From: Hericium rajendrae
Taxonomy: Eukaryota; Basidiomycota; Agaricomycetes; Russulales; Hericiaceae
Length of the DNA: 64,000 bases
Direction: 5' to 3'
Assembly: GCA_033439255.1 (NCBI GenBank)
Contig: CM065888.1
Location: 682,001-746,000, forward strand
Below, piece after piece: positions 1 through 64,000 of the stretch. Within the stretch, counting starts at the first letter, position 1; the number at the start of each line of letters is the position of its first letter. The translations under genes were made by a program, and so were the position numbers. Below the pieces are notes generated by a model that had not been told where the DNA came from, did no database searches, and worked only from the letters and a program-made list of their open reading frames with translations.

Positions 1-49
1 TTCTCCGTCGTTCCTTCTTAGACCGGACTTATTTAGACCGTCCATGTAG

Positions 50-1074
50 ATCGTCGAAGCCGTGCACGCTCGTGGCTCGTATATTTTTCTCCAGCTCTGG
101 GCCCTCGGACGCTCGGCCGATCCTGCCTTGCTCGCGTCCGAAGGAAACTATCCTTATGTTGCTCCTTCACCGATTGGCCTGTCCGAAGAGTCGGAGCACA
201 TGCCAGGCGGTCCCACACCTCGTCCGCTCACCATCCCCGAAATTCGGGAATACGTCACGTGGTTTGGCGACGCCGCCGTACGCGCCGTGCAAGGCGCCGG
301 ATTCGACGGCATCGAGATCCACGGTGCCAACGGCTATCTGGTGGACCAATTCTTGCAAGATGTAAGCAACGTACGAGACGACGAGTATGGTGGTTCAGTT
401 GAGGGACGTTGCCGTTTTGTGCTGGAGATCATAAAAGAAATAGCGGGCAGGATCGGGGAGGAGCGGACGGCGCTGCGGTGTAGCCCGTTCTCGAAGTATC
501 AAGGTGAGGTTCTATAACCATGAATACTTCACTATGCATGATTTCTCTAATGCCGCTGGATTCCTTTTTCATTCCCTCTGTGCGTAGATATGGGCATGAA
601 GGACCCACACCCGACATTCACGCACCTGGTCACCCAGCTGCGTGCTGCACACCCTTCACTCGCGTACTTGCATTTCATCGAGCCACGCATGGACGGTTCA
701 GACGATGCGTTTATCTCCGAGAGCAGTGCGGGATCTGGAAATGATTTCGCGCGAAAGATATGGGCACCAAGGCCATTCGTGAGTGCCGGCGGATACGACG
801 GCAAGACTGCGCGATACGTAGCAGACCGTTATGGGGACATCATTGCTTTCGGGCGGCATTTCCTTGCGAACGTACGTCTAATTTCAAACGTGGCTTGTAT
901 TTAGAGTTAATCTGCGCGAAATAGCCGGACTTGCCGCGTCGCATCAAGGACGATATAAAATATAACAGGTACGACCGTTCGACGTTCTACTCGGTGCTGG
1001 AGCCGAAGGGATACACGGACTACCCTTTTGCGAAGGTGGAAGCCGTAAGTGAGGGTCTTGTGGCCGCTAGCTGA
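50..1074 (+). CDS. Old yellow enzyme family NADH:flavin oxidoreductase, copy a (5' end outside window)
   Basis: This is the C-terminal two thirds of an FMN-dependent ene-reductase of the old yellow enzyme family, which reduces activated C=C bonds with NAD(P)H, normally in the cytosol. Exons read 50-503, 588-871 and 925-1074. An upstream intron ends at base 49 (TAG), so exon 1 lies off the left edge. The first exon shows the family signature [19 protein letters not shown], whose His and Asn bind the substrate carbonyl and whose Tyr is the proton donor. Exon 2 carries the FMN-phosphate region ([23 protein letters not shown]). The last exon is exactly 50 codons, the same as in copy b. The junctions are conserved between paralogues: an AG before ATCGTCGA, Q|D before MGMKDP, and N|PDLPRRI. 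The frame is open throughout, so this copy is probably functional, although its start cannot be seen. Confidence 0.88.
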
Positions 1075-1512
1075 GTAGTACTAAGCACCGAGTATTTGGC
1101 TCTGTTTCGCTACCTACGGCAGCCATAATCTATGAAAGCGATAGGATTCCAGAAAAAGCCGTTCCTCAAGTGTCCACGACTAGACCCTTGATGCTTAATG
1201 ATCCGTTAGTCCATTCAGCTACTTTTGCGCACGCCTTGACCCGAACATCAGCATGTTCATTTGATCCTAACGCCTATGCCGACAGGCGTCTGATGTTTGT
1301 TTCGGCCGTAGGCTTTTGCAGGCCCCAGTCCTGACTCACGATAAGTCTACACTTACTCGGACGGATCAATGGTGAGCCAAGTATTGTTTTATAGTATATA
1401 CGCGTCTTTGACCTCCAACGTAGCCGCTGGCGTATAAAACGCGTTCCAAGATGGTTCACTTACCGTCAAGAAAAACAGCAACCCATTCGCTCTCACTAGT
1501 ACCTTGGTTGCA
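1075..1512 (+). promoter_or_regulatory. Intergenic region and promoter of OYE copy b, TATA box at 1433-1439
   Basis: This 438-bp gap between the stop of copy a and the ATG of copy b holds no open gene. A TATAAAA box lies at 1433-1439, about 75 bp upstream of the ATG at 1513. That spacing is normal for a fungal core promoter, so copy b retains promoter-like sequence even though its coding region is damaged. Confidence 0.45.
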
Positions 1513-2878
1513 ATGTCTTCTATCCCTGCAGCTGCCGCAGATACCGCGCTCTTCAAGCCGATTCACGTCGGCGACATCACCCTTTCGCATCGTGTTGCGC
1601 TCGCGCCGCTGACGCGCTGCCGTAACACTGCAGAGCACGTCCCAACGGACTTGACGCTTGAGCACTACGTTCAGCGCGCAAGTACGCCAGGCACGCTTCT
1701 CATCACTGAGGCCACCATCGTGCATCCGAAAGCGGGTGGAGCGGCACATTCCCCAGGAATTTATAACGAGGAGCAAGTGCGAGCATGGAGGAAGGTATGT
1801 GTCGCGCTCCCTGGCCTTTTCTTCGGTCTGGCATTTTCCTAACCTAAGCTACGGTTGTGTAGATCGTTGACGCTGTGCATGCCCGCGACTCGTTCATTTT
1901 CCTTCAGCTCTGGGCCCTCGGGCGTGCTGGAGACCCAGCTCTGCTCACCTCCGAAGGAAACTATCCTTATGTTGCCCCCTCGCCGATAGGCCTATCCGAA
2001 GAGTCCGGCCACACGCCGGGCGGTCCTGCCCCCCGCGCACTCACCGTGCCCGAAATTCGCGAGTACGTCACCTGGTATGGCGAAGCCGCGGTGCGTGCAG
2101 TGCAGGACGCCGGGTTTGACGGCGTCGAAATCCACGGTGCCAACGGCTATCTGGTAGACCAGTTCTTGCAGGACGTCAGCAACGTGCGCGACGACAAGTA
2201 TGGTGGTTCCGTTGAAGGACGATGCCGCTTCGCGCTGGAGGTCGTAAAGGAAATAACCGGTAGAATTGGAGAAAGCGGACGGCGCTGAGGTGCAGCCCGT
2301 TTTCGGACTATCAAGGTGGGGAGGTCAAGTGATATATGACGCATGGTACACGATTTGTCTGACGTCCCGGATATTTTTTCTCTATACATAGATATGGGCA
2401 TGAAGGACCCGTACCCGACATTTACGTACCTGGTCACCCAGCTGCGCGCCGCGCACCCATCGCTCGCGTACATACATTTCATCCAGCCACGCGTAGACGG
2501 TGCAGACGATGGGACCGACTTCGAGAGCAACGCAGGATCTGGGAACGATTTCGTGCGGAAGATATGGGCACCAAGGCCGTTCGTGAGCGCGGGCGGATAT
2601 GACGGCAAGACCGCGCGATATGTGGCGGACCGCTACGGGGATATTATTGCATTCGGGCGGCATTTTATCGCAAACGTACGTCTAATTATAAAAATTGCTC
2701 CTACTTTGTGCTAATTCGCGCGGGATAGCCGGACTTGCCGCGTCGTATCAAGGACGACTTAAAGTATAACAGATACGACCGTTCGACGTTCTATTCAGTG
2801 TTGGAGCCGAAGGGATACACGGACTACCCGTTCGCGGAGGTGGACACTGCAAAGGGGTGTATTGTGACCGCTGTCTGA
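1513..2878 (+). pseudogene. Old yellow enzyme family, copy b, frameshifted
   Basis: This gene is collinear with copy a and with the minus-strand copy c. By paralogue comparison the exons are 1513-1794, 1863-2315, 2392-2675 and 2729-2878. The start ATG at 1513 (MSSIPAAAADTALF) matches the start of copy c. The N-terminus has the family's ALAPLTRCRNTAEHVP flavin-binding stretch, and the [12 protein letters not shown] active-site motif is present. Compared with copy a ([15 protein letters not shown]), one base is missing near 2271-2273. The frame therefore shifts and reaches a stop at 2286-2288, although all downstream exons and splice sites are intact and well preserved. Either the copy is a very young pseudogene or this is a single-base assembly error. 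Without the shift the product would be about 390 residues, the usual family length. Confidence 0.78.
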
Positions 2879-2982
2879 GTTCCGAGATAATAGTCACTAG
2901 CGACACTCGGCCCTGTTTCGTTTTCGCTATTGCAACTACTCATCTAAGAACGCCAATTCCTCCATAATGGGTGTCCAATGTC

Positions 2983-4647
2983 CTACATATCATCGTCATC
3001 TTCACTCTCCGATATAAAGTCATCAGTTGACCCATATCCAGATTCCTTTTCGTCCCAGGAGACATGGAAGACAAGGTCCTTGAGTTCGTCGACCTCTTCA
3101 GCATGTACACGGCACGAATCCAGTTCTAAAGTTTCGAGCGGCGCGGTGCTCCTTCGCAGCCGAAGCTTGTCACGGATCCTCTCCCATAAGTATCCACCGT
3201 CCCTGGCGTGCTCATAGAAATCTACCACACGGAGCTCTAGAACTTTCAAGGAAGGGAAGAGGAGCGGTGCATCATTCGGCGTAAGATCCGTCGTATGGTC
3301 TCGGTTGCAACTGGCTGCCAATGCATCAAAGAAAGACGAAGCACATCTGCTCCCAATGTCCGCATGTTCGACTCTACGAGCTCGGCCAAAGATATCCAAC
3401 CAATCCTGTGGTTTCCACCAGCTATTGATGAATACATCAACGCGCTCGACTTCTTCCAAACGGAACGCATCGCAGATTCGACGAATCTGGGGGACGAAAT
3501 CTCGTGGCCTGTGCATTGAACGAAGGATAATCCGGAGCATCGGTCCGTCGTCTTCGGCGGAAAGGTTCAAATGCGAGGTTTCAGGTGCCAAGTCGCGCCT
3601 GTCTTGTGCAACGATCTCTACACCGTCGGGCCAGCATTCGTGAAGTACAAAGGACTGCATCGGGCCAATGTTCGGAGCATGGGACTGTAGCCAGGGGACG
3701 ACAAAATCATAAATGCCTCTCATCCTTGGAATGGCTAGGTTCAAATCGATCCGTGTGTGAGCAGGTATTGTCAGATGGTTCATGGTATCCGCGAAGATGA
3801 CGGCGTCGAGATGCAGGCTCAGCCATTTGAGGTTTGGCAACTGCACGGCGGGGCGAATGATGATGCTTCGACCATCGTCAGAAGGTAGCGGCGGTATGCT
3901 GTAGTGCAAACGGAGGTCCTGAAGAACGGATAGTCGCTCGAGAGCACATAAAAAAGCCTCGAAGCTGGCGCGGCTTCTTGCCATATCCAGCTGGGGGTGT
4001 GGGAAAACTTGACGTCCGAAATGCGAGTACCGGATATCAAGGTGTGTAAGAGTAGTGAATGGGCTTAGAGAAACCCACGAGATAGTTGCATGATGGAGCT
4101 CGAGTTGGCGTAAATGCGGGGCATGCCCCGCGAACAAAGTATCAGGGACCTTGATCTGTTGGTGTGTGATAAAATCCAATGAAATCACCACGACAGCTGA
4201 CTCTAGAAGAGGAGCGGGGTTGCCTAGGCAGCTTACGATAGCTCCTAGCGGTTGGAAATCGCCACGAATGACTAGGCGCTGGACATGATCTAAGTGGCAG
4301 CAAAGAATTTGGGCGAAACGATTGTGCTCGAGAGACATATGAATAGCTTCTGTCGGTTTCTCGGATGGGAAACAGCTGTAACGTATAGCAAGTGGTGCCA
4401 TACGTGCATTCCGTAAATGCTGGTCTGTCAACTGAGGCCCGAGATCATTGACATCGATATACGACCATAGGACAGGATCCTCAAGAGCTACGCTGCGCCA
4501 GTGACGACAGATACGAGTCACGATGATCCAGTCACGATGGCTGAACGAATTCGAGGAATCGGCATGGAAGGGAGATGGTCGGTTTGAATAAATGGGTGGG
4601 TAATCTTGAAGGAGCAGAAATATCTTCGTAAGAAGCTCATTAGGCAA
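2983..4647 (-). CDS. F-box domain protein
   Basis: A single open frame of about 554 codons. Near its N-terminus it reads LPNELLTKIFLLL, then CRHWRSVALEDPVLWSYI after about 35 residues. This is the bipartite agaricomycete F-box, which binds Skp1 in SCF ubiquitin ligases. The rest resembles the irregular leucine-rich C-terminal regions of expanded fungal F-box families (LRQLELHHA, LPNLKWLSLHLD, LKVLELRVVDF). It ends in an acidic tail (SESEDDDDM). The start is unresolved: the frame runs upstream through a TTG codon at 4647, and a CAG acceptor just before it suggests that a short first exon lies upstream of about 4,670. Substrates cannot be inferred. The gene is flanked by OYE copies on both sides, on the same strand as copy c. 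Confidence 0.8.
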   Translation of the reverse strand: MPNELLTKIFLLLQDYPPIYSNRPSPFHADSSNSFSHRDWIIVTRICRHWRSVALEDPVLWSYIDVNDLGPQLTDQHLRNARMAPLAIRYSCFPSEKPTEAIHMSLEHNRFAQILCCHLDHVQRLVIRGDFQPLGAIVSCLGNPAPLLESAVVVISLDFITHQQIKVPDTLFAGHAPHLRQLELHHATISWVSLSPFTTLTHLDIRYSHFGRQVFPHPQLDMARSRASFEAFLCALERLSVLQDLRLHYSIPPLPSDDGRSIIIRPAVQLPNLKWLSLHLDAVIFADTMNHLTIPAHTRIDLNLAIPRMRGIYDFVVPWLQSHAPNIGPMQSFVLHECWPDGVEIVAQDRRDLAPETSHLNLSAEDDGPMLRIILRSMHRPRDFVPQIRRICDAFRLEEVERVDVFINSWWKPQDWLDIFGRARRVEHADIGSRCASSFFDALAASCNRDHTTDLTPNDAPLLFPSLKVLELRVVDFYEHARDGGYLWERIRDKLRLRRSTAPLETLELDSCRVHAEEVDELKDLVFHVSWDEKESGYGSTDDFISESEDDDDM

Positions 4648-5226
4648 CGTGGATATGCCTGCACTTTGGCGATTGTCAGTCGAGCGAAGAGATCGAAAAC
4701 AATAACAAACCTACCTCATCCTAAGATCTTATGCAGTTCGATGTCTGCGTTACGGTTCAAATGTCCACTTCGTGTAGCGAAACGGTGGACTCAAGTGCTT
4801 GAAGCTGAAAGTTGATGATAACGTCCATCAATCGATGAAGGCTTTGGATGAACGAGCGCTAGTCGAGTCAGCCTCGGCAACGCCCATCTATAATCTATCC
4901 ACTGGCCACTTCCCTTCCGTTGATCTTTACGATAGGTGTTCTGACATTGTCTTGAGATCTAGCTGTGGTAACTAATATCGCTTCAACAGATCTAGGGATT
5001 TATTTCACTGAAGAAAATGATAGCATTTCCAATCAGGCATATTAGCCGAGCCTGAATCATAGCGATCCAAGGGCTCTCCATATCTCTGGAAGATATCCAC
5101 GGGAGCGAACTAAGTACTGGTGGTATATAAATGATACTAGTTAACTGGGACGTAGACGAAAGGAAATCAATGGTCCGGTGATTTACCGTGGGGTCTCCGC
5201 CTCCAACACTTCATGCATTCTACACA
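4648..5226. other. Gene-poor spacer between the F-box gene and OYE copy c
   Basis: No supported gene. It probably holds the first exon and promoter of the minus-strand F-box gene (roughly 4,660-4,740) and the 3' untranslated region of OYE copy c. I see no repeat or mobile-element signature. Confidence 0.4.
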
Positions 5227-6526
<1,300 letters not shown>

Positions 6527-6567
6527 TGGATGTACTATGTGTGGACAGATAGCTTCGATGGGGATCG

Positions 6568-6576
6568 CTTTATATA
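6568..6576 (-). promoter_or_regulatory. TATA box of OYE copy c
   Basis: On the minus strand the sequence reads TATATAAAG, about 45-50 bp upstream of the ATG at 6526. Position and sequence fit a fungal TATA element. Confidence 0.45.
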
Positions 6577-7677
6577 CTGGCTCGGAGGCGGAGGCACACG
6601 CAGGTCATATACTGATGGCTCGCGTGATTGTTCGCAATAAAAAAGATAGCTCCGCGAGTATTTCGGAACCATCTAGCCACTTCTATCCAGCACCGCGTCC
6701 GTTGGCAAACGAAAAGAAAGATAGAATCTAAGCATGACAACGCACCTGTCCTGCTGTTACTCAGATGCTGACACCGGCTTCGTGTCTCGCGTAATCGCCA
6801 TCTAGAGCAAAAAAGGATATCAGAAGTGCAATGAAACTCCCCATTTCCATCTGATGAAGAGGCCCTTGTACGTTTGAAGCCAGCCAATCTGGTGAATAAG
6901 GGCAGCCAGCATGGTGAATAAGAGCACCATTCTAGGTGAACAAGCGCCCGTCCTGCGATGACTGAGCGGATTGACGCGATGAATAATCCCGCGGACCTCG
7001 AAATGTTGCGTTTCCAGTCCTTCCAGATCGCGAAGGAAATGGTGCATGGCTTCCCTTGCTGATATCTTCCAATCGGGTGGGTCAAGCATGGTCGACTGGT
7101 CAGGCGAGTAGGTGCAGTAGCTCAAGCCTTGGCAAAACAAGAAACAAGAACGAGATCGCCTCTTGGCAGAATATATGCATGCCGAAGCTCAGGGTTTATG
7201 CTTCTTCAATGTCGGAGACGTGTCCTACGCAGGCGAAAACTAGGCCTGGTGAGTACTCAGTGGATAGTATGTCCAGGGAACGAGGAACTCACCACGCATT
7301 CACTACCGGGATATATGCGCGCCCAATGCAGCGCACAGTTGAACAGCACATAGCTTGGCCCATAAATGAGGGTCTATGCACGCATACTCGAGTACACGCA
7401 TAACCCCGCGCATATAGCCTGTCTTCTTAAACATTGGCCGGATATCGTCTGTGCCAGATGGACTTACTGTACATACCACTTGTCACACAACGCGAGTGTC
7501 ACAAATCAGCTGATATCGTCACACATACCTCCGCGTGCTTTAGCTGAGCGTTCAATTAGACTTTCAATTCGTATCTCACCCTCATTTTCCCCGCAGCTCT
7601 AGACCCAGCTTTGATGTCCTGATGATATTCTTCTTAATATCACGGGCCCATTTACGCCGCTTCTGGGATGTTCTCGT
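6577..7677. other. Gene-poor spacer
   Basis: About 1.1 kb with only short, overlapping open frames on both strands and no recognisable domain, RNA gene or repeat. It includes the upstream region of OYE copy c. I see nothing else in it. Confidence 0.4.
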
Positions 7678-7679
7678 TA

Positions 7680-8766
7680 CAGCCGTTTCCGAAAACCTTG
7701 TCCAACTCCGTTTTTTTTGTGACCTAGGCACATCAGGAGAGATCAGGGCCCGAGTCGATAGACGAGCCGCATAAGGAAGAAAATGATGCAAATACGTACG
7801 AAATTGTCGCGTACCCTGGATCAGCCCCAGAGCACCATCTTTACCGAACGGCGACTGACGATTCTTTCTCGATAGCGAGCTTGCTTTGTCGCGTTCAGCG
7901 GTGCTGGATTGAAACAACGAGGGCGACGATGTTGCTCTCCGCCCTCCATGCACCTGTCATCTTGAACAGAAACTTCCCGGTATGTCTCGTATATCATCGC
8001 ATCCACTGTCTTCGACGTGCGGACAATCGAGCAACGACTGTTCATTTATACCTCCGCTTACCCGTAATATCATTTGAAGAAATTAGTGCTGGCATCGAGA
8101 ATGACCTACTCGCCTCGACGCGGTGTCACTCAGCCAAATCCTCCAGCTGCAGACACCGCTGTTGCAGTTGCTCTGCCAATCGGACCGGACCCGCTTGCAA
8201 TGCGCATGTCCGTGCAATGCGAGCAACGCCAGCCTCCTGCGTTGCTGCGCGAGCCGCACAAGCATCCCCAGCCTCCCGTGTTGCGCGAGCCTCGTGTATC
8301 TTACGACCCTTCTGCACCACACCAGCCGGCTGCGCTCAATGAGATTCCTGTACCACACCAGCGCCCTATGTCGTGCGAGCATCCTATGCCTTGTGAGTTT
8401 CGAGATTGTCTTGCCATGCTACGAGATGACGTGCTACGAGATGACTCTTCGCGGGATGCCCAAGATATTGCAAACGTTGTCTGGACTATAGCCTTCGCTA
8501 TAGAGCCGGAGGCCACGCATTTTTATATCTTGACTGATTTGCCAGAAGAATATGCTTGATGATGCCCCACAGACAACGGAGGCAGCAAATGCTCTGCAGC
8601 ACAGCGGACATCCGTACAAACATTTGCCCATTTTGTTATGTAACAAACACGTCACCGCACTCCGAGACTCTGATGGAAGCACATACTTGCCGGTCTAGGC
8701 GAGTTGCCGAGAGGCACTGGCGAGACGCGAAAAAATGGAGTTGGACAAGGTTTTCGGAAACGGCTG
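7680..8766. mobile_element. 1,087-bp DNA element with 30-bp perfect terminal inverted repeats and TA duplication
   Basis: The left end reads inward from 7680 as CAGCCGTTTCCGAAAACC and on to 7709. The right end (8737-8766) is its exact reverse complement over 30 bp. After one mismatch the similarity continues into a T run. Both ends are flanked by TA (7678-7679 and 8767-8768). TA duplications with ends starting CAG are known in the Tc1/mariner/pogo superfamily, so I infer a non-autonomous relative. The interior holds one 161-codon plus-strand frame (8074-8559) rich in proline, with REP-containing repeats. It does not look like a transposase and may not be coding. The ends are unmutated across 30 bp, which suggests recent mobility. 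Confidence 0.7.
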
Positions 8767-8768
8767 TA

Positions 8769-9588
8769 GAATCCGGTATGGAGATCGGACGCGGCATCGA
8801 TCCTGTCGCCGCGGGCTCCGACAACTGAGACATATCGCGCTTCTCGCCCCGCGTTTCATCCAACCGATGTCATGTACATTCGCCCCGCAAGTCATCCATG
8901 ACAAGACATCCCAAGAGGCCCAATCTGGCACCAATTGGCTCGAAGAGAAGAGAAATGCTCGCGATCTGCGCTCGTCCGTACGGCAGTCCTTGGGCGGTCC
9001 CCGGTCCCCACTGACATTAACATGCCCCTTTGCACGAGGGTCGCATGGCGCGCAGACCTGCCCTCGTGAGCCCGTCCATTTATGCTACTGAGGCCGCCAG
9101 TGCCATACGAAACGGGTCTCCAGACCCATATATACGCGCCGTAAACCCGCACGGCGCGTCGTGTGACCGCTCTTTCCCCATCACGGCGCTCGAAGCATGC
9201 AACCGGAGCAGGACCGCGTCATCATGTATGATCCGCGCCATTCGGCGCCATTATATTACTCCGTCCAGCTATATTGCTTCAACAAGCACCAGCGCGCCGG
9301 GCTCTTGGTTATATTTGAGCGCAAGACAAGGACAGGTGCTGCTCGACCCATGTTCAAAATTCCAAAATCCCCGGATTTCAGCAAACAAACGTTTACAAAA
9401 CAAATTGCATTGCATAATTTTACGACTACTATGTTGAATGACGTCGAGGAGACATGTCATCATCGTGAATGGACTTGTGCCAGATACATCGTATGGAAGC
9501 GTAACCTAACTGGAATAAACATTATGGTATCCCACCCTACTATACTGAATCGAACAGGCGAGAATTAACGACAGCAAGCGTAAAGGAA
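8769..9588. other. Gene-poor spacer
   Basis: About 820 bp without a supported gene. It lies downstream of the minus-strand membrane-protein gene and next to the inverted-repeat element. Short frames are present but show no domain and no paralogue support. Confidence 0.35.
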
Positions 9589-10392
9589 TCAGACCACCTG
9601 TTTCTTCTCATCCTTCTCGTCCTTCTGGTCCATCTCGCGCGTCGGCTCCTCCGACTCAGTGTATTCGGCCCTCCGAGACGGCTCGACGAACAACACGCCC
9701 GCAGCAACAGCCGCAAAAAGCAACGTGAACCACGGAAGAACAGCCACGAGGCGCACTATAACACCCCACAGCGTCAGTCAGCAGCCCACATCATAGCGCC
9801 CGCGCCTCGCGTGACTCACGGTAGCTGAGGTGGCGGTAGACGGACGTCGCGCCGAGCGCCGCCTGCGCCTGCGCGACGGCGGCGGGCTGGAGCGGCACGC
9901 CGCCGATGCTCGCGGAGACCTGGGCCGCGCGGCGCGCGAAGAAGACGTCGTACGGGATGAGCGTCGCGAAGAGCCAGACGGCGCAGAAGGCGAGGGCGCC
10001 GGCCTGTGTGCGGCGCGCGGGCAGCGGGAGGAGGAAGATCAGGGATAGGAGCGCGACGAGTGCGCAGACGGTCGTGATGACTACGCCTGTCTTGAATACG
10101 TCTGTGGGCGGCTGGGGGTCAGGATGGGGGAGGGAAAGGGGAAAGGAAGGGGGACGTGCCGTTTGTGTTGATGTCGACGGAGATGGTGGACGGGAGCGCG
10201 TGTCGCAGGTGCGACTTTGCCTGGTTGCCTCTGCGGGGTTTTCGTCAGCATGCATGCGTGCAAGAAAAGTGTGGAGCGGGCGGGCACGCACTTAATGAGC
10301 CCGTTGAGGCCAACGGAGCCGCCGATGACGCCCCAGGCGAAGCTCATAGCGAGCGCGGCGAAGCGCGCGATGGGAGACTGGGCGCGAGACAT
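9589..10392 (-). CDS. Small multi-pass membrane protein of unknown function
   Basis: I reconstruct four minus-strand exons: 10392-10292, 10230-10160, 10101-9820 and 9755-9589, giving 206 residues. Hydrophobic segments appear near residues 10-33 (AALAMSFAWGVIGGSVGLNGLI), about 62-84 (VVITTVCALVALLSLIFLLPLP), about 90-108 (ALAFCAVWLFATLIPYDVFF) and about 155-176 (LVAVLPWFTLLFAAVAAGVLF). The C-terminal tail is charged and lysine/glutamate-rich (REMDQKDEKDEKKQVV). Four predicted membrane spans and a short loop after the first suggest an integral membrane protein of the secretory system or plasma membrane. I do not recognise the family beyond a conserved-hypothetical look. The second intron (10102-10159) seems to use a GC donor. 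A GT alternative (donor after ...TIS, acceptor at CCCCAG) is also in frame, so that boundary is uncertain. Confidence 0.68.
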
Positions 10393-10451
10393 AGTTCGAG
10401 CTCTTCGTGGGCAAAAGAACGGGGTGCTGCACGGGCGGGGGGTCGGAGTGG

Positions 10452-10457
10452 TTTATA
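10452..10457 (-). promoter_or_regulatory. TATA box of the membrane-protein gene
   Basis: TATAAA on the minus strand, 60 bp upstream of the ATG at 10392. Confidence 0.4.
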
Positions 10458-11532
10458 AGATTCAGAAGGCGCGGGGTCGCATCCCCATCGAGAAGATTCA
10501 TTAGTGCAGGTCGTTTGACAGGACAGCAGCGAAGAAGCACCCCCATGTGCTCCCCTTCTTCAGCCCTGGTGAGGTTCCGAGCACGCGGCGCCTGTCATTT
10601 GGCAGTGCCCCGAGGAGAAGCTCGCGTGAGCCTTTGTGCGGTCGTAACTTGTGGGCCGAAAAATCGTCGAGTAGTCTGTTTCAATTGAGCCTTCTGTGTC
10701 GCTATTGGATGACTTCCCGTAGCCATCTGGAATGGTTTGCAGAATAGATTTTGGCCGCATTTGGTTTGCCGAATGATGGCCGAGAGTCAACCAAGCCTTT
10801 GGGTCACAAAACGGCGTTTCCAGATGTCGAGTCTGAAGGAGGGGGGTCCCCCCCTCTTCCAGAGCGATATCTGTATCAGTATAGATATTTTACTCTCCGC
10901 CAACCCTCTGCTCGCGCATTTGGCCTCTGTGTCAATGCTCAGCTCTTACTCCGCCTCTCTCCGCTCTGCACATCTGTATCTTGGCTCAGACACTGCGACT
11001 GCGTACGGGCTGCAACTGCTCTAACAATAAATTCCACTTCTCGTTCGAAGCCCGCACTAGTTATCTGCACGCAATCCAGATCCTGCGGGAAGTCATCCAT
11101 TGGGAGGTGAGCGCGCCCGTAAAACGCAAGCCCCGACGTATACACACGCGGATAACTTAACCCCGAGCGCGCTGCACACGGCGCACCGTGGGTGTGGGCG
11201 TACATGGCGGGCTCCCTGTCATGGAAATGAGGCAGCGGGGCCGAGGCCAAATGGAATTACTTACGGATTCCACGAGATCCTAGGCAAGAGAAGACATAAA
11301 ATTTACAGGCGCGCGACGGACCCGCGGGCGCGATGATGGGAGACAATTTGTTTTTTTAATGAGACGAAATGTTGAGTTTGCCCAAAGTGGTGCGAGGTGA
11401 CTGGAGAAAAGGCATTGTCAGTCGATTGTGATGCCGCTCAGTGGGAATTTTGTGCATATCGCCCGTCTTGCATGGCATGGAAGCTGCAGTGTGTCGGAGG
11501 AGTATCTGAGGCCCTGCTAGTCTCCCACAGGC
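10458..11532. other. Gene-poor spacer
   Basis: About 1.1 kb with no supported gene, RNA or long repeat. It forms the upstream side of the membrane-protein gene and the left flank of the DUF6589/helicase element. Confidence 0.35.
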
Positions 11533-11592
11533 AGACCTTGAGAGAGAGATGATGAGTCGATCAGACCTTGAGAGAGAGATGATGAGTCGATC
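11533..11592. repeat. 30-bp unit repeated twice in tandem, with hairpin
   Basis: Two perfect copies of a 30-bp unit starting agaccttgagagagagatga lie at 11533-11562 and 11563-11592. The stretch gcagacctt at 11531-11539 pairs with aaggtctgc at 11602-11610, so the array sits inside a potential stem. It lies 38 bp outside the inverted repeat that bounds the next element. Confidence 0.75.
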
Positions 11593-11629
11593 TCTCTGAT
11601 CAAGGTCTGCTATGAAACGCGCCACCGTA

Positions 11630-11647
11630 ACCGTAGTTCGACCTTCA
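11630..11647 (+). repeat. Left arm of 18-bp inverted repeat
   Basis: accgtagttcgaccttca, perfect partner of 21103-21120. It lies about 130 bp upstream of the first plausible ATG of the DUF6589 gene. Confidence 0.7.
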
Positions 11648-12564
11648 TCGATCACTGTGCGGCGTTAAGCCTCGGCATCCTTCGGCAGCCATTATCTGGT
11701 GCTTAGTCATACTGTGCTCTTAGCTGTACCATACATCCTTGCACGGCGAATAGAGTATTTTCACTCCGGTAAAATGACCTCTGAATGCAGAGACGGAGAG
11801 CAACTGTCAAGAAATGGCTCCCTCAACTTTGACAGTACTGCAGATTTATCTATCAATCCACTGTATCACCCTGATGCAAACAGCGAGCCCTGGTCTGCTT
11901 TTTCAACACCTCGACACCATCCGGTCTCTCCATCTTCGCGGCCACAACCATCAATGCTGCCGACATGTTATACACCTGCCCTATCAACACCATCACGATG
12001 ACGGTCCACTATTGTTGCATCACAGTCCACCCATGCACGTCGCATCGTCCATCCCCCTTCGAGTCAGCACAGTCCGACATCATCTCGCACTCAACGCCGC
12101 TCTCCGCAGAAGACACCTACGAAGAAGCGTTGTTCTCCTCGCACTACTGTACTTTTTCGACCATAAGTTCGTCATGCGTCCCGCGTGCTCTCTGAACCTA
12201 ACTTACCTGTTGATTTGTCCCATGTCACACTGTAAGTATGAACATAGAAACGTGACAAATTTCCTAGATAGATTTCCGTACAGAACAGAGCATGTACGGT
12301 ATTCTAGTGGTTAATGTCCTATAGAGACACGAAATGAGTGCGAATGGAAGTCAGCATTGCCGACAAGAGGAGGATGGAGTCCACGTAAAGGCGAAGCTCC
12401 CATTTGTGACGTGTCACAATGCGCTGAACCACAGCGCTGCCGCAGCAATGTCTCAACGTGTTTGAACAATGGCGTGCGGTTGAACATGTGTCCCATGTCC
12501 CAGCGGCATCTGAACCATGACCTCGTTGAACAACTTATGGGGTCACGGGTCACACAAATTCTGA

Positions 12565-15500
12565 ATGAACTTGTGGTCGAAAAAGTACAGTATTGAACAA
12601 AAGCTCACCATGATTTTTGATACTCTCGCCTTGGATGTCCAATGGTCCCTAGGAGAATTCTTGTATTACTTATTTCGCATTCGAGATGACAAACAAGTGG
12701 ACGACAAGGTCCATCGCACTCACCGTCATGCCGGCATTGTCAGCAAATTCATGCGAGGGGACCCGAACAAGACAACATATGGTCCTGCACATATTCTTGA
12801 GGCATGGCTGCGAACTCCAGATGGCCAGCCACGAAATGAAGCAGAGGATGCACAGATGTACGTGCTCGATACACCGTACCTGGACATCAAAGTTGGCCGC
12901 CCAGCAATAACTTCATTCGCTGTCCAAGTCACTCGTGACCGACTGCTTCATGAGCGCCGCGAAGCAGTCAAGCCAACAGCAGGATTACACTCATCTAGAA
13001 CAAAATTAGCAAGACAATCTGGACAGAAATTTGAAGATCTCGAGCCTGAATTTTTTCAAAATACCATCGAGCTCCTGCAGAAACATCAACGGCTGACGTT
13101 TGCCCTCCTCGTTGAGCTTGCAACTCCAAAACAACGTAGCGGCATATGTGAAGAAGTGGTGTCACAGCATTATCGGCCACCTGAACTGGTGAGTGCAGAT
13201 GAGCTACAATCTAGGGCTAAACTCATGCTGAGTCGGGTGCATTGACAGGTAGTGATGCAAGCCTTGAGTGCGATCGACTTCTCGCACAACAAATTTGCGA
13301 ACCGAGTTGCCCTTGCGACTGGGATGCTGTATTTCGCAACTGGTGTGCCGAACACGGTATATCGATATGGAAGTCGTGTTGGGATGTCGGTTAGTTATAG
13401 CACAACATACGTGACTCTCCAGAAGCTTGGCGAAGAGGACCGAGCATGACTACGCAAGATTGGCCAAGACCCAAGTCGCAGCTTGATCCTGCGACTGGAT
13501 AACATACAAATGTTTCACAAGCAGCGAGAGATGCGCATTGGACGAGAAGATCAAGTAATGATGGGCACCGCAGGCATTGCATGCGAGGCTGAGAAATTTG
13601 ATCCAGAAGTCATTAGCATGGAGAAACGGAAGGCGAAACTTGCCGAAGGCCTGCGGAAGAAGCTTACTGTCCCTCAGCTGCTCGAGATGATAGATCAGAA
13701 ACATCTGGATCTCGTTGGATCACTACACTGGCTCAAGACCCTCGTGACGTACATTCCTCAACTGAGAAAGCTCAAGGGTGATGTCATCAATCTGTTTCGA
13801 ACTGAAGGTGCTAAGTTTGTAATACCACTGACAAGAAAAACAAAGGCGTACCCTCTTGCAACGAATGACAAGCACGAGAGTCTTGTCACAGAACTGAAGG
13901 AAGCTCTTCTAGATTTCTTTGAACAAATGGGCCAGACTCGAGAGGATTTTCAGCCACGTCTTTGCTTCGTAGGCGGAGATGGGCTAACCTTCGAAAAAGT
14001 ACTGCAGCTTATAGACCTACTTCAGTTCGAGTTCGAGTCAGATTTCGACCGTCTCGACTGGATAGTTGCTTTCCTCGAGCTCTGGCATACAGGGTGGACA
14101 GACCTGTCCCGTATATTTGAAACCCATTGGGGAGATAATCTGGGACATGACCCATCAACTCTAGGACATAGCGCCTCAAAAATTAAATACAAGACACCAT
14201 CAAATCTCAAAAAGGTTGACTATTATAGCGGACATCACCTGGTTGATCTTGTTCTTGATGTTTGTATGATGGACTGCTGGCGGTGAGTGATAATAAATTT
14301 GCACACGAAGGTTCAGCATTGCTGACAAGCTTGTAAAGCATCTATTTTGGAGATAGCCATGACATTTTTGAAGAGTTTAATCAGCGAGAAAAGGCAGGGA
14401 ACATACCATCTTTGGACGAGCTTCGCAAGGCGGCAGAGGCTCTTCATCGTCGTTATTCAAGCAGTCGCTTGTATCAGCGTTCAATGAGGCCCCATGCGTC
14501 ACAAAACCCTAATTCAGTACCGCTAGGGGATTTTTGGGAGAAGCCAACTTGGATGCCTTCGTATACCGAAAATACTCACAATGGTGAACAGGAATCGAGC
14601 TCCAGCTCAGCACCATTTCTCGGCGATAAAGCGCTGGTGCAATCCCAGCGCTTCATGATGGATGCCTGGATGTCACGTGAGGTTGCCGAGGCTGTTCCTG
14701 CAGGAGACATTGGCCAAGTCTGGGAAATCTTTAAGGCAAGTCTTCAACTCAGTCCTATAAAGTGTACGAGTGACTCACCAAGCTTGATAACATTACAGTT
14801 ATGGGTCTTCACATTTGCGGGATCATCACATACAAAGTATCCGCATTATTTGCTGGAGATGATATGTACTCTGGAGTTAGAGTCGACTCCAGAGCTGAAA
14901 GAATTCTTCCTAGAAAACTGGCTCGTCAATCCATCAGGCAAAGCGGGAGGAGTAGTGGAAGGAGACTTATTTGTCGAGCACAATAACGAAACTCTGCAAG
15001 GTATCCCCGATCGTCAAGACTCATCGTGGGGCGGCAAGTTCTTGCGTGAGGTGGTTTCACCAAATACCTTTTGCATTGCCAAGACCAAGTCAGCATTCAT
15101 CGAAGGAACAGGTCTCAAGCCTGCGACATTATCACATCCATCGCCACATACGCGACCAGAATTTCGCACATTGAGCGAAGTTTACCGTGATGAAGGACTT
15201 CACTACTTTCGACCTGGGCGAGACTATAACACAAGCGAGCGAGACGTGGCTAATTTGGAACGTGGCATTGAACGATTGCGCAGAGGGAAGCTTGCGCAGT
15301 GGATAACATTGACGACATCTGCTCGAGGACTTTTCAGAGATGGGGAGCCGAGTGTACTGGAAACTGGAAGCGACACCTCGGCAGAGAACATTGAGGCCTT
15401 TCCCACCTCCGAAGAGCCTGAGACAGGAGCCAGTCATCAGACCGAAGAACCCACAACTACTGTGGCAGCCGACTTGCAGCCCCTTGCCTGGAGGTATTCA

Positions 15501-15674
15501 ATAATGGTCAACGGAGATTTGTTCACCGAAGCAGGAATCGAAGACCTGCTAAATCAAGAGATAGAGGAGGAAGGCATTCATTGGGAGGATGATCAGGATT
15601 ACACGGACTGGCAGGAAGTGGAGCCAGAATGTGTCCCCGAGATTGAATTCAATGATGATCCCGCCAAAAAGTAG
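12565..15674 (+). pseudogene. DUF6589 domain protein, decayed by in-frame TGA codons
   Basis: One reading frame runs from 12565 to 14282 and, after a 56-bp intron (14283-14338), from 14339 to 15674. It matches the DUF6589 family as I know it: LGEFLYYLFRIRD, then FDxxxNxFANRVALATGMLYFA-like, then RLDNIQMFHKQREMRIGRE, LCFVGGDGLTFEKVLQL, WTDLSRIFETHWGDNL and LKKVDYYSGHHLVDLVLDV, ending in an acidic tail. The frame is broken by TGA at 13243-13245 and 13447-13449. Both would be CGA (Arg) before a C-to-T change. A Ser/Pro/Arg-rich frame at 11774-12163 probably is the N-terminal exon and has another CGA-like TGA at 11999-12001. A 63-bp GC-AG intron (14736-14798) is in frame and stop-free. The function is unknown. 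Conserved acidic residues (Asp at 13498 and 13978) could be catalytic, but that is speculation. Confidence 0.75.
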
Positions 15675-17512
15675 TAGCCTATGCGCTGCTCTGCAGAACA
15701 TTCTCCTTAGTCTGTACATTTTGTTCAGTTTAGTCCGGCAATGAGAAGTCTCTTTAGTACGTACATGCAATGCCCGTTTTCGCTTGTTGATGGGTTCTAA
15801 GCTGCGGGCAGCTTCAGACGTCATGTTCGGTACATTTCTCCTGAGTTCAGTAAGCATCACAACATGTTTCCTTTGTACGGCATTACTTACTTTCGCTTTG
15901 ATGGGCTCAACGGAGGGACAATCTCCCGTGCAGTTCCTGGCCGTCGAATCCTGAGCACTATGCCGCTGTGCCTGGACTCCTTGTTCTGTCTCTCTGGAAT
16001 CTCGACTGTGACTTGTGGTCGTAGCCTTGATCTCGGGCTAGCAACAGACCCCGCATCTTCGGCTTGACTAGCTATCTCTGGCGAGTACTGTACTCCACTT
16101 ACAGTAGAGCTACGCAGGGCACTACAACATAGTTAGCATTGAATGAACATCTCACTACAGGATACTTACCTTGATTCGTTATTCGTTGTTGAGGTACCCA
16201 CATCAACGTCTGGGCGCGCAACGTCAGATTGTTGCAATGACTGTTGAATGTCGCCGATTGTCGCCCAAAGCTGATTGCGTCCCTTCTGCGCATACGGATT
16301 CAGCTGCAGAAACCTGTCAAGGTCGGAAGGTTCATCCAAAGCAAAAAAGCGCTTGAGGAGCGCCGTAATTGTCTCGTCAGGAAGATAGAGCTCAGGAGGC
16401 TCTAGCGCTGCCTCGACTTCATCTGCTGCCTCCCAGACCATCCAGCGATGTTCAATGAGATGCGCCCTTGCGACCTTGATCTCATGCGCCTTGAGACGTC
16501 TTGGCTGTGTGACGAACATGGAAGCGGGATCCTCGAAAACGAAGTTGATGGATTTGGGCTGTAAGTCGCCAGGATCGACAATGCACCCTGAGCAGTTGCA
16601 CGGAATAGAAACTGACAGTGGAGGACGAGAGGTGCATGATGGACAGGTGCACGGTGGATCAGATGATGGATTATCGTAGAGACGATCTTGCTCCTTGCGA
16701 AGACAGGGGGCAAGAAGTAGCCGGGCGACACCATCATGCATCTCCGGTGGCTTCTTTTGACGACGTGATGGATTCCCATCTGCCAGTCCTAGAACTGCCG
16801 ACGCAGTCTTGTGTGCAGATGCCGGGACATACATGATGCCTCGAGCATCGGTCACCACCGTGCGATCGCGGCCTGCTCTTCCGATCCTCTGGAAGAATTC
16901 ATCCGGGTCGGTCAGTTGACCCATGGTTATGACGTCGCGGATGTCCGGCACATTGACGCCTTGCGAGAGGGCATCCGTTCATCTGAAAAATTTGCCAGTG
17001 ATACATAGCTCTATAAAGTCTACATAGATCTCCTAGCTTCATAGTATCGCCCTTTATTGTATAGCCTACATAGCCAAAGGGTGATGCTATGTAGTACTAT
17101 GAGGCTCAAAGGTGATGCTATGGAGTGCTATGGAGTGCTATCATAACTATGAGAGCTGACTATGTAACTATGATAGTATGACTAGCTATGAAAGCTATCA
17201 GTATCTATTAAAGCTATAAGGCTTATGTGTCTTACATATCTTATATTCAATATGTGTCTCACATAACCTATACATAATATATGTCTCATATATCCTACAT
17301 TCAATATGTGTCTCATATATTTTATATTTTATATGTAGACCTGATATATATATTAAAGCAAGAAAATTTATTAGAACTTTAAATCTTTTCTACAATTATA
17401 TCAAAATTAATAACATATGATCACACAGATATAAAGTATTTCAATGCATCAAGATTATATTGATATAATACAAACACTACTACTAACTAAAAAGCAAAAA
17501 TATAAGTAAGAA

Positions 17513-17605
17513 AATATAAGATAAGATAAGATAATGCAAGAAGATAAGATAAGAATATAAGATAAGATAAGATAAGAATATAAGATAAGATAAGATAAGT
17601 AAAAG
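17513..17605. repeat. AT-rich microsatellite (ataag/ataagat)n
   Basis: Irregular runs of the pentamer ataag with gaatat interruptions, inside the 2.94-kb insertion. No coding potential beyond low-complexity hydrophobic frames. Confidence 0.8.
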
Positions 17606-17797
17606 AATATAAAAAACTAAGAAAAGATAAGAAAAAGTGAGTCTTAGAAGATAAAGATAACACATAAGAACTTACCAAAGTAACAAAAAGCGAAAATCTC
17701 AAAAACTAACTTAAAGACATTAGTATTAGTATAAGCAATAAGAGATCAACAATTAAAACATTACCTTAGAGATAACAAACGAGCAAGAAGTAACAAC

Positions 17798-17860
17798 GAG
17801 CGAGCAAGCAACAGCGACGAGCGAGCAAGCAACAGCGACGAGCGAGCAAAGAACGTCGAC
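17798..17860. repeat. 21-bp tandem repeat, three units
   Basis: Units at 17798-17818, 17819-17839 and 17840-17860 begin gagcgagcaa. The first two are identical and the third is diverged at its 3' half. On the minus strand they encode repeated LLARRCC in a short frame (18044-17766) that I do not consider a supported gene. Confidence 0.8.
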
Positions 17861-18368
17861 GAAGGCGTCGACGTCGCAAGAGACAGTGGGGGTTAAAGAG
17901 CAAGAGGGAACGCGCAATCGCGCGAGCTTTATATAGGAATCCCGGGCAAAGCCGGGATTCGCGGCTGCCGGGTGCTTGCCGAGCGTCGCGTCGAGACTGG
18001 GTGCCAGACTTCACTAGACGGACTTGGCTCCCTGTGAACTTCACGTACAGTAGATACTTATAACGCTCATTCGTTCGTATTTTATATACAATTTATAGCT
18101 ATCTAGTTTTTCTCTGAATTTATGTGATTTTATTTGATTTGTAGTGGCTCGAGGAACGTACCTTCGCTCGTTCGGTGGCTGAAGCACCGAAACGCGCGTC
18201 GAAGTTCGTTTCCCTCCCTGTCCCTACCACCTTCACTGTCCTCCCTCCACTCTCCACCCTTCTTCTCTTCCTCTGATTCGTCGAACCGCATGCCGGAGGG
18301 ACTCAGTAGGATGCAGAGGGCCTCGAAGGTGAGTAAAAAAAACTTTTATTTCGTTTATTCATGCTAAC

Positions 18369-18404
18369 GTCGAGAGTATCGCTCGTTCGAGCGATACTCT
18401 CGAC
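18369..18404. repeat. Perfect 36-bp palindrome (17-bp arms, 2-base centre)
   Basis: gtcgagagtatcgctcg (18369-18385), tt, and its exact reverse complement (18388-18404). It lies near the junction between the AT-rich left half and the GC-rich right half of the 2.94-kb insertion. It could form a cruciform or a very stable RNA hairpin. Confidence 0.9.
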
Positions 18405-18879
18405 TTATTCCGTTCTCCCGTGCCCCCATCCCCCTCGCCTCCGACTGCCGCCCCTCCCGCATCACCTTGCACTCCACCGACCTCGCCGCCTTGCCGTCAC
18501 GTCGCTAGCGCCCGGCGCGCCGCCTCCAGCGACCACGATCAGCAGAGTGCGCCCGATCGTCCACGACCCGGGACGGGCACGCCAGCACACGCACGTCGCG
18601 CGTGGTCCTTCCATCCGCGCGACCATCTACGCCATCGCGCCTCGCGCGCACGCCTGCCGCGCTGCGCACGGGCCCGCGGCAGCCTGGCGTCTCGGGCACG
18701 TCCCTCGTCCCTCACGCATGGACCAGCCGCCCGCCGCGCCTCGCGCACGCTGCCCAGTACCCCGCGCATGTCGCCCAGTGCCTCGCGCACGGGCCTGCCG
18801 CCGTGTCTCACGCACGCAGGTCTGACGCGTCGCGCACGAGCCCGCGACAACCCAGCGCCTGCGTCGCGCACGGGCCCGC

Positions 18880-19340
18880 CGACGCCTCATGGTCCCTCGC
18901 GCCTTGTGCGGATCCCTCGCACCTCGCGCACGTCGTCCGTCCCTCGCACGTCGCCCGTCCCTCGCGCGTCACCCGTCCCTCGCGCACGTCCGTCCCTCGC
19001 GCACGTCCGTCCCTCGCGCACGCCCGGCGTCCCTCGCGCACGTCCGTCCCTCGCGCACGCCCGGCGTCCCTCGCGCACGTCCGTCCCTCGCGCACGCCTG
19101 GCGTCCCTCGCGCACACCCGGCGTCCCTTGCGCACGTCGCGCGTCCCTCGCACACGTCGCGCATCCCTCGCGCACGTCGCCCGCGCTCGCGCACGTCGCC
19201 CTCGCCTCGGACCCGTCACCAGCGCCTCGTGCCCTCGCCAACGCCTCGCGCACGTTGCCCGCGCCTCGCGCACGTCACCCGCGCCTCGCAAACGGTCCCC
19301 GCGCTACGCGCATGAACCCCGCGCCATGCGCACGAACCCC
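18880..19340. repeat. GC-rich degenerate tandem array of CCCTCGCGCACG units
   Basis: About 30 variants of a 12-18-bp unit, cctcgcgcacgtccgtcc/cgcccggcgt. The composition is so biased that all six frames are open over hundreds of bases (both strands give Arg/Ala/Pro/Ser-rich frames). I therefore read it as a satellite-like array and not as a gene. It forms the right half of the 2.94-kb insertion. Confidence 0.75.
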
Positions 19341-21102
19341 GCGCCACGCGCACGAACCCCACGTTCCGCATTTCCCACGCGCAGGCCCGCCCTATTGTGC
19401 GCCGGCCCCACAGCATGCGCGCTCCCGCGCACGGGTCGCGAGCTTCGCGCGCGCCGTTGCACCTCCCATGCAGCATCGCGCGCACCAGCCGCACCCTTGT
19501 GTGCGTGCACGCCTTGTCATCTTGCGAGCGCGCATGTAATGTAGTATACTTGACTGTAGTAGTAGTTAAATATAATTTAGTTTGATCTGTTTCAAATATA
19601 TTATGCTCGAAATCATAGTCTCTACATCAACTATAGATATTATAGCAACCTGAGAGTCCATAGTAACCTTGGAAGTTCTGTATGGAACATAGTATCTATA
19701 GGATACATAGAGGGAGACTAAAAACACATAAGTTACATAGCAGGCATAGTAGTGTCCTATCACTATGTAATACTATATACCCCTCACCCATGACTATGAT
19801 AGCTATGATAGCTACCATAGTCCTGTATAGCTGTGTAGCCCAACTACATAGCAGCCATAGCACTATGCAACCAGGAATAGCATTGGCTGGCAGCTATGTA
19901 GATTTCAGATTTTTCAGATGTTGCAATGATGATCTGAAGCCCAGATCCTGGAGTGAGCATTAGCTCTTGAGTGCGTGCATTGTAGGTGACAGAGTTAAGG
20001 GAGTTATAAGAGCGAATGCGTGTCGAGCGATCAGGGAAAGGTGGTGCTCGCAGCCAGAGATAAACCATTACTCGAAATCCGAGGAGGATCGTGTTGCAGA
20101 AGACGATAGTCTTGCGATTCTTCTCCAGAATCCAGTCTAGATCTGGGAAGTTCCAGCCCCCAAGACCTGCAGTCAACATGCGGACAAGGAGCTGGATGTC
20201 CGGGCGCATGTTGGAACGACGAATGAGATGGTATTGCCCTTCCTTGAGTCCTAGGAATCGACAGATATTCGCATGACGTCCTCCCGCGAGGAGCGTGGCT
20301 GTGAGCGTGATGAGAACAATCCGTTCCGGAAGGCACGCTCGAATGAAACCGATTTGCTGGAATGACTTCCGGAAGCTGGCTCCCCAGATATCGAGCAGCT
20401 GAATCTCGTCAACACCAATAAAAAAAATGCATGCTGAGAATGCACAGTCTTGGATCAGATCTTCAAATGCACGTGAAATGAGCTGCTCAGGCAAGAGGAG
20501 GAGGATGGAAACACCATTTCGGGCCTCTTGCCAGAGGTTCTTGCCCTTTTTGCGAGCTTCCTCGAGCTTCTGCGCATTTATTGCGAGAGATTTCACGCCA
20601 ACTGCTTCGAATTCTTTCTCCTAAATGTCCTTCATAAGCCAAATTCTGAACGAGACAAGGTTTCGCACACCTTTTCGAGCTCGAGACTGTTGGTGGGAAA
20701 CATGGCAATCATTACTGGATGTTGGGGAAACGACTTTTTAACGTGAGCAGAAATTGAAGCATCGTGATGGAGGGCATAGATAAGGAGGATTGGGAGGAAA
20801 AGAAAGGCAGTTTTACCCCCACCGGTAGGGATACAACCGAGGAGGTCCTGACCATGGAGGGCTGCGCAGGTACCTTCTATCTGGTAATCATGCAGGTCGA
20901 ACGGGACTTTGGGTTTCAGAAGCTGTCACGCAAGGTCTTGTCCTGCAGAGGAGAGGAAGTTGAACGTTGCAGGTGGACCATGGGAGCTTTGCGGCATGCG
21001 AAGGTGGTGAAGGAAGTTGACTGAAGACGCCGCGACGCGTCGAACGCGTCCGTTGACCGTGTGGCTGTGCAAAACTGCATCTCACGTGCACCGTGTTATT
21101 GC

Positions 21103-21120
21103 TGAAGGTCGAACTACGGT
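21103..21120 (-). repeat. Right arm of 18-bp inverted repeat
   Basis: Exact reverse complement of 11630-11647. It lies about 105 bp upstream of the helicase's first plausible ATG (minus strand). Confidence 0.7.
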
Positions 21121-22180
21121 ATGACCCTAGCAGTTCGATAAAGACTAGGCCCTGCGGGGTCACGTCGCGATATGACCGGCAGTCCTACTATAGGTGGGGC
21201 TGCTTGAGGCTCTAGCTGAGTTTGAATTGTAGCGGGGCTTTAATCATAGCGGGGCTCGAAACTCGAGCACATAATGGCGCCAAACACCGTCTCGGCCAAT
21301 CATTTGAGTCGCTCTCGAAGCACAACGCCACACCGGAGGAGGGCCAGAGGAGGGGCGAGCACTCACTGCACAAGGCGGAGCACCAGCGGAGCGAGGCCGG
21401 TGCGAACTCGAGCCTGCCAAGCTAAAAAATTGCACCAGGAGGGCAGCAATTATTATCTTCTGCATGCGCACATTATGGGTGTGCGAGAGGCGCAGGCCCG
21501 AGTCCCTACTAATACAGCAGGTAGGAGCTCCATATGTATGAGCAGCCATAGCAGCTGTACATGGAGGAGTGTGCATGTGAGCGACACGCAAAATCCATTT
21601 TAATGTTATGAGGTTTTGTACATATACTTGTATTTAATTTTTGATGAGTCGCGGTGTTCCCGCCCACTGCCCGCATGCAACGGCACATGGCACGGGGCCA
21701 CGGTGAACATGAGGGAGAGACAGAAAGTGCTTTCCCTGAGATCATGCAGGACCGTGTGGCGATGTCTAACGATGCACGATGTCTCGATCTTGACTAAAAT
21801 GATGTGTTGTCACTATCGTACCCACGCTTAATTACATTTTGATGGACCTTGTTCGGTTCGAACTGCATCGTTGATCCGTACGTTATCGAGCGCCCATGAG
21901 TCGAGAGCAGCGAGCCTCCGATTTTGACCCTCTGCAGCCTCCCTCTCCTCCCTCCCCTCTTCGAATTAATTTAATTAATTTTAATTAATTTAGTTCTTTT
22001 CCGTGCCAACAGCCCCAACTATAGTCCGAGTGCCATATGACCGGCCCTAAATGATCGTCTGACATTAAATGCCAAATGCGGCAAGGGTTTTTAGGGCCGG
22101 CTGGAATTTGATACGTACATCTTGTGTTCACAACTTTCTATCACTGTCCTCAAGCATGTCCAAGTGTCGGTAGAAACAAC
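21121..22180. other. Gene-poor spacer with an inverted-repeat hairpin at 22041-22100
   Basis: No supported gene. It contains an AT-only patch of repeated TTAATTAA-like sequence near 21964-21995. It also contains an 11-bp perfect inverted repeat, ccggccctaaa at 22041-22051 and tttagggccgg at 22090-22100, enclosing 38 bp. The right end abuts the target duplication of copia element A. Confidence 0.5.
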
Positions 22181-22185
22181 AAAAC

Positions 22186-22491
22186 TATTGCAGAGCAACG
22201 AGCGGAGCGTTTAGCGACTGCGACGAATAAAGGAATGTATTCTCAGTATCTCGGATAGAGTACTGAGGAACTGATGTAACTAAATACCTGCGACGAATAA
22301 AGGAATGTATTCTACAGGTATAATCAGCTTCGGAACGGAGGGGGGATAAGACGGTAAGTACTGACCTCAGTATCTCGGATAGAGTACTGAGGAGAAAAGT
22401 AAAGGGAAGTTTTTTTCGTAAGGTAACTATGCGGTCCTGTAGCATCACATGACCCCAGCGCGTCACGCGCCGTTGACTCTTTACCACAACA
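22186..22491 (-). repeat. 3' LTR of copia element A
   Basis: 306 bp, about 99% identical to 44153-44458. Read on the minus strand it begins TGTTGTGG. It contains two copies of a 23-bp module (22221-22243, 22291-22313) and two copies of a 25-bp module starting cagtatctcggatag (22244-22268, 22368-22392). Confidence 0.9.
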
Positions 22492-23745
22492 CGCCCGCTC
22501 AACTAGCGTGGCGCATGCCCATAGCCTCCGAAAACTTGTCGTGCTTGGCCTTGACCAAGCCCTTCGTGAGTACGTCCGCGACCTGGTCGCCCGTAGGTTT
22601 ATTGCCCCCGCCTCCACCTTCTCCCTTAGGAAATGATAACGCACGTCGATGTGCTTTGTTCGCGCGTGGAACGCTGGGTTCCGCACGATCGCCATCGCCG
22701 ATTGGTTGTCCATGAGAAGGGGTGTTGCTACCTTGCACGGCCGTCCGATTTCGGCCAAGAAGGTGCGTAGCCATGTGGCTTCTTTTGCTGCGTGCGCGGC
22801 CGCGATGTATTCGGCTTCTGTGCTGGATAACGCGGTCGTGTTCTGCTTCTTCGAGCTCCAGCTGACGGCCCCTCCAGCCAATAGGAAGGTGTATCCGGAA
22901 ATGGAACGCCTGTCATTCACATCGCCCGCCCAATCAGCGTCCACGTATCCGGTAAGTTCCCATGGCTTTTTCCCATCGAAGACTAGCTGATAATCAGCAG
23001 TGCCTCGAAGGTACTTGAACGCGCGTACGAGTGCGCGCTGGTGAGCCTCTCCCGGTTTCGCCGTGTGCTGGCTCAGCACGCCGACGGTGTACGCGAGGTC
23101 CGGGCGTGTCCCCAGCATAGCGTACATCAGCGAGCCAATGCCGCTTTGGTACGTGAGGACGTCGACTTCAGGTGCGTCGACCTTTGCCATGTGTTCGTTT
23201 GCGAGCGCCGGAGTTGCGATGGGGCGTGCGTCCGAGTAGCCCGCGCGTTCGAGGATCTCCTCGACGTATCGGCGCTGCGAGAGCGCGATCGTGCGGGCGT
23301 TCCGGTCGCAGATGACTTCGAGTCCGAGGACCCAGTGCACCTCGCCCAGATCTGACATATTGAACAGGCGTTTCAGCGCCTCCTTGGCCTCGAGGAGTGC
23401 GTCCATCGAGTTGGAGACGAGGATGATGTCGTCGACGTAGATGGCGGCATAGAGGATCGTGCCGTCCTCGCGGGCCCACTTCGTGAAGAACGAGTGGTCG
23501 GAGTCGATGCGAGTGTATCCGAGCTTCTCGAATTCACTCTTGATGCGTAAGTACCACACTCGGCCTGCCTGCTTGAGCCCATAGACTGACTTGATGAGCT
23601 TCCAGACTTTGCCTTCCGGCACGCCGAATCCTGCAGGTGGCTGGAGGTAAATTTCCTCTTCGAGCTCACCATGTAGGTATGCGGTCTTGACGTCCATCTG
23701 GTGGACTTCGAGATCCTCCTTGGCGGCGAGTGCGAGTAGCGTGCG

Positions 23746-24055
23746 TGTTAGGAGCGAATGTGTGCGACGCTAGAGAAACGGATACGAAGTATCCCTCAGT
23801 CCGATATCATGAAGGACTAATATTGTGTATCTACCTAGAGAAATGGATACGAAGTATCCTACAGGTAGATTAGTGTCACGTAAGGAATGTCGTAGTAAAG
23901 AATGTACTCACCCTCAGTCCGATATCATGAAGGACTGAGGGAAAGGCGGAGAACTCGTATGTGCGTCGTGTGTACCATGCGTGATTAGGTAAGCTAAGAT
24001 AATCGTAACGAAAAAGATAACGAAGGGTCGTAGACTCTAGATTGTGTCTCTAACA
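23746..24055 (-). repeat. 3' LTR of copia element B
   Basis: 310 bp, about 99.4% identical to 40849-41158. It has two copies of a 24-bp module (23771-23794, 23836-23859) that contains the hairpin ggatacgaagtatcc. It also has two copies of a module starting ccctcagtccgatatc. Confidence 0.9.
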
Positions 24056-27000
24056 CACCCCCTCAATCTAGGAACTCGAGTCCGAGATTATCAACAAAGT
24101 CTGTGAATTGCTTACTTGACAACGGCTTCGTGAATCCATCCGCAATCATCAAGGATGTCGGGCAGTGAGTGATTAGAAAGGTACCGTCTTCTACTCGTTC
24201 CCGTATCCAATGATACTTGATGTCGATGTGCTTCGACCGCGGGTGGAAGCGTGCCTCCTTGGACAGGAACATCGCACCCATGTTGTCGACAAAGAGCGTC
24301 GTCGACAATCCGTCTTGGACAAGCCCGATATCCGTCAGTAATCGCCGCAGCCAGACGGCCTCCTTCCCTGCGTACGATAGCGCCATGTACTCACCGGCGG
24401 TCGACGAATCAGCGACGGTCGGTTGCTTCTTCAAAGACCAAGAAATCGTTGTGGTACCCATCTGGAAGACAAATCCCGTGATGGATTTCCAGCTATCGAC
24501 GTCACGCGCCCAATCCGAGTCCGAATAGCCAACGAGGATATCGCGATCCGGGTCCGTTCCTCCCAGAACGAGACACAAATCGCGCGTTCCCGCGAGGTAC
24601 CTCAAGACATTCTTTGCGCTGCGCGCCAGTGCCGTTCGCCCAGGTTCGCGTTGAATTGCGCCAAGTGACCTGCGACAAATGCGATATCTGGTCGTGATAT
24701 GGTCGACAACCATATCAGCGACCCTACGAGTTCACGGTACGGGCGCCCCTTCATTGCCTCTCTCTCCGCATCGGTCGTCGGACCGTCACTTTTACTAAGT
24801 ATCAGGCCATTATCCATAGGGGCCTTGGCGGGAGTCACGTCGGACATGCGAAAGCGATTAAGGACATCGCTGAGGTACTGGCGATGGCAGATGGATACGG
24901 TGCGCGCGGTGGGGTTGTCGATAAGCTGGAAACCCATGATCCAATTTGGGTCTTCCTCTTTCATCTCCCATAATGTATGGAGCTGCCTGCAAACGTGAGT
25001 GAGCTCGTTCTCCGAGTCAGCGAAGCTCATGAAATTATCGACATGTATAGCCAGGATAGCGTGATCTGTCGCATTCTTTCGGACGTAGACGGCGCTGTCG
25101 GAGGACGTCGAGTGGAATCCGATCGAGGTGAGATTCTCATCCATCATCTCGTACCATTGATGTGATGCTTGCTTAAGTCCGTAGAGACTGCGCCAAAGAC
25201 GCGTGACTCGATTAGTGCCGTCTCCGAAGCCAGGCGGTTGGAGCATGTAGATAACGTGTTCGAGGTCGCCATGGAGAAACGCGCCGGTCACATCGTCTTG
25301 GCCTCTGAACCAGCCGTGCACTGCGGTGAGATGAATGATGGCCCGGAGGGATTCTTGCCGTACAGTCGGTGAGAACGTGTCGTCGTAGTCAACACCAGGG
25401 ATTTGGGAGAATCCTTGTGCGACGAGACGTGCCTTGTAGCGCAAGATCTCACCTTTCGGGCCGCGCTTGATGACGTAGGTCCACCTGCATCCGATGGGCT
25501 TCCTACCTTCAGGCAAGTCCTCGATGACCCAGGTTTTCCGCTTTGTCAACAGCTCAATCTCCTCCTGCATGGCCTTCCACCAGTGCTCAGCATCGGGACC
25601 TCGTGTCGCCTCGGTGAAGTTCTGAGGAGTGCGCTCGCCGTGTGCGGCTAGGTACGCCAACTCAGCGACATTCGGTTTGCGTGTGGGCAGCATGAGATCG
25701 TCGCTGACCAGTTCCTTGGCAGCCTCCTTTTCACCTTGTGTCTTCAGAAGACGACGGGCAGCACGTGCCTCGCGAAGTGCCTTGCGCTCGGCCTTCTGCA
25801 TGTCCTCCGCGGCCTTCTGTTGGTCTGTCCGTTGTTTGATCCCTGAAGGCTGAATTGTACGTTCAGATTGGCGCTTCGCAGGTTGATCGACTTGTACAGG
25901 TGGCGGAGTGAGAGGTTTCGATGCAGGGGCTGGCGTAGGAGTCGGTGGCGTTGGCTGAGGTACGGGAACGGGAGTTTGCACAGGCGGAGGTGGCTTGATA
26001 ACGGGAGATGGTACGTGGACAGGTATCACGGGGACGGGAGTCACTGATGGTACGTCGCTTTGAGTGATCGTCGGTTGAACAGACCGATGTCTCACCCCCT
26101 CGCTCGAAGCGGGCATAATGTCCTCAGGATCATCGTCATCTGTACGAGAGAAGACCTTCTCGTAGATGAGTACATCCCTAGATACCTGGAATTTGTGGTT
26201 AGATGGAATCCAGACCTTGTAAGCCTTGGAATTCCTTGCAAATCCACACCAAATACCATCAATTGAATGAGCATCAAGTTTCTTGCGACTTTCGGCCGGG
26301 ACATGAATGTGGCATCGAGAGCCAAAAATGCGAAGGTCAGATACATCTGGCTTGACACCATAGAATGCCTCGTGCGGAGTGGCATGCTTAAGAGCAGTGG
26401 TCGGGCTACAGTTACGTGCGTGAGAAGCATACTCGTGTGCCTCGGGCCAGAACGAGTTCTTCATGCCGGCATCCTTGAGCATACAGAGTGCATGCTCATG
26501 GGTCGTCCGGTTGAACCGTTCGGCAACTCCGTTCTGCTGAGGTGTATGGGGAGCAGATACCTCATGCGTAATGCCCTTTTCTTTGAACCAATCCCCAAGT
26601 CGCTCGTTCACGAACTCGCCACCATTGTCAGATCGAACGTACTTGACGCGTCGCTCGACCTGGTTCTCGAGGCGGGTGATAAGGTTCTTGATCTCATCAA
26701 TGGCATCGCTCTTGTGCTTCAAGAATTCTTTCCACCCATGTCGGCTACAGTCATCGATGACGCAAGGGTGTACCGAAATCCGATGATTGAAGTGTCGAAC
26801 GGGCCTTGAAGATCCATGTGAAGATGATCAAGAATACCTCGAGCTCGGTGGGTTGCTTGTGAGGGAAATGGCAATCTGGGGTGCTTGCCAAGTGCGCAGC
26901 CATTGCACGGTTCGAGTTCGCCTGGAACAAGGTCAAAGCCGGTAACCATGTCATGCTTGGAAAGGTAGCGCAAGTTCTTCTCGCTGAGATGGCCAAATCG

Positions 27001-27650
27001 GCTATGCCAGAGGCTCATGTTCGGCGAGGAGCGAGTGGCGAATGTGACATCGGGGGGATGGTATGAGTCCGGAGCGATAGCGCAGTTGAGAATATAGAGG
27101 TTACGCTTCAACGAACCCTCCATCATGGTGTCACCATTCGACTTGAAAATGCGAACCTTCCCTTCATGCTTGTAGATGCTCAGGCCCTTCTTGTCCATTC
27201 GGCTTTCGGATATGATATTGTCTCGAGCTGACGGACAGTAGGCGACGTTCGAAAGGCAGATGGTGTGGTCATTACCATCGACCGTACAGATAATCTGGAC
27301 ATCACCGCGCCCGAGTACCTTGAGGTCAGGTACATCCTTCTGTATGCCTCCGATCGTCTCTGCGACGGGCGAGAAGGTGGTGAATGCATGACGGTGTCTG
27401 CAAATATGAAGTGTAGATCCCCCGTCGAGGACCCAGCTGAATGACGAGGTACCGACAGAAGCGACCATGTACGATGAATGCTCGTCGTCGGACTCGGGCG
27501 ATGCCTCGGAGTCTGTATGATCGACGGCTTGGTGCGCTTTCTGCTTGCCCTTCGTGGACTTGTTGCTGGTGTCACCCGACTTCTTACTTCGTGGCCCCTG
27601 TCCCTGAGCTCCACCCCCTTGCGACCAGCATCCCGCGATCCAGTGGCCGG

Positions 27651-28669
27651 TGATGCGCCCTTTAGCGCGCCTTGCAACGGCATTGCCCACTCCCCGCCTC
27701 CTCGCCCGTCCCGCTTCACTTCACCTCAGCCGCACCAAGTCCGCCCACCGCGACGTCGCTCCCCGCACAGGACAAGCGCCCCCACGGGTTCGGGACCGAC
27801 CGGGTCGGACTAAAGCCGGTGTCCCGTGGTCCGATGCACCGAACGGGCCGGAGATCAACCGGCCGGACGAGTCAGCGGCACAGGAACAGAAGTGCGCCCA
27901 GCGAACCAGCCGGCTCAATCAACGCGCCCTCGAACGCCCACACGCCCCCGGATCACGGGCGGCGCCCGCGACAGTGCGCTACTGACGTCATCCCAGCCAT
28001 TCCAGCTCGACGCGCCCGCCGTTCCCGACGCACGCCCCGGGCGACGTTGTAAGGCGGCACCTTTGATTCGTCCGTACCACGCGCACGCCCTCTGCCCTGC
28101 ACGGGCCGAGCCGCAACGACTCCACTCGCCAAGGGACCCGGAGCAGGCAGGATCAGGAAGGAATTGGAGATTGGGTCGGTCAGCGGGAGGTTGTCGTAGG
28201 GAGTCGCGCCGGGCCGCCAGAGGCGGCCTTGCCCATTTGTACCGTAGCTACTGACTTAGAGAATCAGAACGGAATCGGCCTTTTCCCCTCAGGGCTCAGA
28301 TCTCACAAAGCCCGCCGTTTGACGTTCTCACCCCAGCCTCTAAGCCCGTCTCAGACGTAGCTCTTCTCACTTCCTCGTGTCGCTCATCGTATTCGTCGTA
28401 CTCGTCGCCGCGCCGTTATCTACAAGCCGTATCACCTAAGACCCGTGAGTCTTGCCGTATCGTCATCGTCCCTAGCAGAGCCGCGTCGGAAGTCGCCCGC
28501 GCGCAGCAAGCTCGCCTCCCGCGGCCTTGCTCCCCTACCCGTAGTACGATCACCCGTCAGCTACACGTCTCGGCGCTCCCCTCTTGAGATACTTGGTCCC
28601 CTCGCACCCCCCGGTACTCTGTTGGTTTTGGTTTTGGCTGCCGCCTCCATTCCCAGGGTCCACACATCA
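27651..28669 (+). repeat. 5' LTR of gypsy element C
   Basis: 1,019 bp, almost identical to 38786-39805. The ends are TGATG and CATCA. Confidence 0.92.
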
Positions 28670-29114
28670 TTTTTGGAGCCCACCGCGAGGGTTCCATACT
28701 CAAAATAGAGCCGCGTCGTACTAGGAGTAGCGCACGGTCGAATCCAGATCGTACCCTCGAACAAGAAGTCCGTGTTGCGACTCAGGACCCTCAGCAAGTT
28801 TCCCCCGACCTACCGTCACCTTTCCCACCAGTTCCAACTCCCACTAGTCCCCTTACTCCCATCGACGAAGAGTTCGAAATTCCCGAGCTCGGGCGTTCCT
28901 TCATCGTTCCTACTCCACCCGTATCGCCGACCCCGGCGCCGCGACCCCTTGCCGGTCCCTCTGCTACCGCGGGTCCTAGGACAACGCCGCACCAGGCGAC
29001 TTTGCCTGCTACCCCCCGTCCCCCTTCTGCTACTCAACAACACAGCCCGCTAGCCCCTGCACGTTTCCCCTTCCCCAGGCCACAAAGTATCCAACCAGTC
29101 ATGCCGCCCCCTCC

Positions 29115-31607
29115 ATGCCTATGCGCGGCGAGAGCGGTGCTCCCAAGTTCGACACCAACTCCCCCCGCGAGCTGGGCCGTTACTTCCTCGATCTCGAATT
29201 TTGTTTTCAGCGTTCCTCTGTGGTAGATGACGCGGAGAAAAAGAGTCATGCGGTCCGTCTCCTTTCAGACGTTGACGCACAAGAGCTATGGCGGTCCGAG
29301 GCCAAGTACGCCGCCGGCACTTGGGACGAATTCAAGAAAGCTATCCACGAACTCTACCCGGGCTCGGCTAAGGAGAATACCTTTTCGCGTCAAGATTTGG
29401 AGTCACTCGTGCACCGAACTGCCGAGTCCACCCTCAGTTCCGTCGGCGAACTTGGTGCGTTCTCGCGCGAGTTCACGGTCATCACGCGTTACCTGAAAGG
29501 CAAGAACCGCATCTCCGATATCGAGGAACAACGCTGGTTTTTGGCGGCGCTCCCCGAACGTCTTCGCCTGCGGGTAGAGGACCGCCTTGCTCTTACCAAG
29601 CCTGATCACCATCCCGACGATCCGCACCCGATCAACGACGTCTATAGGGCCGCAGAGTGGTGCATGTATGGCACTGCCATCACCCCCGACCCGTACCTGC
29701 GTGGACCGTCGTCAACTCAAGCCACCGCGTCGTCATCAACCGCCGATGCAGGCTCAGGAACGACTATCCAGATTAAGAGTGAGCAGTTAGCGTCACTAGC
29801 CGATATCCTCTTGAGGAGCGCGCAGCAGCCGTCGCGTCAACCGATGGTCTCCGGAGGTAATCAAGGCGCGCCAATGCGCGGGCGAATGGGGTCGGATCAG
29901 TGCAACTTCTGTGGGAACATGGGGCATTTCGTGCGCGAATGCATGACAGCCCGGGAATACATGGCCGCGGGCAAGTGCAAGAAGGACGTCCAAGGCAAGA
30001 TGGTCTTACCCTCTGGGGCTTGGCTCCCGCAAGGACCCCCAGGCGCGACTATGGCCGAACGGATCGACGAATACCACCGTATGAACCCCAATCAGCGAGC
30101 CACGGGTCAGCTTATGATGGGTGTAGCCGGTACCCACCAGGCAAGTTCGCCGCGGGCGGGGCTCCCTCCCTACGGCTATCGCGTCGCGCCGGCATACGCT
30201 CAGACCGCCGCGTCCCCCTATACCCAGGTCCAGGCAGGGTTGTACCAGCTCACCACAGACGCGCGGATCGAGAGCCTGGAGGGCGAGCTACGGCGGTTAT
30301 ACCAGTTGAAGGACGCCTCGGTCGTGCCCCCACCCAATGCCGCGGCCAGCCGTGATAGAGCTAACCGGGCGTTGGAACGAGCTCGCAGGATGGAAGAGCC
30401 TGCCCGCCAACCAGCCCCTCCACGATTGCCCCGTGCGCCGCCGCGCCCGACCATCGAGGACGAACCAGAGCCGCCGCGGGCGTCCCTGCCCCCTCCGCAA
30501 GCTTCACCGGCCCCAGGCCCGGAACGAGACGTCCCCCCCCACCTTCTATCTCAACCTGCGGTACGCGACGACCTCCGCGACCCTGATGGTCCTGTCCACC
30601 CCTTTGCCAGAGCCCGCGACGGTGCAAGGCCCGCGCAAGTCCCAGTGATCGAAGTAGTCGAAGAGACGGGCCCAACCCGCCGTGCGCAAGACTCAGTCGG
30701 GCAAGACGTGCTGGACCGCGTGTTCGCGCGCGCCATGTCCCTCCCTATCGAGGTCACCCAGGGCGAGCTTTGGTCCCTGGCGCCTGCACTACGCGCGAAA
30801 TACAAGGAGGCAGTCTCACGGCGTCACACGCGTCCGATGGCGGGACAGAACCTGTTGGAAGTCCTTAACGAGACTGACCTGCTCTCCGAGCTGCCGGGCG
30901 AAGATGCAGTCGAGGAGCTGGCCTCGCCAGCGCATCAAGTAGAGCTCGCTGCAGGTATCCAGTTCGCGAGCGAGCCCGCCGAAGGCGACCGTGTGCAGCA
31001 CCCGGCCTCGCCCCCTCATCCACGGGTATCTATCCTTTCGCACCAGTGCGCCGAGCCGCCGGACGGTGCTGTCGTCCTCCCGGATCCCTACGAGCAGTAC
31101 CTCAAGCAACTCCGCCCGGACGAAAAGCCTAAGCCCCTGATCGTCTCGCGCGAGTCTGCGGCGCTGCGCTCTATTGCAGCACTCATAGATCATCAAGAAC
31201 CGGTCGAGTGCATCTTGGACCCAGGTTCTCAGGTCATCTCCATGTCAGAGAGCGTTTGCTACACCTTAGGCCTGTCGTATGACCCCACGATTATCCTCAC
31301 TATGCAATCCGCCAACGGCGAACTTGATGACTCGCTGGGCCTGTGCCGAAACGTGCCTGCAGTCTTCGGCAACATTGTTCTCTACCTCCAAATACACGTC
31401 CTCCGGTCGCCCGCCTACGATATCCTACTCGGACGCCCCTTCGATGTGCTTACCGAGTCCGTCGTGCGCAGCTACCGCAATGAAACACAGACCATCACCA
31501 TCTTCGACCCAAACACCGGCGAAGCAGCCACGATCCCCACCCACCCGCGCACTGACATTCAGTATACGCTCGCGGCAAAGGAGGATTTTCGCGCTTCGAT
31601 GATTTGA
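29115..31607 (+). CDS. Gag (with protease-like end) of gypsy element C
   Basis: Open frame of 830 codons inside the retroelement. The N-terminal half resembles Ty3-type capsid. A CCHC zinc knuckle (CNFCGNMGHFVREC) lies at about residues 262-275, followed by a long Pro/Arg-rich linker. A retropepsin-like segment (CILDPGSQVISM) lies near residue 700. It ends in a four-base overlap with pol, an arrangement compatible with translational coupling or recoding known in the family. It would make the structural proteins of an intracellular particle. Confidence 0.85.
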   Translation: MPMRGESGAPKFDTNSPRELGRYFLDLEFCFQRSSVVDDAEKKSHAVRLLSDVDAQELWRSEAKYAAGTWDEFKKAIHELYPGSAKENTFSRQDLESLVHRTAESTLSSVGELGAFSREFTVITRYLKGKNRISDIEEQRWFLAALPERLRLRVEDRLALTKPDHHPDDPHPINDVYRAAEWCMYGTAITPDPYLRGPSSTQATASSSTADAGSGTTIQIKSEQLASLADILLRSAQQPSRQPMVSGGNQGAPMRGRMGSDQCNFCGNMGHFVRECMTAREYMAAGKCKKDVQGKMVLPSGAWLPQGPPGATMAERIDEYHRMNPNQRATGQLMMGVAGTHQASSPRAGLPPYGYRVAPAYAQTAASPYTQVQAGLYQLTTDARIESLEGELRRLYQLKDASVVPPPNAAASRDRANRALERARRMEEPARQPAPPRLPRAPPRPTIEDEPEPPRASLPPPQASPAPGPERDVPPHLLSQPAVRDDLRDPDGPVHPFARARDGARPAQVPVIEVVEETGPTRRAQDSVGQDVLDRVFARAMSLPIEVTQGELWSLAPALRAKYKEAVSRRHTRPMAGQNLLEVLNETDLLSELPGEDAVEELASPAHQVELAAGIQFASEPAEGDRVQHPASPPHPRVSILSHQCAEPPDGAVVLPDPYEQYLKQLRPDEKPKPLIVSRESAALRSIAALIDHQEPVECILDPGSQVISMSESVCYTLGLSYDPTIILTMQSANGELDDSLGLCRNVPAVFGNIVLYLQIHVLRSPAYDILLGRPFDVLTESVVRSYRNETQTITIFDPNTGEAATIPTHPRTDIQYTLAAKEDFRASMI

Positions 31608-34600
31608 TCGACGATCAAGGAGAGGTCGCCTTCATCGTTGATTTCGACTCGGAGACGCCGCAAATCACGGCTTATGCCGCTATACCCCCAGAATGTTCCG
31701 AAAACCCAGACAAACGCCAAGATCATCTTCAATCTCTTTATCTCTATGCCTGTGATGCCTCGCTTCTCGACTCTAGTCCGGGGGGTCCTTCGCTTTCGGA
31801 CGCCCCCGATAAATCTAATTTGTTGTCTGCCTTTCTCTCCGCTACAGCCTGCAAGTCCGCTTCCGCTTCCAAGCAAGGTCGCCCGAGTCCGCCGCCTCCT
31901 GGCGCGACGGATACCGGTCCTCCTGTCGCCTCTTACGCCGCAAAGAAATACAAGCCAGTTGCCCAAAAAGTCCGCCCAGTATTTACGGACCTCCCCGAGC
32001 GTTTTCGGGTTCTCCGTAACATCAAAGGCGACCCTCTCCAAGACCTGCCGGAGTTATCTCCCAATCCGCCCCCGTTCGCTCCCACCGCCCGCTATACCGA
32101 AGAAAGAAAAGCGGTTATCGATCGCGCCCATCCTGAAGGTTTCCTCTGGCCCTCCGAGCGCGACCTGCTCCACCATTTCATGTGTCTCCACGATACCGCC
32201 TTCGCCTGGGACGATTCAGAGCGGGGACATTTCCGCGAAGACTTCTTCCCCTCAGTGGTTATGCCGGTGATACCGCACACCCCCTGGGTCTTGAAGAACC
32301 GTCCAATCCCGCCAGGCATCCACGACAAGGTCTGCGAGATTATCCGTACCAAAATCGCCGCCGGCGTATATGAGCCTTCGTCGTCGTCATATCGCTCACG
32401 CTGGTTCTGCGTCACCAAAAAGGATGGTACAAGCCTGCGCATTGTGCACAGTCTCGAACCACTCAACAAGGTCACCATCGCTCACTCGGGCGTCCCGCCT
32501 TTTACCGACCAGCTCGCCGAGCAGTTCGCCGGGCGTGCTTGCGGCGGCATCCTCGATCTCTACGTTGGTTACGACGAGCGACTCTTGGCGGAGGAGTCCC
32601 ACGACATGACCACGTTCCAAACCCCGTTCGGGCCCAAACGGCTCGTTACGCTGCCCATGGGGTGGACGAACTCCGTGCCTATCTTCCACGACGACGTTAC
32701 CGAAATCCTCCGGCCAGAAATCCCAGCTGTCACCATGCCCTATATCGATGATGTCCCCATTAAAGGCCCAGCTACCCGTTACGAGCTGCCCGGCGGAAAT
32801 TTTGAAACTATACCCTGGAACCCAGGTATTCGTCGCTTTGTCTGGGAACACTTCCAGGGCGTGAACCGTGTCGTCCAACGCATGAAATATTGCGGTGGTA
32901 CCTTCTCAGGGAAAAAGACTGTCCTTTGCGCGCCGGAAATCATCGTCGTCGGCCATAGATGCACGCCGGCGGGCCGTTTGCCAGAACTCAGCAACCTCGC
33001 CAAGGTCAGCAACTGGCAACCTTGTACCGACCTCTCGGACGTTCGCGCTTTCCTCGGGACCATTGGCGTGGCCCGCATCTTCATCAAGAACTTTGCAAAA
33101 CGTGCTCACCATCTGGTTCGGCTTACGCGCAAGGACACCCCATTCGAGTTTGGCCCAGACCAGTTGGCTGCGCAGGAAGACCTTAAGCAAGCGCTACTCG
33201 CATCACCCGCCCTGCGCGCGATAGATTACGAGTCTCCCGCCTCAGTGATCCTGGGCGTCGACACCTCCTATATTGCCATTGGTTACCTACTCTGTCAACA
33301 GGATGTGGACGACCCCAAAGTTTGCCGGTATGCCCGCTTCGGCTCTATCGCCCTGAACGACCGTGAGGCGCGCTTCTCTCAACCGAAGCTGGAATTATAT
33401 GGCCTATACCGGAGCCTTCGCGCACTCAAACTCTGGCTCATTGGCGTTCGCAACCTGATTATCGAAGTCGACGCCCGTTATATATCCGGCATGCTGAATA
33501 ATCCCGATCTCGCCCCTAGTGCGTCCATGAACCGGTGGATCGTCGGCATCCTCATGTTTCAATTTACCCTGGTCCACGTCCCTGGCGAGAAGCATGGGCC
33601 GGATGGCCTCTCCCGGCGCCGCCCCCAGGACGATGATGCGCCCGAACCCGACGACGACTTCGACGACTGGGTCGACCGTGCTTATGGCTTTGTACACATA
33701 ATAAATGTACCCCGGATCGGCCACGACCGCCCTCAGCTGGCCCAACAGCTCATCTCGACCAATGTCGCCGCCGGCGATTTTGTCGCGCCTCCTCCGCAAG
33801 ACCACTTGGCGTCCTACGCAGACGTTCCAAGGTCCGAAAAATCCCTCCTCACGGATGCCCGACTGCGCGCCGTCACCGACTTCCTGCTCCACCCGATCCG
33901 CCCTGACGGATTGACGGACCGGGAGTACGCTCGCTTCCTGCGTTATTGCCGCGACTTCTTCATGAAAGGTGGCCGCCTCTGGAAGCGCGACAAGACAAAT
34001 GCGCACAAACTAGTGCTCCCGCCGACCGGCCGCTGGGCTGCTCTCGTTGAGACTCACGAGTCCGCGGGACACCGTGGCGTCGCCGCAACCGCCCTCCTGC
34101 TCGCGGTCCGTTTCTGGTGGCCTTTTATGGGCTCGGATGTCGCTTGGTTCGTCCGTTCGTGCCATATTTGCCAAGCGTTCCAGATCCGCAAAGTTCTTAT
34201 CCCGCCAACGGTTGCGGTGCCTGCGCCTTTATTTGCGAAAATGTACATGGATACCATGCACCTGCCGAAATCCAACAATATGCAATACCTGGTCCAAGGG
34301 CGCTGCTCTGTGTCCCACTTTCCCGAATGGCGCATGCTGCGCAAAGAACGCAGCGAGCACATTGCTGATTGGATTTACCAAGACATCTTGTGCCGCTGGG
34401 GTATGCTCACCGAAATCGTGTCCGACAACGGCGGCCCGTTCGTTAAAGCCTTGACGCAGCTGGAAAAGAAGTACCACGTCCGGCATATCCGCATCTCGGG
34501 CTATAACTCGAGAGCCAACGGCATCGCTGAGCGTGCACACTTTGACGTACGCCAAGCCCTGATCAAGGCCGCCGACGGCGTGGAGAAGAATTGGAGCTAC

Positions 34601-35287
34601 TCAGCCCACTCCGTGTTCTGGTCGGAACGTATCACCATCCGCCGGCGCATGGGCTGTTCCCCATACTTCGCGGTAACCGGTACGCACCCCCTGATGCCGC
34701 TCGATATCGCTGAAGCCACCTACCTGCTACCGCCGCCCGAGGCGATCTTGTCCTCTACCGACCTGATCGCCTCCCGCGCTCTTGCCCTGCAGAAGCGTCA
34801 AAAGGACCTTCAGCGACTTCACAGCCGCGTCTACGAGGCCCGCCTCCAGGCAGCACGAAAATTCGAACTGGAACATGCACGCACGATCCGCGACTTTGAC
34901 TTTCGCCGCGGCGAACTGGTACTTGTCCGCAATTCCGCGTACAGCACCAGCCATTCCCGGAAGACCAAACCGCGCTACCTAGGCCCGTACCTCGTCCTCG
35001 GCCGCAACAAGGGGCGTGCTTACCTCTTGTGTGAGCTCGACGGTACGTTATTCGACCGGCCCACCGCAGCCTACCGCGTTGTCCCGTATTTCGCCCGTAC
35101 CATCCTCGATCACCCGCCATTGGAGGATTTCCTCGATGTCGGCATCGAGCAGTTTGAACGTTTACTCGCCTCCACCGTCACAGACCCGGATGACGAAACC
35201 ACCGGCAGCGACCTCGGCGAATTCGACAGGTCCCGACCAAGTTCGCCCGCGGCGTCCTCTGACCACTCGACTAGCGAGGAGGACTGA
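31604..35287 (+). CDS. Pol (reverse transcriptase, RNase H, integrase) of gypsy element C
   Basis: Open frame of 1,227 codons. Reverse transcriptase lies at about residues 215-430, with the catalytic YIDD box near 379. RNase H follows (ILGVDTSYIAIG, near 545). The integrase zinc-binding region (HESAGHRG...CHICQ) and core (MYMDTMHLP, IVSDNGGPF) lie at about residues 810-1000. A basic/aromatic C-terminal region ends in an acidic, serine-rich tail. No chromodomain is evident. The frame is uninterrupted, and together with near-identical LTRs this marks a recent copy. Confidence 0.88.
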   Translation: MIDDQGEVAFIVDFDSETPQITAYAAIPPECSENPDKRQDHLQSLYLYACDASLLDSSPGGPSLSDAPDKSNLLSAFLSATACKSASASKQGRPSPPPPGATDTGPPVASYAAKKYKPVAQKVRPVFTDLPERFRVLRNIKGDPLQDLPELSPNPPPFAPTARYTEERKAVIDRAHPEGFLWPSERDLLHHFMCLHDTAFAWDDSERGHFREDFFPSVVMPVIPHTPWVLKNRPIPPGIHDKVCEIIRTKIAAGVYEPSSSSYRSRWFCVTKKDGTSLRIVHSLEPLNKVTIAHSGVPPFTDQLAEQFAGRACGGILDLYVGYDERLLAEESHDMTTFQTPFGPKRLVTLPMGWTNSVPIFHDDVTEILRPEIPAVTMPYIDDVPIKGPATRYELPGGNFETIPWNPGIRRFVWEHFQGVNRVVQRMKYCGGTFSGKKTVLCAPEIIVVGHRCTPAGRLPELSNLAKVSNWQPCTDLSDVRAFLGTIGVARIFIKNFAKRAHHLVRLTRKDTPFEFGPDQLAAQEDLKQALLASPALRAIDYESPASVILGVDTSYIAIGYLLCQQDVDDPKVCRYARFGSIALNDREARFSQPKLELYGLYRSLRALKLWLIGVRNLIIEVDARYISGMLNNPDLAPSASMNRWIVGILMFQFTLVHVPGEKHGPDGLSRRRPQDDDAPEPDDDFDDWVDRAYGFVHIINVPRIGHDRPQLAQQLISTNVAAGDFVAPPPQDHLASYADVPRSEKSLLTDARLRAVTDFLLHPIRPDGLTDREYARFLRYCRDFFMKGGRLWKRDKTNAHKLVLPPTGRWAALVETHESAGHRGVAATALLLAVRFWWPFMGSDVAWFVRSCHICQAFQIRKVLIPPTVAVPAPLFAKMYMDTMHLPKSNNMQYLVQGRCSVSHFPEWRMLRKERSEHIADWIYQDILCRWGMLTEIVSDNGGPFVKALTQLEKKYHVRHIRISGYNSRANGIAERAHFDVRQALIKAADGVEKNWSYSAHSVFWSERITIRRRMGCSPYFAVTGTHPLMPLDIAEATYLLPPPEAILSSTDLIASRALALQKRQKDLQRLHSRVYEARLQAARKFELEHARTIRDFDFRRGELVLVRNSAYSTSHSRKTKPRYLGPYLVLGRNKGRAYLLCELDGTLFDRPTAAYRVVPYFARTILDHPPLEDFLDVGIEQFERLLASTVTDPDDETTGSDLGEFDRSRPSSPAASSDHSTSEED

Positions 35288-35639
35288 GGGCAGTCCATTT
35301 TTCAGTTAGGGGGAGTAGAGGCCGTCAGTCAAGCGTGTCGACGACCTTGGACGCCCCACCAATACCCACACGCACGAAATAAATCTATTGTTACTTGCAT
35401 TTCGACAAACTCGCCTTGGGCGATCTTCATACCATCCACCACTCAGATTTTACCTTCACCAATCGTATAGGCCCTGACAAGATCGCCTGGGGCGACTTTG
35501 TTTCTTTCTGGTTTTCCCCTTTAGATTCACACAGGTTCAGACTTCAAGATGGGCTCCCATTCGGCAGGAGCAACGATACAGTAGGACTCGGCGTCCCGAT
35601 TACGAGCGACCTATAGTAAAAAGCCGGGCCTAAGGCCCG

Positions 35640-38590
35640 GGCAACACAAAACGTATGCGACAACTTCCACGACGACAAAACAAGATAGCAAATTTAAAAG
35701 GGGAGGGTCTTTCCCTCCCCGCGCAAAGCGACAGCCCCGCTCGTCAGGAGTCAGCCGGCACGACTTCCTCTGACGCGGCCACCTCAGCGACAGGAGCCGC
35801 TGCCGGCTCCAACGGCTCACCGGGACCCTCGACCGAAGGAACGGGGGACTCCCTCGCAAGCGGGCGCGAAGACGGACCCGCGGTGGGACTCGCCGCGGCC
35901 TCCTCCTCTGCGTCGCTAGCGGCGTCCGCAGGCTCGTCCTTGGCAACCTTGCCCTCTTCATCCGCCTCCGCCGCGATATACTCGCCGCGCGTGCCCGTAT
36001 AGAGGGCCGTGACGAGCCTCTCGACGGCGAGGATCTGGCCGTGGTTCGACATGCGTTGGAGGTACAAACCGACGAGCTGCCGCTCGGTCTCCGCGAGCAG
36101 GGTGCGGCGGAGCGACGAATCGCGCGGAATGCACGCGTAGGGGTCGACGTAGTCCCAGGCCCCTGGACGGAAGCCGTCGGAGACCGGGAACGGAAGGCGA
36201 GATGCGAGCGCCTCGAACGGGGCTGTAGGACGGTCACCCGGTCAGCAAACGCGTAGCAACAGCGGGGTAGCGACTTACGGAGCGCGCCCGCGGAGTCTGG
36301 TATCCCCGGCAAGACCACGGGGGAGTCGACCACCTGGTCGCGACCAGAAGAAGCCGCGGCGGCGCGCGCGGCAACGGGATCCACGACGGGCGCACCCATC
36401 CGCGTCAGATGCGCGTTGAGGTCGACACAGGCGAGGCAGGAAGCGCGCTTCTCGCTGCACTCGCAGCATCGCTCGTGCTTTGCGCGCCCGACGTTCTTCG
36501 CAGGGAGGACCCGGCGGAGGCACTCCTTGCCCTCGTTGATGCACGCAGTGCACCACTGCTCGGGCAGGCACTACGCAAACAGAAAATTAGCGTCGAGCAC
36601 GGGTGGAGGAGATGGGTACTTACCGGACCCCACTTCTCATCGGGCTCCTTGGCCTTGGCCTTCCCTTTCCCCTCGTTCGCAGCGACGGCGCCAGCCGGTC
36701 CCGTACGCGCCCTCTTCGCCGGCGGGGGCACTTCGACAATCTCGTCCCCCGCCTCCTCCTCCTCGACAGGTGCTACGGCCTTGCGCTTGGCCGCGCGAGT
36801 CGCGGCGGACACTGGAGCGTCCAGAGCCGGGTCTACGTCCCGCTCGGCGGACGCGTCTACGACACCGGTGGCGGTTAACAGGGCGGCGACTTCGAGGCGG
36901 TCTTGCTCACCGGTCTGCGAGCGGGGCGGCGACGGAACCCTGGTGCGCGTGGAAGACGAGGCCTGCGGGGTCTCGTTGGTTGGCGCGGCCGCCCTTTTGC
37001 CCTTAGGGGGCCCTGTCTTGCGCGTTGAAACGGGCGCGACCTGCGCGGGCCCCTTGCCCTTGGGTGTCGCGGCCGCGAGCGGGGTGTCGTCGTCGCTCTC
37101 CTCGAGCTCGTCGGTCTCCCGGTCCTCTGTCTCGGTCGGGTCTTCGGGGGCTCGAAGACGTCGAGCACCTTGGCACCCCACTTGCGGTCGGACTTCAGCT
37201 CGAGGCGGCTGAAGACTACACGGGCGTCGGCGATCCCGCGACGGAAGAAATCGTTGTCGAGGTGGGTCGAATTCGACCTCAAAAGAGGGCCCTGTCAGGA
37301 GTGGTGGTCAGCGGGGACGGAAGCAAAACGTGCGCCGGCGGACTCACCAAGCAACTGGCAACCTGGGTGATCCACTCTGCCCAGACATTGCCGGGGTCGG
37401 CTTCGCGCGGGTGGCCTGACCCGAAGAGGCGTTCGAGAGCCTGAATACCCTTGGGGCAGTTGTCGACGTACGCGCGAGCCATGGGAGACGAGGTGCTGAG
37501 GAGCGAGTCGCCTCGCAACTCAGCGTTCATAAGGACTCCGCGACAAGACGGAAGCGCCTGGCGAATTGCCTCCGGAGAAGCCCCCGCGTACAGGTAGCTT
37601 CGCAGCTTCGCGCAGAAGCCCGCGACGCGGGCACCCGGCCAAAACAGTTGTCGCTTCGGACTCAATCAGGATCTCAGGCCCCGATTGGCGCCCATTTGTC
37701 ATTTCAGCCGCGTCTCGCGAACAGGAAGCCTATTCGGCGACGGGCAAGTCCCACAGACAGCATAGTGCGCCTTGGCACCAGAATAGTTCAATTGAGCGGC
37801 GAGGCATGCTCGCCACCGGCGTACATCGTACTATACTAATCCGCGGCCCCTCCCGCGACCCTGTCGCGGGCGCCCTCCTCGTCTGCTCGGTAGGGCGGAA
37901 GCCGCAGCAGCTCGGCCAAGTCGAGTGCCTCTGCCACTAGGCGGTGCATCGTCTCTAGCTCATGCGGATCCTCGCTCACCTCTCCCCCGGCGTCTTCCCA
38001 CGGCAACTCCGGCGCGGAGACCGCTTGATGCAGCCTGGCGAACAACGGCTCCAGAGCCCGCTTGCAGGCCTCCGCGTCTATGATGTCATACTGGTACTTG
38101 CGGCAGGTGATATCGATTTCCTCCAGGGCCACCGCGCGGCGCGTCTCCCACAGCTCGGACTCGGCCACGGACAGGCGGTCCGCGGCATCTACCTGATGGT
38201 GCTCCAGGGAATCGAGCCACTCACGCTTCAGCGACGGCATGAGGTACCAACCCCAGTCGAGCCAACGGCGGACTTTCCCGGACGCGCGGGCGGCCTCGGA
38301 CAGGAAGTGGTCCGACATCTGCGTAATGTCATCCTGCAGACCCACGTCGATGGCGCCAGCGTAGCGCTGGTAGTCCTTCTGGAGTCCCGAGAATTAGCAG
38401 GTACGCAACAACGCCGCAAGCGAGCTTGGACGTACTACGGCGACCATGAGGTCTCGACCCCAGATCTCGCGTTCCCGGATGACCGCGTCGCGCTTGAACA
38501 GCGTGGACGCATCGAGCGGGGTCCACGAGCGCTCCGCAAGGAGCCAGGTCACTTTCTGGCGGAAGACTTGATCAAGGAAGGTGTTCATCG
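35640..38590 (-). other. Antisense open-frame region between pol and 3' LTR of gypsy element C
   Basis: About 3 kb on the strand opposite to gag-pol holds a series of minus-strand open frames: near 38588-38394, 38345-37836, 37181-36605, 36560-36300 and 36067-35744. They have splice-like borders between them and protein-like composition. One frame is rich in Lys/Glu/Pro with basic clusters (KRKA, PAKRARTG) that look like nuclear signals. The next has a cysteine-rich stretch (CTACINEGKEC, CCECSEKRASCLAC) reminiscent of fungal zinc-binding clusters. A further one is helical and acidic. This may be an antisense cargo gene carried by the element. I do not recognise a named family, and the border assignments are uncertain. 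Confidence 0.5.
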
Positions 38591-38785
38591 GGACAAGACT
38601 GCTGGGCGCGAAGATGGCTCGGAGTTGAGTGCCCTCCCGGGGCGTAGATGCCTTTTATAGGCTCGCTGCAGCACACCCGCCCAGGGCGCCGTCGCACAAT
38701 CGGCTTCACGCATGCCCGCGCCCGAATCCCTCGTGGGGCTCCAGATTAGACTACGGAGAGTCTAAATTTTCAGTTAGGGGGAGAA

Positions 38786-39805
38786 TGATGCGCCCTTTAG
38801 CGCGCCTTGCAACGGCATTGCCCACTCCCCGCCTCCTCGCCCGTCCCGCTTCACTTCACCTCAGCCGCACCAAGTCCGCCCACCGCGACGTCGCTCCCCG
38901 CACAGGACAAGCGCCCCCACGGGTTCGGGACCGACCGGGTCGGACTAAAGCCGGTGTCCCGTGGTCCGATGCACCGAACGGGCCGGAGATCAACCGGCCG
39001 GACGAGTCAGCGGCACAGGAACAGAAGTGCGCCCAGCGAACCAGCCGGCTCAATCAACGCGCCCTCGAACGCCCACACGCCCCCGGATCACGGGCGGCGC
39101 CCGCGACAGTGCGCTACTGACGTCATCCCAGCCATTCCAGCTCGACGCGCCCGCCGTTCCCGACGCACGCCCCGGGCGACGTTGTAAGGCGGCACCTTTG
39201 ATTCGTCCGTACCACGCGCACGCCCTCTGCCCTGCACGGGCCGAGCCGCAACGACTCCACTCGCCAAGGGACCCGGAGCAGGCAGGATCAGGAAGGAATT
39301 GGAGATTGGGTCGGTCAGCGGGAGGTTGTCGTAGGGAGTCGCGCCGGGCCGCCAGAGGCGGCCTTGCCCATTTGTACCGTAGCTACTGACTTAGAGAATC
39401 AGAACGGAATCGGCCTTTTTCCCCTCAGGGCTCAGATCTCACAAAGCCCGCCGTTTGACGTTCTCACCCCAGCCTCTAAGCCCGTCTCAGACGTAGCTCT
39501 TCTCACTTCCTCGTGTCGCTCATCGTATTCGTCGTACTCGTCGCCGCGCCGTTATCTACAAGCCGTATCACCTAAGACCCGTGAGTCTTGCCGTATCGTC
39601 ATCGTCCCTAGCAGAGCCGCGTCGGAAGTCGCCCGCGCGCAGCAAGCTCGCCTCCCGCGGCCTTGCTCCCCTACCCGTAGTACGATCACCCGTCAGCTAC
39701 ACGTCTCGGCGCTCCCCTCTTGAGATACTTGGTCCCCTCGCACCCCCCGGTACTCTGTTGGTTTTGGTTTTGGCTGCCGCCTCCATTCCCAGGGTCCACA
39801 CATCA
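38786..39805 (+). repeat. 3' LTR of gypsy element C
   Basis: 1,020 bp, partner of 27651-28669, preceded by the polypurine tract. Confidence 0.92.
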
Positions 39806-40848
39806 CCGGCCTTCTTACAATTCGTGCAGTAAGGCTCTCCCGGTTTGGGTGCACGGTCCTTGTCCTTGCGCTTCGATCTGTTGCCGCTCGGCGCCGTCCG
39901 CGCGTTGTACGCTGCGGCAGTCGTCGCCTGATTGGTGCGTACTCCGTACTCGTCCTTGACCCGACGTTCGACTTCAATCGACGTGTAGAAATCAGGTAAG
40001 CCGGAGAAAACATAATTCCAGGTCGGCGGCATGGAGATTCGAAGGAAGCAGGCAAAAACGTTATCGTCGAGATTGCGTCCCATAAGAATTAGGTCCCGTC
40101 GCAAAGCTTTCATGCGGGCGATGTGCTCGTTGACGTCTTCGCCATCAACGTACTTGGTTGTGACGAGAGCGGTGATGGTGAGAGTGAAGTCCGTCAGGGT
40201 CTGGCCAGAGAACAATCTGCGCGCCTCCATCCATATGTCGGAAGCCGTGTCGAGATGGCTTAGCTGATTGACGGCCTCTTCAGTCATGTTCGCCGTGAGG
40301 ACGCCGCGCACTAGCGCATTAGCACGTTGCCACCGGCGTGTTGCCTTCTTCTCACTCATCACCCCCTCCGGTGGTAATGTGACTGTGTTCTCGCAGTACT
40401 CGAACAGCTCGACGGTCTCGAGCGCGGACTTGATCGTCGTCATCCACGACACATAGTTCGATGGACCGAGCTTGTGCGGGAGACGATTGAGATAACCATA
40501 TTTAGACGGTTCCCAGGCTTTGCGGAACGTCCAATGGAAATCGTCGTCGTCGTCGTCCGATTCGGATAAGTCGAAATTTGCCGGTCTGAGTATGGGTTTC
40601 ACGCCGCGAGTGCCTCCCGCAGGTTTGGAAGGTGTTGTCGGTAGGGGGACATGGAAGGGGTTTGTGACATTTCGTTGGGTATGCGTATCGGGTTTCTTAG
40701 ACTGGGAGGTGGGGGTTTGCTTCGTGTGGGAGGGTGAACCACGAGTAGACATGGTGTGGGATCAAAAGAATGTGATTGGCTGGGGATCAATGTTCCGTGT
40801 AGCTCTTCTAGTCGTCGGTATTAGTAGGCGTCAAAGGTGCCCATAACC

Positions 40849-41158
40849 TGTTAGGAGCGAATGTGTGCGACGCTAGAGAAACGGATACGAAGTATCCCTC
40901 AGTCCGATATCATGAAGGACTAATATTGTGTATCTACCTAGAGAAACGGATACGAAGTATCCTACAGGTAGATTAGTGTCACGTAAGGAATGTCGTAGTA
41001 AAGAATGTACTCACCCTCAGTCCGATATCATGAAGGACTGAGGGAAAGGCGGAGAACTCGTATGTGCGTCGTGTGTACCATGCGTGATTAGGTAAGCTAA
41101 GATAATCGTAACGAAAAAGATAACGAAGGATCGTAGACTCTAGATTGTGTCTCTAACA
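40849..41158 (-). repeat. 5' LTR of copia element B
   Basis: 310 bp, partner of 23746-24055. The target duplication GTGCG follows at 41159-41163. Confidence 0.9.
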
Positions 41159-44152
41159 GTGCGTAGGGAGGTGAACTTGACGACGGGGGCAAATGTCTCA
41201 TCGAAGTCGATTCCTTCGACTTGAGTGAACCCCTTCGCAACGAGCCTCGCCTTGTACTTCTCGACTTCACCGTTGGGGCCTCGCTTGATGCGGAAGACCC
41301 ACTTGCTGTTGACGACCTTGCGGTCACGCGGTCGGTCAACTTCTTCGTACACGCCCATCTGCTTGAAGGAGTGGAGCTCCTCGTTGCAGGCTGCGAGCCA
41401 TTCGGCTGCATCGGGGCGCGACATCGCCTCCTTGTAGGTGAGTGGATCACCGTTAGGATCTGCGCGCGCAGAGTTGACGTGCTCTTCGGCCGGCGGAGCG
41501 CCCGCTGGCTGAGGGAGCGTCTTCTTGTCGTACGACGTGACGCGATAGCGTGCATCGTCGTCGGCGACTGGCGTGTGTGCGTTGCGTGTGGAGCGTCGAA
41601 GTTGGGGGGCTGCAGGCGGCACCGTGTGCGATACAGCTGGATGTTTGTCGGCGTCCAAGAGCTCCGTGACTTCAGCCTCGGAGTCTGCGGACTCTGGCGC
41701 GACGGGCGCTGCGATTCCTTCCCCTCCAGACATGTCGGACTCGGGGTCGACTTCGATCTGGACACGTTCGAGGTGCTCGTGGTCTGGTGTCTCCTCGAAG
41801 ATGACATCCCGCGACTCGATGATGCGCCCCGTAGGGCGATGCACGAGGCGGTATGCCTTGCGGTGCTTGGCATAGCCAATGAACGTGCAGATGAGGGACT
41901 TGGGGTCGAGCTTGCGGCGGCAGCTGTCCGGGATATGGACGAACGCGCGGCACCCGAAGGTGCGGATGAGCGAGACGTCGGGCTTGTTGCCCGTCCAAGC
42001 TTCATGTGGCGTGACATTTGTGGCGAGAGAGCGTGTGGGGACAACGTTGTGGATGTACGTTGCGTACTCGACAGCGTCGAACCAGAAGGACTTGGGGAGC
42101 CCAGAGTCTTCCAGCATGGGACGAGCCATCTCCATAACCGTGCGGTTGAAGCGCTCCGAGACACCATTGAACTCTGGAGAGTCAGCAGTGGTGGTCTCGT
42201 GCCTGATGCCCTTGTCGCGGAGGAACTGGCGGACTTCGCGTGAGACGTATTCGCCTCCGCCGTCGCTGCGCAGAACCTTGAGTTTGCGACCGGATTCGAG
42301 TTCCGCCGCTGCGACGAAAGCCTTGAGGTGCTCAAGGACGTCGCTCTTGTGCCGGATGCCGTCAACTGCGGCTTTGCGCGAGTAGTCGTCGATCCAGGAC
42401 ACAAAGTAATTAAATCCCTGACGGGATTGCGTCTGCATGGGACCGCACACGTCCGAGAATAGGCGGCCGAGTGGTTCGGTCGCCCGCGTGTTGGTCGTCT
42501 TTGGGACGTCTTCGTGGGACTGCTTCCCCTTAATGCAGGGAGCGCAGGTGCCTAGAGCCTTGCGGCTGGCAGAGCCCACAATATCCATGCCCGTGACCAT
42601 GCTCTTCTTTACCATCCGCAGCACGGAGTCGGTATTGATGTGGCCAAGGCGGCGGTGCCAGGTTTGTAGGTCCGCGCGCGCAACTTTCGTCCGAGCCACA
42701 AACGCGGTAAGGTTGGTTGGGTCGGTGCCGGGCTCGGCGATAGAGATGTGGGCGGCTTCCGGAGTCTCCGATCGAGCATTGATGATGTAGAGATTATCCT
42801 CAAGGCGGCCTTCGCAGGTGAGTGTGCCTTGCTGATCGTAGATCTCGCAGGACGACTCTAAGAACTGGACGCGCGCGCTGCGGCGGGTGATCTGCGAAAC
42901 TGAGATCAGGTTGCCGTGGAGATCCGGGACATAAAGTGCGTCAGAGAGGACGACTTTGTGCCATTCGCCTTTGGCCTGCATGAGGACCGGGATGCGCCCG
43001 ACGCCGTAGGCATCGATGGACGAGTTGTCGCCAAGCCAGACTTTGTGCGGGGTATCGAACGCTTGGTACGTCGTGAACCAATCACGGACGCAGCTCATAA
43101 TGCGTGAGGCGCCCGAGTCGACGAGCCATCTGGTCGTCAGATCGGGGCGCTTTGCTAGAGCGTCAGCTGAGGCTTTGAAAACACAGATAGCGCTGTCGTC
43201 GGGTTCGCGGACCATTGCGACTTTCGCGACGGCGTCGCCCGCCGGGGCCTTGGAACTGGAGGAAGACTTGTTGTTCTTCTCCTTTTCCTTGAGCTTGCGG
43301 CACTCATCCCTGGTATGTCCCTTCGCTTTGCAGAATTTGCAGTAGACTTTCGGCTTTCCAGATCCACTGGGGGAGCCTTTGGAGGGAGTCTTCCCGCCTG
43401 AGGAGCGCACGAAAAATGCGGAGGTCGCTGCGGATTCGCGGCGGTGCTGCTCTTCCTGTAAGACCTGCGTCACGACGTTGTCAATGTCGAGCGACGCTGC
43501 GGAGGTAAGGATTGTTTTGAGTGTGTCGTAGGAGGGGGGAAGGGACAGGATGATGGCGACAGCGATGAGCTTGTCGTCGAGCTTGTTGCCGAGTGCAGTG
43601 AGCGTGTGTCCGATGCGGCGCATGCCGTTAATTTGCGGCTCGATGGGCGCGTCGTCCGTGAACGTGCTCCGGAAGAGCTCACCAATAAGGTAAGCGATTT
43701 TCTGTTCGCCTTTGCCCTCGTACCGCTCGCTCAACTTTTTCCAGGCTGCTTCTGTGGTCGTCGTGTCCAGCACGGTGTTGAGAGGTTCCTCGTTGAGCGT
43801 GAGGCAAATTTGCGCTCGCGCGTCACGGTTCTTGGTGCGCCAGGCTTCCTTTTCTTTATCGGTCGCGCTGGCCGCTGGTTCCTTTTCAGTTCCCTCCACT
43901 ATCACCCATAGTCCGCGGACTTCGAGGACCATCTTGGTCCTGAACTTCCAGGACATGTAGTTGCTGCCATCGTCTGCGAGGAACGGTACGTCGTAGAGAC
44001 GGTTTGGCAGCCGAGGGGTAGTGAGCGACGGCGCATCCGCGGACGGCATCAGAGAGGGGGCTTTCGCGGTGGTGCTACCCATGGTCGATTAATTGAAGGT
44101 ATGTCGATTAAAAACTGTGTTGGGGCTCAGTTAAAGACCAGGTCTCATAATC

Positions 44153-44458
44153 TATTGCAGGGCAACGAGCGGAGCGTTTAGCGACTGCGACGAATAAAGG
44201 AATGTATTCTCAGTATCTCGGATAGAGTACTGAGGAACTGATGTAACTAAATACCTGCAACGAATAAAGGAATGTATTCTACAGGTATAATCAGCTTCGG
44301 AACGGAGGGGGGATAAGACGGTAAGTACTGACCTCAGTATCTCGGATAGAGTACTGAGGAGAAAAGTAAAGGGAAGTTTTTTTCGTAAGGTAACTATGCG
44401 GTCCTGTAGCATCACATGACCCCAGCGCGTCGCGCGCCGTTGACTCTTTACCACAACA
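44153..44458 (-). repeat. 5' LTR of copia element A
   Basis: 306 bp, partner of 22186-22491. The target duplication AAAAC follows at 44459-44463. Confidence 0.9.
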
Positions 44459-44463
44459 AAAAC

Positions 44464-44817
44464 AACATTTCCAAGAGATGTAGATCTAGAGGAAGTATGA
44501 AAGGACGAGACGTGACACCCAATACAGTGTGACGACGAGTCACCTGATCCGTGACGCGCGTGTCCGGCTTGTGCACTGTGCCTCCGAGGCTGTAACGTTA
44601 GCGGTCAAGCTCAACTTCAAGACCACTATCTAGCAGTATAGCGCTGCTATCCGTATCGTTGGAGCACGGTCGGGGAAAGCAAACTACAAGTTTATGGTGG
44701 TGTAGCTACGCCGGCTACTAGTGAACAAGCACAGTCAAAGCGACCACCTTGAAGTGTTGAAGCATCTACTAATACAGTATCACCGTCGTGAGTCCGTCTT
44801 CGACCCTGGAGGCCACG
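44464..44817. other. Upstream region of ORC5
   Basis: 354 bp between copia element A and the ORC5 start. No gene is seen. It must hold the ORC5 promoter, so the retroelement nest ends only about 350 bp before the coding region. Confidence 0.4.
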
Positions 44818-46723
44818 ATGGCATCGTACGCGACACACCTCGACTACCTCACCTCGGACCTCTCGCACTCCTTCCCAGGCAGCGAGCCTCTCCTCACCCA
44901 CCTCCTCACCCTTCTCACCGCCTACCCGCCCCTCTTCATCCACATCCACGATTCCACGACCCCGCGCACGACCGCGGCGCTCCTCCGGCAGGCCCTCGCC
45001 GTCCTCGCCGCCTTCCCGCCCGGCGTGGGCGAGGGCGAGGGCGAGAACGGCGACACGAAGCTCGCCGTCGCGCACGTGGACGCCGTCGCGTGCTTCAGCC
45101 CGCGCCTGCTTTTCGACACTGCGCTGAATGCGCTCGCGAGCTGGCGCCCGCGCTGGGAGAATGGCTCCGCGTGCTGGGGCGCGGCGAGCGGCGAGCGATA
45201 CAATGATGGCATGGATGGGTTCATGCATGGTCTGCGCGCGCTGCGGGACGAGCTGGCGCGTGGGGACGAAGACGAACAACCCGCGCGGGGAAGCAGGAAG
45301 GGAAAGGGCAAGGCGCGCGCGCGCGAGGCGGAGATGCGCATGGTGCTCGTCCTCGAGCGCGCGGAGCGGCTGCGCGAGGCGCTGCCGGAGCTGGTCGTCC
45401 CGCTAACGCGGCTCGCAGAACTGGTACGTATGCTTAGTACTCGTTATGTATACAGGGCTCACGCGCATCACAGGCGCAGGTGGACATCACGACGATCTTT
45501 CTATCCGAGGTCGCCTGGGAGGACCTCAAGCCGCCACTCGGCGCCGCGCCAGACCCATACCGCATCGCCGTCCCCCCGCCCTCCAAACAAAGTCCGCCCC
45601 CCATCCTCGCATCACTCTCATTCTGACCGTCCTTTACAGCGACCCTCGAAATCCTCCTCGCCGCCGCCCCGCTCTCCGCGCCCCCCGCACCCGACAGCTG
45701 GATCCACCCCCTCACATACCACCCCTCCCTCCAACCCCTCTACACCCACTTCCTCAGCGCGCTGCACGCCGTCTGCGCGCCCTTCACGTCCGACCCCGCC
45801 GAGCTCGCCTACATCGCCGCCGCGCGCTGGCCCGGCTTCGCCAAGCCCGTCGTCGACGCGCACCTCCTCGCGCTCTCATCCGGCGAAGGCGCAGAGAGGG
45901 AGGAGGGGGAAGGGGAAGGCATACCACCGCTGCCGGAGGACGCGCGCATGCGCCTGCTGCGCTACTTCGCGCCGAGCTTCGGCGCCGCGCTCGACGCGCT
46001 GCTCCCGCGCCGCACGGGCGCCGCCGCCTGGGCGCGCGCGCACGTCCCCGGGCCCGACGCCGTGCGCGCCGTCTTCCCCGCCCTCGCCCTCCCCGCCGCC
46101 TCCACCTCCCTCCCCACTCCAGCCGCCCCTCCACAGGACACGGAGGAGGGCGCAGGGCTGCCGCGCCTCGCGCGCTTCGTGCTCGTCGCGGCGTACCTCG
46201 CGAGCACGAACCCGCCCAAGAGCGACATGCGCATGTTCGGGCGCGGGCGCGACGAGACCCGGCGCCGCCGCAGGGGCGGGGGCGGGGGCGGCACTGCGCG
46301 CGGCGGGAAAGCGGGGAACGCGAAGGTGCCGCAGCGCCTGCTGGGCCCGCTGCCGTTCGCGCTCGACCGGCTGCTCGCGGTGCTCGGCATCCTGCTCGAG
46401 GAGTACGACGCGGACGCGCGCGGCGAGGCTGACTTCTGCGGCGGTGTGCCCGGGGAGGTGACGGAGTATGAGCTTGGGCGCGTGGGGGTTGCTGGTGTCG
46501 TGCGTGCTTCTTTTCTTGAAAAGGAGGGGAGAGAGCTGATGTTGTGGTGTGGGGGTAGATTGCGGAGCTGGCGGCGCTGCGGCTGTTGCAGCGGACGACG
46601 CCGGCGGAGCGGATTGATGGGCCGCTGATGTTTAAGTGCGGGGTGTCGTATGAGCTTGCGATGGGGATGGCGCGGGGGCTGGGCGTGCCGATGCTTGAGC
46701 TGATGTGGGAGGCGGCGGGTTAG
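44818..46723 (+). CDS. ORC5: Origin recognition complex subunit 5
   Basis: Exons 44818-45423, 45480-45591, 45640-46487 and 46559-46723 give about 576 residues. The third donor could also be at 46482, in the same phase. ORC5 is a subunit of the six-protein complex that marks replication origins and loads the MCM helicase. The C-terminus is diagnostic: LASTNPPKSDMRMFGRG, then KVPQRLLGPLPFALDRLLAVLGILLEE, and LLQRTTPAERIDGPLMFKCG...GLGVPMLELMWE. The N-terminus aligns to the degenerate AAA+ domain, but the Walker A position reads PPLFIHIHDSTTPRTT with no GKS/T, so ATP binding is probably lost. The start is the ATG at 44818, because the frame upstream opens only with GTG. Third-position GC is extremely high, which creates long shadow frames on both strands. 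It is convergent with the first BTB gene. Confidence 0.9.
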
Positions 46724-47152
46724 GACGTGTGGACAGGTTGCCTCGGCGCTCGAGTATGCAGGAGTCCTCTGCAGGGGCAGAATAAGCGAACAGGCACATA
46801 TATCCATCCAACCATCTATTCAATGCGCATACAACCATTCAATGCGGGGTGCTTCAGCCTTGGGTACTCCGTCTGGCAGGGCTTTGAGACGAGACAATAT
46901 CGTCGAACATACGGTGCTTCTTTGCACAGGTGTAAGTCTGCTAGGTTGATAGAAGCAACACTGGCCATATTCTATGCAAGGGTTATACTCAAGAACGAAA
47001 TTACATCGAATCGAAGATGATGATCGATCCTCGTGTAAGTAGTAGTGACGCCGACTTTTCGTACGAGGACATTCGAGTGCATAATTGATTGGAGTCCCGA
47101 CAAATTTACGGTATAAGGGTTGAGATGTTGACAGAACGATAGGCCTCAAAAC
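46724..47152. other. Convergent 3' spacer between ORC5 and BTB gene 1
   Basis: 429 bp, presumably the 3' untranslated regions of both convergent genes. No coding or repeat signal is seen. Confidence 0.4.
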
Positions 47153-48900
47153 TCAGAAGAACTTGGGAACCTCCACCTGACACAAAAACAAAGATGAATA
47201 GATCGTTCGCGCGGATCTGTAATAAAGTGGGCACTCACTTCCGCTACAACACGATCGACCTCGTTTGCAAATGCTTGAGCAAACTTGGTGTCCCTTCCGA
47301 AGGATCGATCGCACTCGGAACAATATGAGAATTCCCATTGACTCATAACAACGTCTGACAAGACCGTCAAAGAGCATGGTCGGGCCACCAATGCTGCCTT
47401 CGCCGCGCTTAAAAATGTCCAGAACCTAGAAGGCGCATACCACTCCGTGCCGCCAAATGAATCCTCCACGTAGCAGAGATCACATTGCGCGTTACGTGAG
47501 GGAGTCTGCGACAATGACATGGATTCGTTGAACCACGTCCGGGAAGCTACTACGGCGGCGGCTGCCTCACCGCAGCGCGTGTGATAGCGCAGAAGCTCGT
47601 GGTACTGGCGTGCAGAGATGTTGCCGAGTTCTGGTGAATCAAGCGAGAGCTGAGGATGCCGCAAGAAGCGCCTCGCTGCCACGGTACAGACATCGTTCAG
47701 CCTATAGCGGAGTGCGATGGACAACACGCCTAGGATGTCTTGATCCACAAGCTCGATGAGCGCAGTTGCTGCATAATCCCTCACGACATCAATATCATAC
47801 TTGACTCCGGCAGCCAGGACGAGGTGCGCGTCATTCAGCTGCATCAAGCGTGGAACGTGGGCAGAGTAGCAACGACGAAGAACAAAATTGAGGATGCGGG
47901 AGTCCTCCGGGACATTAATGATCGTTGCATGCCCCGCATTACCGTCCGCTGCAGAGCCTGTGTCGGCCTTCTGGTGGCTAAGAATCATGTCCTTGAATAC
48001 GGGGGACGCGAACGAAAGAATGACACTGTGCGTATGGAAGTCAATCTGATCGGATGAGCGTAGGATGATATCTGCAGCCTTGTCATGAAAAGGGACATCG
48101 GCATCTTGAGGAGCTGGGGGGAATAAGCGGGACCTGAAAGGCAGCGTCGGTCCCATAACCCGTCGACTGGACGAAAAGAATAATGTTCAAGGGAGGGAAG
48201 GAGAAGAAAAGCACGTTTCGCACCTATAGCTCCATGGTGGGAGGATGAAGCGAGGAGAGATTTTCTTTTTGCCTCGAGTCGAGAGATACGTAAGATACTC
48301 TTGGGAGTGACACTGATGATAGCGTAAGAGCTGATGATACCCATCCGCCTTGATATAGTCCAACTCATTCGAATCCAGCGACAGGAAAGGGCATTGTATG
48401 AATTGCACCGCAGCCTCGGAACAGACGCCATATAGCTCGCAGCGGAAAGCAAGGGCGAAGACACCAAGTATATCCTGCTTGACGCACTGGGCGAGGGAGA
48501 CCTTGGCAACGTCGAACACCGTATCCATGTCGTATTTGCAAGCCGCGAGGAGGACCGGGCCAACGTCCTTTAACTCGGTCATGGTCGGTTTGCGCATTGG
48601 ATAGCAAAAGCGCAAGGCAAGATTCATGGTACGTGCGTCCTCGCTAACGTCGATGATTGGGTGAGATGCCATGATGCCGTCTCCGACAGACGGATCAGAT
48701 GCGGGCTTGGATTGGGGAAGGCAAAACATGTCCTTGAAGAAAGGCGATGCGAGCGATAAGATGTTTTTGTAGACATAAAAATCGACCTTATCAGATGTGC
48801 GAAGGATGACGTCCGCGGTCGTATCATTGAAAGGTTCGTCGGCTACTCGAGGTTCCCGTACTGAAGAAGGCGGCGATGGCGTATCTGCTGTATCGGTCAT
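47153..48900 (-). CDS. Double BTB/POZ domain protein, paralogue 1
   Basis: Exons on the minus strand are 48900-48224, 48166-47239 and 47176-47153, giving 542 residues. Two BTB domains sit in tandem. The first is at about residues 30-140 (NDTTADVILRTSDKVDFYVYKNILSLASPFFKDMF). The second is at about 250-360 (HDKAADIILRSSDQIDFHTHSVILSFASPVFKDM). A BACK-like helical region follows each. The first intron joins the two modules in phase. The C-terminus has a cysteine/tryptophan module (CDLCYVEDSFGG, WTFLSAAKAAL, CSECDRSFGRD) and ends VEVPKFF in an eight-codon exon. BTB domains mediate dimerisation and often bind Cul3 ubiquitin ligases; these agaricomycete paralogues are of unknown role. The start MTDTADTPSPPSS aligns with the other paralogues. 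Confidence 0.85.
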
Positions 48901-49355
48901 GACGCCGCAGTAGAATTGCAGCAGACAGCTAGTCTGATGATGCGCGTTAGAGTAGAGGGCGAGTAGAGAAGGCAAGGATAACGCATACATGTGAGGAAGC
49001 AATCCTTAAGAGGGCTTGCGAAGCTCACGGAGCTTCCTTGTCCTCGAGGCAGAATTACGAGAAGGAAACATCTGTGATGCTGCGGATGTGACAAGATTCA
49101 CGGCCGCAACAGAAGCTTGACTAGATTCTTTCCCGAATCGATGTGTGGAACCGTCGAAACGCGGTTCCTTCTGCGCGGGCCCGTCTGCTGCCGAGTTCAA
49201 GCACCTCCCGATGTAGAGTGAATTACCTTGGAATCACTGCCTCGTGCATGTTTCTGTTTCGGCTCCTCGTGCAACTCGCTCTCGAAACCAGTCCTATATG
49301 AAATTAAGGATAAAGAACAACAATATCAGATTCAGATAAACGTAGGGTGTAAAAA
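48901..49355. other. Upstream region of BTB gene 1, duplicated upstream of BTB gene 2
   Basis: No gene. Around 49030-49110 it reads ttgtcctcgaggc...tgcggatgtgacaagatt, which recurs in diverged form at about 51995-52060 upstream of BTB gene 2. The duplicated unit therefore included the promoter. Confidence 0.5.
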
Positions 49356-49576
49356 TGCATACCCGATGCAGAGGAGGTGTAGTAGTCGTTGACTTACGGA
49401 ATGAGAGGTAGCATCCGAGCGAGCCGATGGCCTGCATGAGCATGCGCTGGACCGCAATTTGGATATTTGTGTCTGCAGGCGGAAAGAAGGCTGAGTGCAG
49501 AGACCGTTAACCGCCGGCGGTGAAGTAGCGCGGTTTGTTTCGCATGTTTCTTAGCTTGCGCGTCGCCTCGGCATTA
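49356..49576 (-). pseudogene. Relic of an SPX-RING gene
   Basis: A decayed, partial copy of the exon at 52968-53281 of the intact SPX-RING gene. The segments match in order: gcataccc/gcataccgg, gaggtagca, gatggcctgcatgagcatgcg, then a purine-rich patch, and finally the stretch encoding NAEATRKLRNMRNKPRYF (NAEATRKILKKHAKRTAL in the intact gene). The stretch coding for the zinc-binding residues is missing and the frame is interrupted. It lies between BTB genes 1 and 2, while the intact gene lies between BTB genes 2 and 3. This implies duplication of a BTB plus SPX-RING unit followed by loss of one ligase copy. Confidence 0.7.
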
Positions 49577-50109
49577 CACAACTCTGCACCTCTCGAGGCG
49601 TGTAAAAGATTAAAAGACCAGTCTATTCGGAGTTGGCTCTTAGGGACTGGGCGCATAAGTGGCAGCTTTTGTCGCGAACACCTGACAGTCCTCGCTTGGG
49701 CGGCTTTAGGCATGGAATGGGTAAAATGCAGAATGAGCAGAAGCAACGCGCATACATACAACCTACGTGAAATCACTTGACCATTTGGTTGGGTAATACA
49801 GGATGGCATCGTTAATGATTGGGAGCACTGACAACAAATACATATATGCAATCGTCCGCGATGCTTCGCACAGCCATAAGGCTGCTATATTCCTGGCTGC
49901 AATGTAGAGGGCCTTAATCGTGGACAAAAATGCGAGGAAGTCCCATCGCTAGGTAGATTTAAGCCTACACCGTAAAACCACACGAGTAGTGACCACTGAC
50001 CTGAACTGTACGAAGACATCAGGATGCATGACAGTCTGAGGTCCCGGACGACATTGTACAAGAATTTGATATAAGATTTTGGCAAGACCCGCATACGCCA
50101 CCGCAGTTC
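49577..50109. other. Spacer downstream of BTB gene 2
   Basis: About 530 bp with no supported gene. It probably contains the BTB gene 2 3' untranslated region. Confidence 0.35.
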
Positions 50110-51862
50110 TCAGAAGAAACTGGGAAGTTCCACCTGTTGGGAGGGACAAATGAGAACAACGCCCAAGTGGGTCTGCGAAATGATGAGTGCTTACTTCCGC
50201 CACAGCGCGATCAACCTCGTTTGCAAATGCTTGAGCAAATGCGATATCCAATGCATACGACTGACCGCAGTCATAGGAACAACGGGACCGCGGCCACTTG
50301 TTCCAAACTTCATCTGACAAGACGGCTAGACCATATGGCCGGATCTTCAATGCACCATTTGCTGCGTTCAGAAACGTCCATAATGAAGAAGGTGCATACA
50401 AATAGCTGCCTCCGGACGGTTCTCTAGACCAGCAGTAACTGCAGCGCGACTTAAGTAAGGGGAAACCCGACAAAGACATGTTTTCATGGAACCACGTCCT
50501 GGAAGAGGCCACAGCGGACGCGGCCTCACCGCAACGCTTGTGGTACCGTAGAAGCTCATCATAATGGTGCGCGGAGATGCAAGCTAGCTCCGTCGAATGA
50601 AGTGAGATCTGGGGATGGCGCAAGAATTGCTTTGCTGCAGCGTTGCAGGCATCACGCAGCTTGTAGCGGAGCGCAATGGACCACACGCCTAGGATGTCCA
50701 GGTTCACAAATTCCATGAGCGCGGCTTCGACGAGAGCTTTCACTGCGTCGACATCGTACTTGAGCCCGGCAGCAAGGACAAGGCGCGCCTCACTCAGCTG
50801 TGAAAAGCGTGGTAGACGAACAACCGGATAGCAGCAACGAAGAAAGACATCGAGGGTGTATGAGTCTTCCGGGACATTAATGATGGGGGGAGGCTTCCCT
50901 TCATTCCCTGCACGTGAACCGGCCGTGAGGGTCTGCTGGTGGTCAAAAAACCTGCTTTTGAATGTCGCGGATGAAAATGAAAGAATGAAGCTGTGAACAT
51001 GGAAATCGACCTGATCGCATGAGCGTAAGATTGTATCTGCAGTTTTATCATCAAAAGGTGCGTCGGCATCCTGAGGTACAGATGCGGAGAGGAGCTGAGG
51101 ATCCTCAGGTGCTGTAGTGGACAATGCGGGGGAAGAAAACGATCGCTGTCCCTCCGACCATTGGCTGAAAAAAAGTCCCGATTAGTGAAATAAGTGACAG
51201 GCAAATAGGGCATTTTCGCACCTATTATACCATGCCTTAGGGTGTACAACAAGGATTTTATCTTTGGCGTAACGCTGATGACTCTCCAAGAGTCGATGAT
51301 ACTGGTCCGCCGTGATATGATCTAACTCCTTCGATTCAAGAGATAAGAATGGGCGCTGTATAAATTGAACTGTGGCCTTGGAGCAAATATCATATAGCTC
51401 GCAACGGCAAGCAAGGGCGAAGACACCGAGTATATCCTGTTCGATGCACTGTTCAAGAGCAACCTTGGAAACGTCAAGCACCGCGTCCATGTCGTACTTG
51501 CAAGCCGCGAGAAGAACCGGAGCGACGTCCTTCAACTCGGTCATGATTGGCTTGCGGAGTGGATAGCAGAAGCGTAAGACAAAGTCCAGGGTACGGGAAT
51601 CTTCCGAAACGTCGATGACTGGGTGAGATGCTGTGGGGCCTTCTCCGATGAGTGTCTCAGGTGCACGCTCGGGCTGAGGAAGGCTGAACATATCCTCGAA
51701 GACGGGCGATGCCAGCGATAAGATGGTTCTGTAGACATAAAAGTCGACTCTGTCGGATGTGCGAAGGATGACATCTGCAGCTCTGTTGTTGAAAGGTTTA
51801 TCGGCGACTCGAGCTTCCTGTACGGATGAGGTGGGAGGTGTTGTATCTGCTGAATCAGACAT
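50110..51862 (-). CDS. Double BTB/POZ domain protein, paralogue 2
   Basis: Exons on the minus strand are 51862-51222, 51164-50195 and 50133-50110, giving 544 residues. The plan is the same as paralogue 1. The first BTB reads NNRAADVILRTSDRVDFYVYRTILSLASPVFEDMF and the second reads DDKTADTILRSCDQVDFHVHSFILSFSSATFKS. The C-terminal module (CSYCWSREPSGGSYLYAPSSLWTFL, CSYDCGQSYALD) is followed by the eight-codon exon VELPSFF. The phase-2 intron 51165-51221 links the two halves. A shorter reading could treat the halves as separate genes, but both acceptor phases and the conserved joint in all four paralogues favour one protein. The start is MSDSADTTPPTSS. Confidence 0.85.
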
Positions 51863-52630
51863 CACGTTAATGATGAGAGTTGAATTGGTACTGTGCGCTG
51901 GAGCAGAGGAAGGATAGGGCGGACGAGGATGGAGCAAGTGCGAGTTGACGCGTTGACGACTCAATCACTTCAGACGGCACGCGGATTCAACGGCGCTTGA
52001 TTGTCCTCGAGGCCGACCGGGTTTCGAGCAGATACTGCGAATGTGACAAGATTAACGGGGCCGGTGAAGGAGAAGCTTCACCAGATCCTGTCGCCTACAC
52101 GATGAGAAACAACTTGAATGATCTACTGCCGCCTTTAAATTGAGCTCGGACGCTGAAGATTTCCAGCTGATTGGATTATAGTCGACCCAAAGACGATTGA
52201 AAAAACGTTGACAAGACTTGGACACGCGGTTGCTAGGAAGCTGCAACCGTGAAATTTCGAAGCTTCGAAGCTTTGGACTAGCTTTGGTGAAGCTGAAGAG
52301 CCTTGCCCTGGCCCAGTCCTTGCCCCCGACACCGGTGTAACGGAACATACGACTCCGTCACGTCACGTGTCCCGTCCTTTACACGTTGATGTTGTTTTGC
52401 AACAACAGCATAGCAGCTAACTATTCCAAAATTCAAAGTTGAAGGCTTCATGAGAACCCCAAATTTTCATGAGGTTAAGATAAGTAATGACTTATTACCT
52501 ATCTATACAAAGTTATAGAGCGTATATGGTATCAATACAACAGTCGTGCCTATGAAAACAAACAATAAACCCTATATGTGAAAGTTTAAATACCATGTCC
52601 CCGACAGCCCACGACCAGCGCAGGCCTCGA
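51863..52630. other. Spacer between BTB gene 2 and the SPX-RING gene
   Basis: No supported gene. The proximal part (to about 52,110) is related to the upstream region of BTB gene 1. The part from about 52,430 to 52,590 is AT-rich and probably carries the 3' end signals of the SPX-RING gene. Confidence 0.4.
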
Positions 52631-54586
52631 TCATGCGATGATGCATCCAGCGGTATCCAGCCCGAGCTCGCGGAGCTCCTCCTCAGCCGCTTCGTCCTCG
52701 TTCTGCTTCAGCTTCTCACGCGACTCCTCCGGGAACCAGTCCTGCATGAAGTTGAGGAGTGCCCAGTCAACGTTTGCTGTGAACCATATTCAGCACATGT
52801 AACCATGAACGACGGCAGAAGGGCCTTACATCGGTCGGCTTGGAGCACGGTCGGCGCGCGGCACATCGGGCAGTTGCCCTTGCCCCGTTTCTGCATCTTC
52901 ACGAGACATCTGGGATAGATGCCAATAAGGTCGGATTAGAACGGGCCCAGAATGAGAAGATGCATACCGGACGCAGAAGAGATGCCCACAGAACAGACGG
53001 ATGGGCTTGAAAGCAATGCTCGTGCAGATCAGGCACGCGTAATCGTCAACGTGCGGGATGATAGGTAGCAACGTCACGCCGATGGCCTGCACGAGCATGC
53101 GCGGAAGATGCGCAACAATATGCGGTACCACGAGTGTCATCACGTCGGATGCAGGCGTCTGCGAGCGATAGGAACTGAGTGCGGTGGCGCTCGCGACACA
53201 GAGCGTCGGGAGAGGTAGAGCGGTGCGTTTCGCGTGCTTCTTGAGGATTTTGCGCGTCGCCTCCGCATTCGCCTTCTGGAACTGCACGCACGCATGAGCC
53301 GTAGCCATAACGCCAGCGAAGGGAACCCACCTTCTTCAAGTCGAGAAGGAACACGTTCAGCCGAAGAAAGGACTCCAGCGCCTGCCGGCTCTCAGCCAGC
53401 CTGAGTGTCCGCCGGTCGCCCAGCCCACGGCCGGTGACACGCTCCGCAAAGAGCTTGAGCCGCGCCTCCGAGTCTTCGACGTCGCGGTCCCCGTGCGCCC
53501 GCTCGCTCAGGCTGCTGAACACTTCCGCCTCGACATATAGCTGGAATATCTCCCGCCATGCGTACAGATCGGATGACTGTCGGCGTGCGCGCCACGAGAC
53601 GATCGGCGAGGTCACGGCCGAGGGGTCTGCGGTGCGTGAGTGTGGGTGGAATTTCGACGTGGCGGACTGCGGCCGCGCAGTAGCCGAGATGGTGCGCGAG
53701 AGCGTCTCAAGCGTGGAGACGAAATCGGTGTGCACGACTTCCAGGTGCTTGGATATACTCTGTAATGCATTCGAGAGAAGCTGGTAAAATGCGGTATCGT
53801 TGACAAGGGGTATGATGACCTCCTTCGACTCGTCATCCCGGCTGCTGTCGACCGTGCTACAAGGCAACATTCAGTGGTCAGATGTTACGCACATGACTGG
53901 CGAAGCTTACATGGTGCGGCGAAGGTCCGAAGACGATGCTTCGTCGATCCAAGATAGTGGTGGCGAGGACGCACGTTCGTCGATTTCTGGCGTCTCATTG
54001 GCTTGTGCAGTCGCATCCTGCTGCAATTTGTACAACAAACTTGATCCGTAGGCTGGTTCATCCCCATCGGGCTCAATATCGTCGTCATCTGCATCTGCAT
54101 TTGAACCGGCAACCCAGGCCAGGATACCTTCTCCCAGCCGTCTCTCGTCCGTCTCGTCCAAATCTACAGACAATAATGACGTCGCCTCTCTTGCAGCAGC
54201 CCGTTGCTTGATCCAGAAGTGCAGGCGCGGCTCGATACGGTCCGGGTTGGTGCTGAGCTCGTAAATAACCTTAGGCAGGGCCGGGTCGCTGCTATCGAAA
54301 GAAGCGTCGGGCGCCTTTTCCTTGCCTTTCTCGCTTGCATATTTCAAGGACGCTTTCTGTTCTTGTAATAGTTTCTGTAGAAGCTCCGGAGTGAGGCCGA
54401 TGGACTCGAGTTCCTCGACGATGTGATGGATTAATTTCTTGAGCTGCGCACCCCAGCCGCTGTCAGTATGTCGGGACATCATGGAAAGACCGTACGAAAA
54501 CAAACTTTGCGGTATTCTATTGCATTCTCACGCAGATCCGGAGGAAGAGTTGCTAGAAGACTGGTGTAAGTCTTGGAAAAGTGCAT
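52631..54586 (-). CDS. SPX-like and RING-finger E3 ubiquitin ligase
   Basis: Six minus-strand exons: 54586-54506, 54443-53911, 53856-53331, 53281-52968, 52909-52830 and 52776-52631, giving 559 residues. The N-terminus MHFSKTYTSLLATLPPDLRENAIEYRK-LKKLI is a typical SPX start, and the next helices (RLKLFAERVTGRG..., ALESFLRLNVFLLDLKKVFQKANAEATRKILKK) complete an SPX-type bundle with its basic KANAxxxRKILKKHAKR end. The RING follows: CLIC, then CGHLFCVRCLVKMQKRGKGNCPMCR. The tail is acidic (NEDEAAEEELRELG). SPX domains sense inositol pyrophosphates/phosphate. SPX-RING ligases such as fission yeast Pqr1 restrain phosphate uptake and polyphosphate synthesis, so a similar role is likely. It is divergent from BTB gene 3 across 518 bp. 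Confidence 0.87.
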
Positions 54587-55104
54587 GATGGACGGGATGT
54601 GGAAAGCGAGTCAATGTCGACTTGAGCGTTGGCAGAGAATTCGATATTTGCGCGCTGACATAAGCAACTACGGCGTACAGTCCCGAAGGATGCAGCTTGC
54701 AGTACTGCAACAGGCTTTGCGTCGTATATTCTGCCAGCTTGCATTTGATTGAACTTTAGTCGCATTTATTTCATCAGTTCTTAGCTCGAGGCGCAATCTC
54801 TATCGTTGACTTCGCAGAAAAGGCTCGTTCCATGCGGCAGAGGCGTGCTCACTGCCCCGCAGCAGGAAGCGCATATAAAGCGCATACATCCGCCAGGTTT
54901 CGTTCCGTCATTTGCCTTGTCACGTCGCAGTGCCTTCTTGAAGTCAGTCTCGAAGACAAGGAAACGCCGTGGACTTTGTAAAGCATTGTTGAAGATTGCA
55001 CTCTCACGTGTACGTGCTAATAGTAAGTACTCTCGCCCGCTCAATTCACCCTCTACTCTAACACGTGTCGTAAAGCTAGTTATTCCCCTTTACGCTGCGC
55101 CGTC
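54587..55104. promoter_or_regulatory. Divergent promoter region of SPX-RING gene and BTB gene 3
   Basis: 518 bp shared by two divergent starts (54586 minus, 55105 plus). No coding frame of note and no clear TATA box. Confidence 0.4.
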
Positions 55105-56846
55105 ATGTCCGAATCAGCAGATATGTCATCTCGCCCCCTTTCAGTACGACATACTCGAGTAGCCGAAGAACCTTTCAATGATATGAGTGCGGACGTCATC
55201 CTTCGCACATCCGACAAGGTCGATTTTTATGTCTACAAAAACATCTTATCGCTCGCATCGCCTTTCTTCAAGGACATGTTCAGCCTTCCACAGCCCAAGC
55301 CCGCGTCTGATTCATCCATCGGAGACAGCCACGCAGTTTCTCCCCCAATCGACGTTTCGGAGGACTCCCGTACCTTGGATTTTGTCCTACACTTCTGTTA
55401 CCCGGTTCGCAGGCCCAATATGACTAAACTGACGGACGTCGGCCCCGTTCTCCTCGCGGCCTTCAAGTACGACATGAATGTGGTGCTCGCGGTCGCAAAG
55501 GTCGCACTCGAGCAGTGTATTGAACAGGACATACTTGGTGCCTTCGTGTTTGCCTTCCGTTGCGAGCTATATGATGTCTGTTCCAAGGTCGCGGGACACT
55601 TCGTGCAACATCCTTTTCTCTCACTTAATTCGAAGGAGCTGGAATATATCAAGGCGGACAAATATCGCCAGCTCTTGGATTATCAGCAGCGCTATGCCCA
55701 AGACAACAACACTGCCGTGCCGTCGTGGGACGATAGGCCTAAAAAAGGGTTCACTGGCAGGTACGTCAAAATAATCTGCCCTCCACTCACTCTGCTGATT
55801 GCTGTTTTCTGCTCAGCTCAGCTTTTGGGAAGGGCCTGTTCGGTTCCGGATCCCCGCTATTATTCTCTAATCCCACATCCCCGGTCCTGCCTCGAGATGC
55901 CGTTCCGCCTTTTGATGATAAGACCACAGATATTGTTCTACGCTCCTCCGATCGAATCGACTTCCATGTTCACGGCTTCATTCTTTCGTTCGCATCCCCC
56001 GTATTCAAAGACATGATTCTCAACCACCAGAACGCTCAGAGAGTCAGCACGTGCTCTGCACCTGACGATTCAACCATCATCAATGTCCCAGAAGACTCTC
56101 ACATCCTTGATTATGTCCTTCGCCGTTGCTATCCTGTTCGTCTTCCATGTCTCAACGATCTCGATGAAGCGCGCCGTGTCCTTGCCGCCGGGGTGAAGTA
56201 TGGCATTGACGGTGTAAAGGCTCTCGGAGAGGCCGCGCTCATGGAATTTGTGGACCAGGACATCATAGGTGTTTGGTCCATTGCGGTCCGTTACAGGCTA
56301 CGCGACGTCTGCATTGTAGCAGCGAGACGTTCCTTTCAACATCCCGAAGTCTCGCTCAATTCATCAGAACTACGTTACGTCTCTGCAAGCCAGTACCACG
56401 TGCTTCTGAAATACCGCAAATCCTGTGGCGAGGCTGCATCTGCAGTGGCATCTTCGCGGGCGTGGTTTCGCGAAGGCATGTCGCTGTCGGATGACCCTTC
56501 ACTTACTCAGCGGTGCTACGGCTGCTGTATGAGGGATTCCTCTGGCAACGCGGAGTGGTATGCGCCTTCTTCATTTTGGACGTTTTTGGAGGCAGCAAAA
56601 GAAGAACTGGAGGCCCGTCCATGCGGTCTGACAGTCTTATCAGACAGAGTTATGAGCGACTGGAAACCGTTGTATTGTTCATACGACTGTGGTCGGCAGT
56701 TAGGAAGGGATACGAAGTTTGCTCAAGCGTTGGCAAACGAAGTTGATCGTGTTGTAGCGGAAGTACGCACTCAATTCATTGCTGCTTTCGGACATGCTGC
56801 TAATATTCACCCATTCTACCAGGTGGAAGTCCCCAGTTTCTTCTGA
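55105..56846 (+). CDS. Double BTB/POZ domain protein, paralogue 3
   Basis: Exons 55105-55760, 55817-56762 and 56823-56846 give 541 residues. First BTB: NDMSADVILRTSDKVDFYVYKNILSLASPFFKDMF. Second BTB: DDKTTDIVLRSSDRIDFHVHGFILSFASPVFKDM. The C-terminal module has CYGCCMRDSSGNAEWYAPSSFWTFL and CSYDCGRQLGRDTKFAQ. The last exon encodes VEVPSFF. The last intron (56763-56822, 60 bp) is a multiple of three without stops, so retained-intron mRNA would add 20 residues (the frame stays open). The first half is closest to paralogue 1 and lies in the opposite orientation, so the duplications involved inversion. Confidence 0.86.
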
Positions 56847-57416
56847 GAACCATAACGACCTATTAAATATGTAATTTGTGCTACGTTCATGGCAGTCAGT
56901 GTAGCCTCGTCCTCAATTGTAGCCCTCAGATCGCGGCCAGCACCGGGTCTTTCTCATGCATAACATAGGGTTGTGCAAACATCACTGATGATTGCGTACC
57001 CTCATCCCTTATCTCGCCCCATTTTTCATGGCTGTAAAAGACTTATAATCTTATTTGCGTATTTTTGGCGGCCAATCGTCGAACGTCGCTGCATCAACTG
57101 ACTGTATTCGTATTCCCTGACTAGCTTCGGCTCATTCTTTGCTTGCAGGTCTCTGTTCCCGGACCATGCTCTATAATAAGTAATGGCCGTTGACGTGGTG
57201 GTGATAGCATTAGGCAAGGCAAGTTATTATTATGTCCTCAATGAACAACTCGTATGACTCACCTTAATTCATGCCAGTAATCCAATTGATACGCTGCTGC
57301 TCGCTCATATGGTGCCCTGCTTCTAGGTGTATCAAACGGAAAATGAAATCGGGTTACTGATGGTCCACCTTGCGTTCGAGTTGATTCGAGTTGGTTCGTC
57401 CTTGCTTATTCCGGAG
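56847..57416. other. Spacer downstream of BTB gene 3
   Basis: About 570 bp with no supported gene or RNA. Confidence 0.35.
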
Positions 57417-57722
57417 CGTGCTTCGACGCATTGTAATTGCTCATGCAGGTGATCAGCGCAGGCAAACTACATTTCGACTGCGTCTTATCCATATAGGACA
57501 GAAGACAGGAAGCTATTTCTCTCTTTCATTCATCTTGTCACATCTGCAGTACCATTCTTCCTTCCTTCCTCGTGCTTCGACGCAGCATTGTAATTGCTCG
57601 TGCAGGTGATCAGCGCAGATAAACTGTATTTCGACTGTGTCTTATCCATATAGGACGAAGACAGGAAGCTATTTTTCTCCTTCGTTTATCTCGTCACATC
57701 CGCAGTACCGTTCTTCCTTCCT
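57417..57722. repeat. About 154-bp unit duplicated in tandem upstream of BTB gene 4
   Basis: Copy 1 (57417-57570) and copy 2 (57571 to about 57722) both start cgtgcttcgacgca and share cttatccatataggac and aggaagctattt. Both end in ccttcc runs, and the second ends in a longer (cttc)n microsatellite to about 57737. They are roughly 90% alike and lie 150-450 bp upstream of the ATG of BTB gene 4, in its probable promoter. Confidence 0.75.
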
Positions 57723-57873
57723 TCCTTCCTTCCTTCTCGCAATTTGACCTCGAGGACATGCACGTGCCTTCGACCACGCAAACCTTCAAAAGAGTTGTGT
57801 CCTTACTTGTGTATGCTATCCTCTTCCGCTCCATTCTTCCTCTGCTGTAAAGCGCTCTATTCAGCTTGCTAAC

Positions 57874-59579
57874 ATGATGTCTGATTTGACAGATACGACA
57901 CCGATCACTTCCTCTATACAGGAGCCTAGGGTGGCTGATAAGCCTTTCGACAACCGGGCCGCAGATGTCATTCTTCGGACGTCTGATAGGGTCGATTTTT
58001 ATGTCTACAAATCTATCTTATCGCTCGCATCGCCTGTCTTCGAGGACATGTTTTGCCTCCCCCAATCCCCACTCCCATTGCCAACGTCCATCGAAGATCC
58101 AACATCTACACACCGAGTCATTGATGTCAAAGAAGAAGCGCATACCCTTGATTCCATCCTGCGCTACTGCTATCCCATATACAGACCACCATTGACTACA
58201 CTCCAGGAGGTCCGCGACGTCCTTGACGTAGCATACCAGTACAGGATGATCGCAGTAACGAGCATCGTCAAGTACGCTCTCATCAAATTTATTGACGGAC
58301 ACGAACTGGATGTGTTCGCCATCGCCATCGCCTGCGAGGGCTATGACATTTGCACAAAAGCTGCGCAGAAGTTTGTGCAGCACCCTTTCTTATCACTGGA
58401 GTCAAAGGAATTGGGTCGTATCTCAGCGCGCCAGTACCATCGACTACTGAATTATCATGAAAAATACACAGCGGACGAATTCACTGCTGTATCTGTCGAG
58501 ATCTGGGCTCCAGGTGCTAGGTATGACTTTTGAACCCATTATCACCTTTCTGCGACTGACGTGGTGTTGTATCTTGTTTTGACTTAGCGTCACTCCCGCA
58601 GCACCGACACCTACTGTACCTTCAAAATCGGAAGTTGTACATCGCCAAGCAGATGCGCCATATAACAGCAGAACAGCAGATATCATTCTGCGGTCCTCCG
58701 ATGGCGTTGAGTTCCGTGCCCACAAAGTTATCCTATCCATGGCTTCGCCATTCTTTGATGACATGTTCAGTCTACCCCAGTCCACTACCTCATCTGGTCC
58801 ATCCATGTCCGTTTCGGACCCGCACGAACCCGAAAGCATACCCAAGATCGATGTGAGCGAGGACGCGCGCACCCTAGAATATGTACTGCGCTGCTGTTAT
58901 CCCGTCCGGCCGCCAAAGCTGACCCGGCTCAGTGATGTGCGGCTCGTACTTCAGGCCGGACAGAAGTATGACATCGACGCCGCACAGGGCGTCGCGGAGG
59001 CTGCACTTGAAGAGTGCATCGATCAGGATATCCTCGGCGCTCTAGCTGTCGCCATCGACTGCAAGATGGACGATGTTTATGCCCTTGCAGTACAGCAATT
59101 TCTGCAGCATCCATTGTTATCGCTCGACTCAGCGGAATTTGATCTCATGCCCGCACATCATTATCATCAACTTCTTCAGTACCACAGGCGCTGTTCTGAA
59201 GTTGCATGCAATTTGGTGTCCCATGATGGTACGGGAAACATGCTTGCGTGCGCGGTCGATACAGCGAGCAATTGCCGGAGTTGCGGATACAAAGGGCTTC
59301 CCGCCACTCCAAACATTATGGAGTTGTCGCGACGGATAGAGCAGGCCTTGCGTTCCCGGCCTCATCATTCGACTGCGTTGCATAGTGCGGTTTTGGACAA
59401 CTGGCCTGCGATGCAATGTTACTCATATTGCGGTCGGACCTGGTCTAGAGACAAATTCAGCCAGGTTCTCGCGGATAGAGTTGGTCAGGCTGTAGCGGAA
59501 GTGAGCACTCCCTGCATTTATGTCGAGCTGAAAGTTGATCCTACGGCGTCGTTAGGTTGAAGTCCCCGAATTTTTTTGA
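57874..59579 (+). CDS. Double BTB/POZ domain protein, paralogue 4
   Basis: Exons 57874-58520, 58588-59500 and 59556-59579 give 527 residues from the first of two adjacent ATGs. First BTB: DNRAADVILRTSDRVDFYVYKSILSLASPVFEDMF. Second BTB: NSRTADIILRSSDGVEFRAHKVILSMASPFFDDMF. The second half is the most divergent of the set. Its C-terminal module keeps CRSCGYKG and CYSYCGRTWSRDKFSQVLADRVGQAVAE, and the terminal exon reads VEVPEFF. Intron positions and phases are identical to paralogues 1-3. A homopolymer of seven T in the last exon is a spot where sequencing errors could shift the end. Confidence 0.85.
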
Positions 59580-59887
59580 CGATCACATTGGTCGAGATGG
59601 TTTGCTTTTTCCTTTTCTTGCCCTTGTTTGAAGTCGTGAAGCGATGTTTGATGCTCAGTTCCTGACATCGATAGCGTATCATGTTGAAAATTAGTGAGCT
59701 CAGTCGGACCTCAGAAACAATGTAAACAATGTTCTCAATCATACGCTGCGACCTCCTGCTCCAGCCCAAGGAGCGATGCTAGTTGTGGAGACCGACTTGT
59801 GCAATTTAGATTGTCAATGAGCACTAGATCAGACAGTAATTACATGCAGAAAGGACGGCAGGAAGGGTGCAAGTAAGGCGCCGCTGT
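59580..59887. other. Convergent 3' spacer
   Basis: 308 bp between the stops of BTB gene 4 and the CmcJ-like gene. Nothing is seen beyond likely 3' untranslated sequence. Confidence 0.35.
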
Positions 59888-60826
59888 CTAATCGTAGAAA
59901 ACGAGGGTTCTCAGCTCGATAGATTCGCGCTTCAAGGCGTCCGAAGGGGTGGTGGGATCCTCAAACGCGGTGTGGGGAGTCAGCACGGCGACGCTTCCGT
60001 CCTGAACAGAGTCGAAGCTAAGGAACGATGTAGATTAATGTCATGTCCCATCTCGGCTACAAACACCCACCATTTGATCAGCACGCCCTCCTCCGGTGTC
60101 ATCCCCCTCAGGTATCGCCACTTGTGTGCCTGGTTGAACTTCACACCAAAAGTCTCGCCATCGGGATCGGGGAAGCGTAGTAGCGCTATGGGCGCCAGAT
60201 CGTGGGTCGGATCGACACTGTCGTAGTCGCAAAGCGCAAGGGGGTGATCGTAGGCGGCGTGATGAATTGGACGCCATAGATTGATAATCTGGAAACGCTT
60301 CGTGAGGAGGGAAGGCGCATCAGACGCGGGGAGATGTCGATGCACGCGGGCGATGGAGGCCGCGGTGGTTTGGTCAACATGCACACTCTGTGCAGGTTGA
60401 CGCTTATCGGGCGTGTCTTCAGTCTCTTCGGGACGGCGCTGGCGGATGGCTGGTACGGACGACATTAGTCTTCATTCCTCCAAATGACAGCATGAAAGCC
60501 CACGCACTGTGATCGAAGATAACGACGCGACTCGCGCCAGTGAGCTGCTTGATGAGGTCTATGCTCTCTGGATAATACTCCGCCTTGATCTTCTCCGCGT
60601 CGTCGAAGCTCGTATGCTTTGGAGGGTGACGAAAGAACTGAAAGCCGTTGTTGTCGAGATTGACATCCTTCTCGTGGCCCCGCTGATTATCAATCTCCAC
60701 TGACCGCCATTCTCTCGTAGCGTTCGTCACCGGGTCAGACGAAGTTTTATACCACGCCTTGGAGCCGTCGGCCGGGGGTATGAAGTAGTTGAGGTTGGCT
60801 GTGACTGCGGCAGGTTCAGCAGACAT
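59888..60826 (-). CDS. CmcJ/AsaB-like (GA4 desaturase family) hydroxylase/methyltransferase-like protein
   Basis: Exons on the minus strand are 60826-60508, 60449-60071 and 60017-59888, giving 275 residues, normal for the family. Signature segments in order are NYFIPPADGSKAWY, NGFQFFRHPPKHTSFDD, GASRVVIFDHT-IRQRRP, VHVDQTTAASIARVHRHLP, FQIINLWRPIHHAAYDHPLALCDYDSVD, KWRYLRGMTPEE and KCFDSVQDGSVAVLTPHTAFEDPTTP, then RESIELRTLVFYD at the end. The HxDxT and RPI segments resemble the non-heme iron/2-oxoglutarate-type fold suggested for AsaB and GA4 desaturase-like proteins, which act in secondary metabolism. The reaction here is unknown. Introns are 58 and 53 bp. Confidence 0.87.
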
Positions 60827-60910
60827 CGTCGATATACCTGCTCGATAAGGCTCTGTGGTAGGGTAGAGACTGTGATAATGTCTTGCCTCTGACGCGTAAG
60901 TTTGTTAAGA

Positions 60911-60917
60911 ATATATA
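60911..60917 (-). promoter_or_regulatory. TATA box of the CmcJ-like gene
   Basis: TATATAT on the minus strand, about 85 bp upstream of the ATG at 60826. Confidence 0.35.
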
Positions 60918-61001
60918 GCGGCCTACGTGTGACAAGATGATGCAATCCATAAAACATATCTGCTCATAGACGAGAACCAAGGACCGAGAGCAGCCCGTCG
61001 A

Positions 61002-61241
61002 TTAAATCGGGCGCAACTCTTCAGATGACGGGTCAGCGGACGCAGAACGAGGCGTTAAGATATATAAATGGAGTACACTTACCGCGGAGAAGTGCTCAGT
61101 AATCCAACTTTGAAGTCCTAGCTTATATGCATGGGTCCAGTTGGCCACGCCGCAGACCGCATCATGCTGATTAATAGTCGGAACTTCTTGTACTAGCCGT
61201 TGTGAAAAGGCGTCATAGAATGCTCGACTGACCTCATCCAC
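61002..61241 (-). CDS. Small open frame, hypothetical
   Basis: A 79-codon minus-strand frame (MDEVSRAFYDAFSQRLVQEVPTINQH...) in the 507-bp gap between the CmcJ-like gene and the WDR59-like gene. Its composition is protein-like, and a GTAAGT after ...ITEHFSA could start an intron. It has no recognisable domain and no paralogue here. It may be a gene fragment or an upstream exon that is not real. Confidence 0.22.
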   Translation of the reverse strand: MDEVSRAFYDAFSQRLVQEVPTINQHDAVCGVANWTHAYKLGLQSWITEHFSAVSVLHLYILTPRSASADPSSEELRPI

Positions 61242-61333
61242 TATTTAGCAGCGACCGGTCCAATGGCAGCAATGCAATGACCCTATAAATTGAACGGTAC
61301 TATATGCGAATAGATATTTGTAAGTATGAAGCG

Positions 61334-64000
61334 TTATGGCGGCAACGGCGACATCGACGAGCGTTGCTCTTGTGGAGACAAGACATAACGGTCGATAGAG
61401 TCCAGCACCTGGTCGGGCAGTGCTCGACACCGACATCCACACCCGGTGGCACAGATGTCAATACCAGCGGACCGCCAGCATGCCATGTGGCCGACGTGAT
61501 GACACTGCAGGCAGCTGAACGACAAGCCTAAAACGGAACATAATCAGCGGAGATCCAGGACTGTATATCTCAAAAATAAAGCACCTTTGACAGGCAGTCG
61601 GCATATCGAGCAAAGAGGCATCTTCAGTCGTTTTTCGCAGACCTCGCATGAATGACGTCCTGGCGATGCGGCATCGCTGCCGCAGTTCGTACAGACAATA
61701 GAGACTCCTAGACAACGAAGTCAGCAATTTGATTAAGGTAATGAGACAGCAGACTCGCCAAGCATACTAGTTTCCGCCTCCTGGTTGAGACCGAGAGGCG
61801 CAAGCAGATCCTGGTCGACGGCCTTTAGCAACTCGATGCGTTTGTGCAACAATTGCCAGCGGAATAGGATCTCAGCGTATGCGCCGATATGATTCACAAG
61901 CTGCATGATGAAGGGTTTCTCGAACAAATCCATCTCTTTTACACTGAAAAAATATCGCAGCTCGTTGATAGGGGTCCAGGATGGAAAACGATCAACATAT
62001 CATACCTTTCGCGCTGAATGTACACCCGCAAGTCTTCCACAACCAAGGTCTTCTCAGGGATCGGCGCCCGAGCGCTCACCACCTGCGAGAACGTCGGTCG
62101 ACGCGCATTCATGCTGGGAGACAGCACGGGGATTCTCGTCGCCGTCCCTGCGCCCGTGGACTCGGGCCACGACTTCCCCTGCGGCAGAGGCGGAGTATGA
62201 GTCTGCGAATGTGGCGAATTCGTCCCCGGCGTCTTGTGTCTGGGCGACTCTGAGCCTGCATGGCGCCTACCTCCTCCTCCCGGCACGGGAATCCCGGACA
62301 AGTTCTCGTTGCTGGGCTCGTTCGATACGTCCTTGTTAGAGTCGTGCCTGCTGGCCATGAGCTGGCGCATGCTACTCGTGTTGAAGAGGCTTGACCAAGA
62401 GCCGCGCGATGAGAAGGAAGTGGAGGCCGCGTTGATGGTGGGGGAGGGCGTAGGGCGCGCCCAGGGGGTAGAGGGAGAGAGAGGGGTGGAGGTCCGGCTT
62501 TCCTTGCGTCGCCTGATACTAAAATATTCGACGGGGGCGCGCACAGTGCCTGGGGTAGCAGGAGACATGACTCGGGCTGGAGATTTCGTGGATACTGGGA
62601 AACTTAAGCATGCGTGAGCGCCGCCGAAAAAGTCTAAGGACTCACATGGTGGAGAACGTTTATACATCTTGAGGAGGAGCACAGAGATCATGGCCAGCAT
62701 CTGGATGTCCTTCTCGCGAGCGAAGTTCCTATACCTGAAGAAGTAACATGCATCAGCACGGAATCCTGGGCCAGCGGGAAGATCACGAACAATTCCACGA
62801 CGAGGTTGTAAACAAGAGGATTCGAGCCCCAGGGTGAATCTGCCTCGACATGCGAGCCACTTTTCGAAAACAACAACCCCATAGTGCTGAAAAACTGCTC
62901 ATGGTCATACCGTCCATGTCTCTTTGCCACCGCAGCATTCAGTCCACAAATCGCCCCGGGCTCCTTCCCCTCAAACACATACTCTTTCGCTAACGCCTCA
63001 CCAGTGCCGACCACGTACGACGCATCCTTCACATACACCACGATGACATGTGCAGGCGCAAGCAGATAGCCCGCGGGAATGTCGTCCAGCGCGCGGCTCT
63101 GCTCGGACGCGCGCCGCTGCTTCAGCCGTGAGGACAACAGCAGGTTCGTCATGATGTGCAAGATGTTGTCCCCGTCCTCCGCGGGCCGCATGTGTGGCGT
63201 CGACACGCGCCGGTCCTGCGACGCGACCGCAAGCCTGTGCACTGCATCGGAGAGCAGCGCCGGGGACTGGAATAGGCGGGGAATGGACTCCACCGAGCGC
63301 GCGGGCGCGGACGGCGAGGCAGATAGTTCATGGAGCGGATTTCGAACAATGCGCGGAGGCGCACGGTTGAAGCATACAAGTTGGCCTGTTGGTAACGAGA
63401 CGTCAGCGAGTGGGATGAAGTGCAACGGTGATGGATGTACCATTTGGACCAAACACACCCTGCGACGTTCTTGGCTCTGCTATGTTTTTATTGCTGTGCA
63501 GCATGACCACTGCAGTATTGCGCCCCTGCCGAGTGACAGACTCGTCCTCATCTTCAGAAGAACTTTCGAAGCCCATGTGTACAGGCAAGCGTTCGTCTTC
63601 GTCTTCGTTGCCGAAGACGAGGAATCGTAGACATGCCTCCAAGCACGGCCGTCGCGTCTCGCGAATCGCTCGAAGACGGCGCAGAATGAACGCGCGATTG
63701 CGCATCGAGATCAGCGGCGTACGTTCCAGGTCGATCGTGGGAGTCCCGCCAGGATACGAAGCATGAGGATAGTCTTTCGGAAAGGTGAAGGTGATCCGTA
63801 TGAAAACGGAGGACGACTCGCCCCACGGGCCGTGGAGACCTAGCGTGCACGTCCGCTTCTTCGTAAGATCATGCTGGTCATACGAAAGGAGTCAATCAGG
63901 ATCGATCTCATGGTGACAATCGAACACAAACCTTCTCTAGTTTGATTCTCGATGACGCCGAGCTCAGATTTTTGAGGGCCGAAGTAATTCTGAACCCAAG
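61334..64000 (-). CDS. WDR59/Mtc5-like SEA (GATOR2) complex subunit, C-terminal part (5' end outside window)
   Basis: Minus-strand exons read about 64000-63932, 63873-63441, 63385-62791, 62734-62006, 61943-61768, 61707-61585 and 61527-61334. The visible part starts with the RWD domain (KKRTCTLGLHGPWGESSS, FTFPKDYPHASYPGGTP). It then has the linker FGPNGQLVCFNRAPPR, a helical region (NPLVYNLVVELYRNFAREKDIQMLAMISVLLL) and a long Ser/Pro-rich insert. The C-terminal zinc module is VCTNCGSDAASPGRHSCEVCEKRLKMPLCSICRLPVKGLSFSCLQCHHVGHMACW...CATGCGC. This order (WD repeats off the edge, RWD, zinc ribbon/RING) is that of WDR59/yeast Mtc5, a regulator of TORC1 at the vacuole through SEACAT/GATOR2. The junction near 63874-63931 is uncertain. 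Confidence 0.82.

Follow-up and report, generated by a model that had tools for sequence, protein, structure and literature searches.

A DUF6589 and RecQ-like helicase gene pair that most likely represents one old copy of an AcademH DNA transposon

The gene pair and its surroundings

The window, that is, the whole 64-kb stretch of Hericium rajendrae DNA that was analysed, carries a DUF6589 gene and, converging on it from the minus strand, a RecQ-like helicase gene that lies in pieces (open frames 20632-20925, 19844-20620 and 16166-16978). The features of the locus are collected in Table 1. For the helicase of a relative the best match among solved structures is RecQ (E 1e-21), and an NCBIfam RecQ match of the helicase falls below the curated cut-off of NCBIfam; a literature search for RecQ with terminal inverted repeats in Agaricomycetes found nothing.

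Table 1. Positions of the element, its ends, its genes and the younger repeats within it
Feature	Position	Strand	Evidence
Left target-site duplication, GGCCCTGC	11510..11517		Motif-rule test; controls 0/506 at 7 bp or more
Whole element with its two younger insertions, 9,630 bp	11518..21147		YAGNCT termini abutting exact 8-bp direct repeat
DUF6589-side terminus, TAGTCTCC	11518..11525	+	Same eight bases in five relatives
Subterminal hairpin, arms GCAGACCTTGA and TCAAGGTCTGC	11531..11610	+	0/300 shuffles as good
Subterminal inverted repeat, DUF6589 side (18-mer ACCGTAGTTCGACCTTCA)	11630..11647	+	Letters and comparison with relatives
Younger 448-bp repeat, inverted ends TACTGTACTTTTTCGACCA	12145..12592		Repeat matches
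DUF6589 (probable DDE transposase) exon: first Asp 13498-13500, second Asp 13978-13980, invariant His 14086-14088	13450..14286	+	PF20231, E 4.8e-62
DUF6589 exon with invariant Glu (codon 14976-14978)	14337..15674	+	PF20231, E 2.5e-50
Helicase piece beyond insertion: Helicase_C end and C terminus	16166..16979	-	PF00271, E 4.7e-06
Younger repeat in helicase gene, 2,941 bp; inverted ends CATCTGAAAAAT, TT on both sides	16980..19920		Repeat matches
Helicase piece as far as insertion	19921..20620	-	Open frame
Helicase piece, DEAD-domain start	20632..20925	-	PF00270, E 2.2e-06
Subterminal inverted repeat, helicase side (exact reverse complement of ACCGTAGTTCGACCTTCA)	21103..21120	-	Letters and comparison with relatives
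Helicase-side terminus, TAGTCTTTATCG (complement strand, ends 21147)	21136..21147	-	Compare TAGTCTGTATCG in C7
Right target-site duplication, GGCCCTGC	21148..21155		Motif-rule test

The original prediction placed two convergent genes and nothing else between a pair of 18-bp inverted repeats; the convergence of the two genes is borne out, but two younger repeats also lie inside. The longer one splits the helicase gene and is matched over its first 921 bp at 39 other places; the 448-bp repeat lies towards the 5' side of the DUF6589 region and recurs at four other places at 94-96%, starting from exactly the same first base. Because these younger repeats interrupt both genes, the window copy is probably inactive.

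PF20231 (DUF6589) is labelled in the database as being of unknown function, and a literature search found no paper using the name; the genome holds 34 DUF6589 loci. In profile alignments, whose rows are open-frame pieces, some of them from near-identical copies, the Asp is present in 29 of 29 rows, the His in 28 of 28 and the Glu in 27 of 27; these alignments replaced a narrow regular-expression search for the catalytic residues, which recovered the Glu in no more than 5 of 30 loci, and the first Asp was recognised by motif in 20 of the 30 only. The invariant D, H and E residues fit a DDE transposase, a reading drawn from sequence only, the AlphaFold2 model of one window DUF6589 exon having a mean pLDDT of 35.4 and an unusable fold. 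A profile search of solved structures with the DUF6589 query A1 gave no match up to E 1, and none of three DUF6589 pieces matched NCBIfam. The invariant acidic residues favour the recombinase-like role that had been proposed for DUF6589.

The pair recurs in this genome: of the 29 helicase loci, 23 have a DUF6589 locus no more than 17 kb away, against 0.7 expected, with 19 of these pairs convergent and 4 divergent.

Ends, duplications and the subterminal hairpin

The 18-bp perfect inverted pair on which the prediction was built is real, both arms being exact and without another exact copy in the 46.8-Mb genome, in which one further place matches at 2 mismatches. The window holds no third match with up to 3 mismatches, and the presumed improbability of the pair was confirmed by 100 shuffles, which gave a mean of 0.02 matches and never two. 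The 18-mer is, however, a subterminal repeat and not the enclosing end of the element: it was rejected as a terminus because no duplication abuts it and because YAGNCT ends with a duplication were found outside it, 112 bp farther out on the left and 27 bp on the right. That no target-site duplication had been seen is correct for the 18-mers; the real ends, by contrast, are flanked by an exact 8-bp repeat. A subterminal repeat, in letters different from those of the window 18-mer, is also present in 4 of the 7 relatives compared.

The left end is also fixed by similar sequences elsewhere in the genome, 11 out of 16 of which begin with its first base, and its eight bases are identical at the DUF6589-side end of C7, C9_182, C9_960, C6 and C9_1623. 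Exact 8- or 9-bp duplications adjoin YAGNCT ends at 11 of the 23 pairs, the window included, and at 0 of 506 mismatched controls, in a motif-first test that was devised after the 8-bp cases had been seen by eye and was therefore not blind, its controls being blind. An 8-bp duplication found by homology in C18, the nearest relative, brings the total to 12 of 23. The duplications are 9 bp long at 8 of the 23 pairs and 8 bp long in the window, C16_59, C9_153 and C18; a strict 9-bp scan found 8 of the 23 pairs, with scores of 17-22 against a highest control of 16, and missed the window (best score 11, at background level), C16_59 and C9_153, all of them 8-bp cases. The homology shared by C9_960 and C9_182 sets in 1 bp beyond their predicted left ends and breaks off at the right end of each. 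Long inverted repeats occur in C8_743, C11_593, C2_4076 and C9_1262.

Other such pairs without terminal repeats had been named in advance as evidence against mobility, and here the outcome is mixed: beside the 12 pairs with a duplication stand 11 in which ends with an exact duplication were not found in the stretches examined; the true ends of these pairs may lie farther out. Both ends are seen in C8_1873, with differing flanks; C2_1932 shows one end only; C9_1262 has inverted ends of 333 bp, again with differing flanks; the first bases of the left end are missing in C9_216; and C2_502, C4, C2_1764 and the four divergent pairs gave neither scan an exactly duplicated flank within these stretches.

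One end of the window element carries a subterminal hairpin, which includes a 30-bp tandem duplication (11532-11591). The hairpin and the subterminal repeats are also found in several relatives, and in C11_593, where the inverted ends are long, each of the two ends carries such a hairpin. When the length of the hairpin is removed, the subterminal repeat lies at a nearly equal distance from both ends, which suggests that the hairpin would be folded out when the ends are paired. The same agreement in spacing is also explained if the hairpin is the remnant of an old insertion at one end, with no role in transposition, and we give this explanation an even chance. It fits the absence of a significant hairpin, by the shuffle test, in C9_1623, C16_59, C9_153 and C9_1262, as well as the number of stem pairs in which both partners have changed, which stays within shuffling (2 pairs, reached in 50 of 500 shuffles). 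Against it stand the hairpins at the two ends of C11_593 and the stem itself, which diverged copies have maintained through changes in both arms; of 500 shuffles, none came up to its covariation score.

The class of the element

Kolobok elements insert at TTAA, Helitrons make no target duplication, and Crypton and Starship elements carry a tyrosine recombinase. The Pfam scan of six frames of the window returned no tyrosine recombinase. We consider it highly probable that the gene pair in the window is an old copy of a DNA transposon with two genes, AcademH being the most likely kind, in which DUF6589 is the DDE transposase and the RecQ-like gene the element's own helicase; the kind of element is then most likely one already described, known but little studied. 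Excerpts of two sources describe AcademH as encoding a helicase and making duplications of 9 or 10 bp (PMC10045372) and as being low-copy in Basidiomycota (PMC10799480). The likeness, which is one of description, comprises a transposase with a helicase beside it (at 23 of 29 helicase loci), a fungal host, terminal inverted repeats (YAGNCT ends at 11 of 23 pairs), DDE residues as judged from sequence, and a partial agreement in duplication length (9 bp at 8 of 23 pairs). The 8-bp duplications of the window and three relatives (C16_59, C9_153 and C18) are shorter than in the excerpted account, and the hairpin on one end of part of the copies may be a further difference. AcademX belongs to the same superfamily, but the nuclease in place of a helicase and the 3- or 4-bp duplications that the excerpt of PMC10045372 assigns to it were not seen here.

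It is improbable that a separate DDE superfamily was independently joined with a RecQ-like helicase and only resembles AcademH: duplications of 8 or 9 bp, set against 9 or 10 bp, would suit such an origin, whereas the genes carried, the group of hosts and the majority of the duplication lengths match AcademH as excerpted. Scarcely any probability attaches to KolobokH, since the 12 duplications here are 8 or 9 bp long and none is TTAA; what speaks for it is that it too is a helicase-bearing fungal DNA transposon, named beside AcademH among the helicase-bearing cut-and-paste groups of fungi in the part of PMC10799480 consulted. Helitrons, mobile and helicase-bearing as well, were rejected, duplications being present and the Pfam scan of six window frames having returned only DUF6589, DEAD and Helicase_C; an excerpt of PMC12730594 gives Helitrons an HUH nuclease/Y1 transposase, in contrast to the DDE-like protein and duplications found here.

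That two ordinary host genes are flanked by a repeat through chance is next to impossible in view of the recurrence, the duplications and the sharp homology borders; in its favour, the occurrence of the two genes in fungi apart from known transposons comes down to the subtelomeric RecQ helicases (PMC7473861, in part). These fungal genes share with the present one a RecQ-like helicase core and many copies, but they lie at chromosome ends and the excerpt of that source does not mention a DUF6589 partner. The original inference of a mobile element in which DUF6589 is assisted by the helicase is supported, because the pair recurs, exact 8- or 9-bp duplications mark 12 of its 23 copies, homology stops at the ends and DUF6589 has invariant acidic residues. 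If DUF6589 is read as the transposase of AcademH-like elements, an entire multi-copy family in fungi would gain a name and could be masked in annotation.

Proposed transposition and the short related units

In the mechanism that we propose for the AcademH-like element, the transposase would bind the subterminal repeats (the 18-mer in the window copy) and cut at the YAGNCT ends, the cut ends would be joined to a target whose two strands are cut 8 or 9 bp apart, and the helicase may open the ends or help repair.

Units of about 55 bp elsewhere in the genome have precisely the starting point of the hairpin end. Introns or introners were set aside as their origin, no consistent splice-site pair being visible in their letters. 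Only tentatively, and as an unlikely reading, can the units be regarded as products of one-ended transposition from the hairpin end; if this were true, a complete element ending in a hairpin would give rise to insertions as small as 55 bp, with no need of a second terminal repeat. The asymmetric hairpin end and these 55-bp relatives raise testable questions about the recognition of unequal ends by a transposase and about the purpose of the helicase. Duplications were found at 5 of the 13 units examined, and where they mark the other side, the end varies slightly, near the start of the hairpin's second arm.

Recurrence of the gene pair and its proteins

The 18-bp perfect inverted repeat reported in the original prediction was confirmed at its positions in the window, where it encloses a DUF6589 (PF20231) gene and, convergent with it, pieces of a RecQ-like helicase gene, and this pair of genes recurs elsewhere in the genome. 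Clustering reduced 68 PF20231 matches to 34 DUF6589 loci and the 31 pieces matched by the window helicase to 29 helicase loci, of which 23 have a DUF6589 locus within 17 kb (chance expectation, 0.7), in 21 cases at no more than about 3.1 kb; 19 pairs are convergent and four divergent, and the remaining six helicase loci lack a DUF6589 partner. Near-identical copies occur, as in C8_743 and C9_216 (pairs are named by contig), which share 98.9% identity over 3,730 bp. Two DUF6589 loci, L018 and L019, are 99.6% alike, a likeness reaching out to about 8.3 kb, and the window helicase query gave no partner helicase for either. At L005 and L006, two divergent pairs face each other head to head, forming an inverted repeat that is nearly perfect (99.7% alike).

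Profile alignments of DUF6589, with open-frame pieces from 30 loci as rows, retain an Asp in GDQLT or GGDGLT (29/29 rows), a His (28/28) and a Glu (27/27), and a preceding Asp, within the motif [YHTLF]DN, was seen at 20 of the 30 loci; judged from these alignments, the residue pattern is that of a predicted DDE transposase. The best solved-structure match of a relative's helicase is RecQ (4tmu, E 1e-21), and the NCBIfam RecQ models are matched at E 2.7e-21, below their cut-offs.

Features of the window element and of related loci
Feature	Position	Remarks
Window element	11518-21147	DUF6589 and RecQ-like helicase
Hairpin	11531-11610	DUF6589-side end
18-mer (+)	11630-11647	
448-bp repeat	12145-12592	inverted ends TACTGTACTTTTTCGACCA
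2,941-bp repeat	16980-19920	inside helicase gene; TT on either side; inverted ends CATCTGAAAAAT
Helicase-side end	21018-21147	ACGCGT-containing palindromes
18-mer (-)	21103-21120	
C18 left end	C18:197798	flank CTGCCCTC
Repeat between C18 ends	C18:217816-218839	copy of the repeat that splits the window's helicase
Second flank copy	C18:226066	CTGCCCTC
L019	C14:400707-404402	
L018	C14:1380022-1383717	
L005, L006	C16:253918-270263	

Element ends and target-site duplications

C8_743, C11_593 and C2_4076, which have long inverted repeats, end in TAGTCT, TAGACT and CAGGCT and are flanked by exact duplications of 9 bp; C9_1262 has such repeats but showed no exact duplication. When all 23 pairs were scanned for 9-bp duplications beside inverted ends, eight exceeded every control and the window element was missed. 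A second rule, YAGNCT on both sides plus an exact duplication, which was fixed after 8-bp cases were known, is positive for 11 of the 23 pairs (eight with 9 bp and three with 8 bp), and mismatched left and right sides gave nothing in 505 of 506 controls and 6 bp in one. The window element is among the positives: where the original prediction had seen no target-site duplication, GGCCCTGC lies beside its YAGNCT ends. When C9_960 is compared with C9_182, homology starts 1 bp beyond the predicted left termini and terminates exactly at both right ends.

C18, the nearest relative, was located at its left end through the terminal pattern, and its left flank recurs directly after sequence aligning to the window's helicase end. 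The C18 helicase end is TTGTCCTTTGCG, which deviates from YAGNCT. These ends are 28.3 kb apart, and C18 is counted as a twelfth, putative duplication case by homology, not by the YAGNCT rule.

Subterminal repeats and the hairpin end

With up to three mismatches, the 18-mer has no further match in the window (no shuffle gave two matches), and the 46.8-Mb genome holds no further exact copy and one copy with two mismatches. Scored as the best ungapped match of end against end, excluding the last 8 bp, the window element reaches 18, C9_1623 17, C7 13, C6 12 and C9_153 12, and C9_182, C9_960 and C16_59 reach 9, 8 and 7; since 54 mismatched end pairs gave at most 10, a subterminal inverted repeat is recognized in five of the eight elements compared, the window included. 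Its letters differ from element to element, and we infer a putative transposase binding site.

A hairpin lies 8-13 bp inside the TAGTCTCC end in the window element, C7, C9_182, C9_960, C8_1873 and C2_1932, its arms set around CAGACC and GGTCTG. By mononucleotide shuffling it was equalled in none of 300 shuffles in these six elements, four of which are closely related to one another. C11_593 has such a hairpin at both ends (0/300); weaker ones occur in C8_743 (4-5 of 300 shuffles as good), C6 (9) and C2_4076 (11, one end), and the test was not significant in C9_1623 (44), C16_59 (55), C9_153 (109) and C9_1262 (126). Dinucleotide shuffles gave z of -4.5, -3.2 and -5.2 for three hairpin ends and -2.1, -0.6 and -1.5 for the three ends opposite them. 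The covariation score of six stems lies above all 500 shuffles; two base pairs are changed on both sides, a number that is not exceptional (50/500).

In the five elements where both features could be placed, by eye, the subterminal repeat lies 112, 84, 76, 78 and 73 bp from the hairpin end and 27, 27, 12, 31 and 25 bp from the opposite end. Once hairpin lengths of 80, 52, 62, 42 and 43 bp are subtracted, the distances at the two ends differ by 5, 5, 2, 5 and 5 bp; their correlation rises from 0.27 to 0.999. Because placement was by eye and 18 of 120 permutations of the opposite end were as good, the equal spacing once the hairpin is removed is suggestive only.

Short relatives, probable affinity to Academ and later insertions

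The first 323 bp of the window element match 16 other places in the genome, 11 of these matches beginning at its first base and extending 42-46 bp, and a 24-base terminal pattern occurs at 19 places including the window (reversed control, 0). Leaving aside the window, the full-size element C18 and four more, five of 13 short units have an exact 7-9 bp duplication 53-64 bp downstream and eight have none; controls gave at least 7 bp in 0/156 and 6 bp in 2/156. The second side varies among the five (53, 55, 57, 60 and 64) and lies close to the point at which the second hairpin arm starts in C18. The units may represent either one-ended products or two-ended elements of very small size.

Published descriptions give helicase-encoding AcademH elements duplications of 9 or 10 bp and AcademX elements 3 or 4 bp (PMC10045372), place AcademH at low copy in Basidiomycota, Ascomycota and Mucoromycota (PMC10799480), and record widespread non-autonomous Academ elements in Marasmius oreades (PMC8290104). 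At the level of these descriptions, AcademH and the present elements share a helicase; duplications here are of 9 bp (eight pairs) or 8 bp (three pairs). By description, the window element is a probable new AcademH member; the 8-bp duplications, hairpin end and 55-bp units are points to be checked against that description.

Two repeats have since entered the window copy, which is accordingly taken as probably inactive on sequence grounds. The 2,941-bp repeat is AT-rich in one half and GC-rich in the other, with tandem units about 20 bp long, and its first 921 bp occur at at least 39 other places (40 of 396 candidates scored). The 448-bp repeat has 94-96% identity at four other places, and parts of it also match sequence within 10 kb of the three helicase loci on C1 and C11 that lack a partner. 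The palindromes of the helicase-side end, present too in C7 and C9_182, presumably resemble fungal cell-cycle promoter boxes.
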